A DNA stretch of 64,000 bases from NCBI RefSeq assembly GCF_902706095.1, contig NZ_CACSJP010000002.1, positions 62,001-126,000 on the forward strand. The letters are read 5' to 3'. Origin of the DNA: Rhizobium sp. 18065 (GTDB taxonomy: Bacteria > Pseudomonadota > Alphaproteobacteria > Rhizobiales > Rhizobiaceae). Shown piece after piece: positions 1-64,000 of this stretch; the stretch's first letter is position 1; every line of letters starts with the position of its first letter. The notes under the pieces are model-generated. The model was not told the origin of the DNA, made no database searches, and worked only from the letters and a program-made list of their open reading frames with translations. A program made the position numbers and the translations under genes.

Positions 1-1458
1 AAGTTCGTCCACTTCCGTATTGGCGAACTGCCAGGTGTTCTGGCCGGAGCCACCCTTGGCCGGGCTGGAGGTGGAGCGGAAGAAGTCCGACGTGTCCGGG
101 TCCGGACCGGTGAGGAAATCAAGCCCGACGATCACTGTGTCGAACTTTGACAGCATCCAGTAGTCGCCCCACATGACGGCTGGCGGCAGGTTGGAAATGG
201 TCATCTCCACTTCGAGTTCCTTGAACGACTGCTGCATGTATTGCTGCACCTGTTCGCGAATGTGGTTGCCTGCCGTGGTCGAGCAAGTGAAGGCGAGCTT
301 CACTCCGTCCTTGGCGCGAATGCCGTCGTCGCCTGCCACCCAGCCAGCTTCGTCCAGAATTGCCTTGGCCTTCTCCATCGAATACTCGTGTTTCGGAAGG
401 TCCGGATTGTAGTAGAAGGACTGCTGCGGCACGTAGCTCTCGGTCGGCGACGGCAGACCGTAATAGAGCGCGTCGATGATCGTCTGCTTGTCAATGGCGT
501 GGTAGAGCGCCTCGCGAACCTTCGGGTCCTTGAACTGCGGCCGTTCCATGTTGAAGGTGAAGGATTCGACCGTCGAACCCGGCACCACCGTGACGACCTT
601 GCCCTCCAGCGCCTTCGCCTCGTCATAGTGATCCGGCGTGATCCACTGCAGGCCGACCACATCGATGTCGCCGGTCTTGAATTGCGTGTACATGACGTTG
701 AGATCAGGCACGTATTTGTAGATCAGCTTTTCGATATGCGGGCCATCGGCGAAATAGTCTCTATTGGCCTCCAGCAGGATATAGTCGCCGGCGACGCGCT
801 CCTTCCATTTGAACGGGCCGGTTCCGACCGGCGCGTTGTTGTAAGGCGCAGTATTCTTGTCGGCTGCGGCACCCAGAACGTGCTTCGGCGTAATGAAGGT
901 AGAGGCGAGGATCGACGGATAGGGCGCAAATGGCTTCTCCATCTTCCAGGTTATTTCCGTCGGAGTCACGACTGTCAGCTCGCGAACATATTCATGACCG
1001 GTCTTGCGCCAGGAGCGGAAATTCGGATCCACCAACAACTCGAGCGTGAATTTCACGTCTTCGGCGGTGAACGGCGTGCCGTCATGCCACTTCACGTCGT
1101 CGCGCAACTTCACTTTCCAGGAGAGGCCATCGGCGGAAATACCGCCGTTTTCGACCGTCGGGACCTCGGCGGCCAGCGCTGCGACGAAGGCACCCTTCTC
1201 ATCAACATAGAAGAGCGGGTCGAAGATGCTGAAATGAATGCCTTCGTCGACCTCAATATGCGGCATATGCGGATTGAAGACGGTTGGCTCCTGAGAGAAG
1301 CCAACAGTTAGCTGGCCTTTCGGCGTCTTTGCTTCCTGGGCGAACGCACGCGTGAGCCCGGGAAGGCCGGTCATCACGAAGCCCGAGGCACCAAGAGCGA
1401 GAAGGCCGAGCGCCTGGCGGCGTGTTGTATTCATGAACGTTTTTTTCTGGTCGGACAT
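1..1458 (-). CDS. ABC transporter substrate-binding protein, family 5 (peptide/opine type), 3' end outside window
   Basis: Periplasmic binding protein of a Dpp/Opp-type importer. The reading frame is open from an ATG at 1458 to the window edge (486 codons), so the C-terminus is missing. The N-terminus carries a twin-arginine stretch (TTRRQALG) and a hydrophobic segment ending near AFAQE, which suggests Tat export. Family 5 hallmarks follow: LTVGFSQEP, then the DGLSWKVKLRDDVKWHDGTPFTA-type block, then VGTGPFKWKE. A second in-frame ATG lies at 1434. The oxidoreductase gene upstream ends 137 nt away on the same strand, so co-transcription is plausible; matching permeases would lie to the left of the window. 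The substrate is not readable from sequence; an amine-containing compound is inferred from the oxidoreductases next to it. Confidence 0.9.
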   Translation of the reverse strand, partial: MSDQKKTFMNTTRRQALGLLALGASGFVMTGLPGLTRAFAQEAKTPKGQLTVGFSQEPTVFNPHMPHIEVDEGIHFSIFDPLFYVDEKGAFVAALAAEVPTVENGGISADGLSWKVKLRDDVKWHDGTPFTAEDVKFTLELLVDPNFRSWRKTGHEYVRELTVVTPTEITWKMEKPFAPYPSILASTFITPKHVLGAAADKNTAPYNNAPVGTGPFKWKERVAGDYILLEANRDYFADGPHIEKLIYKYVPDLNVMYTQFKTGDIDVVGLQWITPDHYDEAKALEGKVVTVVPGSTVESFTFNMERPQFKDPKVREALYHAIDKQTIIDALYYGLPSPTESYVPQQSFYYNPDLPKHEYSMEKAKAILDEAGWVAGDDGIRAKDGVKLAFTCSTTAGNHIREQVQQYMQQSFKELEVEMTISNLPPAVMWGDYWMLSKFDTVIVGLDFLTGPDPDTSDFFRSTSSPAKGGSGQNTWQFANTEVDEL

Positions 1459-1536
1459 TTTGTTCCCCTTTATCCGATGGATTGGCATTGATCTCTCGTC
1501 GTTCAATCCGCCTCTGCGGGCGGTAAAGCCTCCCGA

Positions 1537-1552
1537 CGGCAGTTACCTGCCG
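1537..1552 (-). other. short hairpin between oxidoreductase and binding-protein genes
   Basis: Six-base arms CGGCAG (1537-1542) and CTGCCG (1547-1552) with a TTAC tetraloop lie in the 137-nt gap between the two genes. There is no T-run, so it is more likely an mRNA-processing or stabilising hairpin than a terminator. Confidence 0.3.
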
Positions 1553-1595
1553 GCACGCATCGGAAACGGGCGGTCAGGCCGCCTGCCTCCTCTCT

Positions 1596-2927
1596 TCAGA
1601 AGCCGCTGATCAGCTCAATCTTCGAGCCATCGGAAAATCGGCTGAAACGGAAATCGTGGCGATCAACGATTGGATTACGACCCGTGACAATATCGGCCAT
1701 CAGGCGACCGGCGGCCGGGCCAATGCCGAAGCCATGGCCGGAAAAACCGGTCGCGACATGAAAACCTGGTATCGAATTGATGGCATCGATAACCGGAATG
1801 GCATCCGGCGTCACATCGATCATGCCTCCCCAGCGTTGCGTGATCTCGGCCTTGCCGAACACCGGGAACGCTTCCGACAGGCGCTTGAGGGCCTCGTCGG
1901 CCATGGCTTTAGAAGGAACGGGATCGAGCACGCGGTTGTATTCGAAGGGCGAGGCCTCATCGAGTGCCCAGTGACGCGGGATGCGGGCCTCGTCGAAAAA
2001 GCGCCCACCGACCCGGAAGTGCAGTGAACGCCATTCGTGCGAGAAGGCCGGCATGAAATTCATGGCGTAGCGGAACGAGGCCGGGACGATATCGACGACG
2101 TTCTGGGTGCCGTCGGCGATCGTATAGCCGCCGTCATGGCGTTTCCGCAGCGCAAAGCCGCTGGCCCAGATTGCCTCTTCCGGCCCGCCTTCGAGCGGCT
2201 TGGTCCGCAGCACGGAGTTCAGGACCTTCAGTTGCGGCAGATCGAGGCCGTTATTGCCCATGAACAGGCTCGACCACGCGCCGCCCGCCAACACGACGGA
2301 GGAGCAGGCGATTTCGCCACGTTCGGTGACCACACCGGACACCCGGCCGCCGGTCATTTGCAGACCACGCACAGCGCATTCAGTAATGATGTGGGCGCCG
2401 CGGTCGCGAGCGGCTTCTGCAATTGCTGGTGCCGCCTTCTGCGGCTCTGCGCGACAATCGCCGGCGGTATAGAGCGCGCCGGCAATCTTCATTCGGTTGC
2501 CGGGGTACTTCGCGTTGAATTCGGCCGCGCTCAGCATGCGGCTCTCGATCTGGTAGCCTTCGAGGTTGCGGTTCCAGCGCTCGTGCTCATCGAACTGTTT
2601 GTCGTCGGCACAAGTGAAGACGATGCCGGAGCGCTTGAAACCCGTCTCGCGGCCGGTGCGGCCGTTGAGATCGGCCCAAATGCGCAGCGCCTCCGCCATC
2701 AGCGGCACTTCGCGCGGGTCGCGACGGGATATGCGGACCCAGCCCCAGTTGCGGCTGGACTGTTCGTGGCCGATGCCACCCTTCTCACACAACGCAACCC
2801 GTAAGCCGCTCTCGGCAAGTTCCAGAGCCGTCGAGGTGCCGATGATCCCGCCGCCGATGACAACGACATCCACCTCTTTCGGCAATTCGGCATCGCCGTG
2901 GACGGGAACGACAAAAGGACCGGGCAT
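1596..2927 (-). CDS. FAD-dependent oxidoreductase, DAO family (D-amino acid/sarcosine oxidase-like)
   Basis: Predicted cytosolic flavoprotein of about 443 residues that oxidises an amine or amino acid. The N-terminal dinucleotide-binding motif VVVIGGGIIGTSTAL lies about 20 residues in and is followed by the acidic ribose-binding residue in ALCEKGG. The C-terminal GFSGHGFGIGPAAGR block is the second FAD-contact motif of the DAO family. I chose the ATG at 2927, just after the SDR stop codon (2929-2931), because GAGGAG lies about 12 nt upstream; a TTG at 2945 would add six residues. It sits between the SDR and the ABC binding protein, so it probably acts on the imported compound. The exact substrate is unknown. 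Confidence 0.88.
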   Translation of the reverse strand: MPGPFVVPVHGDAELPKEVDVVVIGGGIIGTSTALELAESGLRVALCEKGGIGHEQSSRNWGWVRISRRDPREVPLMAEALRIWADLNGRTGRETGFKRSGIVFTCADDKQFDEHERWNRNLEGYQIESRMLSAAEFNAKYPGNRMKIAGALYTAGDCRAEPQKAAPAIAEAARDRGAHIITECAVRGLQMTGGRVSGVVTERGEIACSSVVLAGGAWSSLFMGNNGLDLPQLKVLNSVLRTKPLEGGPEEAIWASGFALRKRHDGGYTIADGTQNVVDIVPASFRYAMNFMPAFSHEWRSLHFRVGGRFFDEARIPRHWALDEASPFEYNRVLDPVPSKAMADEALKRLSEAFPVFGKAEITQRWGGMIDVTPDAIPVIDAINSIPGFHVATGFSGHGFGIGPAAGRLMADIVTGRNPIVDRHDFRFSRFSDGSKIELISGF

Positions 2928-2928
2928 T

Positions 2929-3642
2929 TCAGAAGAACTCCTCAAGTTGGCAATTCACGGCGAATTCGGCGACGGAGGCCTCGTTCGGCAAAGAAAGCAG
3001 CATGGCGATGATGCGGGCGAGATCGTCCGGCTGTGTGAGCAGATCGGCGGGGCGTTCCGTGAGCACGGCGGCCATGTCGGTTGCCACAAATCCCGGGCAG
3101 ACGGCAGTCGCCCGCACGCCCATGTCGAAGCCGGCCTGGCGGATGCCGTGGGCGAGTGCGACGGCCGCAAATTTCGACAGCGAATAGCTGCCGGCTCCGG
3201 CAGATTTCACTCGCTTGCCGGACAGCGAGGCGAGGATTACGACACGACCGCGGCCCGTTGCGCACAGCGCCTGCCACGCGGACTTTGCCAGACGGCGCGG
3301 CGCCTTGACGTTGACCGACATCATCGCGTCGATATCGTCGTCGTCGGCCTCGATCACCGTCTTCGGGATCATGATGCCGGCATTGGCGACGAGGGCATCG
3401 ATGCGGCCGAAGCGCGCCAGAGCTGCGTCGACCCATCGCTGTTCCGCGCCGACATCGCCGGCGTCATAGGCCATGACATGCACGCGGTCCTCGTGGTCTT
3501 CCGCCCAGGCGGGCAGCATCGGCTGACGCATGCCGAGCGACACGGACCATCCTTGCCGCAGCAGTTCGGCCGCCACATGGTCGCCGATCCCGCGGCTTGC
3601 ACCGGAAATGAGCGCCACAGCGCCTTCTGGACAAGTCATCAT
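2929..3642 (-). CDS. short-chain dehydrogenase/reductase (SDR)
   Basis: Classical NAD(P)-dependent SDR of 237 residues, the normal length for the family. The cofactor motif GASRGIG is at residues 14-20, NAGIM is at about 89-93, and the catalytic serine (ILASLSG) is followed by YSLSK. Two adjacent ATG codons lie at 3642 and 3639. The first overlaps the stop codon of the MarR gene (ATGA type), which implies translational coupling; the downstream oxidoreductase starts right after its stop. The substrate is not predictable, but the context suggests a step in catabolism of the compound imported by the neighbouring ABC system. Confidence 0.9.
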   Translation of the reverse strand: MMTCPEGAVALISGASRGIGDHVAAELLRQGWSVSLGMRQPMLPAWAEDHEDRVHVMAYDAGDVGAEQRWVDAALARFGRIDALVANAGIMIPKTVIEADDDDIDAMMSVNVKAPRRLAKSAWQALCATGRGRVVILASLSGKRVKSAGAGSYSLSKFAAVALAHGIRQAGFDMGVRATAVCPGFVATDMAAVLTERPADLLTQPDDLARIIAMLLSLPNEASVAEFAVNCQLEEFF

Positions 3643-4148
3643 GGCAGCCCCACAATCCGCCGATAAGCGCGTCTCAGGATATCCATCACCAGCTTCTGCT
3701 CGTCTTCGGGGATGAAGGAAAAGAAATCGCGCGACTGCTTCGGCACAATCTCGCGCACCTTGACTGCAAGGGCGGCGCCAGCCTCTGTGATGTAGAGCTC
3801 CTGTGCGCGGCTGTCTTCTGGCGATACGTCGCGGCGGATCAGATCGTGCAGTTCCATCTGGTCGATCAGCCGTCCCATGGCCGAACGATCCTTCAGGATC
3901 AGATGGGCGATGACGGAAGGCCGTATGCCCGGATAGTCGTCCACAAGAAGCAAGGTCGTGATTTTTCCTGTCCCCTTCGCCACATCCAGCCCCTCAAGTC
4001 GCACATCGAGATCGCGCGAAACGGCAAGATTGACGGTGCGGATGTAGAAGCTCAGCGTGTCTTCCAGCACATCGATATTGATGTCCTCTGGAATTGTCGG
4101 CGGTTTGGCAGGCGGTTTGATCATCAGGGATTCCGTTCGAATGGACAA
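3639..4148 (-). CDS. MarR family transcriptional regulator
   Basis: Winged-helix regulator of 161-169 residues. The centre fits a MarR fold: a recognition-helix region (PSVIAHLILKDRSAMGRLID), then the wing with DRSAMGRLIDQMELHDLIRR and the DSRAQELYITEAG hairpin. Start choice is open: TTG at 4148 has GGAG five nt upstream and ATG at 4124 has only a weak GGAA. The stop overlaps the SDR start, so regulator and enzymes form one operon. A half-site shared with the palindrome in front of the ATPase gene lies about 95 nt upstream, so it may control both units (inference). Confidence 0.85.
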   Translation of the reverse strand: MSIRTESLMIKPPAKPPTIPEDINIDVLEDTLSFYIRTVNLAVSRDLDVRLEGLDVAKGTGKITTLLLVDDYPGIRPSVIAHLILKDRSAMGRLIDQMELHDLIRRDVSPEDSRAQELYITEAGAALAVKVREIVPKQSRDFFSFIPEDEQKLVMDILRRAYRRIVGLP

Positions 4149-4240
4149 AGGGGCTCCAGCACGGCGCAGCCATCATCTGGCACTGCCGTCGGGTTCTCGA
4201 CCATCTCGTATTGCAGTTCGGTGACGATATGAAAGGGCAA

Positions 4241-4261
4241 TTAGTGGACAAGATCAACTAA
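4241..4261. promoter_or_regulatory. candidate operator upstream of the marR operon
   Basis: The stretch beginning TTAGTGGACAAGATC has inverted ends (TTAGT and ACTAA) and contains TGGACAAGAT, the half-site that forms the arms of the large palindrome at 6111-6151. It lies in an AT-rich region about 95 nt upstream of the MarR start codon, a normal place for autoregulation. The link to MarR is inference from the shared half-site. Confidence 0.4.
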
Positions 4262-4417
4262 ATTGTTTGACCTGATCTAAATATTTTTATTTAATTTCAA
4301 TGCCTTGCTGGAACAAAGAGGTTCGTCGCAGGCTTCGCAAGGAGCCGGCGGAAAAAGGTGCCCTAGAAGGCGGCAGAGCGGCCGGCCGGGGGGACTTCGC
4401 CGCCGCTCCTCTCTTGG

Positions 4418-6058
4418 TCAGGCGGTCGCGGCCACCGGTTCCCAGTCCGCGCCGGGGATCGCGGCAACGAGCTTGCGGGTATAGTCGTGCTGCGGATCGC
4501 GGAAAATCCTGGTCGGTGGCCCCTGCTCCACCACGATGCCCTTGTGCATGACAATCACCTCATCGCAGATCTGGCTCGCCACCCGCAGATCATGAGTGAT
4601 GAAGATCATGGCGACCTTCATTTCCATCTGCACACGGGCCAACAATTCGAGGATCTGCGCCTGGATCGACACATCCAGCGCCGAGACCGCCTCGTCGGCC
4701 ACCAGCACCACGGGATCGAACATCAGCGCCCGGGCAATCCCGATACGCTGGCGCTGGCCGCCGGAAAACTCGTGCGGGAAACGGTCATAGGCCTGCTCGT
4801 CGAGACCGACGAGCTTCAGGAGCCTCAGCGCCTTCGACCGGGCTTCCGTCACAGAGGTGCCGTGCGCAACCGGCCCGACCGTGAGAATTCTGCCGATCGT
4901 ATGGCGCGGGTTAAGCGAGGCAAAGGGATCCTGGAATATCATCTGAATATAGGGGCGAAGCGCCCGGAAGCTCTCTTCCGGCATGGCGGCAATGTCGCGC
5001 CCGTCGAAATGAATCGATCCACCATCCGGCTCCAGAAGCTTCAGAAGCATCCGGCCCAGAGAAGACTTGCCCGACCCGCTTTCGCCGACGACACCCAGCG
5101 TCTGGCCCTTGCGCAGCCGGAAGCTGATGCCGTCCACCGCCTTGACGACGCGCGCCTTGTGAAAAAGTGTGCCGCCGCTGCGATATTCCTTTTGCAGATT
5201 TTTCACTTCCAACACTACCTGCGGAGCATCGCTGACCGCGCCGGCGCTTGCCCGCATGCGCGGCACGGCCGCAACGAGCCGCTTCGTATAGGCATGGGCA
5301 GGATGGACCAGTACCTGATCGGCCCGCCCCTGCTCCACTACATAGCCCTTTTCCATCACCACGACGCGATCAGCAATCTCGGCCACAACACCAAAGTCAT
5401 GCGTAATAAACATCACGCTCATGCCCTTGCGCTTCTGGATACTGCGGATGAGATCGAGGATCTGTGCCTGAGTTGTCACATCGAGCGCCGTCGTCGGCTC
5501 GTCTGCAATCAGCACCTCCGGATCAAGCGCCAGCGCCATGGCGATCATCACCCGTTGTCGTTGGCCACCGGAAAGACGGAATGGATATTGCAGTCGCATC
5601 AGTGGCGGATCGGGCAGCCCCACTTCCTCCAGCAAGGCAAGAACCTTGGCCTTCCGGGTTTCTGCCGTGCCGTACCCATGTGCTGCCAACACCTCGCCGA
5701 TCTGGTCGCCCACGGTCATCAGCGGATTGAGCGCGGACAGCGGGTCCTGGAAGATGATGGAGACGGCCCGGCCCCGCAGGGGACGGATAGCCTCCTCGCG
5801 AGCGGATAGGATATCCATTCCACGGAAATGGATCTCGCCCGCACTGACTTTTATCGCGGGTGACAGCAGGCCCATAATGGTGTTGGCAGTGACGGACTTG
5901 CCCGATCCGGACTCTCCGATGATGCAGAGGATTTCCCCCGCATAAAGATCGAAGGAAATTTCCTTGACTGCGTGGGTACGCTCCATTCCCGGCGGCAGAT
6001 CCACCGTGAGATTACGAACGGAGAGCACCACGTCGGCCGACGTGGTGGTTTGCGACAT
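4418..6058 (-). CDS. ABC transporter ATP-binding protein, fused DppD-DppF type
   Basis: Cytosolic ATPase of about 546 residues with two complete ABC cassettes, as in many rhizobial peptide/nickel/opine importers. Both Walker A motifs ([24 protein letters not shown]), both signatures (LSGGQRQRVM, FSGGQRQRIG) and both Walker B motifs (ADEPTTALD, ADEAVSALD) are intact. The ATG at 6058 is preferred because AAGGGGAAC lies just upstream; a GTG at 6103 would add 15 residues. It is transcribed towards the marR operon and the binding protein at 1458 and probably powers that importer. The 41-bp palindrome immediately upstream suggests strong regulation. Confidence 0.92.
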   Translation of the reverse strand: MSQTTTSADVVLSVRNLTVDLPPGMERTHAVKEISFDLYAGEILCIIGESGSGKSVTANTIMGLLSPAIKVSAGEIHFRGMDILSAREEAIRPLRGRAVSIIFQDPLSALNPLMTVGDQIGEVLAAHGYGTAETRKAKVLALLEEVGLPDPPLMRLQYPFRLSGGQRQRVMIAMALALDPEVLIADEPTTALDVTTQAQILDLIRSIQKRKGMSVMFITHDFGVVAEIADRVVVMEKGYVVEQGRADQVLVHPAHAYTKRLVAAVPRMRASAGAVSDAPQVVLEVKNLQKEYRSGGTLFHKARVVKAVDGISFRLRKGQTLGVVGESGSGKSSLGRMLLKLLEPDGGSIHFDGRDIAAMPEESFRALRPYIQMIFQDPFASLNPRHTIGRILTVGPVAHGTSVTEARSKALRLLKLVGLDEQAYDRFPHEFSGGQRQRIGIARALMFDPVVLVADEAVSALDVSIQAQILELLARVQMEMKVAMIFITHDLRVASQICDEVIVMHKGIVVEQGPPTRIFRDPQHDYTRKLVAAIPGADWEPVAATA

Positions 6059-6099
6059 AAGTTCCCCTTGCTTTTCTGTAACTTTGTCCGCGCTCGACT

Positions 6100-6151
6100 G
6101 CACATAATGTGCTGGACAAGATAGTGGATTATATCCACTATCTTGTCCAGC
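6100..6151. promoter_or_regulatory. long perfect palindrome in front of the double-ATPase gene
   Basis: Arms 6111-6129 (GCTGGACAAGATAGTGGAT) and 6133-6151 are exact reverse complements around a TAT centre. A second small palindrome, GCACAT-A-ATGTGC, overlaps it at 6100-6112. The site lies 50-90 nt upstream of the ATPase start, the position of an operator. The TGGACAAGAT core recurs upstream of the marR gene. A transcription-factor operator is the simplest reading; a transposon-end remnant is possible. Confidence 0.6.
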
Positions 6152-6548
6152 GGTTGATGTTGGTGGGCTGCAAATCCTTCGGCAGTGTGTTCTGGATCGC
6201 GATCGCGAACGGTCGCGTGAGCGAGGTCTCGGCTCTAAACCGCCATTCCGTTTTGCTATCGTCTTCGTTGCGACGAACCGACTATCAAGAGCCAGCGCTG
6301 ATCGAGATGCCGAAGCGGTTCAGTTCACAAAGATGATGCGCAAAGGGCTTGTGATACTGTGGTGGCCGAATACCCATAAGGCTATTGACCAAATTGCGCA
6401 GACGTCACGCGTATATGGCGCGAGCGCCAGCTGAAAGGTGAGCTGACGGAGTTAGCGCCTAACAAAAGACACTTCTTTATCTCCGTCTTTTAATACTTTG
6501 CACATGCAGAACCGCGCAGCCCATTGTTTCTATTGAGAAATTCGTGCA
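6152..6548. other. about 400 bp without a recognisable gene
   Basis: Between the palindrome and the integrase-like repeat I see no reading frame with a start site and family resemblance on either strand. Composition is uneven and the sequence looks like decayed DNA at an island edge. Confidence 0.5.
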
Positions 6549-6719
6549 GATCCGTCCAGCCGATCTTCGGCGCAACGCAAAAATAGCCTTGAAATATCTT
6601 GCTTTTTTAAGGCTCTGTCGATCCTCGACTCTCCATTTGGTTTGTGCCTGTCTTGGGGCCGATGAGGCAATCTGTGAACGCCGCTATCACCGCGCCCAAG
6701 CAAAAAGATGGCAGCGTCG
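6549..6719 (+). repeat. left copy of integrase-upstream sequence (degenerate direct repeat)
   Basis: Positions 6549-6577 match 18053-18081 at 27 of 29 bases (GATCCGTCCAG, then CGATC, then TCGGCGCAACG). Weaker similarity continues through GCCTTGAA and AGGCTCT, and positions 6698-6719 match 18271-18292 at 19 of 22 bases, where the right copy encodes the N-terminus of an integrase. The left copy ends inside the first codons of livF. The pair brackets about 11.5 kb of amide-metabolism genes. Confidence 0.65.
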
Positions 6720-7405
6720 GCCTGTGGTCGGGCTATGGCGGAAAGCCGGTTCTCCAAGGCATCGACATAGATGTCCGCGAGGGCGAGATCGTCGCAGTCA
6801 TCGGCCGCAACGGCGTTGGAAAATCGACGCTCATTAAAAGCCTGATCGGCCTTCTTCCCCGCGACAAGGGCTCGGTGGTCTTCCGCGGTTCAGCGATCGA
6901 CACGATACCGGCCTACAAACGCGCGCGTCTCGGCATCGGCTATGTGCCGCAGGGACGCGATGTCTTCCCCAGGCTGAGCGTCATCGAAAACCTGATGGTC
7001 GGCGAACAGATCAGCGGCAGACGTGCCACAGCAGACGAAATCGAGAAAATCTTCACCTATTTCCCGATCCTCAAGGAGCGCAGAAACCAGCAAGCCGGCA
7101 CGATGTCCGGCGGCCAGCAGCAGCAGCTTGCGATCGGACGCGTGCTGATTGGCAAGCCGTCGTTGATCCTGCTCGACGAGGCCTCCGAAGGCATCCAACC
7201 CAGTATCGTCCAGGACATCGCCCGCATAATGGTCGAGCTCAACAGAACGACAGGCGTGACCGTCGTCTTCGTCGAGCAGAATATCGAGATGATCCCCGCG
7301 ATGGCACAGCGCTGCTACGTCATCGACAAGGGGCGCATCACACACGAGATCATGCCGGAAACGTTGGAGGACCGCGATGCCGTTCGCCGCTATCTGGCCG
7401 TCTGA
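6674..7405 (+). CDS. branched-chain amino acid/urea-type ABC ATPase (LivF-like) with a foreign N-terminus
   Basis: ATPase of about 243 residues. Walker A (GRNGVGKST), signature (MSGGQQQQLAIGR) and Walker B (LILLDEASEGIQPS) identify the LivF/UrtE group. The LivF part starts only at SGYGGKPVLQGID. The first 15-17 residues (AITAPKQKDGSV) instead resemble the start of the integrase pseudogene at 18252 (TISARKRKDGSV), and the DNA upstream is homologous too, so this is a chimera made by rearrangement. GTG at 6674 has GAGG six nt upstream; ATG 6662 and GTG 6644 are alternatives. No LivG, LivH, LivM or binding protein is adjacent, so the transporter is incomplete here. It is followed by acetamidase, consistent with amide uptake. 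Confidence 0.85.
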   Translation: MNAAITAPKQKDGSVGLWSGYGGKPVLQGIDIDVREGEIVAVIGRNGVGKSTLIKSLIGLLPRDKGSVVFRGSAIDTIPAYKRARLGIGYVPQGRDVFPRLSVIENLMVGEQISGRRATADEIEKIFTYFPILKERRNQQAGTMSGGQQQQLAIGRVLIGKPSLILLDEASEGIQPSIVQDIARIMVELNRTTGVTVVFVEQNIEMIPAMAQRCYVIDKGRITHEIMPETLEDRDAVRRYLAV

Positions 7406-7446
7406 TACCTGAAAACAGCAAAATGAGCGAATAAAGGAGCGCACCC

Positions 7447-8445
7447 ATGAGCTGGTTCGACGAAACGATCATGGCCCGCAAGGGCGTTGCCAAGGGCAAG
7501 GTCGGGGAGACCTACAGCATTACCGAGGAAAGCCAGGGCAAATACCACTATGTCTACGGTGCCTATGTCGATCCGGTGCTAACGGTCGATCCGGGTTCTG
7601 TGGTCTCGGCAGAAACCCACGATGCCTTCGAAGGGGCGATCCAAAACGAGACTGATATCCCGTCCCAGATCCTCAATTTCCCCTTCCTCAACCCGCAGAA
7701 CGGTCCGATCTATGTGAACGGCGCCGAAAAGGGCGATTGCCTCGCTGTCTATATCAAGAGCGTCGTGCCGCGCGGACCGCAGCCACGAGGAACGACCGTC
7801 ATCATGCCGGAATTCGGCGGTCTGGTTCCAACGGCAGATACCGCAATGCTGACCGCACCCCTGCCCGAGCGGGTCCGCAAGCTGCATGTCGATGCGCAGA
7901 CGGGTGTGAAGTGGAGCGACCGGATCACCCTTCCCTATGAGCCGTTCATCGGCACTATCGGGACCGCACCGGAAATCGAAGCGATTTCCTCGCTGGTCCC
8001 GGACTATTACGGCGGCAACATGGACCTTCCAGACATCTGCCCCGATACTGTGATCTACCTGCCGGTCAACACCAAGGGTGCCTATCTCTACCTCGGCGAT
8101 TGCCATGCCGCGCAGGGCGACGGCGAACTTTGCGGCGTGGCTGTCGAGCACCCGACCGTGACCACCGTTCAGATCGACCTGATCAAGGGCTGGACCATCA
8201 AGACGCCACGCCTTGAGAACGACCGCTTCTACATGACGATCGGCTCGGCACGGCCGATGGAGGATGCGACCCGCAGCGCATACCGCGAGCTCATCCGCTG
8301 GATGGCTGCCGACTTCGGCTTCGACGAGATCGACGCCTACATGCTGCTGACCCAATGCGGTCGCGTGCGCCTCGGCAACATGGTCGACCCGAAATACACG
8401 GTCGGCGCCTCGGTACTGAAATCGATCGTCGGCATTGCTGCCTGA
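7447..8445 (+). CDS. acetamidase/formamidase family amidohydrolase (copy 1)
   Basis: Hydrolyses short-chain amides such as formamide or acetamide to ammonia and the acid; 332 residues, within the range of the FmdA/AmdA family. Family marks seen are SAETHDAFEGAI near the N-terminus, YYGGNMD, and the strongly conserved GDCHAAQGDGELCG block near residue 218. The start is an ATG with AAAGGAG about 10 nt upstream. It lies 41 nt after livF and 62 nt before the nitrilase, so the three are probably co-transcribed for uptake and hydrolysis of an amide or nitrile. Confidence 0.92.
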   Translation: MSWFDETIMARKGVAKGKVGETYSITEESQGKYHYVYGAYVDPVLTVDPGSVVSAETHDAFEGAIQNETDIPSQILNFPFLNPQNGPIYVNGAEKGDCLAVYIKSVVPRGPQPRGTTVIMPEFGGLVPTADTAMLTAPLPERVRKLHVDAQTGVKWSDRITLPYEPFIGTIGTAPEIEAISSLVPDYYGGNMDLPDICPDTVIYLPVNTKGAYLYLGDCHAAQGDGELCGVAVEHPTVTTVQIDLIKGWTIKTPRLENDRFYMTIGSARPMEDATRSAYRELIRWMAADFGFDEIDAYMLLTQCGRVRLGNMVDPKYTVGASVLKSIVGIAA

Positions 8446-8459
8446 TCGACCCGTGTTGC

Positions 8460-8484
8460 GGACCGCCCGATATCCGGGCGGTCC
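8460..8484 (+). other. intercistronic hairpin
   Basis: Ten-base perfect arms GGACCGCCCG (8460-8469) and CGGGCGGTCC (8475-8484) around ATATC lie between the acetamidase stop and the nitrilase start. There is no T-run, so it probably tunes mRNA stability or partial termination. Confidence 0.45.
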
Positions 8485-8507
8485 ATTCCGTCCCGATGGA
8501 GATTTTG

Positions 8508-10229
8508 ATGACAGCCCCGTTCAAGGCAGCAGCCGTACAGCTCGAACCCCATTTCGGTGAGAAGACACGAAATCTGGACGCGCTTCTGGCACTCGTTGAG
8601 GAGGCCGCCACGAGCGGCGCGAAACTGATCACCACGCCGGAAATGGGGACCACGGGCTACTGCTGGTATGACCGAGCAGAAGTCGCCCCTTTCGTCGAGA
8701 CCATTCCGGGTCCGAGCACCGACCTATTTGTGGAACTGGCCCGCAGACACGACTGCTACATCGTCATCGGCCTTCCCGAAGTCGATCAGGAGACGAACCT
8801 CTACTACAATTCGGCAGCGCTGATCGGGCCGGACGGCGTCGTCGGCGTGCATCGCAAGACCCATCCCTACATTTCGGAGCCAAAATGGGCCGCATCCGGC
8901 GATCTCGGCCACACGGTCTTCGAGACGAAGATCGGCCGCATCGCCATGCTCATCTGCATGGACATCCACTTCATCGAGACGGCGCGGCTGGCGGGTCTCG
9001 GCGGAGCCGACGTAATCTGCCACATATCCAACTGGCTGGCCGAGCGGACCCCGGCTCCCTACTGGATCAGCCGGGCCTACGAGAACGGCTGCTATCTGAT
9101 CGAGAGCAACCGCTGGGGCCTGGAGCGCGGCGTCCAGTTTTCCGGCGGCAGCTGCATCATCGCTCCGGATGCCGAAATCCTCGATGTCGTCGATGATGGC
9201 GACGGGATTGCATACGGGACCATAGATCCGGCCAGAGCGCGTCAAAGGCTTGCTTCCGGCGAACCGGTGATGGCCCAGCGTCGCCCTGAACTTTACCTGG
9301 AACTGATGACCAACACGTTCAGCTGGAATCCGAGAGACTTCTTCAGCCTTTATGGCCACCAGCCAATTCCCGAAGGCCGTCCGGCACGCATTGCGGTTGG
9401 CGAACTGGCACCATCGGCAGACATCGCGGAAAATTTGTTATCCCTTCTGGAATTGGCCGAAGGCGCCAAGACCCAGGGCGCGGAACTCGTCGTCTTTCCA
9501 GCGCTCGCCCTGACCGGTTCGACCGATCCCGCGGCCGCGGCAATCCCGGCAAACCATGACGCCCTGCAGTCCCTCAAAGCATTGTCCGACCGGCTGAACA
9601 TCTCCATCGTCGCCGGCTTTGCCGAGAAACACGACGACGCGCTTTACAGCAGCGCCGTCATCACGACGCCGAACCGTCCGATCACCTTCTGTCGCCAGAT
9701 TCACTTGACCGAAAGCGAGCAGACCTGGGCAAAGCCCGGCAACGAATTCTGCGTGCTTGATCTGTCCTTCGGGCGGATTGGCATCATGATCGGCCATGAT
9801 GCAGCCTTTCCGGAAACCGCCCGCATCCTGGCCCTCAGGGGCTGCGATCTTATCTGCTGCCCATCCAGTATAGAAAACGGCTTCCATTTCGGACACGAGG
9901 GCAGCGCGGTCCGCCAGCCAGATCCGATCCCGTGCGGCAGCGACCCGGTGCACTGGCATCACTACCGGGTTCGCGCCGGCGAAAACAATTGCTATCTGGC
10001 CTTCGCGAACACGAGGAGCACGGCCAGCAATGCGCATGGCCTGAGCGGCATTTTCGGCCCGGATACTTTCGCTTTTCCGAGACGGGAAGCGATCGTCCGT
10101 GACGGCGCTCTCGCCGTGGCAAACATCGATCTCTCGAATGCCGGCCCCACCTATCCAACCAATGTAGCGCGTCGCAAGGATCTGGTCCTCATGCGACAGC
10201 CGCATCACTATACGGCGCTGATCAGATAA
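8508..10229 (+). CDS. tandem carbon-nitrogen hydrolase (nitrilase superfamily), second domain catalytically dead
   Basis: A 573-residue protein with two nitrilase-fold domains, twice the usual length. Domain 1 (about 5-285) has the full triad: Glu45 in TPEMGTTGY, Lys117 in HRKTHPY and Cys150 in LICMDIHF. Domain 2 (about 292-570) keeps the fold landmarks but has Ala332 (VVFPALALTG), Gln397 (CRQIHL) and Gly429 (MIGHDAAFPE) where Glu, Lys and Cys should be. Domain 1 therefore probably hydrolyses an amide or nitrile, and domain 2 may be structural or regulatory. ATG 8508 is chosen over ATG 8496 because GGAG lies six nt upstream. The genomic context with acetamidases fits organic-nitrogen release. 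Confidence 0.88.
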   Translation: MTAPFKAAAVQLEPHFGEKTRNLDALLALVEEAATSGAKLITTPEMGTTGYCWYDRAEVAPFVETIPGPSTDLFVELARRHDCYIVIGLPEVDQETNLYYNSAALIGPDGVVGVHRKTHPYISEPKWAASGDLGHTVFETKIGRIAMLICMDIHFIETARLAGLGGADVICHISNWLAERTPAPYWISRAYENGCYLIESNRWGLERGVQFSGGSCIIAPDAEILDVVDDGDGIAYGTIDPARARQRLASGEPVMAQRRPELYLELMTNTFSWNPRDFFSLYGHQPIPEGRPARIAVGELAPSADIAENLLSLLELAEGAKTQGAELVVFPALALTGSTDPAAAAIPANHDALQSLKALSDRLNISIVAGFAEKHDDALYSSAVITTPNRPITFCRQIHLTESEQTWAKPGNEFCVLDLSFGRIGIMIGHDAAFPETARILALRGCDLICCPSSIENGFHFGHEGSAVRQPDPIPCGSDPVHWHHYRVRAGENNCYLAFANTRSTASNAHGLSGIFGPDTFAFPRREAIVRDGALAVANIDLSNAGPTYPTNVARRKDLVLMRQPHHYTALIR

Positions 10230-10235
10230 CCTGCC

Positions 10236-10622
10236 CTAGCCCGGACGTCGGGCGACCAGATCGATCTCGATCAGGGCGTCATAGGCCAGACCGGTAACGC
10301 CGACGCATGTTCGGGCCGGCAGTCGATCGGCGGAAAAATAGCCGCGATAGGTTGCGTTCATCACCTCGTAGTCTTCCTTGAAACGCGTGAGATAGATCCT
10401 GGCCATCACGACATGCTCAAGCCCAAGGCCAAGGCCGGCGAGCACGGTCTTCAGATTTGCCATAACGTGATGCGTCTGGGCCTCGATCCCGTCCGGCAAC
10501 ACACCCGGTACCTCCGGTGTATCCGGCATCTGCCCGGTGACGAAGACGAATCCATCCGTCTCCACAGCATGGCTAAAAGGCGCGACCGGCTTCGGCCCGC
10601 CGGAAATCATGTGAAACTGCAC
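10236..10622 (-). CDS. RidA family (YjgF/UK114) protein
   Basis: A 128-residue member of the RidA family, whose founding enzymes hydrolyse reactive enamine/imine intermediates to ketones and ammonia. Family marks are the SHAVETDGFVFVTGQ strand near the N-terminus and the arginine in the PARTCVGV motif near residue 104. It follows the AraC-acetamidase gene by only 4 nt on the same strand and converges with the nitrilase gene. This placement suggests it clears intermediates from amide or amine catabolism. The divergent C-terminal half leaves the exact subfamily open. Confidence 0.88.
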   Translation of the reverse strand: MQFHMISGGPKPVAPFSHAVETDGFVFVTGQMPDTPEVPGVLPDGIEAQTHHVMANLKTVLAGLGLGLEHVVMARIYLTRFKEDYEVMNATYRGYFSADRLPARTCVGVTGLAYDALIEIDLVARRPG

Positions 10623-10626
10623 CTGG

Positions 10627-13035
10627 TCATTCCTGTTCGGTCTCGAATATTGCTTTGCGGATGATGGCGTGGACGCCCCAGTTTCCGTCGACCACCTGGG
10701 TCACTCCGAAATCGACGGCGGCCGACATCACGGCGATCGCCTCGTCCTCGCCGAGGCCCTGAACGGACATCAGGAACCGCCGCGCCTTGCGGAAGGCGTC
10801 CTTCATCGCCAGATCGAGGGAGGACTTTGCATAGACCTCGCCCTGTCCCTTGGCGCCGAACTCGGCCAAATAGTCGGGATGACTGAACCCGGTCAGCACC
10901 CATTCGCCCGGCGTCTCGATCAGCGGATACGTCAGGTCGCTAAAGCGCGGGTCTTTCTTGTGCAAGGTGACCCGCACTCGCCCGGTCATCGAACACTCGA
11001 TCGCAGTTCCCGAAAGCTCGCCATCGCCCTGCGCGGCATGGGGATCGCCGATCGACAGCAACCCGCCGTGAACCGAGACAGGAAGAAAGACGCTTGCGCC
11101 TTTTCCCAGCCGCCAGTTGTCGAGATTCCCGCCGAAATAGGCCGGCGGCACGGAATCGATGAAATCGACCTCCCGCGGCGCCAGCGCGATGACGCCGAAA
11201 TGCGGCCGAAGCGGAATATGCACACGCCCGCTGGTTGATCGACGGATATCAAGACTGGCAGACTTCACCAGTACGCCCGGGTAATCATAGGTTCGATGGA
11301 CGACCCCGAAAGGATCCGTCTGAGGCGCCCAGGGATAGGAATAGAGCGCCTGGGCATAGCCTTCCTCGGGAAAGACCTCGTAGATCGTTATATTCTCGCG
11401 CGGCTTCGGTTCGGTCAGCAGCTCACCGTAGTGATACCCCCACCAGGCGGCAACATTGCTACCGTAATAGCGCCCCTCGTGGCCCGGTCCGCGGCTCGGC
11501 CTGGGCAGCATGTCCTCGATATGAACCTCGATCACATCGCCGGGCTCGGCATCCTTTACATAGATCGGTCCGGTGCAGATATGCACGCCGAACCCCTCGC
11601 CGGCGCCACGCCCGAAAATCGATGCATCGACAGGGCCTGCGCCGCGGCGATCGACGGATTTGCGGTGTTCCGTCCAGTGAAACACATCTTCGGCGCCACC
11701 ATCGCCCTCGATCATCAGTTCGGGTGCATCGGAGGCATGCTGGCTGAGCGTTTCGATCTCGACCGTATCACCCGAGCTGATCTCCAGCACCGGCTCGAGC
11801 GAACGGCTGAAATAGCCCCAATGAACATTTGAGGCATTGATGCTCAGCTTGTGATGCACTGTGGCGGGACGCGCAGTTATTTCCGGGGCACGTTCGTCAC
11901 GCTTCATGGTGCCGTCCAGCCTGTTGCTCGACAGCGACTTCTTGGCGGTCAGCGCCTTGACCGGCCAACCACGCTGCTCGGCATTGCCGCCGTCGATCTG
12001 GCTTTCAAGGTGACGGTTCCTGAACGCGCCGGGCGGCAGGCCGAAGCGCTCTTTGAACACGCGGTTGAAATTCGCCGCATCGCCGAAACCGCAGCTATAG
12101 GCGACGTCGGCCACCGGCAGCCTGACTTCGGCCGACGTGACCAGTGCCGCACGAGCGCGCTGAAGGCGACGTTCGCGCAGATAGTGGGTGAAGCTCTCGC
12201 CGTTCTGTTCGAACAGTTTCTGCAGATAGCGTTCCGAGATTCCCTCGACCCTGGCCACCCTGGCGGACGATAGATCTGGATCGTGCAGACGCTTCTCGAT
12301 CGCGACCGTCATCCGGTTGAACAGTGCTGCCAGACTGGGCGTCGAACGCATGTCCGCCGATTCGGTTTCGACAATCATGGTCACGAACAGATCGGCCATG
12401 AACTGCTCGAACGATTGCCACTCGGCAGCTGAGAAAGCGTTGATTTCCGCCGCTGCACTTTCCACCGCACGGATGAAGACCGATGCCAGCCCTTTCGGCA
12501 GGTAGCAACGCGGATCGGCAAACGGCGTCCAGCCGGCGCCTCGCCGCTGCAGCGCAGCATCGGAAAGGCCAAGGGCCAGGATACGGTTGTTGCCCGGGAG
12601 CTTCATCTCCCATGGCCGGTCCATCTGCAGGACCACCAGCGCTCCACTGTCGACCCGTAGGCGGAAATTTCCGCCGGTCACCTCGACATCGGCGTCGAGC
12701 GGGATCATGCCCATCAGCATCCGGGATCGCTGCGGGATCGACGACAGGGCCTGCGAACTGGCGACCAGCCTCGCCAAAATGACGCTCTCCCGGTCACCGC
12801 GCAGGATCGCACTCGAATACCGGCCGGTCTCTCCTTCAAGGGCGAGCGAACGGAGGTGAAGCTCCGCCAGGACCTCGCGCCACATGTCGTCGCGCGTGTC
12901 GCCGGGATAGGATTCGGCTATGAACTGCCTGACATTCATCCCTTCATCCAAGGTGCCGATCGGCGCTGTCGGCGCCTTCATCGGTTTATCTTGCACCTGC
13001 GAAGAAGGAAATGCCAGACCCGGTCTCAATAGCAT
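10627..13035 (-). CDS. AraC family regulator fused in frame to an acetamidase/formamidase domain
   Basis: One uninterrupted frame of about 800 residues. The first part (to about residue 345) is an AraC-type regulator: an AraC-binding-like sensory domain, then two helix-turn-helix motifs (VARVEGISERYLQKLF, VADVAYSCGFGDAANFNRVF). After a linker of about 45 residues comes a complete acetamidase (from about 380) with GDPHAAQGDGELSG. ATG 13035 overlaps the stop of the upstream acetamidase; ATG 12981 is an alternative start. An internal ATG at 11907 sits where a free acetamidase would begin, but no stop codon separates the parts. Separate translation from 11907 cannot be excluded. It may couple sensing of an amide to transcription. 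Confidence 0.82.
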   Translation of the reverse strand: MLLRPGLAFPSSQVQDKPMKAPTAPIGTLDEGMNVRQFIAESYPGDTRDDMWREVLAELHLRSLALEGETGRYSSAILRGDRESVILARLVASSQALSSIPQRSRMLMGMIPLDADVEVTGGNFRLRVDSGALVVLQMDRPWEMKLPGNNRILALGLSDAALQRRGAGWTPFADPRCYLPKGLASVFIRAVESAAAEINAFSAAEWQSFEQFMADLFVTMIVETESADMRSTPSLAALFNRMTVAIEKRLHDPDLSSARVARVEGISERYLQKLFEQNGESFTHYLRERRLQRARAALVTSAEVRLPVADVAYSCGFGDAANFNRVFKERFGLPPGAFRNRHLESQIDGGNAEQRGWPVKALTAKKSLSSNRLDGTMKRDERAPEITARPATVHHKLSINASNVHWGYFSRSLEPVLEISSGDTVEIETLSQHASDAPELMIEGDGGAEDVFHWTEHRKSVDRRGAGPVDASIFGRGAGEGFGVHICTGPIYVKDAEPGDVIEVHIEDMLPRPSRGPGHEGRYYGSNVAAWWGYHYGELLTEPKPRENITIYEVFPEEGYAQALYSYPWAPQTDPFGVVHRTYDYPGVLVKSASLDIRRSTSGRVHIPLRPHFGVIALAPREVDFIDSVPPAYFGGNLDNWRLGKGASVFLPVSVHGGLLSIGDPHAAQGDGELSGTAIECSMTGRVRVTLHKKDPRFSDLTYPLIETPGEWVLTGFSHPDYLAEFGAKGQGEVYAKSSLDLAMKDAFRKARRFLMSVQGLGEDEAIAVMSAAVDFGVTQVVDGNWGVHAIIRKAIFETEQE

Positions 13036-14267
13036 CGGAACACGTTCTTGCGGATCGATCCGTGAACGCCCCAGTTTGCATCCACTACCTGCGTCACGCC
13101 GAAATCCGCGGCCACCGACATTAATGCGATCGCCTCGTCTTCGCTGAGCTTGTGCGCCGTCATCAAGAAACGGCGGAGCTTGCGGAAAGCGTCCCGCATG
13201 GCACTGTCGACGCTGGAGTGCCGGGCGATCTCCGTCTGCGCATTGGCGCCGAGACTTTCCAGATAATTGGCATAGGTGAAACCATAGACCGACCATTGAT
13301 CGTCGGTTTCGAGCATCGGATGAGACAGCCCTTCGAGGATCGTTCCCGCGAGATCCGCCTTCTTGTGAAGGACGAATTCGAAATCACCGGTTAGCGACGT
13401 CTCGATCGCCGTACCCCCGAGTTCGCTGTCGCCCTGCGCCGCATGCGGATCGCCAACGGAGAAATAAGCCCCGTGGACAGCGACCGGATAATACATCCGC
13501 GCACCTCTTCCGATCCGCCAGTCATCGATATTGCCGCCGGTATAGGACGGCGGGATGGAGCTGACGAAATCGGCTTCCGCTGGCGCAAGGCCCATCGTGC
13601 CGAAATGCAGCCGCGCCGGTACGCGCACGTTCTGCAGAATGTTCTCGCGACGCTTCACCAGTCGGTGGTCAACGCGTACGCCAGGATAGTCGATTGTCGG
13701 ATGAACGATGCCGTCCGGGTCAGTCTGTGGCGTCCAGACATAGTTATAGACCGCCTTGGCATAGGGTTCACCGGCCGTGTCGAGTTCGAAGATGGTTACC
13801 ACCTCGCGCGGCTTCGGATCCTCGATCAGGTCGTGATAGTGAAAACCCCAGTTCGCTGCCACGTTGGAGCCGAAACAGCGCCCGGCGTAACATGCGCTGC
13901 AGCTGGGGCGTGGCCGGACATCCAGAACGCGCACTTCCAGGATGTCGCCGGGTTCGGCGCCGTCGATGGCGACGGGACCGGTCAGCAGATGGACCCCCAC
14001 CCCCTCGCCCGCGCCGACCTTGAACGGTCCCTCCGTCGGGCCGGAACCGCGCCGCGCGATCGTCTTCTTTTCCTTGGTCCAGTGAAAAATGGCTTCCGCT
14101 GCCGGATCGCCTTCGACCATTCGCTCGTAGTCGTCATTGGCGTGATGTGTCAGCGTTTCGATCGTGGCGCGATCGCCCGACTTCAGCACAAGCGCAGGCT
14201 CGACCGCCTTGCTGAAATAGCCCCAATGCACCGTGGTAGGCGAAACTGGCAATGTGTAGTGTTTCAT
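13026..14267 (-). CDS. acetamidase/formamidase family amidohydrolase (copy 3)
   Basis: A 413-residue acetamidase, longer than copy 1 and close in sequence to the domain of the downstream fusion; both share TVHWGYFS or NVHWGYFS near the start and FGVTQVVD.NWGVH near the end. The conserved GDPHAAQGDSELGG block is present. ATG 14267 has GGAG seven nt upstream and is preferred over longer in-frame starts. Its stop overlaps the start of the AraC-acetamidase gene by 10 nt, so the two are coupled. It probably cleaves a small amide in the cytosol; the physiological substrate is unknown. Confidence 0.92.
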   Translation of the reverse strand: MKHYTLPVSPTTVHWGYFSKAVEPALVLKSGDRATIETLTHHANDDYERMVEGDPAAEAIFHWTKEKKTIARRGSGPTEGPFKVGAGEGVGVHLLTGPVAIDGAEPGDILEVRVLDVRPRPSCSACYAGRCFGSNVAANWGFHYHDLIEDPKPREVVTIFELDTAGEPYAKAVYNYVWTPQTDPDGIVHPTIDYPGVRVDHRLVKRRENILQNVRVPARLHFGTMGLAPAEADFVSSIPPSYTGGNIDDWRIGRGARMYYPVAVHGAYFSVGDPHAAQGDSELGGTAIETSLTGDFEFVLHKKADLAGTILEGLSHPMLETDDQWSVYGFTYANYLESLGANAQTEIARHSSVDSAMRDAFRKLRRFLMTAHKLSEDEAIALMSVAADFGVTQVVDANWGVHGSIRKNVFRCY

Positions 14268-14310
14268 CTGCGTCTCCGATTGCGAAGCTTTCCACAGACC
14301 GTCACGCGGT

Positions 14311-15909
14311 CTAGCCGGCCTCATTTTCCATGATCTGAAGGAATTGCGCTGTGCGCGCGTTCTTGGGCCTCACAAGCATCTCCTCGGCGGCGCCCTGTTC
14401 GACGATCGCGCCGTCGGCTAGAAAAACCGCCCGGTCGGCAACATCGCGTGCGAAGCCGATCTGGTGGGTCGAAATCACCATCGTCAGCCCGTCTTCCACC
14501 GCAAGGCGCCGGATCACTTCAAGCACTTCGCTGACGAGTTCCGGATCGAGCGCCGAAGTTGGCTCATCGAGAAGCAAGATTGCCGGATTGGGCGCCAGCG
14601 CCCGGGCAATGGCAACACGCTGCTGCTGTCCACCAGACATATGGCGCGGCAATGCCTCTGCCCGGTGGGAAAGGCCGACACGGGCGAGAAGCTCGCTGGC
14701 CCGGCGATCCGCCTCGCGGACGGACAGGCCCTGGACCCAACGCATCGGACCGGCAATATTTTCCTTGGCCGTCAGGTGCCCAAACAGGTTGAAGTTCTGG
14801 AATACCAGGCCAACGCCGATGCTTGCCCTTTCGTTCGCAATCGCCCGTGGCGAAAGGGTTCGGCCATTGGGGCTGGTACCGATCCGGCGCCCCAAAACTT
14901 CAATCTCGCCGCTGTCCCAGGTCTCAAGATGATTGATGCAACGCAGCAACGTGCTCTTACCCGAGCCGCTTGGTCCCAGAAGGGCCACGACCTCGCCGAT
15001 GCGCATGTCAAGCGTAAGCCCGTCGAGCACGACTCGCCCCGAATAGCTCTTGCGAAGCTCTCGGATTTCCACAGCGGGTCGGCTGGAGGCGAGCGCCGCC
15101 CAGCGTTTTTCCTTGTCCACCGGACGCGAAGCCTTCGCCGTGGCCGGTGGCAAGGGTGCCTCGGCTGCGGCAACCGGCGACACGGGATCGGCTGTAACGC
15201 CATCGGCCCTCCCGGAGCGGTGCCACGGCAAAAGCCGCGCGAAGTAGTTGCCTGTCTTCTGCCTCTCAAGATCCAGCGCCGACTCGACGACAAGCTGGAT
15301 GACCGCGATTGCCCCGGTGAGCAAAAGATACATCAGACCGGAGGCGAAGAATATCGAGAAGAAGTCGAAGGTCGCCGATGCAAGCTGGGTACTGCGCAGG
15401 GTCAGTTCCTGAACCGAAACGACCGATGCAAGAGAGGAATTCTTCAAGGCGCTGACGGCCTCGTTTCCAAGCCCGGGCACCATCGTGCGGATGGCCTGGG
15501 GAACGACGATACGCAGCATGATCGAAAGCGGTCGCATGCCAAGCGCCTGGCCTGCCAAAATCTGCCCGCGATCGACGGCGATCACGTTGGCACGGATGAT
15601 CTCGGCGATGAACGGCGCCTCATTCAGCGCCAGCGCCAGGCTCGCCGCCTCGATAGCGCTGAGCCGGATGCCGATCATCGGCAACGCATTGTAGCAGAAG
15701 ATCATCTGCAGGATCAGCGGCGTGCCGCGAAAGATTATCGCATAGCCACGAGCGAAACTCGCCAGCACGCGAAACCGGCTGAGCTGCATGACGGCAAGCA
15801 CGATACCCATGACAACACCGCCGACAAGGCCATAGCAGGTGATCAGCACCGTGTAGACAATGCCGGTAATCAGATAGGGCTGGCTCAGATAATGAAAGAA
15901 AAGATCCAT
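14311..15909 (-). CDS. polar amino acid ABC transporter, permease fused to ATPase
   Basis: A 532-residue inner-membrane protein. Residues 1-225 are a HisM/GlnP-type permease with several membrane segments and the EAA-like loop around GQALGMRPLSIMLRIVVPQAIR. After a proline/alanine-rich linker, residues 290-532 are a GlnQ-type ATPase with GPSGSGKSTLLR, MSGGQQQRVAIAR and LLLDEPTSALDPE. Such fusions are known in Rhizobiaceae. The binding protein lies 68 nt upstream on the same strand, and the acetamidases lie downstream, so the operon may import an amino acid or amide and then deaminate it. Confidence 0.93.
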   Translation of the reverse strand: MDLFFHYLSQPYLITGIVYTVLITCYGLVGGVVMGIVLAVMQLSRFRVLASFARGYAIIFRGTPLILQMIFCYNALPMIGIRLSAIEAASLALALNEAPFIAEIIRANVIAVDRGQILAGQALGMRPLSIMLRIVVPQAIRTMVPGLGNEAVSALKNSSLASVVSVQELTLRSTQLASATFDFFSIFFASGLMYLLLTGAIAVIQLVVESALDLERQKTGNYFARLLPWHRSGRADGVTADPVSPVAAAEAPLPPATAKASRPVDKEKRWAALASSRPAVEIRELRKSYSGRVVLDGLTLDMRIGEVVALLGPSGSGKSTLLRCINHLETWDSGEIEVLGRRIGTSPNGRTLSPRAIANERASIGVGLVFQNFNLFGHLTAKENIAGPMRWVQGLSVREADRRASELLARVGLSHRAEALPRHMSGGQQQRVAIARALAPNPAILLLDEPTSALDPELVSEVLEVIRRLAVEDGLTMVISTHQIGFARDVADRAVFLADGAIVEQGAAEEMLVRPKNARTAQFLQIMENEAG

Positions 15910-15977
15910 CTTGGCCTACTGGCGTTTGAGGAGCATTGACCGGGCCTCGGAGCGCCCGGTCAGTTCATCGATCGGGC

Positions 15978-16898
15978 TCAATCGGCGAGAACGAGCTTGG
16001 GCTCTTCGATCTGGCCTTCCGGAAGGTTCCATTTCTTCATCATCTCGACCTGCTGGCCGGACGTCTGGATTTCGGTGAGCGCAGCCATGACGGCGGCACG
16101 GAAATCATGATTGTCGCGCGGCACCGCAATGCCGACGGAGTACGGAAGGGTGACCGCCGTCGCCTTTTCGAGCTTGTCAGGATAGGCCTTGACGGCGCCA
16201 TCGACGGTATTCACATCGTTGATGTACGTATCCGCACGGCCGGCCAGGATGGCCTGGATGCAATTGGCATTGTTGTCGTAGAGCTGAATTTCCGGTGCCG
16301 GCAATCCGGCCGCCTTGCAGTCCGCTTCCAGCGCCTGGATTAGCGGCACTTCGACATAACCCGTGTTTTCTGCGGCAACCGTGCCGCAAAGGGATTTGTT
16401 GATGCCGTTGATCTTTTTCGGATTGCCCTTGGCGACAAGAACGCCATCGGAAACCTTGAGATAGGTGATGAAGTCGGCAGCCTTGGCGCGATCCTTGGTG
16501 GCGTAGATATCCGAAATGACGATATCGGCCTGGCCGGCCTGGAGCGTCGTTAAGAGCGCTGCGAACGTCACCGCCTTGTATTCCAGTTTGAAGCCGAGGC
16601 ATTCGCCTATCGCCTCTGCGAGATCGATGTCGAAACCGATATATTTCATCGGGTCGTTGGGATCGATCGTCTCATATCCCGGCGTGTGCGGGTTGATGGC
16701 GTTGACGAGCGTCTTGCCCTTCAGCGAAGGATATTTCGCCTGCAGGTCGGCGCAGGCTGCAGGCGCTGCGGCATAGGCTTCCGACGAGGGTGTGAAGGTT
16801 GCGGCACCAACGGCGACTGCGAAGAGATGAGCCGTCAGACCGAGGCCAAGCCACGTCCGGCGAAGTGCCGGAATACTCCCAGTTCCAAATTTTTCCAT
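15978..16898 (-). CDS. amino acid ABC transporter substrate-binding protein (family 3)
   Basis: Periplasmic binding protein of about 306 residues with an N-terminal signal segment (hydrophobic run through AVAVGAATF, probable cleavage after AYA). Family 3 landmarks are YIGFDIDLAEAIGECLG, the loop LQAGQADIVISDIYAT and the GRADTYINDVNTV block. ATG 16898 is favoured over ATG 16910 because GGAGCGGGAA lies directly upstream. Four cysteines outside the signal region could form disulfides. It feeds the fused permease-ATPase encoded downstream. Confidence 0.92.
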   Translation of the reverse strand: MEKFGTGSIPALRRTWLGLGLTAHLFAVAVGAATFTPSSEAYAAAPAACADLQAKYPSLKGKTLVNAINPHTPGYETIDPNDPMKYIGFDIDLAEAIGECLGFKLEYKAVTFAALLTTLQAGQADIVISDIYATKDRAKAADFITYLKVSDGVLVAKGNPKKINGINKSLCGTVAAENTGYVEVPLIQALEADCKAAGLPAPEIQLYDNNANCIQAILAGRADTYINDVNTVDGAVKAYPDKLEKATAVTLPYSVGIAVPRDNHDFRAAVMAALTEIQTSGQQVEMMKKWNLPEGQIEEPKLVLAD

Positions 16899-16910
16899 TT
16901 CCCGCTCCAT

Positions 16911-18052
16911 TGGTTAGACGCTGCTTTCTTCACGCAGCAGACAACCGGAGCTTAAGTGGAAATCCGCCCTAGGTTATTGTCGGCGGGCGCACATATTATT
17001 GTCATACTGGGGCATGAAATTCACTCGTTAATTCATATGCTTAAGTATTGTGCGGCAGGCGGGTAAAAAACAAGCAGACTGGCCACGAAAGCAGCATCGG
17101 CTTTCGCGAAATGCTGATAACCCCGGTTGGGGTTCGAGCAGATGGACGTTGCAGATATTGAGCTCTGCATAGGCCGCGGACCAGCAGCTCGACACGTCAG
17201 CCCGCCATGCCCATGCTGACGGACGCTCGACTGATCGCCAGATCGATCCTCCTGTCGATACCCCCAAGACCGCCTGAACTCAAAGCAGTGGAAACCCTCT
17301 GGCCGTTGATGCGACAAAACTGCCTATAAAAGCATCCTGAAATCCCACGATGATATCTCGCCCGCTACAAAGGCGCGTGGCGCAAGCCCGAAAGCCAACC
17401 TTGGCGCCTCAAATCCATCAAACCCAGAGGATGGGCTAATAGGTTCTTTTAAATATGAGGGCGTATAGCATGTGAGGAGAGGTGACGAGCAACTTCGGCG
17501 TACTGCGTGTTGGCCTGCTACGTATCGGGAACTCATCATCCAGATAAAGTTGGCAGCTTGAAGTCGGCGTCAGGATCGGCCAAAGGACCGAGTTCGACCT
17601 AAAATCGCGCCACAGGGCTCCGGTCCTCATTTTGACGGTCCGAGGATATCAATCGGCCATGCGCTCACATCATGGGACGCTATCGAGCGTTTTGCTCCAA
17701 GATGTGAACCCGTGCAGTATCCTGGGAAGGCTCCGGTCAGGTTATGTTGAAAAACGATGTCGTCGCAGCCCTTGCTGTAATCACACTTGTTGGAAGCGGT
17801 TTGCTCCATTCAAAATGCAACGCGCTATACTGAAATATGCCAACTCAAGCTGTCGGCCTTTGGGTCAAAGCGGGTCTTTATCGACCGAAACCGCCCGGTA
17901 TCGTCCTTAACGTGGCTGCGCCGCAAGCTGCCATTCTGCCCCGCCCCAAAGCGATAATCGCCTTTCCATAATACGCGTTCATTCAGAATGATTTGGTACT
18001 TGGTACATGCAATTTCACATATTATATTGTTATATATAAAGAAACTGGCGCT
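16911..18052. other. about 1.1 kb without a recognisable gene (decayed DNA)
   Basis: Only short frames without ribosome-binding sites or family resemblance occur on either strand. Base composition is lower in GC and less regular than in the flanks, and stops are frequent. It lies between the amino-acid transporter and the broken integrase and is best read as degenerate island-edge sequence. No intact transposase motif was found. Confidence 0.6.
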
Positions 18053-18081
18053 GATCCGTCCAGTCGATCATCGGCGCAACG
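18053..18081 (+). repeat. right copy of the 29-bp direct repeat
   Basis: Matches 6549-6577 at 27 of 29 bases and lies about 200 bp upstream of the integrase pseudogene. It could be part of an old attachment region or just the conserved upstream region of duplicated integrase genes. Confidence 0.6.
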
Positions 18082-18169
18082 GCAAAAACGGGAGCCTTGA
18101 ATTATCTAATATTTTGTTCTTTTACAGGCTCTTGCAGCACTTTTTTCTCCGTCTTGTTTATGCTCATCC

Positions 18170-18240
18170 TGGACCAAATCCACCGATTTTAACACTGGAT
18201 TTGGTCCAATGGACCACCTGCAATACCCTTGGACCAAATT
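18170..18240 (+). promoter_or_regulatory. inverted and direct TGGACCAAAT repeats upstream of the integrase remnant
   Basis: Arms TGGACCAAATCCA (18170-18182) and TGGATTTGGTCCA (18196-18208) are exact reverse complements with a 13-nt spacer; a third half-site (TTGGACCAAATT) lies at 18229-18240. The cluster ends 12 nt before the integrase ATG. It looks like a repressor operator or an arm-type integrase-binding array. The left copy of this region at 6.6 kb lacks most of it. Confidence 0.5.
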
Positions 18241-18251
18241 AGGAACCAGTC

Positions 18252-18879
18252 ATGGGCACGATCAGCGCGCAAGCGCAAGGATGGCAGCGTCGCCTACCGG
18301 GCGCGAGTGAGGGTCATGCAGGATGGCGTGACTTATCACGAGACCGAGACCTTTGACAGACGTCCTGCGGCTGCAGCCTGGATTTCAAAACGCGAACGGG
18401 AACTCTCCAAACCAGGGGCAGTCGCCAATGTTGCCGCTGCTGATCCTAGCCTCGCAAAGACCATCGACGGATACACGGAGGAATCCTTCAGAGCGATCGG
18501 TCGCACAAAAGCGCAAATCCTGAAGGCAATAGAGAACGACGACATCGCCATCATGCCCTGCTCTTCGAGCAAATCGAGAGACATCATTGAACTTCTGCCG
18601 TCGCTAACGGCCAAGCCGCAAACCGTGGGAAACTCCGCCAGTCATCTCGCGGCGATCTTCGCCATTGCGCGGCCGATGTGGGACTACCGGCTCGAAGAAC
18701 AGGAGATGACGGACGCAATCAGGGTCGCTCGACGCATGGGAATTATCTCCCGTTCCGCGCAACGCGATCGAAGACCTCACCATATCTGGTGTGGCGCAAT
18801 GGGGGCGAGAGCAGGAGGTCCGCTTTTGGCGCAGGGAAGAACGACAGCGGACCTAAATCTCCAGGATCCGATGTTCTGA
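18252..18879 (+). pseudogene. tyrosine-recombinase-type integrase, N-terminal fragment, frameshifted
   Basis: The translation MGTIS, then (after a frame change at about 18266) ARKRKDGSVAYRARVRV, then YHETETFDRRPAAAAWISKRE resembles the arm-binding and core-binding N-terminus of site-specific integrases. Similarity continues through SHLAAIFAIARPMWDYRL to about 18770. The catalytic C-terminal half with the Arg-His-Arg-Tyr residues is absent and the frame changes again before the stop at 18879. The intact start requires two extra bases near 18266. It is therefore a dead remnant marking a mobile-element boundary. Confidence 0.7.
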
Positions 18880-19012
18880 ATTGACCCAGGACAAACCATT
18901 GGCGGTCTCTCGGTGGTCGACTGCTTCGCGCGCCTCTGCGGACATTCAAAACCATGATGTTTGATTGGCTTGAGATGCAATGCGTTCCAGGGTCGGCACT
19001 GCAAGTGACAAA

Positions 19013-20083
19013 TCAGGCCGAGAGCCTCCACATCCGCACACGACCTGTGCCGCGCAATTCCGTTTCCTCGAGAGGGTCGCAAACAAATTTTGGTCCAAGC
19101 AGTTGGTGAGTTGCATCCGAAATACGGATCTCATCCGGCTCCGCGGACGTTTGAATGCGTGAGGCGAGATTGACTGTCTCGCCCCACAGGTCGTAGGCGA
19201 ACCGCCTTTTGCCTATGACGCCAGCGACGATTGGTCCGGAGTGAATTCCAATTCTGAGTCTTAACGGTTCTCCTGCGAAACGTTCGCGCTTAACCGCCTT
19301 GCGCAGTTCAAGTGCATAGCGCGCGAGGGCATTTGCGTGATCGGATCGTGCGACGGGCAGCCCAGCGACCACCATCACACAGTCGCCGATTGTCTTGATC
19401 TTTTCGCAGCCGTATCGTTCCGAGAGCCGATCCGCCGTCTTGAAGAAGTAATTCAACATGGCGAGTGTTGTCACGGCTCCGACGCTCCGCGTTCTTTCCG
19501 TAAAGCCGACGATGTCGGCAAAAAGAACACTCACCTCTGCGTGATTGTCGGCAATTTTTTTGTGAGCCTTCAACCGCTCCGCGATCGACGCCGGAAGGAT
19601 GTTGAGGAGTAGAGATTCGGCGCGCTGGTATTCACGCGACAGTCCTTCCTGGCTCTTCCTCAACGCCTCGTTCGTCGATTGCAGTTTCTCGTTGAGTTGA
19701 CGCTCCCTCTCCTCCAGGAGTGTCATTTCATAGGCTTTCTGTTGAAGCCGCTGCTTAATGTCGCGTTCAACAGTGGTGTCAAGAAAAAGCAGCCACACGC
19801 AGGCATTGCCGGCAAAAAGATGAAGGTCCGCGACACGCCCGTTGGGCAGTTCTACCATGGCCATATGATATGGGAGCTCTGGGCAAGGTAACAAACCTTC
19901 CATGAATTCAAGTTGATCGACAACAGGCTTGCCAATGCTAAGCGACGAAAGCCCGTAATGTTCAACGCTTCCGCCCTTGGCAGCTATGCAAAGCCGGGCG
20001 TCAATTTTCAGATATGCGACAGAGTGCTCATTGTAGAAGAAATCATAAATCCAGCTTCCGATTTCTCTTGGCAATCTACGCAT
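19013..20083 (-). CDS. class III adenylate/guanylate cyclase with N-terminal PAS-like domain
   Basis: Predicted cytosolic 356-residue cyclase. Residues 15-105 resemble a PAS-like sensor, residues 108-160 a coiled-coil linker, and 165-356 the catalytic domain. Both metal-binding aspartates are present (Asp190 in LFADIVGFT, Asp234 in TIGDCVMVV). The lysine before TIGD and the aspartate in FAYDLWGETVNLASR are the adenine-recognising pair, so ATP is the likely substrate. It starts 3 nt after the small-GTPase stop, so it is the last gene of a four-gene operon and probably the output of the GTPase/OmpA module (inference). Confidence 0.92.
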   Translation of the reverse strand: MRRLPREIGSWIYDFFYNEHSVAYLKIDARLCIAAKGGSVEHYGLSSLSIGKPVVDQLEFMEGLLPCPELPYHMAMVELPNGRVADLHLFAGNACVWLLFLDTTVERDIKQRLQQKAYEMTLLEERERQLNEKLQSTNEALRKSQEGLSREYQRAESLLLNILPASIAERLKAHKKIADNHAEVSVLFADIVGFTERTRSVGAVTTLAMLNYFFKTADRLSERYGCEKIKTIGDCVMVVAGLPVARSDHANALARYALELRKAVKRERFAGEPLRLRIGIHSGPIVAGVIGKRRFAYDLWGETVNLASRIQTSAEPDEIRISDATHQLLGPKFVCDPLEETELRGTGRVRMWRLSA

Positions 20084-20086
20084 GGT

Positions 20087-20581
20087 CTATGCGGTGACCA
20101 TCGAGGCAAGCTGATGAAACGCATCATCAACATGCTCACCCGAAAGCGCACTTGTCAGATGGATTTGCCATCCAAGTTGCCTGAATTCGTCAATCTCACG
20201 ATCCGATATTTCCCACCGATCTCTCAGGTCGGATTTGTTGAGCAGCAGCAGGAACGGCATGGCGCCGAATTCGGCCTCGGCCCGCTCGCGCAGAGTGAGC
20301 GCCACGGCAAGGGTTGCGGCGCGGGTCCCATCGGCGACAAGCACGAGCCCGGTCGCACCCCTCACATTGCTGACGCGGAATGAACCGATGTCGTCTTCGC
20401 CGGCCAGATCCCACAAAATCAGATCCACGGTTCTGTTCGGGAGTGCGACACTCTTCTTGTCGATTTTCACTCCCACCGTGGTCAGGTAGGTATCTGAAAA
20501 GATGCTTTGCACAAACCTGCGCACCAGACTCGTCTTTCCGACAGAGAAGCCACCCAACATGCAGATCTTCTTTTGCAACAT
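20087..20581 (-). CDS. Rab/Ras-like small GTPase
   Basis: A 164-residue single-domain GTPase. G1 is GGFSVGKT (10-17), the switch I threonine lies in LTTVG (34-35), G3 is WDLAGED (57-63), G4 is NKSD (115-118) and G5 is TSA (143-145). Residue 62, which corresponds to the catalytic glutamine of Ras (DTAGQE), is glutamate here, so intrinsic hydrolysis may be slow. It lacks a lipidation tail. It is packed between the OmpA-like gene (12 nt) and the cyclase (3 nt), which suggests that it relays a signal from the envelope protein to the cyclase. Confidence 0.92.
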   Translation of the reverse strand: MLQKKICMLGGFSVGKTSLVRRFVQSIFSDTYLTTVGVKIDKKSVALPNRTVDLILWDLAGEDDIGSFRVSNVRGATGLVLVADGTRAATLAVALTLRERAEAEFGAMPFLLLLNKSDLRDRWEISDREIDEFRQLGWQIHLTSALSGEHVDDAFHQLASMVTA

Positions 20582-20593
20582 CCCAGCTCCGCA

Positions 20594-23293
20594 CTACTCC
20601 AGGTTTACCGTAATCGAAACCCGGCGATTGGTGGAGCTCCCCGTTCGACTATTTTCAGGCACCACCGGTTCAAAGGTGCCAGCACCCCGAACCAGCAGCA
20701 GTTCCGGCGCAACACCGCGCTTGTTGAGCAGCGCACGAACCGTTTCGGCGCGGGAAGCGCTCATCGACACATTGGCCGCCTCACGGCCCGTGGCATCCGC
20801 ATGGCCGGTCAACATGAACCGCGCTGTTACGCCTGCCTTGCGAGCCTTTTGGGCGAATTCCTTGATCTGCTCCGCCAACCTGTCGAGGACCGGCGTCTGC
20901 TCCGGTCCCGGCACAGCCTTGCCGGAATAGAAGAAGATATCGGTCGCCTGGATGGCCTCTCTCAAATAATTAAGTTCTGCAAGGTTCAGCTCACGCAGTT
21001 GCGCGACATCCAGAACCACACCGTCCGCCGAAAGTTGCTCCGCGGAGGCCCGCGCACGGTTTATCCAGTTGGCAGGAGCCACACCCTCGGCAACGATCCG
21101 GCCCTGGACGATCGAAAGTCGTACTGTATCTGGCGGAGACAGCGACGCCGTCAGCCGCTTCAACACGAACTCCGGCTCAAGGCTCTGATAGAATTGCCAT
21201 TGCGCATGAACCCGGGCGGGATCGACCTGCGTTCCGGACAGCAGCGACTGCGGGTCGGCGCCGAGCGGGTCCCTCAGGCCGGAAATGTAGAATTGCCCGC
21301 CCCTCGCCGTTTGTTGGGCGACGACGATGCCAGGCTGGGCCTCAAGCCGCGACACATAGGCTTGCCAGCGCTCTGCCGCGCGTGCTTCGGGGCTCACGTC
21401 ACGAACCTTGGAGATGTCGAATTCCGGTCCGCCTGCCGAAAGCTGTCTGGCCGCAGCACGCGCCCGTTCTATCCAGGTGTCGGGAGCCTCGCCCTCGGCA
21501 ACGATGCTATTCTTGACGATCGAAAGTCGTACTGTATCGGGCGGAGTCAGCGACGCCGTCAGTCGCTTCAACACGAACTCCAGCTCAAGGCTCTGATAGA
21601 ATTGCCATTGCGAATGAACCCGGGCGGGATCAACCTGCGTTCCGGACAACAGCGACTGCGGGTCGGTGGCAAGCGCGTCTCTCAGGCCGGAAATGTAGAA
21701 TTGCCCGCCCCTCGCCGTTTGTTGGGCGACGACGATGCCAGGCTGGGCCTCAAGCCGCGACACATAGGCTTGCCAGCGCTCTGCCGCGCGTGCTTCGGGG
21801 CTCACGTCACGAACCTTGGAGATGTCGAATTCCGGTCCGCCTGCCGAAAGCTGTCTGGCCGCAGCACGCGCCCGTTCTATCCAGGTGTCGGGAGCCTCGC
21901 CCTCGGCAACGATGCTATTCTTGACGATCGAAAGTCCTACGGTATCGGGCGGAGCCAGCGACGCCGTCAGCCGTTTCAACACGAACTCCGGCTCAAGGCT
22001 CTGATAGAATTGCCATTGCGAATGAACCTGGGCGGGATCAACCTGCGTTCCGGACAACAGCGACAGCGGGTCGGTTGCAAGCGCGTCTCTCAGGCCGGAA
22101 ATGTAGAATTGCCCGCCCCTCACCGTTTGTTCGGCAACGATAATGCCCGGTTGGGCCTCCAGTCGCGACACATACGCCTGCCAGCGCTGCCCGGATTGCC
22201 AGGAAAGAAAGAGCCAAACGGCTGTCGGGATCGAAACCAGCAGGACTGCAGCCACCACCAGCCACGGAAATCCCTGGTTTGAGTCCTCCTGCTTCAGTTC
22301 AACGCAGGCCTGCAGCCGCGTTTCTATGCCGGCCAACTGAGAGCCGTCGCCGTCGAACTGCTCTAAAGCCTGCGCGTATTCATCATGGATTCGAAGCAAC
22401 ACATCGCGAACGATTTCATGCAGTTCCTCTGGCGGATTTCCCCGGATCACCGCAACCAAGGTCGCAAACGGTCCCACTTCCGACCAGAGACGAAGCTCCC
22501 CGAAGCGGATCGTGTCGAGGCCGCTCTGTTCTTTCTCGTGAAATGAGTCTTTCACAAAGTCCTGGATGGCGCTGAGCATCGAGGAAATGAGTTGGGGATC
22601 CTCACTCGTTGCATTATCGGCAGTTACATGCGCGATCAAAAGCCCCGAATTTCGGTCGATGAGGAAGACATGTTCTACCCGATAGACCAGGGAATGCTTC
22701 AGGACAACTTCCGAGAAGCTGGCACCAGTTCTCCAGGATTCAAATCTCCACTTCAGCCCATGCCAGGTAAATATGTGCCTTAAAGTTTCATTCAGCGACT
22801 GAAAGGTCTGGTCGATCTTTTCCGCGATCGATTTGCGAATTGCCGGCAGAAACACCGGGTACATTATATCCGTAAGCGTGCCCGGGCTCTTCTGGATCGA
22901 CCGTTGCACAGCTCTCTCTACGGCTGGCACAAGGGCCTCGCCGAGTTGCGCATGAGGCGCACGTGCGGTTGCACTGGGAAGAACGCCGCCCACTGCGTCC
23001 GCAAACTGCTCCGGTTCGCCCAGCAGATGCGTAACGCGTGTAAGCTCCGAAATTTCGCGGCCGACCAGCAACTGGCGCAGCGTTTCCATGCGATGATCGG
23101 AGGCTGGAACTCCGTCAAGACGCGCATGATGATCCGGATCGACGTTCCGGGCAATTTCGACCAAAAGAAGAGCCAGAGCCGCGCGATCGATTTCGGTATC
23201 GTTCGAGGCGGCTCTTTGCGGAATCCTGATCGGGTCGACGCTCGACGTCAAGTTCCGATCAACTCCCTTTCCAGCTACGTTCCGAGTTGCCAT
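20594..23293 (-). CDS. inner-membrane protein with roadblock/longin-like cytosolic region, three periplasmic repeats and OmpA domain
   Basis: About 899 residues. Residues 1-342 are predicted cytosolic; 203-312 (YRVEHVFLIDRNSG, then an IQDFVKDSF helix, then AVIRG) resemble roadblock/longin folds that bind small GTPases. Residues 344-364 form one membrane helix. Residues 370-777 are three 136-residue repeats, each starting RWQAYVSRLEAQPG and ending in a BON-like segment. Residues 790-899 are an OmpA C-terminal peptidoglycan-binding domain (GHADATG, NRRVSI). ATG 23293 overlaps the upstream gene by 35 nt and has a weak ribosome site, so the true start may lie slightly downstream. It probably connects the cell wall to the GTPase and cyclase. 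Confidence 0.85.
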   Translation of the reverse strand: MATRNVAGKGVDRNLTSSVDPIRIPQRAASNDTEIDRAALALLLVEIARNVDPDHHARLDGVPASDHRMETLRQLLVGREISELTRVTHLLGEPEQFADAVGGVLPSATARAPHAQLGEALVPAVERAVQRSIQKSPGTLTDIMYPVFLPAIRKSIAEKIDQTFQSLNETLRHIFTWHGLKWRFESWRTGASFSEVVLKHSLVYRVEHVFLIDRNSGLLIAHVTADNATSEDPQLISSMLSAIQDFVKDSFHEKEQSGLDTIRFGELRLWSEVGPFATLVAVIRGNPPEELHEIVRDVLLRIHDEYAQALEQFDGDGSQLAGIETRLQACVELKQEDSNQGFPWLVVAAVLLVSIPTAVWLFLSWQSGQRWQAYVSRLEAQPGIIVAEQTVRGGQFYISGLRDALATDPLSLLSGTQVDPAQVHSQWQFYQSLEPEFVLKRLTASLAPPDTVGLSIVKNSIVAEGEAPDTWIERARAAARQLSAGGPEFDISKVRDVSPEARAAERWQAYVSRLEAQPGIVVAQQTARGGQFYISGLRDALATDPQSLLSGTQVDPARVHSQWQFYQSLELEFVLKRLTASLTPPDTVRLSIVKNSIVAEGEAPDTWIERARAAARQLSAGGPEFDISKVRDVSPEARAAERWQAYVSRLEAQPGIVVAQQTARGGQFYISGLRDPLGADPQSLLSGTQVDPARVHAQWQFYQSLEPEFVLKRLTASLSPPDTVRLSIVQGRIVAEGVAPANWINRARASAEQLSADGVVLDVAQLRELNLAELNYLREAIQATDIFFYSGKAVPGPEQTPVLDRLAEQIKEFAQKARKAGVTARFMLTGHADATGREAANVSMSASRAETVRALLNKRGVAPELLLVRGAGTFEPVVPENSRTGSSTNRRVSITVNLE
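20963..22186 (-). repeat. three tandem 408-bp coding repeats
   Basis: Units lie at 22186-21779, 21778-21371 and 21370-20963, exactly 408 bp apart, so the frame is kept. Positions 21361-21528 and 21769-21936 are identical over 168 nt, while the ends of the array have diverged. This indicates recent duplication or gene conversion inside the OmpA-like gene. Confidence 0.85.
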
Positions 23294-23924
23294 TGCTGCC
23301 GCCGGGATCCTGATTTATGCATTTTGCAACCTCGACAAACAGGCCAGCAAGAAGGTTTCTGTCGGTCTTGACGTGGTTGAGATCGGAGAACATTTTCTCC
23401 ATAAGCATCTGAATGCTTTCGTTCTTTTGCTTGATTTCCTCACGCAGCAAATGATCGATGCGATTTATCCGGTCCGCAACGTCGCGCTCAAGCTCACTCA
23501 ATTGATCCGACAACGAGCGCACCTGCTTCTCAAGCGCCTGATTTTGCTCGCGAAGATTTCGGTCAATCTCCTTGTCGGCCTCGGCTCGCGCATCTTTTTC
23601 GCTCCGCAATTGTGCCGCGAGCGACTCGACCTGTTTCTTTGCATTTGACTCGTAGGTTTCAAGATTGCGCTTGGCCTCGGATTCGACATCCTTGAAGCGC
23701 TGCAGGAACCGTTCTTCAAGCTTGGAAAAACGGCGGTCATAATCCTGCATCTGGTTGCCGAACAGCAGATCGCGTATCTTGTCGACACCTACAGCGTCAC
23801 CGGAGATCCCGCCCTCGCGGCCCTGGGCCGCCAGGAAGTTCAGCCCGTTTCCCTCAATATTACCTAACAGATTTTCATCCGCCTTACTCGTAGAAGAAGC
23901 AGCAATCGAAGGTTCCTTTGCCAT
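23259..23924 (-). CDS. coiled-coil protein of unknown function, first gene of the OmpA-GTPase-cyclase operon
   Basis: About 221 residues from ATG 23924, which has GGAGGG upstream; longer in-frame starts lack a ribosome site. After a low-complexity N-terminus (to about residue 60) most of the protein is charged heptad-like helix (for example RRFSKLEERFLQRFKD and RSLSDQLSELERDVAD), predicting an extended coiled coil. There is no signal peptide or membrane helix. The 3' end overlaps the OmpA-like start. I do not recognise the family; a cytosolic scaffold or effector for the GTPase is a reasonable guess. Confidence 0.75.
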   Translation of the reverse strand: MAKEPSIAASSTSKADENLLGNIEGNGLNFLAAQGREGGISGDAVGVDKIRDLLFGNQMQDYDRRFSKLEERFLQRFKDVESEAKRNLETYESNAKKQVESLAAQLRSEKDARAEADKEIDRNLREQNQALEKQVRSLSDQLSELERDVADRINRIDHLLREEIKQKNESIQMLMEKMFSDLNHVKTDRNLLAGLFVEVAKCINQDPGGSNGNSERSWKGS

Positions 23925-24161
23925 GCTTAAATCCCTCCATTTGAACCCGTGCCACAGTGCAACCCCGTTGAAAGCGAAGAATGTCAGCAAAATAGCTGGC
24001 CCACAAGCCGGAACTCTCTTGACCCAAAACGATTCATGACGCAGCACCATCGGCTCAAGCCGATTCGTGACGCAGTCGAGCGCTAAGTCACCGACGTAGC
24101 GATGTAAATTTTGGGCTAATCAGGTGTCGCTCAAGATATAGACGGCGGAGAGCAATGGGTC

Positions 24162-24566
24162 TCAGCTCAAGAGCTGCGAGAGATGCTCGTGAACGGCAAG
24201 CCATTGACCGTGAGGCTGACGGGCAAAGACGATCGTCTCGCGCTCGTAGTTCGTCACGTTCTCGCCGCCAATCGAGAGATCGGTCTCCACCGCATGTGCG
24301 AAGATCGCGATGTCGCCAAAGAGCTGCACGCTGCGGTTTTTCGAGCGGCAGGCCTTGACGCGGAAGCCGTCGCGGCTTTCCCAGAGCGCCCATTCAGCCT
24401 CATAGGCGGCGCGGTTGGCGAGAGTGCGATTGAGATTGTAGAAGATGAAGGTTGCAGACGGGGAAAAGGCATCGAAGTAAGCCTTGGTGTCGTGGCGGCC
24501 GAAGGCTGTAACGAGAGCGTCGGCTGCGGAAAGCACTGCGGTCGTGTAATCTGTCATCTCTGTCAT
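24162..24566 (-). CDS. SnoaL/NTF2-like small protein
   Basis: About 134 residues with the cone-shaped NTF2-like pattern: an N-terminal helix (AADALVTAFGRHDTKAYFDAF), SPSATFIF, and a C-terminal sheet ending QWLAVHEHLSQ. Proteins of this fold act as small hydrolases, isomerases or ligand binders. The start is placed at ATG 24566, just after the TetR stop; ATG 24557 is also possible. It is co-transcribed with the TetR gene and may act on the ligand sensed there, but no specific function can be assigned. Confidence 0.75.
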   Translation of the reverse strand: MTEMTDYTTAVLSAADALVTAFGRHDTKAYFDAFSPSATFIFYNLNRTLANRAAYEAEWALWESRDGFRVKACRSKNRSVQLFGDIAIFAHAVETDLSIGGENVTNYERETIVFARQPHGQWLAVHEHLSQLLS

Positions 24567-24570
24567 TTCT

Positions 24571-25215
24571 TCAGGATTTCCGTGGAATTCCAACGCGCTT
24601 GACGCTGCTGATCAATTCGGCGATCGGGCGGTTCTGCTCGGCGACGCGGGCCTTGAGCTCTTCAAGTGGCATGCTCTCATGCTTGCAGAACTCGATGAAC
24701 ATCATGTTGAGATTGTTGAAGAATACCTCGCCCAGCGCCCGCGTTTCGACGCCGGCGATGATCACGCCACGCCGCTGGAGCGTCTCGATGAGCTGGACGA
24801 CCTGGGCGCATAGACGCGCGTCAAGTTCGGTATAGCGCTTCGACAGGGGTGTCTCAGGCTGCTGGATCGCGGACGCCATCGCGGTGCGCCACATCTCCTT
24901 GCTGAGATAGACGAGCGAGTGATCGTAATACTGGTTGATCAAGGCGCCGAGCGCCTCGTTCACATTGGGCGGCGGGTTGGCGACAATGCGTTCACCGGCC
25001 TCGAGCACCTCGGTCACTTCCATCGAAACCGTAGCGACAAGAACATCGCCCTTGTTCTGATAGTAGTTGTAAAGCGTGCCGACCGAGACCTCCGCCATCT
25101 CGGCGATGTCCTCGATACGCGCACTGTCATAACCCTGTTCGCGGAATAAAGTTGTGGCCGCTTCCAGGATACGACGGTTCCTGTCGGCCTTCTGTCGGGC
25201 GCGCAATCCGGTCAT
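24571..25215 (-). CDS. TetR family transcriptional regulator
   Basis: A 214-residue one-component regulator. The N-terminal helix-turn-helix is clear: ILEAATTLFREQGYDSARIEDIAEMA, then VSVGTLYNYYQNKGDVL; the C-terminal part is a variable ligand-binding domain. It is divergent from the polyamine-type importer at 25356, with two palindromes in the 140-bp gap between them. The likely role is repression of its own operon and of the importer until an amine or aldehyde ligand appears (inference). Confidence 0.9.
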   Translation of the reverse strand: MTGLRARQKADRNRRILEAATTLFREQGYDSARIEDIAEMAEVSVGTLYNYYQNKGDVLVATVSMEVTEVLEAGERIVANPPPNVNEALGALINQYYDHSLVYLSKEMWRTAMASAIQQPETPLSKRYTELDARLCAQVVQLIETLQRRGVIIAGVETRALGEVFFNNLNMMFIEFCKHESMPLEELKARVAEQNRPIAELISSVKRVGIPRKS

Positions 25216-25236
25216 GGCCAGCTCCTTTGGAATCTC

Positions 25237-25272
25237 CTCAAATTTGAGATTGACTTAAAAAATGAATTCATT
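25237..25272. promoter_or_regulatory. palindromes and promoter-like element in the tetR/importer intergenic region
   Basis: Two perfect 12-bp palindromes occur: CTCAAATTTGAG (25237-25248) and AATGAATTCATT (25261-25272). A TTGACT (25250-25255) lies between them as a possible -35 box for the importer, with the second palindrome inside the spacer, a typical place for a TetR-type operator. The -10 match is weak. Confidence 0.45.
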
Positions 25273-25355
25273 CAATCTTTTTCTCAAGGCGCCGAAACGA
25301 GCGCTACTATTCAACGCGAGGGCTCGATGCGGGTCTTCGACAAGAGGGTGAACAT

Positions 25356-26429
25356 ATGGATAAGACCGTACTGGGCGGGCTCTCCCGCCGCTTGCTTCTT
25401 GCGACAGTTGCCATGTCTGCCTTGTCCGGCGGGGCCTTGGCACAGGAAGAACTGAATGCGCTCGTTTGGTGCGACCACACCGACCAGGCGTTGATCGAAC
25501 CCTTCGAAAAGGCCAACAACGTCAAGGTCAATCTCAAGGAATATGAAGGCACTGGCGCTGGTCTCTCGATCGTCGAGCAGTCGCGCCCGGGTGACTGGGA
25601 CGTCTTCGTGATCGACGGTGTCGACGTGCCGCGTGCCGTCGAGATGGACCTCCTGGCCGAAATCCCGGCCGACAAGCTGCCGACCGCCGACATCTTCCCG
25701 GAGGTCCGCATGGAGGCCAACAACACGAAGGATGGCAAGATCTACGCCGTCACGGAAAAGTTCGGCTACAACACGATTTCATACGACAAGACCAAGGTCG
25801 ACCCGAAGGACATGGAAGACCTGTCGATCTTCTGGTCCGACAAGTACAAGGGCCGCATTGCTATTTATGACTATTACCTGCCGGTGATGGGCCTGGCGGG
25901 CCTTGCCATTGGCAAGAACACAGCGGACCTGACCAAAGATGACCTGCCGGCGATCAGGGAAAAGCTGTTCGAGATGAAAAAGGTCGCGCGCCAGGTGAGC
26001 GACGTCGTCGCGTCGCAGACGGCGCTGGTCAGCGGTGAAGTCGACATCATCCTTGGCGGCGGCGAGTGGGTAACCGCCGGCCTGACCGCAGAAAAGCCGA
26101 ACCTCGACTGGACTGTCCCGAACCAGGGCGCCCTGCGTTGGGCACAGTCGATCGGCGTGTTCAAGGATTCGACCAAACAGGATCTCGCCATCAAGTTCGT
26201 GCAGTACATCTTAAGCCCTGAAGGACAGGCAAAGCTTGCCACCTCCTCATGCTACTGGGGCATGCCGGCAAACTCGAAGGCCGGCGAGCAGCTCTCAGGC
26301 GAGCAGAAGGCGGCTCTGCGGTGGGACAAGCAGCCGGATTACCTGAAGAACACCCAGCTCTATCCGGTGGTCGATGCTGATATGGACACAGCGATGCAGG
26401 ACATCTGGACGGAAATGCTGCAGCAGTAA
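25356..26429 (+). CDS. polyamine-type ABC transporter substrate-binding protein
   Basis: Periplasmic protein of 357 residues with a signal peptide (RRLLLATVAMSALSGGALAQ). The mature part shows the PotD/PotF pattern: LNALVWCDHTDQALIEPFEK, then DVFVIDGVDVPRAVEM, KFGYNTISYD, and SPEGQAKLATSSCYWGMP near the C-terminus. The ATG has GAGGGTG upstream. It is the first gene of an operon with two permeases, ATPase, hydrolase and aldehyde dehydrogenase. Substrates could be a polyamine or another small amine or organic cation; this cannot be decided from sequence. Confidence 0.92.
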   Translation: MDKTVLGGLSRRLLLATVAMSALSGGALAQEELNALVWCDHTDQALIEPFEKANNVKVNLKEYEGTGAGLSIVEQSRPGDWDVFVIDGVDVPRAVEMDLLAEIPADKLPTADIFPEVRMEANNTKDGKIYAVTEKFGYNTISYDKTKVDPKDMEDLSIFWSDKYKGRIAIYDYYLPVMGLAGLAIGKNTADLTKDDLPAIREKLFEMKKVARQVSDVVASQTALVSGEVDIILGGGEWVTAGLTAEKPNLDWTVPNQGALRWAQSIGVFKDSTKQDLAIKFVQYILSPEGQAKLATSSCYWGMPANSKAGEQLSGEQKAALRWDKQPDYLKNTQLYPVVDADMDTAMQDIWTEMLQQ

Positions 26430-26439
26430 ACCGTTGGGA

Positions 26440-26471
26440 CGGGCGCGGCAGCCAATTATCTCCCGCGCCCG
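26440..26471 (+). other. stem-loop after the binding-protein gene
   Basis: Arms CGGGCGCGG (26440-26448) and CCGCGCCCG (26463-26471) form a nine-base stem with a 14-nt loop, starting 10 nt after the stop codon. Position and lack of a T-run fit a partial terminator or 3'-stabilising element that lets the binding protein be made in excess over the permeases. Confidence 0.5.
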
Positions 26472-26695
26472 GCCTCTTTCGACAACGATGTTTGGGTCAA
26501 ATCGCCGTTCACCGACCGTCATCTTCGCGCAGTCAACCGGGGGTTGCGCCCGCATATTGGCGTAACGCGGAGATATCCTGCCTCACCTCGGTTCACCGAA
26601 CAGATATGACCTGTTCGCCGCCGCTACGGGCCGGCATTCGCCAACAGCCGTCCATGAGGACAGCCATACCCAAGCACGAACGGAGTGTCTCGTCC

Positions 26696-27559
26696 ATGAC
26701 CGTCACTGCCCTGGACCGTCGAGAACGCCGCAAGGCCTGGGGATTTGCGCTACCGGCGATCCTGTGGACCGTCGCCTTCTTCCTCGTGCCATTTCTCTAT
26801 ATGGCGGCGATCAGCTTCTGGACACGCGAGAGGCGTGAGATCGTCGCCAGTTGGACGCTCGACAATTACGCGGCCTTCTTCGGCAAACCGCATCTCCTGA
26901 AAGCACTGTTAAACTCTCTCGAAGTGACCGCTACCGTCACCGTCATCTCGATCCTGCTCGCCTATCCGCTGGCCTGGATCATTGCCGAGCGCGTGCCTCG
27001 GCGCTGGCAGCGCTTTGCGCTGATCATGGCGATCCTGCCGTTCTGGACATCCTATGTGGTGCGCTCCTATTCCTGGCTGCTGGTGCTCTCCGAGGGCGGC
27101 GTCGTCAACCAGGCGCTGATGTGGGCAGGGCTTATTGCCGAGCCACTGGAGCTCTCGGCCAACCGGACCGGCACGGTGATCGGCTTCGTACACTTCTTCG
27201 TCATGCTCCTGACGCTGACGATCTACGCCAACCTCGTGCAACTCTCGCCGAACTACCGCCGTGCGGCTGCCGATCTCGGGGCGAGCAGCTTGCAGACCTT
27301 CTGGCACGTCATCCTGCCATTGACACTGCCCGGCATCATGGTCGGTGCCTTCCTGACCTTCGTTCTGTGCATCGGCGACTACATCACGCCGCAGATCCTA
27401 GGCGGCAACAACGAACTCGTGCTGCCGCAGGTCATCATGTTGCAGCTCGGGCGCCGCGCCGACTTTCCCATGGCGGCAGCCCTTTCGCTGGTGCTGATGG
27501 TGGTGGTGACGATCGCCTATCTGGCCTGCGCCCGCTGGCTGAAGATGGAAAGGACCTGA
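26696..27559 (+). CDS. polyamine-type ABC transporter permease (PotB/PotH-like)
   Basis: Inner-membrane permease of about 287 residues with six predicted helices (first: WGFALPAILWTVAFFLVPFLYM). The EAA-type loop that contacts the ATPase is AAADLGASSLQTFWHVILPLTLPGI. ATG 26696 is chosen because the protein then starts directly before the first helix and GGAG lies upstream; longer frames run into non-homologous sequence. It is followed after 2 nt by the second permease. Confidence 0.9.
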   Translation: MTVTALDRRERRKAWGFALPAILWTVAFFLVPFLYMAAISFWTRERREIVASWTLDNYAAFFGKPHLLKALLNSLEVTATVTVISILLAYPLAWIIAERVPRRWQRFALIMAILPFWTSYVVRSYSWLLVLSEGGVVNQALMWAGLIAEPLELSANRTGTVIGFVHFFVMLLTLTIYANLVQLSPNYRRAAADLGASSLQTFWHVILPLTLPGIMVGAFLTFVLCIGDYITPQILGGNNELVLPQVIMLQLGRRADFPMAAALSLVLMVVVTIAYLACARWLKMERT

Positions 27560-27561
27560 CC

Positions 27562-28350
27562 ATGCGGCACATCAGCACGGCGCTCGCACTCCTCTATGCT
27601 GGTGCGCTCTACATCTTCATCTTCCTGCCAGTCGCCGTCCTCGTCCTTTTCTCCTTCCAGGCGGGCACGCTGCCAGTGCCGCCACTGCATGGACTCACAT
27701 TGCGCTGGTATGGTGAAGTCTTTGCCGATTCAAAGCTGATGTCGGCGCTGTTCAATTCGCTTGTTGTTGCCATTGTATCGTCTGCGGTCTCCTGTCTGCT
27801 CGGCTTCCTCGCAGCCTACGCCTTGGCGCGCTACAAGCTTCCCGCGTCAAGCCTCCAGCGCGCACTGATCGTTGCTCCGATGACGGTCAGCACCCTCATC
27901 ATCGGGCTCGGCCTGCTCTCGGTCTTGTCACGGCTCAACGTCACGCTGTCGCTGTGGACAGTTGGCATCGGCCACGTCGTGATAAACCTGCCGCTCTGCT
28001 TTGCGATCATCTATGCCTCCATGGGCGGACACCAGATCAACATCGAACGCGCGGCACGCGATCTCGGCGCGAAGGACTGGCAGGTCATGGCGCTCGTCAC
28101 CGCACCGATGCTGATGCCGTCCATCCTCGCCGCCTTCTTCCTGTCGGTAACCTTCAGCTGGGACGAGTTCATTATCGCTTTCCTGCTGTCGCGCTTCGAC
28201 GTGACGCTGCCGGTCGAGATCTGGAGCATGCTGCGCTCCGGCCTCGACCCCAAGACCAATGCCATCGGCAGCGTCGTCTTCCTCATCTCGGTCGCGTTCC
28301 TCATCGTTCTGGAACTCGCCGTCTTTAGAAAATCCGGGAAATCCCAATGA
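27562..28350 (+). CDS. polyamine-type ABC transporter permease (PotC/PotI-like)
   Basis: Inner-membrane permease of 262 residues starting at ATG 27562, with a first helix LLYAGALYIFIFLPVAVLVLF. The cytosolic loop ERAARDLGAKDWQVMALVTAPML is the ATPase contact. It follows PotB-like by 2 nt and its stop overlaps the ATPase start (ATGA), indicating a tightly coupled operon. It pairs with the preceding permease to form the channel. Confidence 0.91.
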   Translation: MRHISTALALLYAGALYIFIFLPVAVLVLFSFQAGTLPVPPLHGLTLRWYGEVFADSKLMSALFNSLVVAIVSSAVSCLLGFLAAYALARYKLPASSLQRALIVAPMTVSTLIIGLGLLSVLSRLNVTLSLWTVGIGHVVINLPLCFAIIYASMGGHQINIERAARDLGAKDWQVMALVTAPMLMPSILAAFFLSVTFSWDEFIIAFLLSRFDVTLPVEIWSMLRSGLDPKTNAIGSVVFLISVAFLIVLELAVFRKSGKSQ

Positions 28351-29432
28351 CCGCAGACGTCTCGATCCGAAACGCCACGAAAGTCTTCGGTGCCTTCCGC
28401 GCGCTCGACAATGTATCGCTGGAGATTGCAGCCGGCGAGTTCATCGTCCTGCTTGGCCCGTCTGGTTGCGGCAAGACGACCCTACTCTCCATTCTCGGCG
28501 GCTTTATCGAGCCGAGTTCCGGCACCATTGCCATCAGCGGCAAGGACATGACGCATGTGGAGCCGGCGAAACGGCCAACCACAACCATGTTCCAAGACTA
28601 TGCGCTGTTCCCACACATGCAGCTCATCGAGAATGTCGGATTCGGCCTGCGCATGCGTGGCATGGCCAGGACCGAGCGCAATGAAAAGGCGCTCGCCATG
28701 CTCGATCTGGTCGGGCTCAAGGCATCGGCAGCGAAGAAACCGCACGAGCTTTCCGGCGGCCAGCGTCAGCGCGTGGCGCTCGCCCGCGCGCTGGCCGTCG
28801 ATCCGGACGTGCTGCTGCTCGATGAGCCGCTCGGCGCGCTGGACCTCAAGCTGCGTCGGCAGATGCAGGACGAGCTGAAAGCAATCCAGAAGCGCGTAGG
28901 CACCACTTTCATCCATGTCACCCACGATCAGGAAGAGGCAATGGCGATCGCTGATCGGATCGTGGTGATGAACCACGGCCACATCGAGGATGTCGGCGCA
29001 CCCAGCGACATCTACATGCGGCCGCGCTCGCTCTTTGCCGCCGGCTTCATGGGCGAGGCGAACTTCCTGCCCGGTCGGGTGATCTCGATTGAAGCCGCCG
29101 AAGCGCAGGTGGAAACGGCGCTCGGCACAGCCATCATTCCGGTCACGGCTTTCACCGGGGCCATGCCTGCACCAGATCGCAAGATCACCTTATGCATCCG
29201 CCCCGAACATTTCCGGTCCGCCGGCCAAGACGGCGCAACGGTTGCACTCGGTCGTGCGAGGATCACCGACAGTGCCTTTTTCGGGGCGCATCACCGATGC
29301 CATCTTCAGCCGACGGCCGTTTCCGACATCGTTATCACCGCCCATCTGCCGCAGACCGCGCAGCCGCGGCCCGGCGATGAACTGGAGCTGACAGTCAAGG
29401 CGGACACGATCGTCGCCCTGGTCGACGCTTAG
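28347..29432 (+). CDS. polyamine-type ABC transporter ATP-binding protein (PotA-like)
   Basis: A 361-residue ATPase. Walker A is GPSGCGKTTLLS, the Q-loop is TMFQDYALFPHM, the signature is LSGGQRQRVALARAL and Walker B is VLLLDEPLGALD. The C-terminal third (from about 240) is a TOBE-type regulatory domain containing CIRPEHF. The start overlaps the stop of the second permease. It powers the importer encoded by the three preceding genes. Confidence 0.93.
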   Translation: MTADVSIRNATKVFGAFRALDNVSLEIAAGEFIVLLGPSGCGKTTLLSILGGFIEPSSGTIAISGKDMTHVEPAKRPTTTMFQDYALFPHMQLIENVGFGLRMRGMARTERNEKALAMLDLVGLKASAAKKPHELSGGQRQRVALARALAVDPDVLLLDEPLGALDLKLRRQMQDELKAIQKRVGTTFIHVTHDQEEAMAIADRIVVMNHGHIEDVGAPSDIYMRPRSLFAAGFMGEANFLPGRVISIEAAEAQVETALGTAIIPVTAFTGAMPAPDRKITLCIRPEHFRSAGQDGATVALGRARITDSAFFGAHHRCHLQPTAVSDIVITAHLPQTAQPRPGDELELTVKADTIVALVDA

Positions 29433-29442
29433 GAGACAGATC

Positions 29443-30180
29443 ATGAAACCGCGCATGCGCCCGCAAGACTGGTACAGTGTCCGCCGTCTCTATGACGAAG
29501 TGACCTATATCTGCGAACCCCATATCCAGGAGTTCTATCGCTGCAACATCTGGCATGTGCGCGGCCGTGATCGCGACATGCTGATCGACAGCGGCATGGG
29601 CGTCGTCTCGCTTCGCGAATGGGTACCGCTTGTCACGGAACGCGAGCTGATCGCGGTCGCAAGCCACACCCATTTCGATCATATCGGCTGCCATCACGAA
29701 TTCGAATGCCGCGCCGTGCATGCAGCAGAGGCCGATCTACTGGCCAAGCCGACGCGCGAGAACACGCTCGCCGATCCTTACGTCACCGACGAGATCTTCG
29801 ATGCATTGCCGCCCGAGCCCTATTGCTCGAAGTGCTATGCGGTGAAGCGGGCCCCGGCGACACGCATTCTCGAAGACGGCGACGTCATCGATCTCGGCGA
29901 CCGGCAATTCGAGGTGATCCACACGCCCGGGCATTCTCCGGGTGGAATCGCGCTTTACGAAAAGGCGACCGAGATCCTGTTTTCCGGCGATATCCTCTAT
30001 GACGGTCCGCTGATCGAGGACACCTACCATTCGAATGCCAGCGACTATGTCGCCTCGATGGAGCGTCTTCTGACGCTTCCGGTGCGCGTGGTCCATGGCG
30101 GCCATTTTTCAAGCTTCAGCGGCGAACGATGCCGGGAGCTGATCACCGGCTGGCTCGACGCCAAGCACAAGACAATCTGA
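29443..30180 (+). CDS. metallo-beta-lactamase-fold hydrolase
   Basis: Cytosolic enzyme of 245 residues. The metal motif HTHFDHIG is at residues 75-82, and a further metal histidine lies in HTPGHSPGG; GDILYDGP supplies the bridging aspartate and HGGH the last histidine, so the di-metal site looks complete. The gene lies 10 nt after the ATPase and 12 nt before the aldehyde dehydrogenase, so it is part of the catabolic operon. It could open a lactone, hydrolyse a thioester such as a glutathione adduct, or cleave an amide. The substrate is unknown. Confidence 0.88.
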   Translation: MKPRMRPQDWYSVRRLYDEVTYICEPHIQEFYRCNIWHVRGRDRDMLIDSGMGVVSLREWVPLVTERELIAVASHTHFDHIGCHHEFECRAVHAAEADLLAKPTRENTLADPYVTDEIFDALPPEPYCSKCYAVKRAPATRILEDGDVIDLGDRQFEVIHTPGHSPGGIALYEKATEILFSGDILYDGPLIEDTYHSNASDYVASMERLLTLPVRVVHGGHFSSFSGERCRELITGWLDAKHKTI

Positions 30181-30192
30181 CTGGAGGCAAGC

Positions 30193-31626
30193 ATGCTCGA
30201 CAAGCGCAAGTTCTACATCAATGGCGAGTGGATTGATCCGATCACGCCGAACGACCTTGAGGTTATCAATCCAGCGACCGAACAGCCCATCGCCGTGATC
30301 TCGATGGGAAGCGCTGCCGATATCGACCGCGCCGTTGCAGCTGCCAAGACGGCCTTCAAGAGCTACAACCGCACCAGCATCGACCACCGCATCGCGCTGC
30401 TGGAGACACTGCTTTCGATCTACACGCGCCGCTATGACGAGATGGCACGGACGATCACGCTCGAACTCGGCGCGCCGATCAGCATGAGCATCGATCAGCA
30501 GGCCCATGTCGGCGTCGGCCATCTTGAAGGCTTCATCGAAGCCCTGAAGCGCATCAAGATGCGTGAAGAACTGCCGAATGGAGACATCGTGCTTCGCGAG
30601 CCGATCGGTGTCTGCGGCCTGATCACTCCCTGGAACTGGCCGATCAACCAGATCGCGTTGAAGGTTATTCCGGCGCTGGCGACCGGCTCCACTTGCGTTC
30701 TCAAGCCATCCGAGTTTACCCCCCTGAATGCCCTGCTCTACGCCGAGATGATCCACGAGGCAGGTTTCCCGGCCGGTACGTTCAACCTGGTGAATGGCGA
30801 CGGTGCGACTGTGGGCGCCGCACTGTCCAAACACAGACACGTCGACATGATGTCGTTCACCGGTTCTACCCGCGCGGGCACCGCCGTCGCCAAGGATGCC
30901 GCAGACACCGTCAAGCGTGTAACCCTCGAACTTGGCGGCAAGTCGCCCAATATCGTCTTCGAGGACGCAGATCTTGAAGAGCGCATAACCGGCAGCGTGC
31001 TCGAATGCTTCAACAATTCCGGCCAGTCCTGCGATGCGCCGACACGGATTCTGGTTCAGCGCTCGGTTTATGACCAGGCGGTGGAGATCGCCCGGCGGGT
31101 CGGCAGCGAGGTCAAGGTCGGCAATCCGGACGAGGCAGGCGAGCATATCGGGCCGCTGGTCAGCGACATCCAGTATGGTCGCGTTCAGACCCTGATCGAG
31201 GCTGGTATCGCAGAAGGTGCGGAGCTCCTCGTCGGCGGCACCGGCAAGCCACGAGGCTTCGAGGCCGGCTACTACGTCAAGCCGACGATCTTTGCCGGTG
31301 TCAACAACCAGATGCGGATCGCACGCGAAGAGGTCTTCGGCCCTGTGCTCACCATCATTCCCTTCGAGACGGAGGAAGAAGCAATCGAGATCGCCAACGA
31401 CACGAATTACGGTCTGGCCGCCTACATCCAGACCGGCGATCTCGGCCGCGCCGAGCGCGTGGCCGGCCAGTTGCGCGCCGGCATGGTGCACATCAATGGT
31501 GCACCGCATCGTTATGGCAGTCCCTTCGGCGGCTACAAGCAGTCGGGAAATGGCCGTGAAGGCGGCATGTTCGGGCTCGAGGACTTCCTCGAAATCAAGA
31601 CGGTCCACCGGCCGCACGCAGCATGA
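30193..31626 (+). CDS. NAD(P)-dependent aldehyde dehydrogenase
   Basis: A 477-residue ALDH of normal length. The catalytic cysteine is Cys280 in FNNSGQSCDAP and the general base is Glu246 in LELGGKSP; the Rossmann residues are in PWNWP and SFTGSTRAG, and the C-terminal EVFGPV motif is present. It oxidises an aldehyde to the acid, probably one derived from the imported amine. It is the last intact gene of the operon; a decayed alcohol dehydrogenase overlaps its end, which suggests that an alcohol-aldehyde-acid route once existed here. Confidence 0.94.
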   Translation: MLDKRKFYINGEWIDPITPNDLEVINPATEQPIAVISMGSAADIDRAVAAAKTAFKSYNRTSIDHRIALLETLLSIYTRRYDEMARTITLELGAPISMSIDQQAHVGVGHLEGFIEALKRIKMREELPNGDIVLREPIGVCGLITPWNWPINQIALKVIPALATGSTCVLKPSEFTPLNALLYAEMIHEAGFPAGTFNLVNGDGATVGAALSKHRHVDMMSFTGSTRAGTAVAKDAADTVKRVTLELGGKSPNIVFEDADLEERITGSVLECFNNSGQSCDAPTRILVQRSVYDQAVEIARRVGSEVKVGNPDEAGEHIGPLVSDIQYGRVQTLIEAGIAEGAELLVGGTGKPRGFEAGYYVKPTIFAGVNNQMRIAREEVFGPVLTIIPFETEEEAIEIANDTNYGLAAYIQTGDLGRAERVAGQLRAGMVHINGAPHRYGSPFGGYKQSGNGREGGMFGLEDFLEIKTVHRPHAA

Positions 31627-31950
31627 AGGTGGCCTCTGTGACGATCCCGAAGACGATGAAGGCTGCGGTCTCCGAGGCTCCAGGCCCGGCCCTTGTCATC
31701 TGATACATACCCGTCCCGAACTCCGACGGTGTCGGTTCCTGATCAAGCGCGAGAACTGCGGTGTCTGCCATTCAGACCCGCATCTCCGAAACGGCGATGA
31801 GAACCTGCCGCAAGACATGTATCCACTCGTCCAGGGTCACGCGGGCATCGGCCGCATCGTGGCGGTCGGCCAGGGCAGGCCTGCCCCATGGGGTGATCAG
31901 GGTTTAATATCAGTGCAGTCTGGCTATGACCGCGACTGCCGGGGTTGATC
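31623..31950 (+). pseudogene. zinc-dependent alcohol dehydrogenase, N-terminal remnant
   Basis: MKAAVSEAPGPALVI is followed by a TGA stop where family members have Arg (VIRYIPVP). After a one-base shift near 31735 the frame continues as FLIKRENCGVCHSDPHLRNGD and then PLVQGHAGIGRIVAVG, the zinc-binding N-terminus of medium-chain alcohol dehydrogenases. The remainder (cofactor domain) is missing. ATG 31656 or 31623 would be the original start; 31623 overlaps the aldehyde dehydrogenase stop. Confidence 0.8.
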
Positions 31951-32078
31951 CTGGGCAATTCTGACGCGGCAACTCCACATCATTCTACTCAGAGCGACAT
32001 CGAACGGGCGCTTGACTCGCTTGCTGCATCGCACCATTAATTGCCATGCGGCGTTTTGGCGCACTGTGGAGCATGGTC

Positions 32079-32774
32079 ATGGCTTTCTCAGAAGTTCGCA
32101 AGCGGGAATTCATCGATGAGACATTTCGGCTGCTTTCCGGGGCATTGGGGGCAAGCCGACTGGTATTTTACTCAGTTGATGACAACAATAACCTGCATAA
32201 TTTTGTGTGCTCGCGTGTCCCCTCCGACTTCCTGAAAATCTACATCCGCGAGATGTACGCCCATGACCCGCTGCATGTGCGCCAGATCGAGCATGAACAG
32301 AACCCGGTCATCAATATGATGGATGCCGGCCGCTATGCGCCGGAAAGCGAAGTGGCCCTGTACCGGCAATTCCTCGACGTCTTCCAGGTCAGCAATACAA
32401 TCGAACTGATCTTTCAGCGCGACAGCCAGATTTACGCGGGAATAAGCGTAATGTGGACGGCCGACGACACTGTGCCGACCGACGATCAGTTTCATCTGGC
32501 CGACACGCTTCATCCCTACATCTCCTTCAATCTCAAGGAGGTCCTGCCTCGCTCCAAGGCAGGCACAGCCCAAAACGCCAATGCGCTACTGCATCTGACC
32601 CAGCGCGAGGCAGAAGTTGCCAGGCTTCTGTGCTGCGGCCGCACCAATGCCGACATCGCCCAATGTCTGGGGATCGGGCTTTCGACGGTCAAGACCCATC
32701 TCATCCACATCTTCGACAAGGCCGGCGTTGATAATCGGGCCGGCCTGGTGTCGCGGATGATGCAGTTCAGCTAA
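32079..32774 (+). CDS. LuxR-type transcriptional regulator
   Basis: About 231 residues. The C-terminal helix-turn-helix (LTQREAEVARLLCCGRTNADIAQCLG, then LSTVKTHLIHIFDKAG) is clear; the N-terminal 165 residues form an unidentified sensor without the conserved acyl-homoserine-lactone residues. ATG 32079 has GGAG eight nt upstream; ATG 32046 is an alternative. It lies 255 bp before the copper amine oxidase gene in the same direction and probably regulates that cluster (inference from position). Confidence 0.85.
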   Translation: MAFSEVRKREFIDETFRLLSGALGASRLVFYSVDDNNNLHNFVCSRVPSDFLKIYIREMYAHDPLHVRQIEHEQNPVINMMDAGRYAPESEVALYRQFLDVFQVSNTIELIFQRDSQIYAGISVMWTADDTVPTDDQFHLADTLHPYISFNLKEVLPRSKAGTAQNANALLHLTQREAEVARLLCCGRTNADIAQCLGIGLSTVKTHLIHIFDKAGVDNRAGLVSRMMQFS

Positions 32775-33029
32775 GCGCCCGACCCATTCGAAAACCGAAG
32801 ACCGATCAAAGCACGGCATCTTGGCCTGACCGTTCGCGGCCGGGTGGCTGACTTCGGACGCATCTCTTTGCAGTTGCGGACAACACCTCCTCCCCTTTGA
32901 CTTATGTCAACCGTTCGGTGGATGGACATTATTTAGGCGTGCACAAATATTGACCTCCAAGAGTTGACGCAACGCAGGAATGACACCTGCTGATATCTTC
33001 GGTGAAAAACCTGAAATGGAGGATCGGCC

Positions 33030-35015
33030 ATGAACGAGAGGCCCAATGTTTCCCTGTCCCTGCAGGCATCGCCCACCTTCGAGCATCCTCTCGATCCGCT
33101 GACGGCGGAAGAACTGGTCAAGGCCGCCTCGATCCTGCGCGCCCACTTCGATTTCGGCCCTGCCCTGCTGTTCGAGACGATCGAATTGCTGGAGCCGGCC
33201 AAAGACGTCGTCCGGGGATTCGTTCCCGGCATGCCGATCGAACGCAAGGCCCGATTCAACGTGCACAAGCGCGGTGGTACAGGCGTCTGGCGCGGCCGGC
33301 TGGATCTTGGGCTCGGCACGATCACCAGCGTTGAGTTCCTGGCCGATGCCCGGCCAATGATCTCGCCGGAAGAATTTCTGCTGATCGAGGAGGTCGCGAA
33401 AGCCGATCCACGCTTCCAGGACGCCATTCGGGCGCGCGGCATCGAGAACATGGCCCATGTCTGCGTCGATCCCTGGCCGGCCGGCAATTTCCCGGTTCCC
33501 GGAGAAGAAAACCGGCGTCTGTCACATGCTTTCGTCTGGCTGCGCATGTCCGACCTTGACAACTATTACGCCCATCCCGTCGAGGGACTGAATGTCGTCG
33601 TGGATATCGACAGGCTCGAGGTGCTGCGGGTCGACAATCATCTGCCCGCCTCCGGCCAGCATATTCCGGTGCCGGAAACGCTGATCAACTACGATCCCGA
33701 ACTGCTCACCGATTTCCGCACACCGCTGAAGCCGCTGGATGTGGTGCAGAGCGAAGGACCGAGCTTCACGATCGAGGGCAACAAACTCACCTGGGACAAC
33801 TGGGATGTGCGCATCAGCTTCAACGGCCGCGAGGGTCTGGTCCTCCAGCAGGTCGGCTATACCATCGACCGCCAGCGCCGGCCGATCCTCTACCGGGTGT
33901 CGATGGCCGAAATGGTCGTGCCCTACGGTACCCCGGAGGGCGTGCACTATCGCAAGAACGTCTTCGACAGCGGCGAATACGGCTTCGGCAAGCTGGTCAA
34001 TTCCCTGGCGCTCGGCTGCGATTGCCTCGGCCATATCCACTACATGGATGTCGTTCTGCCCGACATGATGGGCAATCCGCGCCTGATCCCCAGCGCCATC
34101 TGCATCCATGAAGAGGATGCCGGCCTTGCCTGGAAACATTTCGACTTCCGCTCGGAGCGCACCGAAACCCGCCGCATGCGTCGTCTGGTCATCTCCTCGA
34201 TCACCACCGTCGGCAACTACGAATACTGCTGCTACTGGTATCTGTTCCAGGATGGCACCATCGAATTCGAGATGAAGGCGACCGGCGTCATCAACACCGC
34301 CGCCTGCATTCCCGGCACGGAACAGAAATACGGCACCGAAGTCGCCCCCGGCGTGGTCGGCCACATCCACCAGCACGTCTTCTGCATGCGCCTCGACATG
34401 GAGGTCGACGGCCCCGACAATACCGTCGTCGAATGCGACACGGTGGCCCCGCCGATCGGACCGGACAATCCGATGGGCAATGCCTTCTATGTCGAGCAGA
34501 CGCCGCTGACCAGCGAGTTGAAGGCACAGCGCCGGGTCGACTTCGAAAAGTCGCGCTACTGGAAGATCACCAATCCCAATGTCAAGAACTGGGTCGGCAA
34601 GCCAACCGCCTACAAGCTGGAAACGCCGTCCGCCATCCAGGCCTATACCAATCCGGAAGGGCCATCGGGCAAACGCGGCGGCTTCGTCTACAACCATCTC
34701 TGGGTGACGCCCTACGACCCCGAGGAGCGCTTTCCGGCCGGCGAATACATGAACCATTCGATCGGTGGCGACGGCCTTCCTGCCTGGACGGCGAAGGACC
34801 GGCCGACCGACAATACCGATATCGTCGTCTGGCACTCCTTTGGCCTGCACCACATTCCGCGCCTCGAGGATCACCCGGTCCAGCCCTGCGTGCTGTGCGG
34901 TTTCAAGCTGATGCCGGTCGGCTTCTTCAACGGCAATCCGCTGATCAACCTGCCGCCGGACACCAACAAGGCCAGCAAGTCCAATACGCAAGGTGCCGCC
35001 TGCTGCCACAGTTGA
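33030..35015 (+). CDS. copper amine oxidase, apparently cytosolic
   Basis: Oxidatively deaminates primary amines to aldehyde, ammonia and hydrogen peroxide. The 661-residue protein has the topaquinone site VGNYEY (cofactor Tyr397), the catalytic-base aspartate Asp313 in VFDSGEYGFG, copper histidines in HIHQH (447, 449) and a third in the FGLHHIPRLED motif. No signal peptide is present, as in the Arthrobacter phenylethylamine and histamine oxidases. The ATG has GGAGG upstream. The importer genes that follow suggest that the amine is taken up before oxidation; a matching aldehyde dehydrogenase lies 1.4 kb upstream. Confidence 0.95.
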   Translation: MNERPNVSLSLQASPTFEHPLDPLTAEELVKAASILRAHFDFGPALLFETIELLEPAKDVVRGFVPGMPIERKARFNVHKRGGTGVWRGRLDLGLGTITSVEFLADARPMISPEEFLLIEEVAKADPRFQDAIRARGIENMAHVCVDPWPAGNFPVPGEENRRLSHAFVWLRMSDLDNYYAHPVEGLNVVVDIDRLEVLRVDNHLPASGQHIPVPETLINYDPELLTDFRTPLKPLDVVQSEGPSFTIEGNKLTWDNWDVRISFNGREGLVLQQVGYTIDRQRRPILYRVSMAEMVVPYGTPEGVHYRKNVFDSGEYGFGKLVNSLALGCDCLGHIHYMDVVLPDMMGNPRLIPSAICIHEEDAGLAWKHFDFRSERTETRRMRRLVISSITTVGNYEYCCYWYLFQDGTIEFEMKATGVINTAACIPGTEQKYGTEVAPGVVGHIHQHVFCMRLDMEVDGPDNTVVECDTVAPPIGPDNPMGNAFYVEQTPLTSELKAQRRVDFEKSRYWKITNPNVKNWVGKPTAYKLETPSAIQAYTNPEGPSGKRGGFVYNHLWVTPYDPEERFPAGEYMNHSIGGDGLPAWTAKDRPTDNTDIVVWHSFGLHHIPRLEDHPVQPCVLCGFKLMPVGFFNGNPLINLPPDTNKASKSNTQGAACCHS

Positions 35016-35094
35016 CCGGCATTGCCCGCTTACGATCTCACCCGCAATGCCACTTCGCAATGATTGTCGATGTCCAACCAGAGGGACCCCATCC

Positions 35095-36273
35095 ATGAAG
35101 CGTAGAAACCTCTTGCAGTCCTTCAGCCAATCCCGGCGTGCCTTCCTGCGCGACACCGTGTCGATATCGGCCGGTATTGCCGCCGCCTCGATGTTGCCAC
35201 GCGGCGCCTGGGCTGCTCGTGAGAAGGAAATGAACATCTATTGCTGGGAGGGCTACAATTCCGACAAGGTGCTCGACCCGTTTCGCAAGGAATTCGACTG
35301 CAACGTCAAGGCGCAGGGGCTTATCTCCGACCCGGAAGCGGTCAACCAGCTGCGCGCCGGCGACACCAAGGTCTGGGACATCATCAACCTCAACAATGCC
35401 TGGGGCCGCCGGCAGCTGTATCCGGAGAACCTGATCAAGCCGCTGGACAAGGCGAAGTTCGAACCGCTGTGGGACATGATGATCCCGGAATTCAAATGGC
35501 CTTACCACTGGGCCATGTCCGACGACGGCAATTCCCTGCTCGGCATGATCCAGCGTTATGGACCGTCCGGCATGCTGGTCAACACCGACAAGGTGTCGGC
35601 CGCGACCCTGGCAGACGAAGGCTACGACCTGATGCTGCAGGATAGCTACAAGGGCAAATATGCCGTGCTGATGTATGACGACTGGGTCATCATGCATGTG
35701 GTGATCGCCGCCGGCTTCAGCCCGTTCCGCGAATTGACGGATGAAGAAATCGGCAAATACGAGACGGTGATGCGCAAGCTGATCAACAATGCCGCCTTCC
35801 TGTCGGATGACATGAACGCCATTGCGCTCGGCATGATCAACGGCTCGATCGAAGGCTCCTTCCCCGGCAGCGTTTATTCGGTCTCGGCGGCCCGCTATGA
35901 CGGCAACCCGAACCTGCGCTGCGTCGTGCCCAACAAGGGGCCGGAGGAAATGGGCGGCAAGGCCGGCGTCTGCTGGATGGAACTGACCTCACTGGTCAAC
36001 AACCCTGAGCTCTCGCCACGCGCCGAGGATTTCCTCAAATACTGTTTCCGCCCGGAAACAGCCAAGAACGTCTCATTCGCCGAGGGAACTTACAATCCGG
36101 TCGGCCAGATGGGTGATCCCAAGGTCATGGCGCTATTCAACACGGAAGAACTCGACGCCTTCCAGTACGATACGTTGTCGGCGGACATGGCAAAATGCGC
36201 CGACTTCGACATCATCCCGAGCTACACCAAGCTGCATGAGATCTTCTCCGCTGCCGTGCGCGAAAAGGCCTGA
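35095..36273 (+). CDS. polyamine-type ABC transporter substrate-binding protein (second system), Tat-type signal
   Basis: A 392-residue periplasmic protein with a twin-arginine signal (SRRAFLRDTV, then a hydrophobic stretch ending RGAWA). The mature part begins MNIYCWEGYNSDKVLDPFRKE, the typical PotD-type start, with the family-like RAGDTKVWDIINLNN block. ATG 35095 has GAGGG about 10 nt upstream. It follows the amine oxidase by 79 nt and heads an importer operon, so it probably binds the amine substrate of that oxidase. Confidence 0.92.
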   Translation: MKRRNLLQSFSQSRRAFLRDTVSISAGIAAASMLPRGAWAAREKEMNIYCWEGYNSDKVLDPFRKEFDCNVKAQGLISDPEAVNQLRAGDTKVWDIINLNNAWGRRQLYPENLIKPLDKAKFEPLWDMMIPEFKWPYHWAMSDDGNSLLGMIQRYGPSGMLVNTDKVSAATLADEGYDLMLQDSYKGKYAVLMYDDWVIMHVVIAAGFSPFRELTDEEIGKYETVMRKLINNAAFLSDDMNAIALGMINGSIEGSFPGSVYSVSAARYDGNPNLRCVVPNKGPEEMGGKAGVCWMELTSLVNNPELSPRAEDFLKYCFRPETAKNVSFAEGTYNPVGQMGDPKVMALFNTEELDAFQYDTLSADMAKCADFDIIPSYTKLHEIFSAAVREKA

Positions 36274-36279
36274 CAAAAA

Positions 36280-36298
36280 CGGGAGGCCGGCACTCCCG
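36280..36298 (+). other. stem-loop after the second binding-protein gene
   Basis: Arms CGGGAG (36280-36285) and CTCCCG (36293-36298) with a seven-nt loop lie 7 nt after the stop codon. As in the first polyamine-type operon, it lacks a T-run and could stabilise the upstream message. Confidence 0.4.
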
Positions 36299-36343
36299 GC
36301 CACCCCACCGTTCTGACCCTGCTCAACAGACCGATAGGACCGC

Positions 36344-37462
36344 ATGATGACAGCAGCCACCGGCGACACCGATATCGCATCCTCCATGCCCATTCTCCAG
36401 CTGCGCGCCGTCGACAAGTTCTTCGGTGAATTCCCGGCCGTCGACCGCATCAGCCTGGACATTCGCGAGGGCGAGTTCTTCACCATCGTCGGCCCGTCTG
36501 GCAGCGGCAAGACGACCATGGTGCGCATGCTGGTCGGCATGGACAAGCCGACCAATGGCGATATCCTGCTGCGCGGCGAACGCATCAACGACGTGCCGGC
36601 CAACAAGCGTCCGACCTGCATGGTCTTCCAGTCCCTGGCGCTGTTTCCCCATCGCACCGTCGGCCAGAACATCGAATTCCCCCTGAAGATCCGCGGCGTG
36701 AAGGCAGCAAGCCGCAAGGAACGGGCGCTCGAACTGATGGCGCAACTACGCCTTCCGGAAAGCTATTACGGCAAGGGCGTGTTGCAATGCTCCGGCGGCG
36801 AGCGCCAGCGCGTCGCGCTCGCCCGGGCGCTCGCCTTCGATCCCGAAATCCTTTTCTTCGACGAGCCGCTGTCGGCGCTCGACTACAAGCTGCGCAAGAT
36901 CCTCGAAAAGGAACTCAAGGACATTCACCGCGAGACCGGCAAGACCTTCGTCTACATCACCCATTCGCTTGAGGAAGCGATGGTGATGTCGGACCGCATC
37001 GGCGTAATGAACAAGGGACGCTTCGTGCAGATCGGCACGCCCAACGAGATCTACGGCAATCCCTCGACCCGCTTCGTCTCCGAATTCATGGGTGAGGTCA
37101 ACATTCTCGACGTCGGCCCCGGCCCGGACGGCACCGTGATCGACCAGGACACCGGTGCTTCCTATCACGCGCCGCCGATCGCCGATGCCTTTGCCGGCGG
37201 TTCGCTGGTCATCCGCCCCGAAGACATCCGCTTTCTCGACGATCCCGCCGCCCCGGCCGCCAACAAGCTCGAAGGCGTGGTCTACAATGAATACCTGCTG
37301 GGATCGCGGGTGCAATATCAGGTGCGCGTCGGCGATGCCCAGGTCTTCCTGGTCGAGAAGCTGCGCGAGCAGCAGCTGACAAACGCCCGCGGCGGCAGGG
37401 TGACGATCGCCTGGGACGCCAAGGATTCGACCATCTTCCCGACCGCCCGTTTTGCCAATTGA
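36344..37462 (+). CDS. polyamine-type ABC transporter ATP-binding protein (second system)
   Basis: A 372-residue ATPase with Walker A GPSGSGKTTMVR, signature CSGGERQRVALARAL, Walker B ILFFDEPLSALD and a C-terminal TOBE-like domain (LVIRPEDIRF). The signature has Cys instead of the usual Leu before SGG, a tolerated change. Gene order differs from the first system: the ATPase precedes the permeases here. The ATG at 36344 is followed by a second ATG. Confidence 0.93.
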   Translation: MMTAATGDTDIASSMPILQLRAVDKFFGEFPAVDRISLDIREGEFFTIVGPSGSGKTTMVRMLVGMDKPTNGDILLRGERINDVPANKRPTCMVFQSLALFPHRTVGQNIEFPLKIRGVKAASRKERALELMAQLRLPESYYGKGVLQCSGGERQRVALARALAFDPEILFFDEPLSALDYKLRKILEKELKDIHRETGKTFVYITHSLEEAMVMSDRIGVMNKGRFVQIGTPNEIYGNPSTRFVSEFMGEVNILDVGPGPDGTVIDQDTGASYHAPPIADAFAGGSLVIRPEDIRFLDDPAAPAANKLEGVVYNEYLLGSRVQYQVRVGDAQVFLVEKLREQQLTNARGGRVTIAWDAKDSTIFPTARFAN

Positions 37463-37494
37463 CCGGACCAGACTTGACGAGGGACTTGTACAGC

Positions 37495-38430
37495 ATGACG
37501 GATGCTAGCGAAACGCTCAGCCACAATGTCGCTCTGCCGCGCCGGATGTCACGGTCGGAGCCCTGGCCGGTGCGGCTGGGCCGTGGCATGAGGAAACCGG
37601 GTTTTCTGGCCGCACTTCCGGTTGGGCTTTTGCTACTTTTGGGCTTTCTCGGCCCTCTGACGCTGGTCTTCATCTTCGCCTTCATGCCGCCGCAGACCTT
37701 TTCCGTGCGGCAGATGCCGACGCTTGAGAATTTCCGCACGATCTTTGCCGACAGCTATTACCTGTCCTTCCTCGCCTCCCTGCAACTGGCCGCCTCCACC
37801 GTCGCCATCCTTCTGGTGATCTGCTATCCGCTGGCTGTCGCGATGGTGCGGGTGTTTACCCGAAAGGCCGGTATTCTGGCGCTGGTTCTGGCCGCTCCCC
37901 TTTTCGTCGCCGACAATCTGCGGCTGATGGGCTGGATGCTGTTCCTGGTCAAGGGCGGCGTCGTCTCCGGCACAATGCAGACCTATTTCGGTATTCCGGT
38001 CGATTCCATGCTCTACACCTTCAGCGCCACGTTGTTCGGCCTCGTCTACATCAACCTGCCGATGATGCTCTTCCCGATGATCCTCGGCGTCTCCATGGTG
38101 CCCGCCCAGATGCGCGAGGCAGCCTTCGATCTCGGCGCCAGCCGCTGGCAGGTGATGAAGGAAGTCGACATACCGCTGGCCATGCCCGGCATCATGATCG
38201 GCGCGCTGATCACCTTCATCCTCGCCGCCGGCGCCATCACCGAGGCCAAAGTGCTCGGCGGCACGGCCGTGGTGATGATCGCCCAGGACATCCAGAAGGA
38301 ATTTACCTTCGCGCAGAACTGGCCGAAAGGCTCGGCCCTATCGATGCTGATGATCGTGCTGGCCGGCTCGCTGGCGCTTGCCATGTTCAAGCGCGTCGAT
38401 CTCGACGCCATCTTCGGTCGCAAGGGATGA
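37495..38430 (+). CDS. polyamine-type ABC transporter permease (second system, PotB-like)
   Basis: About 311 residues, six predicted helices, first at AALPVGLLLLLGFLGPLTLVF, with the loop EAAFDLGASRWQVMKEVDIPLAMPGI. ATG 37495 has AGGGA upstream; an in-frame TTG at 37459 that overlaps the ATPase stop is possible. It forms the channel with the next gene. Confidence 0.9.
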   Translation: MTDASETLSHNVALPRRMSRSEPWPVRLGRGMRKPGFLAALPVGLLLLLGFLGPLTLVFIFAFMPPQTFSVRQMPTLENFRTIFADSYYLSFLASLQLAASTVAILLVICYPLAVAMVRVFTRKAGILALVLAAPLFVADNLRLMGWMLFLVKGGVVSGTMQTYFGIPVDSMLYTFSATLFGLVYINLPMMLFPMILGVSMVPAQMREAAFDLGASRWQVMKEVDIPLAMPGIMIGALITFILAAGAITEAKVLGGTAVVMIAQDIQKEFTFAQNWPKGSALSMLMIVLAGSLALAMFKRVDLDAIFGRKG

Positions 38431-38443
38431 GAGGACCACGCCC

Positions 38444-39250
38444 ATGAACGATTTCAGCCGCCGCGCCACTTTCGTCTATGGCAGCGCCATGGCTGCCCTC
38501 ATCCTGTTCATGTATCTGCCGATGATCACCATGGCGCTTGCGTCGTTCTCGCGCTCCAAATACTTCAGCTTCCCGGTGCCGAAATACTCGGACAAATGGT
38601 ATCTCGAAGTCTTCGCGTCCCTGTCGATCCGTGATTTCTTCTGGACCTCGACGGTGGTTGCCATCGCGGTCGCCTGCCTGTCGACGGTTCTGGCCTTCTT
38701 CGGCGCGCTGGCCTTTGCCCGCTACGACTGGAAAGGTCGACGCCTGTTCCAAAAGGTCATTCTGCTGCCCATCCTCTTTCCGCAGGCCGTGCTGGGCCTT
38801 GCCTTGCTGCTGTGGTTCACCGCACTCGGCATCACGCCCACCTGGCAGGCGACCGTCTTTGCCCATCTGGTCTGGATCGCGCCGATCGCCACGCTGGTGA
38901 TCGCCATCCAGGTCTATTCCTTCGATCCGGCGGTGGAGGAGGCCGCCTATGATCTGGGAGCGAGCCGCTGGCAGGTGATGCGTGAAATCACCCTGCCCTT
39001 GCTGGCTCCGGGCATCTTTTCCGGCTTCACCTTCGCCTTCCTGCTGTCCTGGGCGAATTTCCCGCTCTCCATGCTGTCGTCAGGGGCCGATTCCACCATT
39101 CCGGAATGGGTCAGCGCCAAACTTCAATCCGGATATACACCACAGGTCCCGGCGGTCGGCACTCTCACAATCCTCGCCGCGGCCGTAGTGATGGCAATCG
39201 GTCACCAGGTCTCGGCTCTCATGAAGCGCCGTCAGATCAAAGGCGAGTAG
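38444..39250 (+). CDS. polyamine-type ABC transporter permease (second system, PotC-like)
   Basis: A 268-residue permease starting at ATG 38444 with GAGAGGA upstream. The first helix is ALILFMYLPMITMALASF and the ATPase loop is EEAAYDLGASRWQVMREITLPLL. It is the last gene of the amine oxidase/importer cluster; an inverted repeat follows its stop. Confidence 0.92.
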   Translation: MNDFSRRATFVYGSAMAALILFMYLPMITMALASFSRSKYFSFPVPKYSDKWYLEVFASLSIRDFFWTSTVVAIAVACLSTVLAFFGALAFARYDWKGRRLFQKVILLPILFPQAVLGLALLLWFTALGITPTWQATVFAHLVWIAPIATLVIAIQVYSFDPAVEEAAYDLGASRWQVMREITLPLLAPGIFSGFTFAFLLSWANFPLSMLSSGADSTIPEWVSAKLQSGYTPQVPAVGTLTILAAAVVMAIGHQVSALMKRRQIKGE

Positions 39251-39260
39251 CTCAAACCAG

Positions 39261-39281
39261 ATCAGCGGGTTGGCCGCTGAT
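39261..39281 (+). terminator. possible terminator of the amine oxidase/importer operon
   Basis: Arms ATCAGCGG (39261-39268) and CCGCTGAT (39274-39281) form a perfect stem with a GTTGG loop 11 nt after the permease stop. No T-run follows, so intrinsic termination would be weak. Confidence 0.4.
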
Positions 39282-39364
39282 AAAGGGCCGCCACTTGGTT
39301 CGCCGAGGCCGACGAAGCACGACAAGGCCCTCGGGTAGAAGCAAGCCTGAATGCAAGGAATGCA

Positions 39365-40210
39365 TTAGGCTGTTCCCGCGGCATACATCCACGTAGATCC
39401 GGCAAGAACGAGGGAAATGCCGATGCCGTGCGAGACATGGCTTTTCGCCACTCCTTTCTCTAAGGCCATTGCCAAGAGAAGAAACGTCATGGCAACGATG
39501 TTCATCATGCCAAGAAAAATCATGGTCATCATCAGCGGTCCGTTGGATTTTACACAGTATCCGGCGTAGCGAATGCCTGCCGCAAACGACGCGCAAATGT
39601 TCGCGTCGCCATGAGTTGCCGGAACGTTGCGTGTTGCGATCTTGAGCCGGGCGCTGTGTTTGAACGGTGTCCATTGAAAAGCTCCGGCACCGATGATAGC
39701 GCCGGCAGCAACAACACCCGCAATGCCCGCCGTGGAGACGAGGTGTGGGCCGACTTGAAGGTGCAAGGCCATATCGACTGTCGCGAGCACCAGGGAAAAC
39801 AGCGTCCAGATGACGCCGTAGCCGCCGAGGAAGCCGAAAGCAGCGGCGGCAGAACCACCGGTTCTGAGCACGCGCCACGCAGGAGTAGCGCAGGGCAACA
39901 TCATCGCCAGCGTCATTATTGCCCCCATTTCGCAGAATTGGCTCCAGGAACCCCATGAGAAAGATGGCGTTACATCCGTGATACACAGTGACTGCCAGAG
40001 TTCAAAGGGCATACCTTTCATCATAAGGACGATGCCACTGGCGGTCGCCATGCCGGGGCCGAGCGACCCAGTTTCAGGCGAGAAAATCGCCGCACTGAGC
40101 ATATCGAAAATAGCCAGCCACCCGAGCGCGACAATGCTTGCCGCCAGCAGAAATGGCGGTGGTGCGAAATGCGGAAACCATATTGAAGGCGAAAATCGCA
40201 GAGAAGCCAT
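39365..40210 (-). CDS. DUF2182 integral membrane protein
   Basis: About 281 residues with roughly six hydrophobic helices. The segment MTLAMMLPCATPAWRV and the later QWTPFKHSARLKI match the conserved motifs of DUF2182 proteins, annotated as predicted metal-binding membrane proteins of unknown function. ATG 40210 is chosen because the upstream frame is not family-like and GAGAGGA precedes it. DUF2182 genes often neighbour a DUF1326 gene; I see none here, so this copy is an orphan. It converges with the amine transporter operon. Confidence 0.8.
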   Translation of the reverse strand: MASLRFSPSIWFPHFAPPPFLLAASIVALGWLAIFDMLSAAIFSPETGSLGPGMATASGIVLMMKGMPFELWQSLCITDVTPSFSWGSWSQFCEMGAIMTLAMMLPCATPAWRVLRTGGSAAAAFGFLGGYGVIWTLFSLVLATVDMALHLQVGPHLVSTAGIAGVVAAGAIIGAGAFQWTPFKHSARLKIATRNVPATHGDANICASFAAGIRYAGYCVKSNGPLMMTMIFLGMMNIVAMTFLLLAMALEKGVAKSHVSHGIGISLVLAGSTWMYAAGTA

Positions 40211-40553
40211 CCCGGTCGTTCCTCTCCAGGCTGACCGTATCGTGATATGAGACCCAAGTCTGCGCGCCAGGGGGTCGCTACGCAATCGACCGTTTGGTGG
40301 AGGGTCTGGAACGACATTGGTTGGTATCAAGATGCCATGCCAGGCGACGGAACTCAGACAGTGCAAAGGCCCACCAGCGAGCCCACCTTCATGAGCGCAC
40401 AGCAGATCGATGTGCAGACTGGCTGCCGATTCAGGACGCGCTCCTCTGCGCCTTCGCGTCGCTCACGTCATTCACGCATAAGACGCGACACGATATTGTT
40501 TCGGTCATCGAAGACCGGGATCCTGATCATGTCATTGCTCATGCTTGGCTCCG
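40211..40553. other. 343 bp without a recognisable gene
   Basis: The gap between the DUF2182 start and the isoaspartyl-peptidase stop holds only short frames; a 24-codon frame on the minus strand starting near 40546 has no family resemblance. The DUF2182 promoter is expected here. Confidence 0.5.
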
Positions 40554-41498
40554 TCACACAGTGACCTCGTAGATTGTCTCATGTGTGGCGACAAAAGCCT
40601 TGCCATCGCCCGTCACCCAGCCGCGAAACATGCCCGGCGTGTTGTAAGGCGCGGTGATGGCTCCGTCTGCACCGACCGCCACCAGTCCGGCACCGATATC
40701 ATGGGCCGCCAGATCACCATTGACGACACCATCTGCGGCGGTTGCAAGGTCCTGGCCGAGATAGGCGACCCGGCTGGCGATCTCGTGCCCCACGACATGG
40801 CGGATGAAGAACTCGCCTTTGCCGGTGCCGGAAACGGCACAAGCGCCATCGCGCGCATAGGTGCCGGCGCCGATGATCGGGCTGTCGCCGACACGACCGT
40901 CCGGCTTGTTGGTATAACCTCCTGTCGAGGTCGCGGCCGCCAGATGTCCGGCAGCATCCAGCGCTACCGCGCCGACCGTGCCGTGTTTCTCGTTTTCGGT
41001 GCCGTCGGTGCCGGCCGCAGCATGGACCTTCATTGCCGCCAGCGCCTCGACGCGTTTTGCCGTGGTGAAATAGGACTGTGGCTCCGTGGCCAGACCGCTC
41101 GCTTCAGCGAAACGATCGGCTGCCGCCCCGGTCAGAAGAACGGCGCGGCCATCCTGCATCAGCAGGCGCGCCGCCTTGACGGGATTGCGGATCGCAAGCG
41201 AAGCCGAGACTGCGCCCGCTTCCAGCGTTGCACCGTCCATGATCGAGGCATCTAGCTCATGCACGCCGTTTTCGTTCAGTGCGGCGCCATGACCGGCGTT
41301 GAAATGCGGGCTGTCTTCCATCACTACGACGGCAGCCTCGACCGCATCGAGCGCCGATCCGCCGGTCTGCAACACTGCATAACCGGCCTTGAGTGCCGCC
41401 GCGAGGTCCTGTCGGGCCGCCTGCCAGTCTTCCGGCGTCATGCTCGCTTCCGGCATCACGCCGCATCCGCCATGAATGGCCAGTGCAATCTTCTTCAT
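40554..41498 (-). CDS. isoaspartyl peptidase/L-asparaginase, Ntn-hydrolase type
   Basis: A 314-residue plant-type asparaginase precursor. Autocleavage would occur before Thr174 in NEKHGTVGAVALD, giving alpha and beta subunits; the glycine-rich TSTGGYTNKPDGRVGDSPIIGAGTYA strand and the GTGKGEFF segment form the active site. Family members hydrolyse isoaspartyl dipeptides and asparagine. The ATG has GGAGCAGGA upstream. It lies at the 3' end of the hydantoinase/DUF917 operon, which suggests that the pathway ends with cleavage of a beta-aspartyl or similar amide. Confidence 0.93.
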   Translation of the reverse strand: MKKIALAIHGGCGVMPEASMTPEDWQAARQDLAAALKAGYAVLQTGGSALDAVEAAVVVMEDSPHFNAGHGAALNENGVHELDASIMDGATLEAGAVSASLAIRNPVKAARLLMQDGRAVLLTGAAADRFAEASGLATEPQSYFTTAKRVEALAAMKVHAAAGTDGTENEKHGTVGAVALDAAGHLAAATSTGGYTNKPDGRVGDSPIIGAGTYARDGACAVSGTGKGEFFIRHVVGHEIASRVAYLGQDLATAADGVVNGDLAAHDIGAGLVAVGADGAITAPYNTPGMFRGWVTGDGKAFVATHETIYEVTV

Positions 41499-41607
41499 GT
41501 CCTGCTCCGATAATCATCGCAGGATCAGCCGGCACCCACCGGACCGATCTTGCTCTCATGCAAACCCGCATTGGCAAATGCCCGGTGACTGCACCGGACG
41601 CGCCGTC

Positions 41608-43146
41608 TCAGACGAAGGCGATGTCGCCGATCACCCGCACTCGTACGCGGCGTGCACCGCCGGGCAGATAGGCGATCGGGATATCCTCGACCTCGAGCGT
41701 TTTCAGGCTCTGCCGGCTGGCACCCGACGCAACGGCCGCGTCCTGCGCCTCGGTCTCGGCCTTGGCAAGCGCCTCGTCGCGGCTCAAGCCGGAAAACACC
41801 TGGTCGACCTCGCCGGAAACCTGCGCCATCGCAGCGCCCAGCGCATTGGCCACACCGGCATTCTCGACCCGCAGCACCTCGGAGGCTCCGGTGATCTGAT
41901 CCGGGATCAGGAAGGCGCCGCCACCGACGGCAATCAGCGGCACATCATCGGCCGAGGTCTTCATCTGGTCGAAACTGTCGGTGACCATGGTGCGGAGGCG
42001 CTCGAGGCTTGCCTTAACGAATGCCGGATCGAGATCCTTCACCCGGTCCCGGTCGCCCATTTCGATCAGGCCAGCGGCAACCGCGATGTCCGAAGTCGTC
42101 AGCGTCTGACCGCCGAAGACGCGCGCTTCGGTGAGGATGCGGTAACCGACCGAACGCGGACCGATCTTGCCGGTTTCCGGATCGACGATCGTGCCGCCAC
42201 CGAGCGCAATCGGTAGCAGATCAGGCATGCGGAACAGCGTGCGCACGCCGCCGATATGGACGATATTGTTGGCTTCGCGCGGAAAACCGCCGACAAGGCA
42301 GCCGATATCCGACGTTGTGCCGCCGACATCGACGACCATTCCGTCCGTCAATCCGGTCAGGAAGGCAGCCCCGCGCATCGAATTGGTTGGTCCCGAGGCA
42401 AAGCTGTGCACCGGGTTTGACGCCGCCACATCCGCCAGCGCCACCGTGCCGTCGTTCTGCGTCAGGTAGAAGGGTGCCGTCACCCCCGCCTCGCGCAGGG
42501 CATCCGAAAATGCCTGCACGGTCGTCCTGCCGAGCGATTGCAGCGCCGCGTTCAACAGTGCGACATTCTCACGTTCCAGCAGGCCGATCCGGCCAAGCGT
42601 GTGCGACAGCGTGATCTTTGCGTCGGGGATCACCGAACGCACGATTTCCGCAGCCACCACCTCGCATTCGGTGGTCAGCGGCGAAAACGTCGCCGAAATC
42701 GCGATCGAGGTGATGCCGGCGTCGCGGATTTTCATCGCCGCTTCGCGGATCTCGTCCGGAATCATCGGCACCAGCGGGCTGCCGTCATATTCATGACCAC
42801 CATGCACCATGAAGATCATCGGATCGACAGCCGCGCGCAGATCAACCGGCCAGTCGCACATCGGCGGCAGCGAGCCACCGGTCGGCAACGCGATGCGGAT
42901 CGCCGCTACCCGTTCGAGGCGGGCGCGCTCGACGACGGCATTGGTGAAATGCGTCGTGCCGATCATCACGGCGTCGATCGGCCGGTCCGTCGGGCCGACA
43001 AAGCCGGAGACATGCGCCAGAGCCGCTTTCACGCCGGACATCACGTCCTGCGTTGTGGGAACCTTGATCGAGGACAGGATTGTCTCGCCGTCGATCAGCA
43101 CGGCATCCGTATTGGTGCCGCCAACGTCAATACCGATGCGCTTCAT
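41608..43146 (-). CDS. hydantoinase/oxoprolinase A-type protein (copy 2)
   Basis: A 512-residue protein of the HyuA/acetone-carboxylase-like ATPase family. The N-terminus MKRIGIDVGGTNTDAVLIDG and the internal MVVDVGGTTSDIG are the two phosphate-binding motifs of the actin/Hsp70-like fold. It is shorter than full HyuA proteins of about 690 residues, and no HyuB subunit gene is present; its partner is evidently the DUF917 protein whose stop overlaps its start. The likely chemistry is ATP-dependent opening of a cyclic amide such as a hydantoin or oxoproline-like ring. Confidence 0.88.
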   Translation of the reverse strand: MKRIGIDVGGTNTDAVLIDGETILSSIKVPTTQDVMSGVKAALAHVSGFVGPTDRPIDAVMIGTTHFTNAVVERARLERVAAIRIALPTGGSLPPMCDWPVDLRAAVDPMIFMVHGGHEYDGSPLVPMIPDEIREAAMKIRDAGITSIAISATFSPLTTECEVVAAEIVRSVIPDAKITLSHTLGRIGLLERENVALLNAALQSLGRTTVQAFSDALREAGVTAPFYLTQNDGTVALADVAASNPVHSFASGPTNSMRGAAFLTGLTDGMVVDVGGTTSDIGCLVGGFPREANNIVHIGGVRTLFRMPDLLPIALGGGTIVDPETGKIGPRSVGYRILTEARVFGGQTLTTSDIAVAAGLIEMGDRDRVKDLDPAFVKASLERLRTMVTDSFDQMKTSADDVPLIAVGGGAFLIPDQITGASEVLRVENAGVANALGAAMAQVSGEVDQVFSGLSRDEALAKAETEAQDAAVASGASRQSLKTLEVEDIPIAYLPGGARRVRVRVIGDIAFV

Positions 43147-44219
43147 GGGAATACCGATGTAAAGTCAATGTCATAACCGAAGGCTCGGGGGCCGACGGCA
43201 GCGATACCTGCAGGTGAGGTCAAAAGCGCGGGCGCCGGCAAGGCGATAGCTGTCACCCGCTGGCCGTAGCGCACCGATTCCGTGCCGATGGCGCTGCCCG
43301 AAATCGTGTCGAGCAGGCAGATGAGATCAGGCGTCATGGCAACCGGCTGACCATCCCGGAAGGCAACCGCCCATTCGTTCTGGAAGCCGAGTTCCATGCG
43401 CGAGCCCTTGTCGGCATCGATACCCTCGATCAGGGTCGTGCCACGCAGGAAGCCGCCGGTGGTTTCGCGGGCGACATCGATCACCTTGCCGCGAAACAGC
43501 TGCTTGCCGCCTTCATGGTCGAGCACTGCCTTGACCGGATCGTCGTGGCGTGCCCGCGCTTCGATCACCGCCCGGCCGAGTTCGACCGCCTTGGTGACGG
43601 TGTAGTGAATGCCCCAGTCCTTGACCTCGCGGCCAGTGCGCGGCGCCTTGCAGGTCGCAGCCGTCGAGCCGACTTCGGTGCAAACCTTGCGCGAAATGCG
43701 CTCCATCCATTTCCACGAGGCGGCGCGCGTCACGATCACTTCGTTGTCGCGCACATCGACCAGCGACAGCGGGAACATCGGCAGATTGCCGATCGCAAAC
43801 GAGGTCATCTGCGCTTCCGGATAGGCGCGGCCCATGGCATCGGCATTGACGACAGGGCGACCGAGCATGGCGGCAGCGAGAAATGACGACAGCGCATTCG
43901 AGCCGCCGATCTCGACGCTCATGATGGCGCGGAACGGCTTGCCGAGATAATCTTCCATCACCTCGACCGCCCGGGCGAGATGGGCGGGATCGCCGAGACG
44001 TTCCTGGCCAACCAGTGGTGCGCCCATATTCGACACGACCGCCACCATGTCGTCATCCTCGAGCGCCATCGGATCCATCAGCTGGACGCGGCGGCCTTCG
44101 GCATAGAGGCGGCGCAGGTTGAGGGTGGAGATATAGGGATTGCCCCCGCCCCCGGTTCCCAAAATCCACGCGCCGGTGGCGAGCGGCTCGATATTCTCTT
44201 CTGCGAATTCCTGAAGCAT
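43143..44219 (-). CDS. DUF917 family protein (copy 2)
   Basis: A 358-residue member of the DUF917 family (Pfam lists the family as S-methyl thiohydantoin desulfurase-like). It starts with LATGAWILGTGGGGNPY, the conserved glycine-rich motif, and has SVEIGGSNALSSFLAAAMLGRPVVNADAMGRA-type segments. Its stop overlaps the start of the hydantoinase gene (ATGA), so the two are made together. It probably acts on the same heterocyclic substrate. It lies 175 nt after the binding-protein gene. Confidence 0.88.
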   Translation of the reverse strand: MLQEFAEENIEPLATGAWILGTGGGGNPYISTLNLRRLYAEGRRVQLMDPMALEDDDMVAVVSNMGAPLVGQERLGDPAHLARAVEVMEDYLGKPFRAIMSVEIGGSNALSSFLAAAMLGRPVVNADAMGRAYPEAQMTSFAIGNLPMFPLSLVDVRDNEVIVTRAASWKWMERISRKVCTEVGSTAATCKAPRTGREVKDWGIHYTVTKAVELGRAVIEARARHDDPVKAVLDHEGGKQLFRGKVIDVARETTGGFLRGTTLIEGIDADKGSRMELGFQNEWAVAFRDGQPVAMTPDLICLLDTISGSAIGTESVRYGQRVTAIALPAPALLTSPAGIAAVGPRAFGYDIDFTSVFP

Positions 44220-44347
44220 GTGTCACCTTCGGTCATGCAACGTCGCCCGCGGTCGATCGACCATGCGGCGAGCTGCAATCTGTCATTCTGCGGCTTGGAT
44301 TTTTCATCGTCGGGGCAACAGCCAACCGGCGATGTTGCAAGGGGGGG

Positions 44348-44371
44348 CCGGCCCCGCATCCGCGGAACCGG
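44348..44371 (-). other. strong stem-loop between binding-protein and DUF917 genes
   Basis: On the transcribed strand a ten-pair stem (eight GC pairs and two GU pairs) with a GGAU loop forms about 24 nt after the binding-protein stop. A GC-only palindrome GGGGCCGGCCCC (44344-44355) overlaps it. Without a T-run it most likely attenuates readthrough or protects the upstream message. Confidence 0.5.
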
Positions 44372-44394
44372 CTTGTCTCGGCGCAATGCGAAGA

Positions 44395-45990
44395 TCAGTT
44401 CGCGTTGCAATCCCAATGGAAGTTGGAAAAGTTCAGGTCCCAGCTCTGCATCGGAATGAAAGCATAGCCCTGCAGGCACTTGTTCGCGCCGTAACGGCGG
44501 TTCGGCGCAACGGCCCAGACGTCGGGCTGCAGTTCTGCGATCTTGGTCTGCAACTCCTTGTAGGTGGCGTTCTGGGCAGCCACATCGGTTTCTCCACGCG
44601 CCTTGTCGATCAGCGCGTCGATCTCCGGGTTCTGCAGCCATTCCATCGCCCACCAGGTGCCGGCAGCCTTGGAATGATACTGGTTGTAGAACATCGCATC
44701 CGGCGAGGGATAGCTCGGTGAGACGTTGACCTGGGTCGAGGCCGGCGTCGTTTCCGGCTTGGCGGACAGCTCGACGATGCGGTTCCAAGGCTCCGGCTTG
44801 ATGTCGAGCGTGATGCCGATCTGCTCGAGATTGGCCTGCAGCAGCAGTGCCACTTCCGCCTCGAAGGCGAGCGAAGCGACATAGCTGTTGACCAGCGTGA
44901 TCGGCTGGCCGGCATATTTCGACTTCGCCAGTTCTTCCTTGGCCTTTTCGAGGTCGAAGACGCCAGGCTCGATGCCGTCGTTATGGGCGTCCTTGAACGC
45001 GTCAGACAATGGCCCCTTCATGTCGAAGCCCGGATAGATGACTTCCTGAATGGTCTTGTAATCGGTTGCGTAGGCGATGGCGCGGCGCACATGCACGTCG
45101 TCGGTCGGGTAGACCTTGGTGTTGAGCTTGATGACGAAGCCACCGGCCGTGCGGGTCTGGATCAGCTTGTAGCCGTCCATCTTGCCAATCGCCTCATAGG
45201 TGTCGTTGCCGAGACCATGCGAGGAAAGGCCGAGTTCGCCCTTTTCGGCAAGCGCCTTGACGGTTGCGTCGTCGCTGGTCTGGACGAAGCGCACTTCGTC
45301 GATCGGCTTGCCCTTGGTCCAGCCGAGGAAATGATCGGCATTTCGGTCGATGACCATGTCGGCAGACCGATTGTAGCTGACCAGCTTGTAGGGGCCGGAA
45401 CCTGAGGAATGTTCGCCGACATAGGTTTCGCCCCACTTGTCGTCAGCCGTGGCATTGCTCTCGACCAGCTTCTGGTTCAAAGCCATGAAGATCGGGGTGA
45501 CCGACATGAAGGGCGCGAACTGGCGTTCAAGCTTGAAGATGACGGTCACATCGTCCGGCGTGGTGATGTTTTCCGGCTTGATCAGGCCGACAACGAGGTT
45601 GGACGGTCCCTTGTTGATGCCAATCAGGCGCTTTACCGACCAGGCGATGTCGGAAGCCTTGAGCGCCGTACCGTCCTGGAATTTCGCATCGTCGCGCAGG
45701 TGGAACGTATAGGTCAGGCCGTCTGGAGAAATATCCCAGGACTTCGCCAGATGCGGCACGATCTCGCCGGACGGGCTGACGGTGGTCAGACCGTCATACA
45801 GGTTCACGATCGCCATGTAGCCGGTATAGTCGGTGACCTTGGCCGGATCGAGCGACGAGAAGATCTGCATCGTGTTGACGGCGATCGAGACCTTGTCGTC
45901 AGACAGGGCAACGGCAGACGTCAGGGACAGGCCCATGGCAGTGCCGACCGCCAGCATGGCGAGGCGCGATTTGATGGAATGCACGTTCAT
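44395..45990 (-). CDS. ABC transporter substrate-binding protein, family 5 (hydantoinase operon)
   Basis: Periplasmic protein of 531 residues with a signal peptide (MLAVGTAMGLSLTSAVALS). Family 5 marks are LDPAKVTDYTGYMAIVNLYDGL, LAKSWDISPDGLTYTFHLRD, GSGPYKLVSYN and the C-terminal QPDVWAVAPNRRYGANKC region. It lies between the two hydantoinase/DUF917 pairs and works with the permeases and ATPase at 48.7-52.3 kb. The ligand is expected to be a small peptide-like or heterocyclic compound that the linked enzymes degrade. Confidence 0.92.
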   Translation of the reverse strand: MNVHSIKSRLAMLAVGTAMGLSLTSAVALSDDKVSIAVNTMQIFSSLDPAKVTDYTGYMAIVNLYDGLTTVSPSGEIVPHLAKSWDISPDGLTYTFHLRDDAKFQDGTALKASDIAWSVKRLIGINKGPSNLVVGLIKPENITTPDDVTVIFKLERQFAPFMSVTPIFMALNQKLVESNATADDKWGETYVGEHSSGSGPYKLVSYNRSADMVIDRNADHFLGWTKGKPIDEVRFVQTSDDATVKALAEKGELGLSSHGLGNDTYEAIGKMDGYKLIQTRTAGGFVIKLNTKVYPTDDVHVRRAIAYATDYKTIQEVIYPGFDMKGPLSDAFKDAHNDGIEPGVFDLEKAKEELAKSKYAGQPITLVNSYVASLAFEAEVALLLQANLEQIGITLDIKPEPWNRIVELSAKPETTPASTQVNVSPSYPSPDAMFYNQYHSKAAGTWWAMEWLQNPEIDALIDKARGETDVAAQNATYKELQTKIAELQPDVWAVAPNRRYGANKCLQGYAFIPMQSWDLNFSNFHWDCNAN

Positions 45991-46038
45991 TCAAGTTCTC
46001 CTCTTTCGCGGGATTGTCCCCGCTTGTGTTGAAGCTCT

Positions 46039-47172
46039 TCAGGCAGCCTTCTGCACAAAGGCAGGCAGCGGCGAATAGGTAATTTCCGGATAGCCGAAGG
46101 CCGCGGGGCCGACGACATCAAGCGCGCGCGCAGTGCGCAGCAGCGCATGGCATGGGATCGCGATCACCGCGACGCGCTGGCCATAACGCAGCATTTCAGT
46201 GGTGATCGGATATCCGGTGTCGACATCCAGCAGCACGATCAGATCGGGCACGGTCACCTCGACCTCGCCATTGCGGCGGAAGATCAGGAACTCGTTCTGG
46301 ATCGCCACGCCAGCCGTCTGGCCGTTGCAGTCATCGAAACCGGTGAGCTCGATATCGCCGACCGAGAAGCCGCCGCGGAAATGACGCTTCAGGTCGCTGA
46401 TCTTGCCGTTGAAGATACGCCGTCCGCCTTCCAGCGCGCAGACAGCCGCAATCGGATCTTCCTGCGCCTTGCGGGCACGGATCACCGCTTCTCCAAGTGC
46501 GATCGCCTTGGTGTAGCTCTTCGGAATGCCGTACTGATGAACATAATGCGCCTGCATCGGCGCCGTCGCCAGCATCGCGCCGCCGCCCTGGGCGACCACG
46601 CAGGCACGCGCCATGCGTTCGTGCCAGACTTCTGAAACCGCATGGCTAAAGATCACCGCATTGCCATGCAGGTCGCACATCACAGACGGCGTCGAGCTAT
46701 GGCCATAGATCGAAAACGTCGTCATCTGCATTTCCGGGAAGGCACGGCCCATCCCGTCGCAATCGAGCATCGGCAGACCGCCGAGCGCCGCAGTCACGAG
46801 CGGGTTGATCGCATTGGCACCGCCGATTTCCTCGCAGACCATTGCATCGATCGGCGCGCGGATCAGGTCTTCCATCGCCCTCAGGCAACGCAGGCCCTCG
46901 CGGCCTTCGCGCAGCCGCTCGACGCCAACCACCGGAGCACCGATGCCGCCAATCGACATGCACAGGGCATCGCCCTCGATCCGGTCGGTGGCGAGAATCT
47001 TCATCTCGTAACCTTCCTTCATCGCCTGCAGCGCCAGCAGCTTGCCCTGATAAGGGTTGCCGCCGCCGCCGGTGCCGAGAATGCCGGCACCGATTTCCAG
47101 CGCGTCCAGATCTTCCACCGTCAGCGTGCGCAGGTCGGCTTCGTCATATTTCAGCTTGCGCACCTCAGCCAT
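46039..47172 (-). CDS. DUF917 family protein (copy 1)
   Basis: A 377-residue DUF917 protein with IGAGILGTGGGGNPY near the start and CEEIGGANAINPLVTAALGG further on, paralogous to the protein at 43143. ATG 47172 has GGGAG six nt upstream and overlaps the hydantoinase stop by 8 nt, so translation is coupled. The order here (hydantoinase then DUF917) is the reverse of the second pair, indicating separate acquisition or rearrangement, not simple tandem duplication. Confidence 0.88.
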   Translation of the reverse strand: MAEVRKLKYDEADLRTLTVEDLDALEIGAGILGTGGGGNPYQGKLLALQAMKEGYEMKILATDRIEGDALCMSIGGIGAPVVGVERLREGREGLRCLRAMEDLIRAPIDAMVCEEIGGANAINPLVTAALGGLPMLDCDGMGRAFPEMQMTTFSIYGHSSTPSVMCDLHGNAVIFSHAVSEVWHERMARACVVAQGGGAMLATAPMQAHYVHQYGIPKSYTKAIALGEAVIRARKAQEDPIAAVCALEGGRRIFNGKISDLKRHFRGGFSVGDIELTGFDDCNGQTAGVAIQNEFLIFRRNGEVEVTVPDLIVLLDVDTGYPITTEMLRYGQRVAVIAIPCHALLRTARALDVVGPAAFGYPEITYSPLPAFVQKAA

Positions 47173-48742
47173 GATGGACTCCCATTTCTCCGACGACTTT
47201 GACGTGAATGCGCGTGGCATTGCCCGGCAGATAGGCCAGCGGCATGTCCTCGCGTTCGATGACTTCCAGCGTTTCGGCCAGCGCACCGGCAGCGATCGCC
47301 TTTTCACGTGCTTCCGCTTCGGCTTCGGCCAGCGCGCTTTCACGCGTGCGGCCATCGATCAGCGAGAAGACCCGGTCGGTCTCGCCGCTGATCTGGGCAA
47401 TGGCAGCGCCAACCGCATTGGCAACCGCAAAATTCTCCGGCCGGATGACCTCCAGATCACCGATCCGGTCCGGCATCAGGATCGAACCGCCGCCAACAGC
47501 GATGACTGGCACCGGCGTCGAGGAAATGCGGCTGCGTTCGACGCAGGCCTCGAGCATCTGGTCGATCTTGGCCATCGCCGCCTCGACCAGCGCCTTGTCG
47601 AGACCGTCAAGCAGTGCGCGCTCGCCGACATCGGCCTTGTTCGATGCCACGGCGATATCGGTCGCGGTCAGCGTCGAGCCGCCGAAGCAGATCGCCTCGC
47701 TGCGAACGCGGTAGCCGACAGACTTGGGACCGACGGTGATGCCGCTCTCGCCCTTGACCACCAGCGAACCGCCACCGAGACCGATGGAGAAGACGTCGGG
47801 CATGCGGAAATTGGTCCGCACGCCACCGATATCGACAGTCGTCGAGGCCTGACGCGGGAAACCATGCGACAACGAGCCAACGTCGGACGTGGTGCCACCG
47901 ACATCGACGACAACGGCGTCCTTGATGCCGGTGAGAAATGCCGCGCCGCGCATCGAATTGGTCGGGCCGGAGGCAAATGTCAGCACCGGGAAGGACCGGA
48001 CCACATCGGCCGCCATCAGCGTTCCGTCATTCTGCGTGATATAGAACGGGCACGTGATGCCCGCGGCCTTCAGCGCCTCGCCGAAAGCGGCAACCGTGCG
48101 GTCGGCCAGCGACAGTAGGCTGGCATTCATGATCGCGGCACTTTCGCGGGCCAGCAGACCATGACGGCCGATATCCTTCGACATCACCACCGGAAGCCCC
48201 GGGCATTGCTGCTGCAGGATTTCCTTGGTCCGCAGTTCCATCGCATCATTGATGCCGCTGAACACGCAGGTCACGGCCGCAGCCTTCAGACCCTTGGCGC
48301 GGATCTCGCCGGCGATGCGCACGATCGCGTCCTCGTCGAGGGGAGACAGCACGCGGCCATCGAATTCATAGCCGCCCTTGATCTGATAGCCATGGTTACC
48401 GACGATATCGCGCAGGTCATCCGGCCAGTCGACCATTGGCGGCAGGCCGGCGCCGGACGGCAGGCCCAGACGGATCGCCGCGACTTCGTCCATATGGCGC
48501 CGCTCGATAACGGCATTGGTGAAATGCGTCGTACCGATCATGACGGCGGCGATCCGGGCCCGGTCGATGCCGGATGCAGCGATCACCTTTTCCAGCGCCT
48601 CGAGCACGCCCGACGTCACATCCTCGGTTGTCGAGGCCTTGACCCCGGCCAGGACCGTTTTTCCATCCAGAACGACAGCGTCCGTATTGGTGCCGCCCAC
48701 ATCAATCCCCACGCGATACACGTCAGGTGCCTCCTCAATCAT
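47165..48742 (-). CDS. hydantoinase/oxoprolinase A-type protein (copy 1)
   Basis: A 518-525-residue HyuA-type ATPase-fold protein with VGIDVGGTNTDAVVLDG and VVVDVGGTTSDVG. ATG 48742 overlaps the ATPase stop as ATGA but lacks a ribosome site; GTG 48721 has GAGGAGG eight nt upstream and may be the true start. It clearly resembles copy 2 along its length but has diverged. It is downstream of the Dpp-type transporter genes and upstream of DUF917 copy 1, so import and ring opening are co-expressed. Confidence 0.87.
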   Translation of the reverse strand: MIEEAPDVYRVGIDVGGTNTDAVVLDGKTVLAGVKASTTEDVTSGVLEALEKVIAASGIDRARIAAVMIGTTHFTNAVIERRHMDEVAAIRLGLPSGAGLPPMVDWPDDLRDIVGNHGYQIKGGYEFDGRVLSPLDEDAIVRIAGEIRAKGLKAAAVTCVFSGINDAMELRTKEILQQQCPGLPVVMSKDIGRHGLLARESAAIMNASLLSLADRTVAAFGEALKAAGITCPFYITQNDGTLMAADVVRSFPVLTFASGPTNSMRGAAFLTGIKDAVVVDVGGTTSDVGSLSHGFPRQASTTVDIGGVRTNFRMPDVFSIGLGGGSLVVKGESGITVGPKSVGYRVRSEAICFGGSTLTATDIAVASNKADVGERALLDGLDKALVEAAMAKIDQMLEACVERSRISSTPVPVIAVGGGSILMPDRIGDLEVIRPENFAVANAVGAAIAQISGETDRVFSLIDGRTRESALAEAEAEAREKAIAAGALAETLEVIEREDMPLAYLPGNATRIHVKVVGEMGVHHG

Positions 48743-50385
48743 GCTGTTGTTTTGACAAGGAAGCGCATCCGCTCTTCCTCGGTAACGATGGGCTTCAACC
48801 GCTCTTCGACGTCGGTGACGACGGGGATCGCGGCGATCAGCGCCCGTGTGTAGGGGTGTTTCGGGTCGGCGAAGACCTCGGGCGTTACGCCCTCCTCGAC
48901 AATCTCGCCACGCAGCATCACCGCGATGCGTGAACAGAAATTGCGCATCAGCGACAGGTCGTGGCTGATCATCAGATAGGTCAGGCCGAGATCCTGGCGC
49001 AGTTGCACCAGAAGCTCGATCACCGTCTTCTGCACCGAGACGTCCAGTGCAGCAGTCGGCTCGTCGAGGATCAGGATCTTCGGTTCGGCCGCCAGCGCCC
49101 GGGCAATCGCCACGCGCTGCTTCTGACCGCCCGACAGTTCATGCGGATATTTCGCCAGATAGGATTGCGGCAGGCGCACCAAATCAAGCAATTCCCGCAT
49201 CCGTGCTTCGCGCGCATCCGCATCCATGCCGATCGACGTCAGCGGCAGGCTCAGCGTCTGCTTGACGGTACGCTTCGGGTTCAGCGACGTGCCGGGGTTC
49301 TGGTAGACGATCTGGGTGAGACGACGGCCGCGGCCGGGAGCCGATGCATCGATATCGACCGTGCCGGATGTCGCCCGCGACAGCTCCATGATGATACGGG
49401 CAACAGAGGTCTTGCCCGAGCCGGATTCTCCGGCCAGACCGAAGATCTCGCCCTCGCGCAGCGTCAGGTCGACATCGCGGATCGCATGGAAACCGGGACG
49501 CTTGCCATAGATCTTGTTCAGCCCCTTGATCGTCACGATCGGCGCGCGGTCACTTTGCGGCAGATCGATCACCCGCGGGCCATACAGCGGCGGCACCGCT
49601 TCCAGCAGCGCTTTGGTATAGTCCTCGGACGGATTGCTGAGGATCTCGGCGCAAGGACCGGTTTCGATGATGTCGCCGTGATGCATGACCACCACCCGGT
49701 CGGCGACCTTGCGCACGACGCCGAGATTGTGGGTGATCATCAGCAGCGCCATGTTCTCCTCTTTCACCAACTGATTGATGAGGTTGAGGATCTCGTCCTG
49801 CGTCGTGACGTCGAGTGCCGTGCCCGGTTCGTCGGCGATCAGAAGTTTCGGCTGGTGCAGAAGCGCAAGGCCGATCAGCACGCGCTGGCGCATGCCGCCT
49901 GACAGTTCCGACGGATAGGCATTCATCACCCGCTCGCCATCGGCCAGCTGAACCCTGCGCAACACGGCGGCGATCCGGGTGCGGCGCTCGGACTTGGACG
50001 AGGAAATGCCGTTGCGCTTGTCGGCAAAGCGCATCACGTCATCGAGATGCGTACCGATCTTGAACACCGGATTGAAGGAAGACAACGGGTCCTGCATGAT
50101 CAGCGAGAAGGCGGTACCCTTCAGAGCCTCGCGCTCGGCCCGCGGCATCGACAACACGTCGCGACCGGCAAAGCTGATCGTGCCGGCGCTGATATTGGCA
50201 TTCTTCGGCAATGTGCCGATGATTGCCTTTGCCGTCACCGACTTGCCGGATCCGGTTTCGCCGATCAGGGCGACACGCTCGCCGGCTGCCACCGAGAAGC
50301 TGACATTGCGCAGCACCTGGCGGCTGCGACCATAGGTAACGAAGGAGACATTGAGATTGTCGACGTTCAGAAGCGGTTCGGCCAT
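48739..50385 (-). CDS. ABC transporter ATP-binding protein, fused DppD-DppF type (hydantoinase operon)
   Basis: A 548-residue double ATPase. Walker A motifs are [12 protein letters not shown] and [12 protein letters not shown], signatures [12 protein letters not shown] and [13 protein letters not shown], Walker [10 protein letters not shown] and [12 protein letters not shown] 50385 lies one base after the permease stop and has GGAGAACTG upstream. The stop overlaps the hydantoinase start. It energises import by the two permeases and the family 5 binding protein in the same operon. Confidence 0.93.
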
Positions 50386-50386
50386 C

Positions 50387-51268
50387 TCAGTTCTCCACAT
50401 CGAACATGTCGCGCAGGCCGTCGCCCAGCAGGTTGAAACCGAGCGTCACGTAGAAGACCACCGCGCCGGGGCAGAGCACTTCCCACCAGAAATCGGGCAT
50501 GAACTGCCGGCCATCGGCCACCATCGAGCCCAGATCAGGGGTCGGCGGCTTGACGCCGAAACCGAGAAAGCTGAGCGTTGCGCCGAACAGGATGACGAAG
50601 GCCGCATCGAGCGTCGTCTTCACCGAAATCACCGATAGGCAGTTCGGCAGGATTTCGCGAAACAGGATATGGATCGGCCCGGCACCGGCCAGACGCGCCG
50701 CCTCGATATAGTCTTCGGACGCGATCGACTTGGAGACCGAGTAGATCAGCCGCGCATGCCAGGTCCACCACAGCAGGGTGATGGCGATCATCGCATTGGT
50801 CAGCGTCGGCTCGAGCAGGTTGGAGACGGCGAGCGCCATGACCAGCGGCGGCATGGCCAGCATGACATTGGTCAGACCGGTGATCAGCTTTTCCACCCAG
50901 CCACCGAAATAGCCGGCGATCAGGCCAAGCACCGTGCCGACCGGCACCGAAATCCCGAGAACGCCGATCACCAGCAGCAGCGACACCCGAAGACCAAAGA
51001 CTGTGCGCGAGAAGATGTCGCGTCCAGCCTTGTCGGTGCCGAACCAGTGGCTGGCATCCGGCGGCAGATGCCGGGCGCGGAAATCGACGACCGCGCCGAC
51101 ATGCTTCGGATAAGGCGTCAGCCAGGGCGCGAAGACAGCAAGGATGACGATCGAGATCAGGATCAGCGAGCCGATCACAGCCGCCGGATTGCGGCTGAAG
51201 CGATACCACATCATGTAGCCTGAGCTGAGGCCACGATCGGAAGCGTCAAGCATTTTCATGTCGGCCAT
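50387..51268 (-). CDS. Dpp-type ABC transporter permease (DppC-like)
   Basis: A 293-residue inner-membrane permease with an N-terminal helix (AVIGSLILISIVILAVFAPWL) and the HWFGTDKAGRDIFSRTVFG motif typical of DppC/OppC. The EAA loop is DYIEAARLAGAGPIHILFREILPN. Its ATG overlaps the stop of the upstream permease (TGATG). Confidence 0.93.
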   Translation of the reverse strand: MADMKMLDASDRGLSSGYMMWYRFSRNPAAVIGSLILISIVILAVFAPWLTPYPKHVGAVVDFRARHLPPDASHWFGTDKAGRDIFSRTVFGLRVSLLLVIGVLGISVPVGTVLGLIAGYFGGWVEKLITGLTNVMLAMPPLVMALAVSNLLEPTLTNAMIAITLLWWTWHARLIYSVSKSIASEDYIEAARLAGAGPIHILFREILPNCLSVISVKTTLDAAFVILFGATLSFLGFGVKPPTPDLGSMVADGRQFMPDFWWEVLCPGAVVFYVTLGFNLLGDGLRDMFDVEN

Positions 51269-52296
51269 CAGCGTGCCTCCTTGCGGCGCAGTCGTGGGTC
51301 GATGATCGAGATCACGACGTCGACGATCAGGTTGGCGATGATGAAGAACAGGCCCGCGACCAGCACCACGGCGGTCACCGCGTTCAGATCCTTCTGCAGG
51401 ATCGAGGTCAGGCCATAGGAGGCGAAACCACCCCAGGCGAAGATCATTTCAATGACGAAAGCATTGCCGATCAGCGAGGCGAATTCGAGCCCCATGATGG
51501 TCAGCGGCGCGATCGAGGACAGCTTCAGCAGATAACGGAAGGTGATGACACGTTCCGGCACGCCAAAACTCTTCAGCGTCAGCACATGATCCTTGCGCTG
51601 GTTCTCCAGCATCGAGGAGCGGGTGATGCGGGTGATCTGGCCAATGCCTGCCATCGACAGCGCAAAGGCCGGCAGCGCCAGATGTTTCAGGGCGTTCAGC
51701 ACCACGTCGAACCGTCCGGCCAGCGTGCCGTCGATCAGCAGGAACCCGGTCGGACCACCCTGCCAGGCCAGCCCATGGTCGAGCCGGCCGATGATCGGCC
51801 AGTCGGTCAGATATCGGGCAGCGACCAGCTGCATAGTGATGGCAAACAGGAAGCTCGGGATCGTGACGCCGGTCAAAGACAGGAAGCGGCCGACATAGTC
51901 GAAGGTCCGGTTGCGGTAATGGGCGGTGATCACACCGAGCGGGATCGCCATGGCGAACATGAAGATGACCGAAACCAGCACCAGCTCGACCGTCGCCGGA
52001 ACCGTCTGCGCCAGATCGGTCGTGACCGGTCGCTGCGACACCAGCGACATGCCGAGATCGCCATGCAGCGCCTTGTTCGCATAATCGAGATATTGCACCG
52101 GCAGCGGTCGATCGAGACCCATCTGCTGGCGTAGCGCCTCGACCTGTTCCAGGGTCGCGGCCGGACCGAGCGCCATGCGCGCCGGATCACCCGGCACAAC
52201 CCGTGCCAGAACGAAAATCATGATGGAAAGGGCGATCATGACGAGCACGAACATGCCAAGCCGGGTCAGTATCGCGACCAACGGATGTTGCTGCAT
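51268..52296 (-). CDS. Dpp-type ABC transporter permease (DppB-like)
   Basis: A 342-residue permease and the first gene of the hydantoinase operon. It has the N-terminal helix and VVPGDPARMALG motif of DppB/OppB proteins, then the EAA-type loop around KDHVLTLKSFGVPERVITFRYLL. The promoter must lie in the 138-bp gap to the divergent MalT-like regulator. Confidence 0.93.
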   Translation of the reverse strand: MQQHPLVAILTRLGMFVLVMIALSIMIFVLARVVPGDPARMALGPAATLEQVEALRQQMGLDRPLPVQYLDYANKALHGDLGMSLVSQRPVTTDLAQTVPATVELVLVSVIFMFAMAIPLGVITAHYRNRTFDYVGRFLSLTGVTIPSFLFAITMQLVAARYLTDWPIIGRLDHGLAWQGGPTGFLLIDGTLAGRFDVVLNALKHLALPAFALSMAGIGQITRITRSSMLENQRKDHVLTLKSFGVPERVITFRYLLKLSSIAPLTIMGLEFASLIGNAFVIEMIFAWGGFASYGLTSILQKDLNAVTAVVLVAGLFFIIANLIVDVVISIIDPRLRRKEAR

Positions 52297-52434
52297 CGGC
52301 GGGGTGTTTCCTTGTACATCAGCTGCCTAAGGCTCGAACATCCCCTTCTGTCGCCATGCGAGCAACCGGCAAAAAGTATAGTTTTTTGACGACATGGTAT
52401 AGGTCACTGCCGATTTCTCGCCTATAGAACCGGC

Positions 52435-54783
52435 ATGACCATGGTCCTGCCCCGCCCTCGCCTCCGAGATCGCATCGCTCGTGAAACTGCCGGTGTCGTC
52501 TTTCTGCGCGCGCCGGCAGGTGCTGGCAAAACCACCCTTCTCGACATGATTGCGGAAACCTTGGGAAGGCAAGTCTGCCGGACATTGCAGCCCCGCGTCG
52601 ATGACGTGCATGCGCGCTATCTGCTCTGGGATATACCGGCCTCGGCCAGATCCGCCCGCATCGCAGCCCAGGTTCTCGACACGGCTGACATCATTATCGT
52701 CGCCTGCCGCCCGGACCAGCGCATTGCCGGGCTGGCACGGCAGATCCTGCATCGCGGTTCGGTCACGATCGATGCCGAGGACCTGACATTTACCGCAGAT
52801 GAACTTGCAGACCTGCCGCCTGAAAATGCCCAGACCTTGCTCAAAGGTTATGCCGGCTGGCCAGCCTTCCTGCCACTGGCGTCGGTCCCCGACGACCGTG
52901 TCTGCATCGACTATCTGCGCGAAACCATTCTCAGCCATCTGTCACCGGGCCAGACCACAACCTTGTCCATATGGCTCGAAGCGCCCGCAGCCGATGCGCA
53001 ATGGGCGAGCATTCTGCCGCCTTTTCTCGCCCGGGCACCCGAGCAGCACCCGGACCTCCTCCGCCTGGTGCAGACCGCCGTAGTCGAGCGTCTGGCGATC
53101 TTCGAAGCGGAAGGCGCCGTCATCGAGATCGCCGCCGCCCGCGAACAGGCCGGACGCTCGCTTGACGCCATGGCCCTGTTGATCGATCATGGCCACGAAG
53201 TGCATGCCGCCCAGATCCTCGAGCGCGCCCAGGGACGCGAACTTATCTATCGCAGCAGCCTGGCTGCCTTCCAGACCATCATCATGCGCTTCTCGCACGA
53301 GATGATCGCCACCAACGAGACCGTGCTGCTCTCAGTCACCCGTACCCTGCTCAAGCAGGGTGAGCTGCAGCGCGTGCGCCATCTGCTCGGTCGACATCTC
53401 GGGCTGGATTATCTCGATCCGCTGAAGGCACTGGCGCGCGGATCACGTTTCTCCTTCGCCGCCCGGACATTCAGGCTCAACATGATGATCGGCGAGGATC
53501 TGACACCCAACGATCAGATGATCACCCGGCTCGGCGAGTTCATGGCCGACTATCCGCTGGGTGACCACGTCAAATGGGCGGCTTATTACAACGCCCTGCT
53601 CGAATTCGAGATCCGCCGCCGCAACTTTCGCGAAGCCGAGGCGGCAGCCGCGCGTTCGCTGATCTATCTGCGCAACATGGGTGGCCAGCCGCTGCTCGAA
53701 TTCTTCATCCATCTGCACCAAATCGTCCTGCGACTGATGAGCGGCGACGTGCTTCTCGCCCGCCGCGCCGCCAAGGATGCGCGCAGCAAGCTGGAACAGG
53801 TTCCGCATGATGCGAAGCAGGAATTCCGGATGCTGCATCTGGCCGAAGCCTGTATCGCCTATGAAGCCGGCCGGCCAAGGGATCTCGTCGAATTTGTCCA
53901 GACCGACTTCGACAGTTTTGCGGCTGCCGAAATCTGGCCGAGCCTGATGCAGTTCGCCTTGCATTATGCCTCGCAGGTTCTCTGCGATCATTTCCCGATG
54001 ACCATTCGTCCGGGCTTTCTCGACGGACTGTGGATCCATTTGTCCGAGCGGCTGCAATTCCATGCAATGATGGAAATCCGCACCGCCATCGCCTATCAGA
54101 ACGTCAACCGCTGGGCCGAAGCGCAATCCACCCTGACGGCGATCCGCATGCCGATGGGGCGAAACTGGGTGGAGAGCGCCACCGACGAACTGGCCCGGCT
54201 CACCCGTCGCGACGAGATCTCCTATGCCATGGCCTGGATCCGCGATGCGGTCCATCTCTGGGCACCACGGTCGTATCTGCCGCGCCAGATCGATGCACTG
54301 ATCAGCAATCCCTATGTGACGAACCGGGAAAGAGTGGCCCTGCTTCTCTGGCAGAGCTATACTGCCCATCAGCGCGGCGACAGCGCCACGGCACGATCGC
54401 GCCTTCTGTCCGCGCTAGAAACCTCGACCCGGCTTGGCTGCAATGGCGTCCTGTCGGAGGAGCGGATCTTTCTGTCACCGCTGCTCAACGACCAGCGCAT
54501 CCGCAGCTTCATCGAAACCTCGTCGGATGTGCGCATCGCGCTGTCGATCTTCGCGGCATCGGTCAATTCGCCTCAGGCCCGAGCGCTGAATGGCGGCCTG
54601 TCGCAACGTGAAACCCAGATGCTGCAGCTGATCGCCAGCGGCATGCCGAACAAGCGCATTGCCAGCACCCTCAACATTTCCGAAGTGACGGTAAAATTCC
54701 ACCTCGGCAACCTGTTCCGCAAACTCGATTGCAAACGCCGCGCCGAGGCAATCCGCGCGGCGACTGCGCTTGGTTGGCTCTGA
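52435..54783 (+). CDS. MalT/LAL-type LuxR family regulator
   Basis: A large regulator of 782 residues. A P-loop (APAGAGKT, residues 26-33) opens an NTPase domain; a long helical region with TPR-like character follows, and a LuxR helix-turn-helix (LSQRETQMLQLIASGMPNKRIA, then VTVKFHLGNLFRKL) ends the protein. It is smaller than MalT (about 900 residues) because the NTPase part is compact. It is divergent from the Dpp/hydantoinase operon and is the obvious candidate activator; the inducer is unknown. Confidence 0.88.
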   Translation: MTMVLPRPRLRDRIARETAGVVFLRAPAGAGKTTLLDMIAETLGRQVCRTLQPRVDDVHARYLLWDIPASARSARIAAQVLDTADIIIVACRPDQRIAGLARQILHRGSVTIDAEDLTFTADELADLPPENAQTLLKGYAGWPAFLPLASVPDDRVCIDYLRETILSHLSPGQTTTLSIWLEAPAADAQWASILPPFLARAPEQHPDLLRLVQTAVVERLAIFEAEGAVIEIAAAREQAGRSLDAMALLIDHGHEVHAAQILERAQGRELIYRSSLAAFQTIIMRFSHEMIATNETVLLSVTRTLLKQGELQRVRHLLGRHLGLDYLDPLKALARGSRFSFAARTFRLNMMIGEDLTPNDQMITRLGEFMADYPLGDHVKWAAYYNALLEFEIRRRNFREAEAAAARSLIYLRNMGGQPLLEFFIHLHQIVLRLMSGDVLLARRAAKDARSKLEQVPHDAKQEFRMLHLAEACIAYEAGRPRDLVEFVQTDFDSFAAAEIWPSLMQFALHYASQVLCDHFPMTIRPGFLDGLWIHLSERLQFHAMMEIRTAIAYQNVNRWAEAQSTLTAIRMPMGRNWVESATDELARLTRRDEISYAMAWIRDAVHLWAPRSYLPRQIDALISNPYVTNRERVALLLWQSYTAHQRGDSATARSRLLSALETSTRLGCNGVLSEERIFLSPLLNDQRIRSFIETSSDVRIALSIFAASVNSPQARALNGGLSQRETQMLQLIASGMPNKRIASTLNISEVTVKFHLGNLFRKLDCKRRAEAIRAATALGWL

Positions 54784-54963
54784 GCATCTTCGGAAGAGAC
54801 GATTCGGGATCGCCTCAAGTTCCAGGACAAATGCGATCAACGGCAAACGTCAAGCGTGATCGTCTCACGAAAATTCTACAGGGCAGCTTTTGCACGCCGC
54901 CGCTGAAGGTCTGGCCCTTGGACAGAGGGAGAATTGCCGGTCGCGCCTGCCGTTCGAGCTCCT

Positions 54964-55911
54964 TCAACCCCCATCGTGTTGCTTGAGAAAGTCCGAAACC
55001 GTCGCCAGGCAAAGGTCCTTCTCCTCGACATGCGGCATGTGGCTGGACTGCTCAAACACAACCCAGCGGCACCCCGGCACGCGCTCGACATAGGGGCGCA
55101 CCACCTCGGGGGTTGCCTCGTCGTGACGGCCGGAGATCAGCAAGGTGGGAGCTTCGATCTGCGGCAATCGATCCTCGATCGTCCAGTCCTTCATCGTGCC
55201 GATGACGTGGAACTCGGTCGGGCCGTTCATGTTGCGGTAGACGGTATTGTCCTCGTCCATGATGGCGAAGGTACGCGCCACTTCCGGCGGCCATGGCGAG
55301 ACGCGGCAGACATGGCGATCGTAGAAGACGCGCGAGGCGGCGATATAGTCCGGATCGGTGAGTGTTCCGGCTTCCTCGTGTTTCAGAAGCGTCGACTGAA
55401 CCTCGGCCGGCAGGTCGCGGCGCAGGCGGTTGGCCTCCGAGACCCAAGTGTGCATGTTGGCCGGCGAATTGGCGATGACAAGAGCCTTCAACCCCTTCGG
55501 CCGCAAAACCGCATGTTCGGCTCCGAGCATCCCGCCCCAGGACTGGCCGAGAAAGGCGTAACGCTCCGCGATGCCGAGATGGGACAGCAGCGCATCCAGC
55601 TCTTCGAGAAACAGCTCGACCGTCCAGAAATCCGGGCCTTTTTCCGGCAATCGCGTCGAGTTGCCGTTGCCGAGCTGGTCGTAATGGATGACCGGGCGGC
55701 CATCGAGCACCGCGATGTCCTTGAAGCTATCGACATAGTCATGCGTGCAGCCAGGCCCGCCATGGGCGACGACGAGCGGCAGCAACGGCGAATCCAGCGA
55801 TCCGGTGATGCGGTACCAGGTCTGATACGCGCGAAACGGCAGGTAGGATTCCTGAACTTCGACCGGTGCCACGTCTTCATCTCCATGCGGTTGTTCCGAT
55901 GGAGAAAGCAT
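54964..55911 (-). CDS. proline iminopeptidase-like alpha/beta hydrolase (copy A)
   Basis: A 315-residue alpha/beta hydrolase of the proline iminopeptidase family. The oxyanion motif is HGGPG, the nucleophile elbow GQSWGG, the acid GRHDEATPE and the histidine SSHMP. Such enzymes release N-terminal proline or related residues, or act on amides. ATG 55911 is used; a GTG about 48 nt downstream with GGAG upstream is an alternative. It lies 28 nt after the LuxR solo gene and is probably in its operon. It is paralogous to the hydrolase at 56870. Confidence 0.9.
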
Positions 55912-55939
55912 AGCCTTCCGATTTGGGTCGCGGCAGCTA

Positions 55940-56722
55940 TCACAAGTAATAGGATGGTGGTTCTTCCAGCAGCCGGTAATGGGTGGCGCGCACCACGGCC
56001 TGTGTCCGGTTCTTCGCCCCCAACTTCTTGGCAGCGGCGTTGAGATGCATGACCACGGTCGGAACCGAGCGGCCGATGATGCGGGAGATTTCCTTGGCCG
56101 ACAGGCCTTCCGCCGAATGCCGCAGGCACTCGCGCTCACGGTTCGTCAGATGCGCACGCGTTCCGGTCTTCGCCGTCTCGTCGAAGGCGGCAAAGGCGGC
56201 CTCGTGGAACACATGGGCGAGAAGTCCGAAATCCGCCATATGGCGGTCCGCATCGCTCTGGAACCCGCGGCCCGCGCCGAAGCGCACCCCCGTCACGGTC
56301 GCACAGTCGCCGCGCGGCAGATGCACCGGAACGGTCACGCCGCAGGACATGTTGCGCTCATGCAGATAGCGTGACACCGGCGCGCTGCGCTCGTCGAGGA
56401 AGCGGTTGATCTGCGTCCCGGCCTTGTGGTCGTAGTTCCAGAAAAAGGGCGTGGTCGTGCGCATCGCCAGCAGTTGCACCGGGTCGATGCGGAAATATTC
56501 ACGCTCGAACCAGTATTCGCGCATGTCCTCGGAAATGTTGCGCAGCTTCAACAGCGAAGGCAGCATCAATGCGCCGTCGAGATCGTAGGGAACCGGCGTA
56601 TAGTCGTAGATCAGAGCGTCGAATCCGAACCCCTTGATCACCTCGAACGCGGCGTCGATCCGCCCGTCCAAGGTCTCACCCGCGGTGAGCCGCGATCGGA
56701 TCGAACCAATATCGTCAAACAT
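55940..56722 (-). CDS. LuxR solo regulator of the plant-signal-responsive (PipR/OryR/NesR-like) subfamily
   Basis: A 260-residue regulator with an autoinducer-binding-type domain and a C-terminal helix-turn-helix ([26 protein letters not shown], then [17 protein letters not shown]). At the TraR positions Trp57 and Tyr61 it has Met67 and Trp71, while Asp80-Pro81 and Trp95 (TraR 70, 71, 85) are kept. Met/Trp at those sites is the mark of LuxR solos that answer plant compounds, not acyl-homoserine lactones. No luxI gene is in the window. Flanking iminopeptidase genes and a peptide importer match that group. Confidence 0.9.
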
Positions 56723-56773
56723 GCGAAAACCCTAATGTCGGACCGGGATCTGTAGTGCAGCGGAGATCTCATC

Positions 56774-56789
56774 CTATCACTTCTTATAG
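56774..56789. promoter_or_regulatory. lux-box-like dyad between the LuxR solo and iminopeptidase genes
   Basis: CTATCACTTCTTATAG has inverted CTAT/ATAG ends around an 8-nt centre. It lies in the divergent 147-bp gap, 81 nt before the iminopeptidase start and 52 nt before the luxR start, as expected for a LuxR-type site. The symmetry is imperfect. Confidence 0.35.
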
Positions 56790-56869
56790 CTGGTGCGGAA
56801 CCGATAAAACGCTAAAAATTAGCCTTGCTGAAAAGATGAGCAGTGATTGCGGTCTGCAGGAGACGGACG

Positions 56870-57763
56870 ATGTGGCGCGAGATGGAACCGGATGAACGGA
56901 TCGAGATTGACGTTACGGGCCATAAGGTGGTCGCCTACAGTTTCGGCTCGGGTCCGGATACCGTCTTCTGTCTCAATGGTGGGCCGGGCCTGCCCTGCGA
57001 CTATCTGCGCGAAGCCCATTCCTGCCTCGTCGACCAGGGCTACCGGGTCGTTGCCTTCGACCAGCTCGGCACCGGCGCGTCGGACCGTCCGACCGACACG
57101 GCGCTGTGGACCATCGGCCGCTATGTCGAGGAAACCGAGACGGTGCGCCAGGCGCTGGGGCTCGGAAAGGTGCATATGCTCGGCCATTCCTGGGGCGGCT
57201 GGCTCGCAATCGACTATGCACTGACCTATCCGGAAAACCTCAAGACGCTGATCCTCGAAGATACCGTTGCCGACATGCCGCATCTGATCCTGGAACTCGA
57301 GCGGCTGCGGTCGGCGCTCGGCTCAGAAACGGTGGCGATGATGCAGAAGCACGAGGCGCGCGGCAGCATCGACCATCCGGAATATCTGGCGGCGATCACC
57401 ATTCTCAACTATCGCCATGTCTGCCGGCTTTCGGATTGGCCGGCACCGGTAAAACGGTCCCTCGACGACTGGAACATGGCGCCCTACGGCACGATGCAGG
57501 GCCCGAACGAATTCCTCTATATCGGCAATCTGAAGGATTGGAACCGTGTGCCGGACTTGCCCAGGATCACCCTCCCGGTGCTGATCACCTGCGGCGAGCA
57601 CGACGAGTTGACGCCGGCCTGCGCGCTTCGCATGAAGCTGAACCTTCCCGACGCGCAACTGAGCGTCATCGACAATGCCAGCCACATGCCATTCTATGAA
57701 AACCCGGATGGCTATTATCCGGTGCTTGTCGATTTCCTGTCGCGCCACAGGACGATGGCATGA
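56870..57763 (+). CDS. proline iminopeptidase-like alpha/beta hydrolase (copy B)
   Basis: A 297-residue paralogue of copy A with nucleophile elbow GHSWGG, acid GEHDELTPA and histidine ASHMPF; the oxyanion motif is NGGPG, with Asn instead of His. ATG 56870 has AGGAGAC seven nt upstream. It is divergent from the LuxR solo gene and 54 nt before the DppB-like gene, so it heads the importer operon. It probably trims or activates an imported peptide- or amide-like plant compound. Confidence 0.91.
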   Translation: MWREMEPDERIEIDVTGHKVVAYSFGSGPDTVFCLNGGPGLPCDYLREAHSCLVDQGYRVVAFDQLGTGASDRPTDTALWTIGRYVEETETVRQALGLGKVHMLGHSWGGWLAIDYALTYPENLKTLILEDTVADMPHLILELERLRSALGSETVAMMQKHEARGSIDHPEYLAAITILNYRHVCRLSDWPAPVKRSLDDWNMAPYGTMQGPNEFLYIGNLKDWNRVPDLPRITLPVLITCGEHDELTPACALRMKLNLPDAQLSVIDNASHMPFYENPDGYYPVLVDFLSRHRTMA

Positions 57764-57817
57764 TCGGCAGCGCGCGACATTCGGTTCATGGCCGGCAGGC
57801 CGGAAAGGTGCAAACCC

Positions 57818-58756
57818 ATGCACCGCTATAGGTTCGTGCTGTTTCGCCCGCTGCAGTTTCTGCCGGTGCTGTTCGGCATCAGCGTCATCACCTTCATCCT
57901 CGTCCGGCTGATCCCCGGCGATCCTGCCCGCGTCCTGCTCGGCACCCGCTCGACCCCGACGGCCATTGCCCGCATCCGCGCCCAATACGGTCTCGACGAG
58001 CCGATCTGGCTGCAATATTTCTATTTTGTCCAAAATCTCGGCAAGGGCGAGATGGGCAAGTCGATCCTCTACAAGATCGACGTGCTGAAGCTGATCATAA
58101 CCCGCATCGAGCCGACGCTGGTGCTGGTTCTGACCAGCGTCCTCCTGTCGATCCTGATTGCCGTTCCGATGGCAGCGCTCGCGGCACGCAACAGCGGCCG
58201 CCTGCCCGATCACGCCGTGCGCATCGTCTCGACGCTCGGTATCGGCTTTCCGCCCTTCTGGCTGGCGCTGATGCTGATCATCCTGTTTTCCGTCAAGCTC
58301 GGCGTCCTGCCGGTCTCCGGCTACGGCGACAGTTTTGTCGACAAGGCAGCGCATCTGGTTCTCCCGAGCCTGACAATTGCGCTTTCACTATCGGCCGTTT
58401 TGACCCGCAGCCTGCGGGCCGCGATGATCGTCGAGTTGCAATCGGATCTGGCGACGGCGGCCCGCGCCCGCGGCATGCCGGAAAGCATCGTCTTCTGGCG
58501 CCATGTGCTGCCAAATTCTCTGGTGCCGACCATCAATCTGCTTGCCGTCAATATCGGCTGGCTGATCGGCGGTACCGTCGTGGTCGAGACCGTGTTTGCC
58601 ATTCCGGGCATGGGGCAGCTTCTCGTGCGCGCCATCTTCTCGCGCGATTACATGGTGGTCCAGGGCGTTGCCATGGTGTTTGCCTGCGCCACTGTACTGG
58701 TCAATTTCCTCGCCGATATCGTCACCGTGACACTCGATCCGAGGGTACGCCTATGA
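57818..58756 (+). CDS. Dpp-type ABC transporter permease (DppB-like, PipR-type locus)
   Basis: A 312-residue permease beginning MHRYRFVLFRPLQFLPVLFG with the IPGDPARVLLG motif of DppB proteins and the EAA-like loop LATAARARGMPESIVFWRHVLPN. ATG 57818 has AAAGGTG upstream. Its stop overlaps the start of the DppC-like gene. Confidence 0.93.
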   Translation: MHRYRFVLFRPLQFLPVLFGISVITFILVRLIPGDPARVLLGTRSTPTAIARIRAQYGLDEPIWLQYFYFVQNLGKGEMGKSILYKIDVLKLIITRIEPTLVLVLTSVLLSILIAVPMAALAARNSGRLPDHAVRIVSTLGIGFPPFWLALMLIILFSVKLGVLPVSGYGDSFVDKAAHLVLPSLTIALSLSAVLTRSLRAAMIVELQSDLATAARARGMPESIVFWRHVLPNSLVPTINLLAVNIGWLIGGTVVVETVFAIPGMGQLLVRAIFSRDYMVVQGVAMVFACATVLVNFLADIVTVTLDPRVRL

Positions 58757-59601
58757 CAGCCGCCGCAACCCGCGCGACTGTATCGCGGAACCGATTTCTC
58801 GGGCGCAACCTGACCCTGGTCACCGGCGCCGGCATTCTCGGACTGTTCCTGCTGGTCGCGCTCGCCGCACCGCTGATCGCGCCATACGATCCGATCTATC
58901 AGGATGCGGCCGTCCGGCTCGCCATGCCCTCGCTGGCCCATCCCTTCGGCACCGACAATTTCGGCCGAGACATCTTCTCGCGTGTCATCTGGGGCACGCG
59001 CATCGACCTGCAGATCGCCGTCATCGGCGTGGTCTTCCCGTTCCTGATCGGCACCTTCATCGGCACGATCGCCGGCTTCTTCGGCGGCATCGTCGATACG
59101 ATCTTCATGCGGCTGGTCGATATCATCCTCGCCTTTCCCTTCCTGGTGTTGATGCTGTCGATCATCGCCATTCTCGGGCCGGGCCTTTCGAGTTTCTATA
59201 TCGCCATGGCGCTGGTCGGCTGGGTCTCCTACGCGCGGCTGATCCGGGCGCAGATGCTGGTGCTGAAGAACAGCGACTATGCGGTGGCCGCCGTCAGCCT
59301 CGGTTTCAGCCGCAGCCGCATCATGTTCCGGCACCTGCTGCCGAATGCCATCGCCGGATCGATCGTGTTTTCCATGTCGGACGCCGTGCTGGTGTTGCTC
59401 AGTGGTGCCGCCATCAGCTATCTCGGCCTCGGTGTTCAGCCGCCGGTGGCCGAATGGGGTGTCATGGTTGCCGAGGGGCAAAGCTTCATCACCACGGCCT
59501 GGTGGATCACCCTGTTTCCCGGCCTCTCCATCGTCGTGCTGGCCTTCGGCTTCAGCCTTTTCGGTGACGGGCTGGGTGAATGGCTGGGGGTGCGAGAATG
59601 A
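58753..59601 (+). CDS. Dpp-type ABC transporter permease (DppC-like, PipR-type locus)
   Basis: A 282-residue permease with the HPFGTDNFGRDIFSRVIWG motif and the loop DYAVAAVSLGFSRSRIMFRHLLPN. The stop overlaps the ATPase start as ATGA. It forms the translocation pore with the preceding gene product. Confidence 0.93.
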   Translation: MTAAATRATVSRNRFLGRNLTLVTGAGILGLFLLVALAAPLIAPYDPIYQDAAVRLAMPSLAHPFGTDNFGRDIFSRVIWGTRIDLQIAVIGVVFPFLIGTFIGTIAGFFGGIVDTIFMRLVDIILAFPFLVLMLSIIAILGPGLSSFYIAMALVGWVSYARLIRAQMLVLKNSDYAVAAVSLGFSRSRIMFRHLLPNAIAGSIVFSMSDAVLVLLSGAAISYLGLGVQPPVAEWGVMVAEGQSFITTAWWITLFPGLSIVVLAFGFSLFGDGLGEWLGVRE

Positions 59602-61289
59602 GCGAGCCGATCCTCTCTATCCGCGATCTCACCGTACATGCCATGCTCGACGGCGAAACGCGCAAGCTTATCGATGCCGTGTCCTTCGATCTCGGCCGCG
59701 GCGAAATTCTCGGGCTTGTCGGCGAAAGCGGCTCCGGCAAGAGCATGATCTGCCGGGCGCTGGTGCAGCTGCTGCCATCGAAGGCGATCGCCATCACCGG
59801 TGGGTCCGTGATGCTCGGCGCCCGTGACCTGATGACGCTGGGCGACGATGCCATGCGTGCGGTGCGGGGTGCCGAGATCGGCATGGTGTTCCAGAACCCG
59901 ACCAGCCATCTCGATCCGGTGATGCGCATCGGCGATCAGATCGCCGAGGGTCTCCGCTATCACCAGGGCAAGTCACGCCACGATGCGAAAGCCATGGCCA
60001 TCGACATTCTCGCCCAGGTCGGCTTTCCGGATCCGCAGCGACAGTATGGCAATTATCCGCATGAATTCTCCGGCGGCATGCGTCAGCGGGCGATGATCGC
60101 GGTGGCGCTCTCCTGCAATCCGGAAATCCTGATTGCCGACGAGCCGACCACGGCGCTCGACGTCACCATTCAGGCGCAAATCCTCAAACTTTTGATGGAC
60201 CTGCGCGACGCGCGTGGCCTGTCGATCATCCTGATCACCCACGATCTCGGCATCGTTGCCCAGACCTGCGACCGGATCGCCGTACTGCGTCACGGGCGGT
60301 TGCTGGAACTGGGCGACAAGCGGCAGGTTCTGTCTGCACCACAGCATGCCTATACGGTCAGCCTGCTCGAGAGCCATCCATCCATGCCGGAGGACGCTAT
60401 CCTTCCAGCCCTCCGGACTGCATCGCTTCCAACGGCGGCAAAGCCACTTCTCGAAATCGATGATCTGGTTGTTCGCTTCCCGACCCCCGGCTTCAGTCTG
60501 TTGAAAGGCAGCAAGCCGGCTGTGGCCGCGGTCAACGGGGTCAGCCTGCGAGTAATGCCCGGCGAAACCGTCGGCATCGTCGGTGAAAGCGGCTCGGGCA
60601 AGAGCACACTGGCGCGTGCTATCCTCGGACTGACGCCGCTGTCCTCCGGCCATATCAGCTTCGACGGCCTCGACCTCGCCCAGCAGCGCCGCCAGACGCT
60701 GGCGAAGATCCGCACGCAATCGGCCATGGTGTTTCAGGATCCCTATAACGCGCTGAACCCGCGCATGAGCATCGGCACGATGCTGGCCGAAGTACTGACG
60801 GTACAGAACAAGGTGCCCGCCAATCGGATTCCGGCGCGCGTCCTTGAACTGCTCGATCTCGTCGGCCTTGACCGCGAGTTTGCCACCCGCCGCCCGCAAT
60901 CGATGAGCGGCGGCCAGTGCCAGCGCGCCGGCATCGCAAGGGCGTTGGCCGTCGATCCGAAACTGATCATCGCTGACGAATGCGTCGCGGCACTGGACGT
61001 CACGATACAGGCACAGATCATTGATCTGTTTCGCGATCTGAAGAGCGCCATGAACCTGACACTTCTGTTCATCGCCCACGACCTCGCCATCGTCAGAAAC
61101 CTCTGCGACCGGGTGGTGGTCATGTATCGCGGCCAGATCGTCGAGGAGGGCCTCTGCGAGGATGTCTTTGCCCGGCCGCAGCACGCCTATACCGCAGCGC
61201 TGATCGCCGCCATTCCCGATATCGACCCTGACAAGCCGCTGATGGCTGGCCTGTCGGCGGAGACCATACCGCATCTCCTGACTGCCTGA
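59598..61289 (+). CDS. ABC transporter ATP-binding protein, fused DppD-DppF type (PipR-type locus)
   Basis: A 563-residue double ATPase with Walker [13 protein letters not shown] and GESGSGKSTLAR and Walker B ADEPTTALD and ADECVAALD. Signatures are FSGGMRQRAMIA and MSGGQCQRAGIAR. The second Walker B has Cys-Val where Pro-Thr/Ser is usual, but the catalytic Asp-Glu pair is kept. The start overlaps the permease stop; the binding protein gene follows after 23 nt. Confidence 0.92.
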   Translation: MSEPILSIRDLTVHAMLDGETRKLIDAVSFDLGRGEILGLVGESGSGKSMICRALVQLLPSKAIAITGGSVMLGARDLMTLGDDAMRAVRGAEIGMVFQNPTSHLDPVMRIGDQIAEGLRYHQGKSRHDAKAMAIDILAQVGFPDPQRQYGNYPHEFSGGMRQRAMIAVALSCNPEILIADEPTTALDVTIQAQILKLLMDLRDARGLSIILITHDLGIVAQTCDRIAVLRHGRLLELGDKRQVLSAPQHAYTVSLLESHPSMPEDAILPALRTASLPTAAKPLLEIDDLVVRFPTPGFSLLKGSKPAVAAVNGVSLRVMPGETVGIVGESGSGKSTLARAILGLTPLSSGHISFDGLDLAQQRRQTLAKIRTQSAMVFQDPYNALNPRMSIGTMLAEVLTVQNKVPANRIPARVLELLDLVGLDREFATRRPQSMSGGQCQRAGIARALAVDPKLIIADECVAALDVTIQAQIIDLFRDLKSAMNLTLLFIAHDLAIVRNLCDRVVVMYRGQIVEEGLCEDVFARPQHAYTAALIAAIPDIDPDKPLMAGLSAETIPHLLTA

Positions 61290-61312
61290 TAACAACAAAG
61301 GGAACGAACGAC

Positions 61313-62830
61313 ATGACAAGCAATTGGAAGACCATCAGCGTGGCCACCGTGCTCGCGATGTTGACGCTGGGATCAACGTTGGCGCAAGCGGCCGGCGTGC
61401 TGACCATCGGCCGACGGGAGGACTCGACCACATTCGACCCGATCAAGTCGGCGCAGAACGTCGACAACTGGGTATTCTCCAACGTCTTCGACGTGCTGGT
61501 GCGCGTTGACAAGACCGGCACCAAGCTGGAGCCAGGCCTTGCCGAAAGCTGGACCATTTCCGATGACGGCCTGACCTATACGTTCAAGATGCGCGACGCC
61601 AAGTTCTCCGACGGCTCGCCGATCACGGCAGGCGATGCCGCCTTCAGCTTGCTTCGCATCCGCGACAATGAAGGCTCGCTGTGGAGCGACAGCTACAAGG
61701 TCGTCGACACCGCGGAAGCGGCCGACGACAAGACGCTGGTTGTCAAGCTGAAGACGCCGTCGGCGCCGTTCCTGTCGACGCTCGCATTGCCGAATGTCTC
61801 GGTGCTGTCGAAGAAAGGGCTGGAAGAAGCTGGCGAGGAAGCCTTTGCCGAAAAGCCGATTGCCTCGTCGGGCGCATTCACCGTCAAGGAGTGGCGGCGC
61901 GGCGACCGCGTCATTCTCGAGAAGAACCCGAACTTCTGGCAGGCGGACCGGGTGAAGCTCGACGGTGTCGAGTGGATCTCGGTGCCTGACGACAATACCC
62001 GCATGCTCAATGTGCAGGCCGGCGAACTGGACACCGCCATCTTCGTGCCGTTCTCGCGTGTCGAGGAACTGAAGAAGGATGCGAACCTCGATGTGCATAT
62101 CGACACCTCGACCCGCGAGGATCACCTGCTGATCAATCACGAGCACGGTGCGCTCGCCAAGAAGGAGGTGCGCCAGGCGTTGGACATGGCGATCGACAAG
62201 AAGGCGATCGTCGATACCGTCACCTTCGGGCTTGGCGAGGTCGCCAATTCCTATATCCCCAAGGGCTCGCTCTATCACTACGCCGATAATTACCAGTACC
62301 CCTACGAACCGGAAAAGGCGAAAGCCATGCTGGCGGAAGCGGGCGCTGCAGACCTGTCACTGAACTACATCGTCAATGCCGGCAACGAGGTGGACGAGCA
62401 GATCGCCGTTCTCCTGCAGCAGCAGCTGGCAAAGGCCGGCGTCACCGTCAACCTGCAGAAGGTCGATCCCAGCCAGAGCTGGGACATGCTGGTTGCCGGC
62501 GACTATGATATCTCGGTCATGTACTGGACCAACGACATTCTCGATGCAGACCAGAAGACAACCTTCGTGCTCGGCCATGACACCAACATGAACTACATGA
62601 CCCGCTACAAGAGCGACAAGGTCAAGGACCTCGTCGCCGCAGCCCGCCTCGAGCTGGACCCCGCCAAGCGCGAAGCCATGTACATCGACATCCAGAAGAC
62701 GGCCAAGGACGACGTGCACTGGGTCGACCTCTACTACAGCCCCTACATCAACGTCTCGCGCAAGAACATCGAGAACTTCTACCAGAACCCGCTCGGCCGT
62801 TTCTTCCTCGAAGACACCGTCAAGAACTGA
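61313..62830 (+). CDS. ABC transporter substrate-binding protein, family 5 (PipR-type locus)
   Basis: A 505-residue periplasmic protein with a signal peptide (ISVATVLAMLTLGSTLAQA). Family 5 marks are TFDPIKSAQNVDNWVFSNVFDVL, LAESWTISDDGLTYTFKMRD and SSGAFTVKEW. It ends the importer operon, followed by a perfect inverted repeat. In this setting the ligand is likely a peptide-like or ethanolamine-type plant compound, by analogy with PipR loci. Confidence 0.93.
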   Translation: MTSNWKTISVATVLAMLTLGSTLAQAAGVLTIGRREDSTTFDPIKSAQNVDNWVFSNVFDVLVRVDKTGTKLEPGLAESWTISDDGLTYTFKMRDAKFSDGSPITAGDAAFSLLRIRDNEGSLWSDSYKVVDTAEAADDKTLVVKLKTPSAPFLSTLALPNVSVLSKKGLEEAGEEAFAEKPIASSGAFTVKEWRRGDRVILEKNPNFWQADRVKLDGVEWISVPDDNTRMLNVQAGELDTAIFVPFSRVEELKKDANLDVHIDTSTREDHLLINHEHGALAKKEVRQALDMAIDKKAIVDTVTFGLGEVANSYIPKGSLYHYADNYQYPYEPEKAKAMLAEAGAADLSLNYIVNAGNEVDEQIAVLLQQQLAKAGVTVNLQKVDPSQSWDMLVAGDYDISVMYWTNDILDADQKTTFVLGHDTNMNYMTRYKSDKVKDLVAAARLELDPAKREAMYIDIQKTAKDDVHWVDLYYSPYINVSRKNIENFYQNPLGRFFLEDTVKN

Positions 62831-62853
62831 GCTGCCGGCAACCTGTTTGAACA

Positions 62854-62883
62854 CACCATTCGCTGTCTTGGCAGCGAATGGTG
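62854..62883 (+). terminator. inverted repeat after the PipR-type importer operon
   Basis: Perfect 12-base arms CACCATTCGCTG (62854-62865) and CAGCGAATGGTG (62872-62883) with a six-nt loop start 23 nt after the stop codon. The stem is strong but no T-run follows. It could serve the operon as a terminator or 3'-stabiliser. Confidence 0.55.
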
Positions 62884-63000
62884 AAGGCAGTCAGCATCAA
62901 TCGCGCCAGGCAGTCGACGTGTTCAGATATTGATGGATCTGGGCGGCAACGTCACATCATTTCAGCAACGCCGACCTGGTAAACTTCGCCAGCGGACGGG

Positions 63001-63627
63001 TCAGCTGTCGAGGCCGATCACCTTTTCCAGTGCTTCCCAGGTAGTGTCCATCGCATAAGGACCAAGGAACGGCAGGCCGATATGGCCGTAGATCGGCGAG
63101 AGCTGCCATTCGGCGGTCTCCTCGTCAATGCCGGCGACCTGCTGCAGGAAGATCACCGAGGCAAGGCCGGTGCGGTCGGCGCCGGAAGCGCAATGCACCA
63201 GGACCGGCTGCTGCGCGGTCTTCAGGATGCCGAGCAGCCGCTGCACATCATCCGCTTTCAGTTCCTTCAAGGCCGACATCGGAAAATTGACCAGTGTCGT
63301 GCCGCGCGACGCGGTGGCTGCAGATTCCGAATCGTACCAGGGCGTGCCGACATGCTCGCCGCGCAGGTTGATCACCGTCTTGATCTTGTATTGGTCGATA
63401 TATTGGCCGAGCGTATCGCCCGACAACTGTGCCGACCGATAGTATCTTCCCGGCAGTATTTCGTGGAAATTGCCGCGCAGCAGGGCGATCCCGATATAGA
63501 CGCCGTAGGCGAGGCAAACCGCGGCGACAAGGATGCCGAAGCGCTTGAGAACTTTTAACAGGAGACCGCCAACGTAACTGCCGCTCGCATTGACGATCGG
63601 TGTTTCAACTCCAGCCGTATTCGACAT
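63001..63627 (-). CDS. membrane-anchored dual-specificity/tyrosine phosphatase
   Basis: About 208 residues. One N-terminal membrane helix (FGILVAAVCLAYGVYIGIALL) is followed by a DSP-type domain with the P-loop VHCASGADRTG (catalytic Cys and Arg six residues apart) and a general-acid candidate Asp in the preceding loop. ATG 63627 precedes the helix; longer frames are not family-like. Related proteins in rhizobia dephosphorylate phosphotyrosine or lipid phosphates. It converges with the importer operon and shows no functional tie to it. Confidence 0.87.
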   Translation of the reverse strand: MSNTAGVETPIVNASGSYVGGLLLKVLKRFGILVAAVCLAYGVYIGIALLRGNFHEILPGRYYRSAQLSGDTLGQYIDQYKIKTVINLRGEHVGTPWYDSESAATASRGTTLVNFPMSALKELKADDVQRLLGILKTAQQPVLVHCASGADRTGLASVIFLQQVAGIDEETAEWQLSPIYGHIGLPFLGPYAMDTTWEALEKVIGLDS

Positions 63628-63744
63628 ATTTAGCAGATCCCAACCACAGACCAGACGCCTATGAAGGCGCAGCAAGGCTTTACTGTGGCGTCGAGCGGCG
63701 CAGATCAATACGTCTGAGACGACAGGCCAAAATTGGTCAGCGGC

Positions 63745-64000
63745 CTAGAGCAGGCCGAGTTCCGCCAGTTCGCGCTTCAGGTCGTCCGGCATGTCTTCGA
63801 GATTGGCGCCGGAGGCGCCGAGGTCGCGCGGGGCTGCATCCGGCTCGAGATAGCGCCAGCCCTGGAACGGACGACGCGGCACGGGCGAAGTCTCGATCAC
63901 TTCCGGGCCGAGGATCAGTTCGCACCGGCTGATGCCGTCGCCACCGGTGAAAGTCTTGATGTCGAGCAGCATTTGCCGTGCGGCCACCTGCCCCTTGATG
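63745..64000 (-). CDS. DUF1489 family protein, 5' end outside window
   Basis: The last 84 codons of a small protein of unknown function. The segment RRPFQGWRYLEPDAAPRDLG and the C-terminal MPDDLKRELAELGLL match the DUF1489 family, common in Alphaproteobacteria and usually about 140 residues long. The frame runs off the window end, so the start cannot be placed. Confidence 0.75.
   Translation of the reverse strand, partial: IKGQVAARQMLLDIKTFTGGDGISRCELILGPEVIETSPVPRRPFQGWRYLEPDAAPRDLGASGANLEDMPDDLKRELAELGLL

Follow-up and report, generated by a model that had tools for sequence, protein, structure and literature searches.

The stretch of DNA analysed here, 64,000 nucleotides from Rhizobium sp. 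18065 (the window), encodes a cupin-like domain, an AraC-type double helix-turn-helix (HTH) and an acetamidase in one protein chain. The fusion is genuine, conserved and common to many soil bacteria. Its amidase domains form a single clade, and its gene lies in an operon whose promoter carries a conserved motif. On balance, we read the protein as a regulator of the AraC type that governs, probably by activation, the uptake and hydrolysis of amides, with the amidase domain supplying or tuning the signal. That it is a regulator we infer with good support, and its own amide operon is the probable target.

The fused gene occupies positions 10627..13035 of the minus strand and encodes 802 residues from the ATG at 13035; its raw frame extends further, with a start at 13296 (-). 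The plus-strand translation across 10627-13035 contains several stops. An earlier note on this DNA, which gave no strand, had claimed that an AraC regulator and an acetamidase share a single stop-free frame. The open frame and Pfam bear this out, with the minus strand as the coding strand. Pfam profiles match the protein above their cut-offs: AraC_binding_2 at residues 110-218 (31.1 bits, cut-off 27), HTH_18 at 261-341 (78.9 bits, cut-off 33.6), HTH_AraC at 306-340 (36.4 bits) and FmdA_AmdA (PF03069) at 484-798 (97.2 bits, cut-off 27). An AlphaFold2 model, built from 41 sequences (mean pLDDT 75.3, pTM 0.51), is beta-rich at about residues 35-180, helical up to about 351 and an amidase, partly of low confidence, at about 394-800. 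The cupin-like N-terminal domain is placed at residues 35-180 (12496..12933, -) by the model, by AraC_binding_2 and by Foldseek matches to cupins and full-length AraC proteins. The AraC-type DNA-binding region covers residues 245-345 (12001..12303, -), as judged from HTH_18 and the helices of the model. The acetamidase domain covers residues 394-800 (10636..11856, -); here FmdA_AmdA is joined by PDB 3b9t, which matches by sequence (E 5e-159) and by fold (Foldseek E 7.2e-53). Foldseek also returned further acetamidases, CuxR, CsvR, Rns, ToxT and isolated AraC HTH structures. The regulatory half has both features of an AraC/XylS protein, the double HTH (PF12833) and a cupin-like, ligand-type N-terminal domain.

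The start of the protein deserves a remark. Many homologues align from residue 31-33 onward only, the first 33 residues have a pLDDT below 50 in the model, and in one related record the annotated start corresponds to Met33; for these reasons the protein may comprise 770 residues, starting at Met33, instead of 802.

As to the linker, the earlier note was mistaken. The stretch GDPHAAQGDGELSG, which it took for the joint, lies within the amidase at residues 663-676 (11008..11049, -); in alignments it is the acetamidase motif GDxHxxQGD, which is shared by standalone amidases. The real linker comprises residues from about 346 to 393 (11857..12000, -). It is 43-58 residues long in 89 fused proteins, has a median identity of 21% to the window protein and shows a pLDDT below 50 at residues 349-388. 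Directly after the HTH stands RGWP (residues 355-358; 11962-11973, -), and RGxP recurs in all 16 linkers printed, despite the variability of the rest.

The operon, read from its first gene, consists of a family 3 solute-binding protein (SBP_bac_3; 15978..16910, -), an ABC permease and ATPase in a single polypeptide (BPD_transp_1 and ABC_tran; 14311..15909, -), a standalone acetamidase (13026..14324, -), the fused gene and, at its end, a RidA-family protein (Ribonuc_L-PSP; 10236..10622, -). The standalone acetamidase is 53% identical to the fused domain and overlaps the first ATG of the fused frame by 10 nt. Neighbourhoods were counted in 81 loci, i.e., the window and 80 others. The cluster of the binding protein is present in 71 and that of RidA in 60; the permease/ATPase cluster, which may include other ABC ATPases, is found in 78, and all three partners in 54. 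The loci devoid of the permease/ATPase cluster (L041, L088 and L092) all have short flanks. The permease/ATPase polypeptide (14311-15909, -) belongs to an importer of the polar amino-acid type, and the same fused product is found in public records.

Other arrangements exist. In all eight loci L142-L149, the fused gene is divergent from a standalone acetamidase; six of these acetamidases, as called, contain a TAT-like RRxFL pattern, and the other two a similar stretch. In Caballeronia, the fused gene diverges from a binding protein, a permease/ATPase and an acetamidase, with nitrile hydratase genes further on, and this gene set points to amides. The divergent set there (L164:278-2022) holds nitrile hydratase subunits with an accessory gene, a clue to the substrate. 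Instead of the ABC operon, L154 (676-5297) has a TRAP transporter (DctP, DctQ, DctM) and a gene of the gamma-glutamyltranspeptidase family divergent from the fusion. The neighbours of the loci with other arrangements share no substrate clue. The common theme of the neighbourhoods appears to be uptake and hydrolysis of amide-type compounds.

Upstream of the binding-protein operon there is a conserved site, CAAT-N5-GTRCG-N6-GACAA, which we consider the predicted operator. In the window it reads CAAT-N5-GTGCG-N6-GACAA (16976..17003, -) and is itself part of the training set of the motif search and matrix that define it. A possible -10 box, TAAGCT (16949..16954, -), was read by eye 22 nt after GACAA. 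The motif search was a Gibbs search in 61 regions upstream of the binding-protein gene, lightly thinned and mostly from Bradyrhizobium, an excess that the matrix weights offset in part. Two of four runs yielded CAAT-N5-GTRCG, with the highest information; the third run picked up a similar sequence lying further upstream, and the fourth a weaker, different motif. A loose version of the full pattern is present in 51 of the 61 regions, and 35 of these 51 loci have a box of the type T[AT]NNCT (similar to TANGCT) exactly 22 nt downstream, a count by script that excludes the window's own box since an earlier match was scored there. In upstream regions of the Bradyrhizobium type, e.g., L044 and L050, a second operator-like copy (CAGTTTTTGTGCAG), possibly a direct repeat, precedes the main site by about 45 bp.

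In 18 other loci, the region upstream of the fused gene was also scored with the matrix built from the 51 sites, against 30 shuffles each that preserve base content but not dinucleotides. It exceeded all shuffles in eight loci, seven of them distinct, as L166 repeats L144: L153 (24.7 bits), L154 (19.1), L142 (18.9), L148 (13.6), L144/L166 (10.6), L146 (9.4) and L143 (8.0). Scores not above the shuffles were obtained in L145 (0.5), L147 (1.0), L149 (1.0), L150 (-2.4), L108 (-4.1), L163 (-7.3) and L167 (-6.4), as well as in L164, where 9.3 bits were surpassed by one shuffle with 14.9; with these eight loci, the predicted operator is not seen in every arrangement. L159 (-6.6) and L160 (-0.8) did not exceed their shuffles either, yet no site is expected there, since the fused gene sits inside the operon.

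A matrix scan of 331,479 positions in 20 loci gave ten sites of at least 10 bits and seven of at least 13 bits. All seven lie in operon promoters or adjoin the fused gene. Two of them fall in operon promoters, that of the window and that of L160, both in the training set (L160 via L033); the other five, in four loci outside the training set, are all upstream of the fused gene, two overlapping ones in L142 and one each in L148, L153 and L154. The remaining 10-bit sites are located upstream of the fused gene in L144 and elsewhere in L150 and L151 (11.1 bits each). Where only standalone amidases are present (L151, L152, L155-L158), no site of at least 10 bits lies upstream of the amidase. Cross-training between genus groups, a comparison without a null, gave modest values of 4.3-13.7 bits (20 of 39 values printed) and 0.8-16.4 bits (12 values). 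In the window's genome, the pattern has one exact match, two with one mismatch and 45 with two mismatches (reversed control: 29). The sole exact match is the one upstream of this operon, so that the regulon may there consist of this operon alone.

How could such a protein work? The cupin-like domain, the double HTH and the acetamidase, being one chain, would most likely be brought to CAAT-N5-GTRCG-N6-GACAA at the promoter of their own operon, and thereby to the genes for solute uptake, a second acetamidase and RidA. In some other genomes, the protein would bind in the intergenic region shared with a divergent amidase or transporter operon. Amides would be the signal: the fused amidase domain would bind an imported amide and probably hydrolyse it, and the occupancy of this domain would alter DNA binding or activation. 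The protein would then resemble a trigger enzyme and would probably act as an activator, with the amidase domain as its putative signal input.

Substrate sensing via the amidase domain, which the earlier note had suggested, is plausible and the most attractive mechanism, as far as sequence comparison can tell. Indirect support comes from the pattern of conservation and from the retention of the residues that are invariant in the amidase family sampled. The median identity to the window protein is 26% for the cupin-like domain, 59% for the HTH and 74% for the amidase, which makes the amidase the best conserved part; among the folded parts, the cupin-like domain is conserved least. In the 74 loci that have both genes, however, the standalone amidase reaches a median of 85% versus 74% for the fused one; the fused amidase is, therefore, not better conserved than a plain enzyme. 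The ratio of N-domain to HTH identity amounts to 0.38-0.55 in 19 of the 21 fused proteins printed and to 0.68 and 0.83 in the two closest ones, and these low values overlap the ranges of control AraC proteins (0.49-1.19 for one control with 13 relatives, 0.47-0.62 for a second with 6). The data lean towards a relaxed constraint on the cupin-like domain, which in turn makes us lean to the amidase as input, even though the ranges overlap. Against sensing by the amidase speaks the fact that the AraC half carries its own N-terminal ligand-type domain.

A self-limiting sensor-enzyme is a possible, albeit tentative, variant: the amidase would report the amide to the AraC domain and also destroy it. 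The flux through the fused active site would then set the expression of the operon, and the cupin-like domain would be structural only. If true, this would define a class of AraC regulators with a catalytically competent amidase as input domain. Our confidence is low for this variant and no more than moderate for the preferred reading: about half of the other loci lack the operator, and the contrast in conservation is not peculiar to the fused proteins.

Does the fused amidase still catalyse? The residues that are invariant in a 32-member alignment of the PF03069 family are kept in its eight fused rows, among them D664, H666, Q669, D671 and E673, and they are conserved in at least 97% of the 89 fused proteins. 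Together with a profile match above cut-off, this places the domain within the family, and it probably retains catalysis. Seven positions (411, 432, 534, 634, 651, 672 and 706) differ in a fixed manner, at a level of at least 95%, between fused and standalone amidases. Position 432 is His in 84 of 84 standalone and Gln in 89 of 89 fused proteins, Gln being also seen in L150 and L153; in view of this exchange, catalysis may differ from that of the standalone enzyme. A "dead enzyme" was not accepted on the basis of H432Q, since ordinary family members likewise lack the His.

These residues bear on a rival view that we consider rather unlikely, namely that the amidase domain has been turned into a pure ligand-binding domain. 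MocR-type regulators offer a parallel for an enzyme domain that merely binds a ligand. The seven fixed differences, with H432Q and Y651L among them, would fit this view, and a separate enzyme is usually present. Yet every residue invariant across the 32 diverse family members is retained, ordinary PF03069 members often have Leu at 651 besides lacking His432, and in the genome of L154 no further acetamidase was detected at 1e-40, which means that in this genome the enzymatic work may fall to the fused domain.

Equally doubtful is a fusion for mere co-expression, in which the cupin-like domain would sense while the amidase is simply attached, both being made together. The AraC half is indeed a complete regulator of cupin plus HTH, the amidase retains its residues, and the disordered, variable linker argues against rigid coupling. 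It speaks against this, however, that the cupin-like domain is conserved least among the folded parts, whereas HTH and amidase stay conserved. Moreover, a standalone acetamidase already adjoins the fused gene in most loci, and a second, tethered enzyme would thus need another reason.

The earlier note had asked for a search for the same architecture in other genomes. One uninterrupted frame spans both domains in 88 of 91 homologous loci (11 from the family sample plus 80 of 115), and the known breaks fall outside the linker. Of the exceptions, L010 and L041 begin at a contig edge and must be one stretch from two collections, because their coordinates and scores are identical; L086, a MAG, has an in-frame stop within the amidase part.

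It is very unlikely that the amidase is made also, or only, from the internal ATG 11907, or that the chain is cut in the linker. The linker is predicted to be disordered and contains this ATG in the window, where it encodes Met377. But the column of Met377 is a gap in 72 of the 89 fused proteins, and any Met is present in the linker of just 17; in consequence, no conserved internal start is seen, and a start at ATG 11907 was rejected. A sequencing or assembly error that deleted a stop between two genes can be dismissed: single broken copies do occur, in an R. johnstonii plasmid (near residue 151) and in the MAG L086 (the amidase stop), yet neither is broken in the linker, and the frame is intact in 88 of the 91 loci.

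The spread of the fusion is patchy. A match at 1e-60 is present in 12 of the 394 genomes of the family sample, one of them being the window's own, and in none of the five same-genus genomes listed. At 1e-40, 11 of 385 genomes of the class sample match, three of them over both halves, and 17 of 398 of the phylum sample, eight of them over both halves; the window's own genome is counted in each, the two samples overlap, and the remaining matches there are to the amidase only. One locus (L112/L150), first scored as amidase-only, actually carries the fusion, its AraC half being more diverged, which raises the fused total of the class sample to four. A long AraC-matching frame elsewhere in the window's genome (L008) has no amidase among the frames listed. 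In 16 of 17 plasmid records, a single place accounts for at least 80% of the query; Betaproteobacteria are represented among them by Caballeronia, Paraburkholderia and Variovorax. The patchy spread and the carriage on plasmids suggest horizontal movement. The annotation of the R. johnstonii plasmid (L165, locus 7547-9956) splits the fused gene into two CDSs, the frame change lying in the cupin-like part. A quick tree was built from 52 of 190 amidase domains after thinning at 88% identity; the 28 fused domains fall into a single clade (SH-aLRT 97) close to standalone amidases, most of which have a TAT-like signal. This tree omits four sequences that lacked a recognised start, and its row L086_fus_657, despite the label, is the standalone amidase of L086. 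By this tree, the fused amidase domains are of one origin.

The earlier note had compared the protein to PutA. The comparison fits, in that the single-frame fusion, the operon partners and the promoter site are all conserved, and the site recurs near fused genes in other arrangements. PMC8249747 counts PutA, NadR, BirA, PepA and PyrH among the trigger enzymes and gives the putA-putP spacer as a binding site of PutA. As in the PutA-type proteins described there, a catabolic enzyme and a DNA-binding regulator are united in one chain, and, as with PutA, the predicted site is in the promoter of its own operon or in a divergent intergenic region. Unlike PutA, NadR and BirA, the fused protein combines an AraC HTH with a PF03069 amidase and an extra cupin-like domain, and it is probably an activator, not a repressor.

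In the GATase-1 AraC regulators, an enzyme-related domain precedes the HTH. In the fused protein, the amidase follows the HTH, its fold is different, and its family-invariant enzyme residues are kept; a GATase-1 or DJ-1-like domain had no Pfam match in it at 0.001. What the two have in common is nitrogen-compound catabolism and an enzyme-related domain, to judge from the part of PMC5806209 that deals with CdhR and GbdR as GATase-1 AraC regulators. Within PF03069, the nearest solved structure, 3b9t, matches the whole C-terminal domain with 55-56% identity over about 415 columns; the fused domain differs from plain members of the family by its place behind an AraC regulator and by the seven fixed differences from its standalone relatives. 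The best full-length AraC match by fold is CuxR (PDB 5nla; E 5.8e-11, TMt 0.54), a cupin-type AraC activator without an enzyme domain, and the match covers the first half of the fused protein. Fusions of the Ada type also join an AraC HTH to an enzyme, there for DNA repair; enzyme and signal are unrelated to those of the acetamidase fusion.

A published description of an AraC-acetamidase fusion was not found in the titles and abstract openings listed from an open-licence library, which does not prove its absence, and such a regulator is not mentioned in the excerpts seen of PMC10781810 and PMC5052560. Public records label the protein as "AraC family transcriptional regulator" or as "acetamidase/formamidase family protein". 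The present analysis, thus, adds a widespread enzyme-regulator fusion that the records seen name after one of its two halves. It is also a warning that an annotation as enzyme may, for some PF03069 genes, conceal a regulator. The fusion is a candidate amide-responsive switch; with a predicted operator, a target operon and a likely class of substrates at hand, one can directly test whether AraC proteins sense by way of an enzyme domain.

Some neighbouring genes may be mentioned. In the window, a shorter, canonical acetamidase (7447-8445, +) is followed by an overlapping frame of 624 residues (8355-10229, +), whose single polypeptide contains two CN_hydrolase (nitrilase) stretches; both point away from the operon and are another amide/nitrile gene pair adjoining it. 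Near the fused gene of L146, another combination of regulator and enzyme is seen in a frame at 3650-4675 (+), which unites a MarR-type DNA-binding region and a GNAT acetyltransferase.
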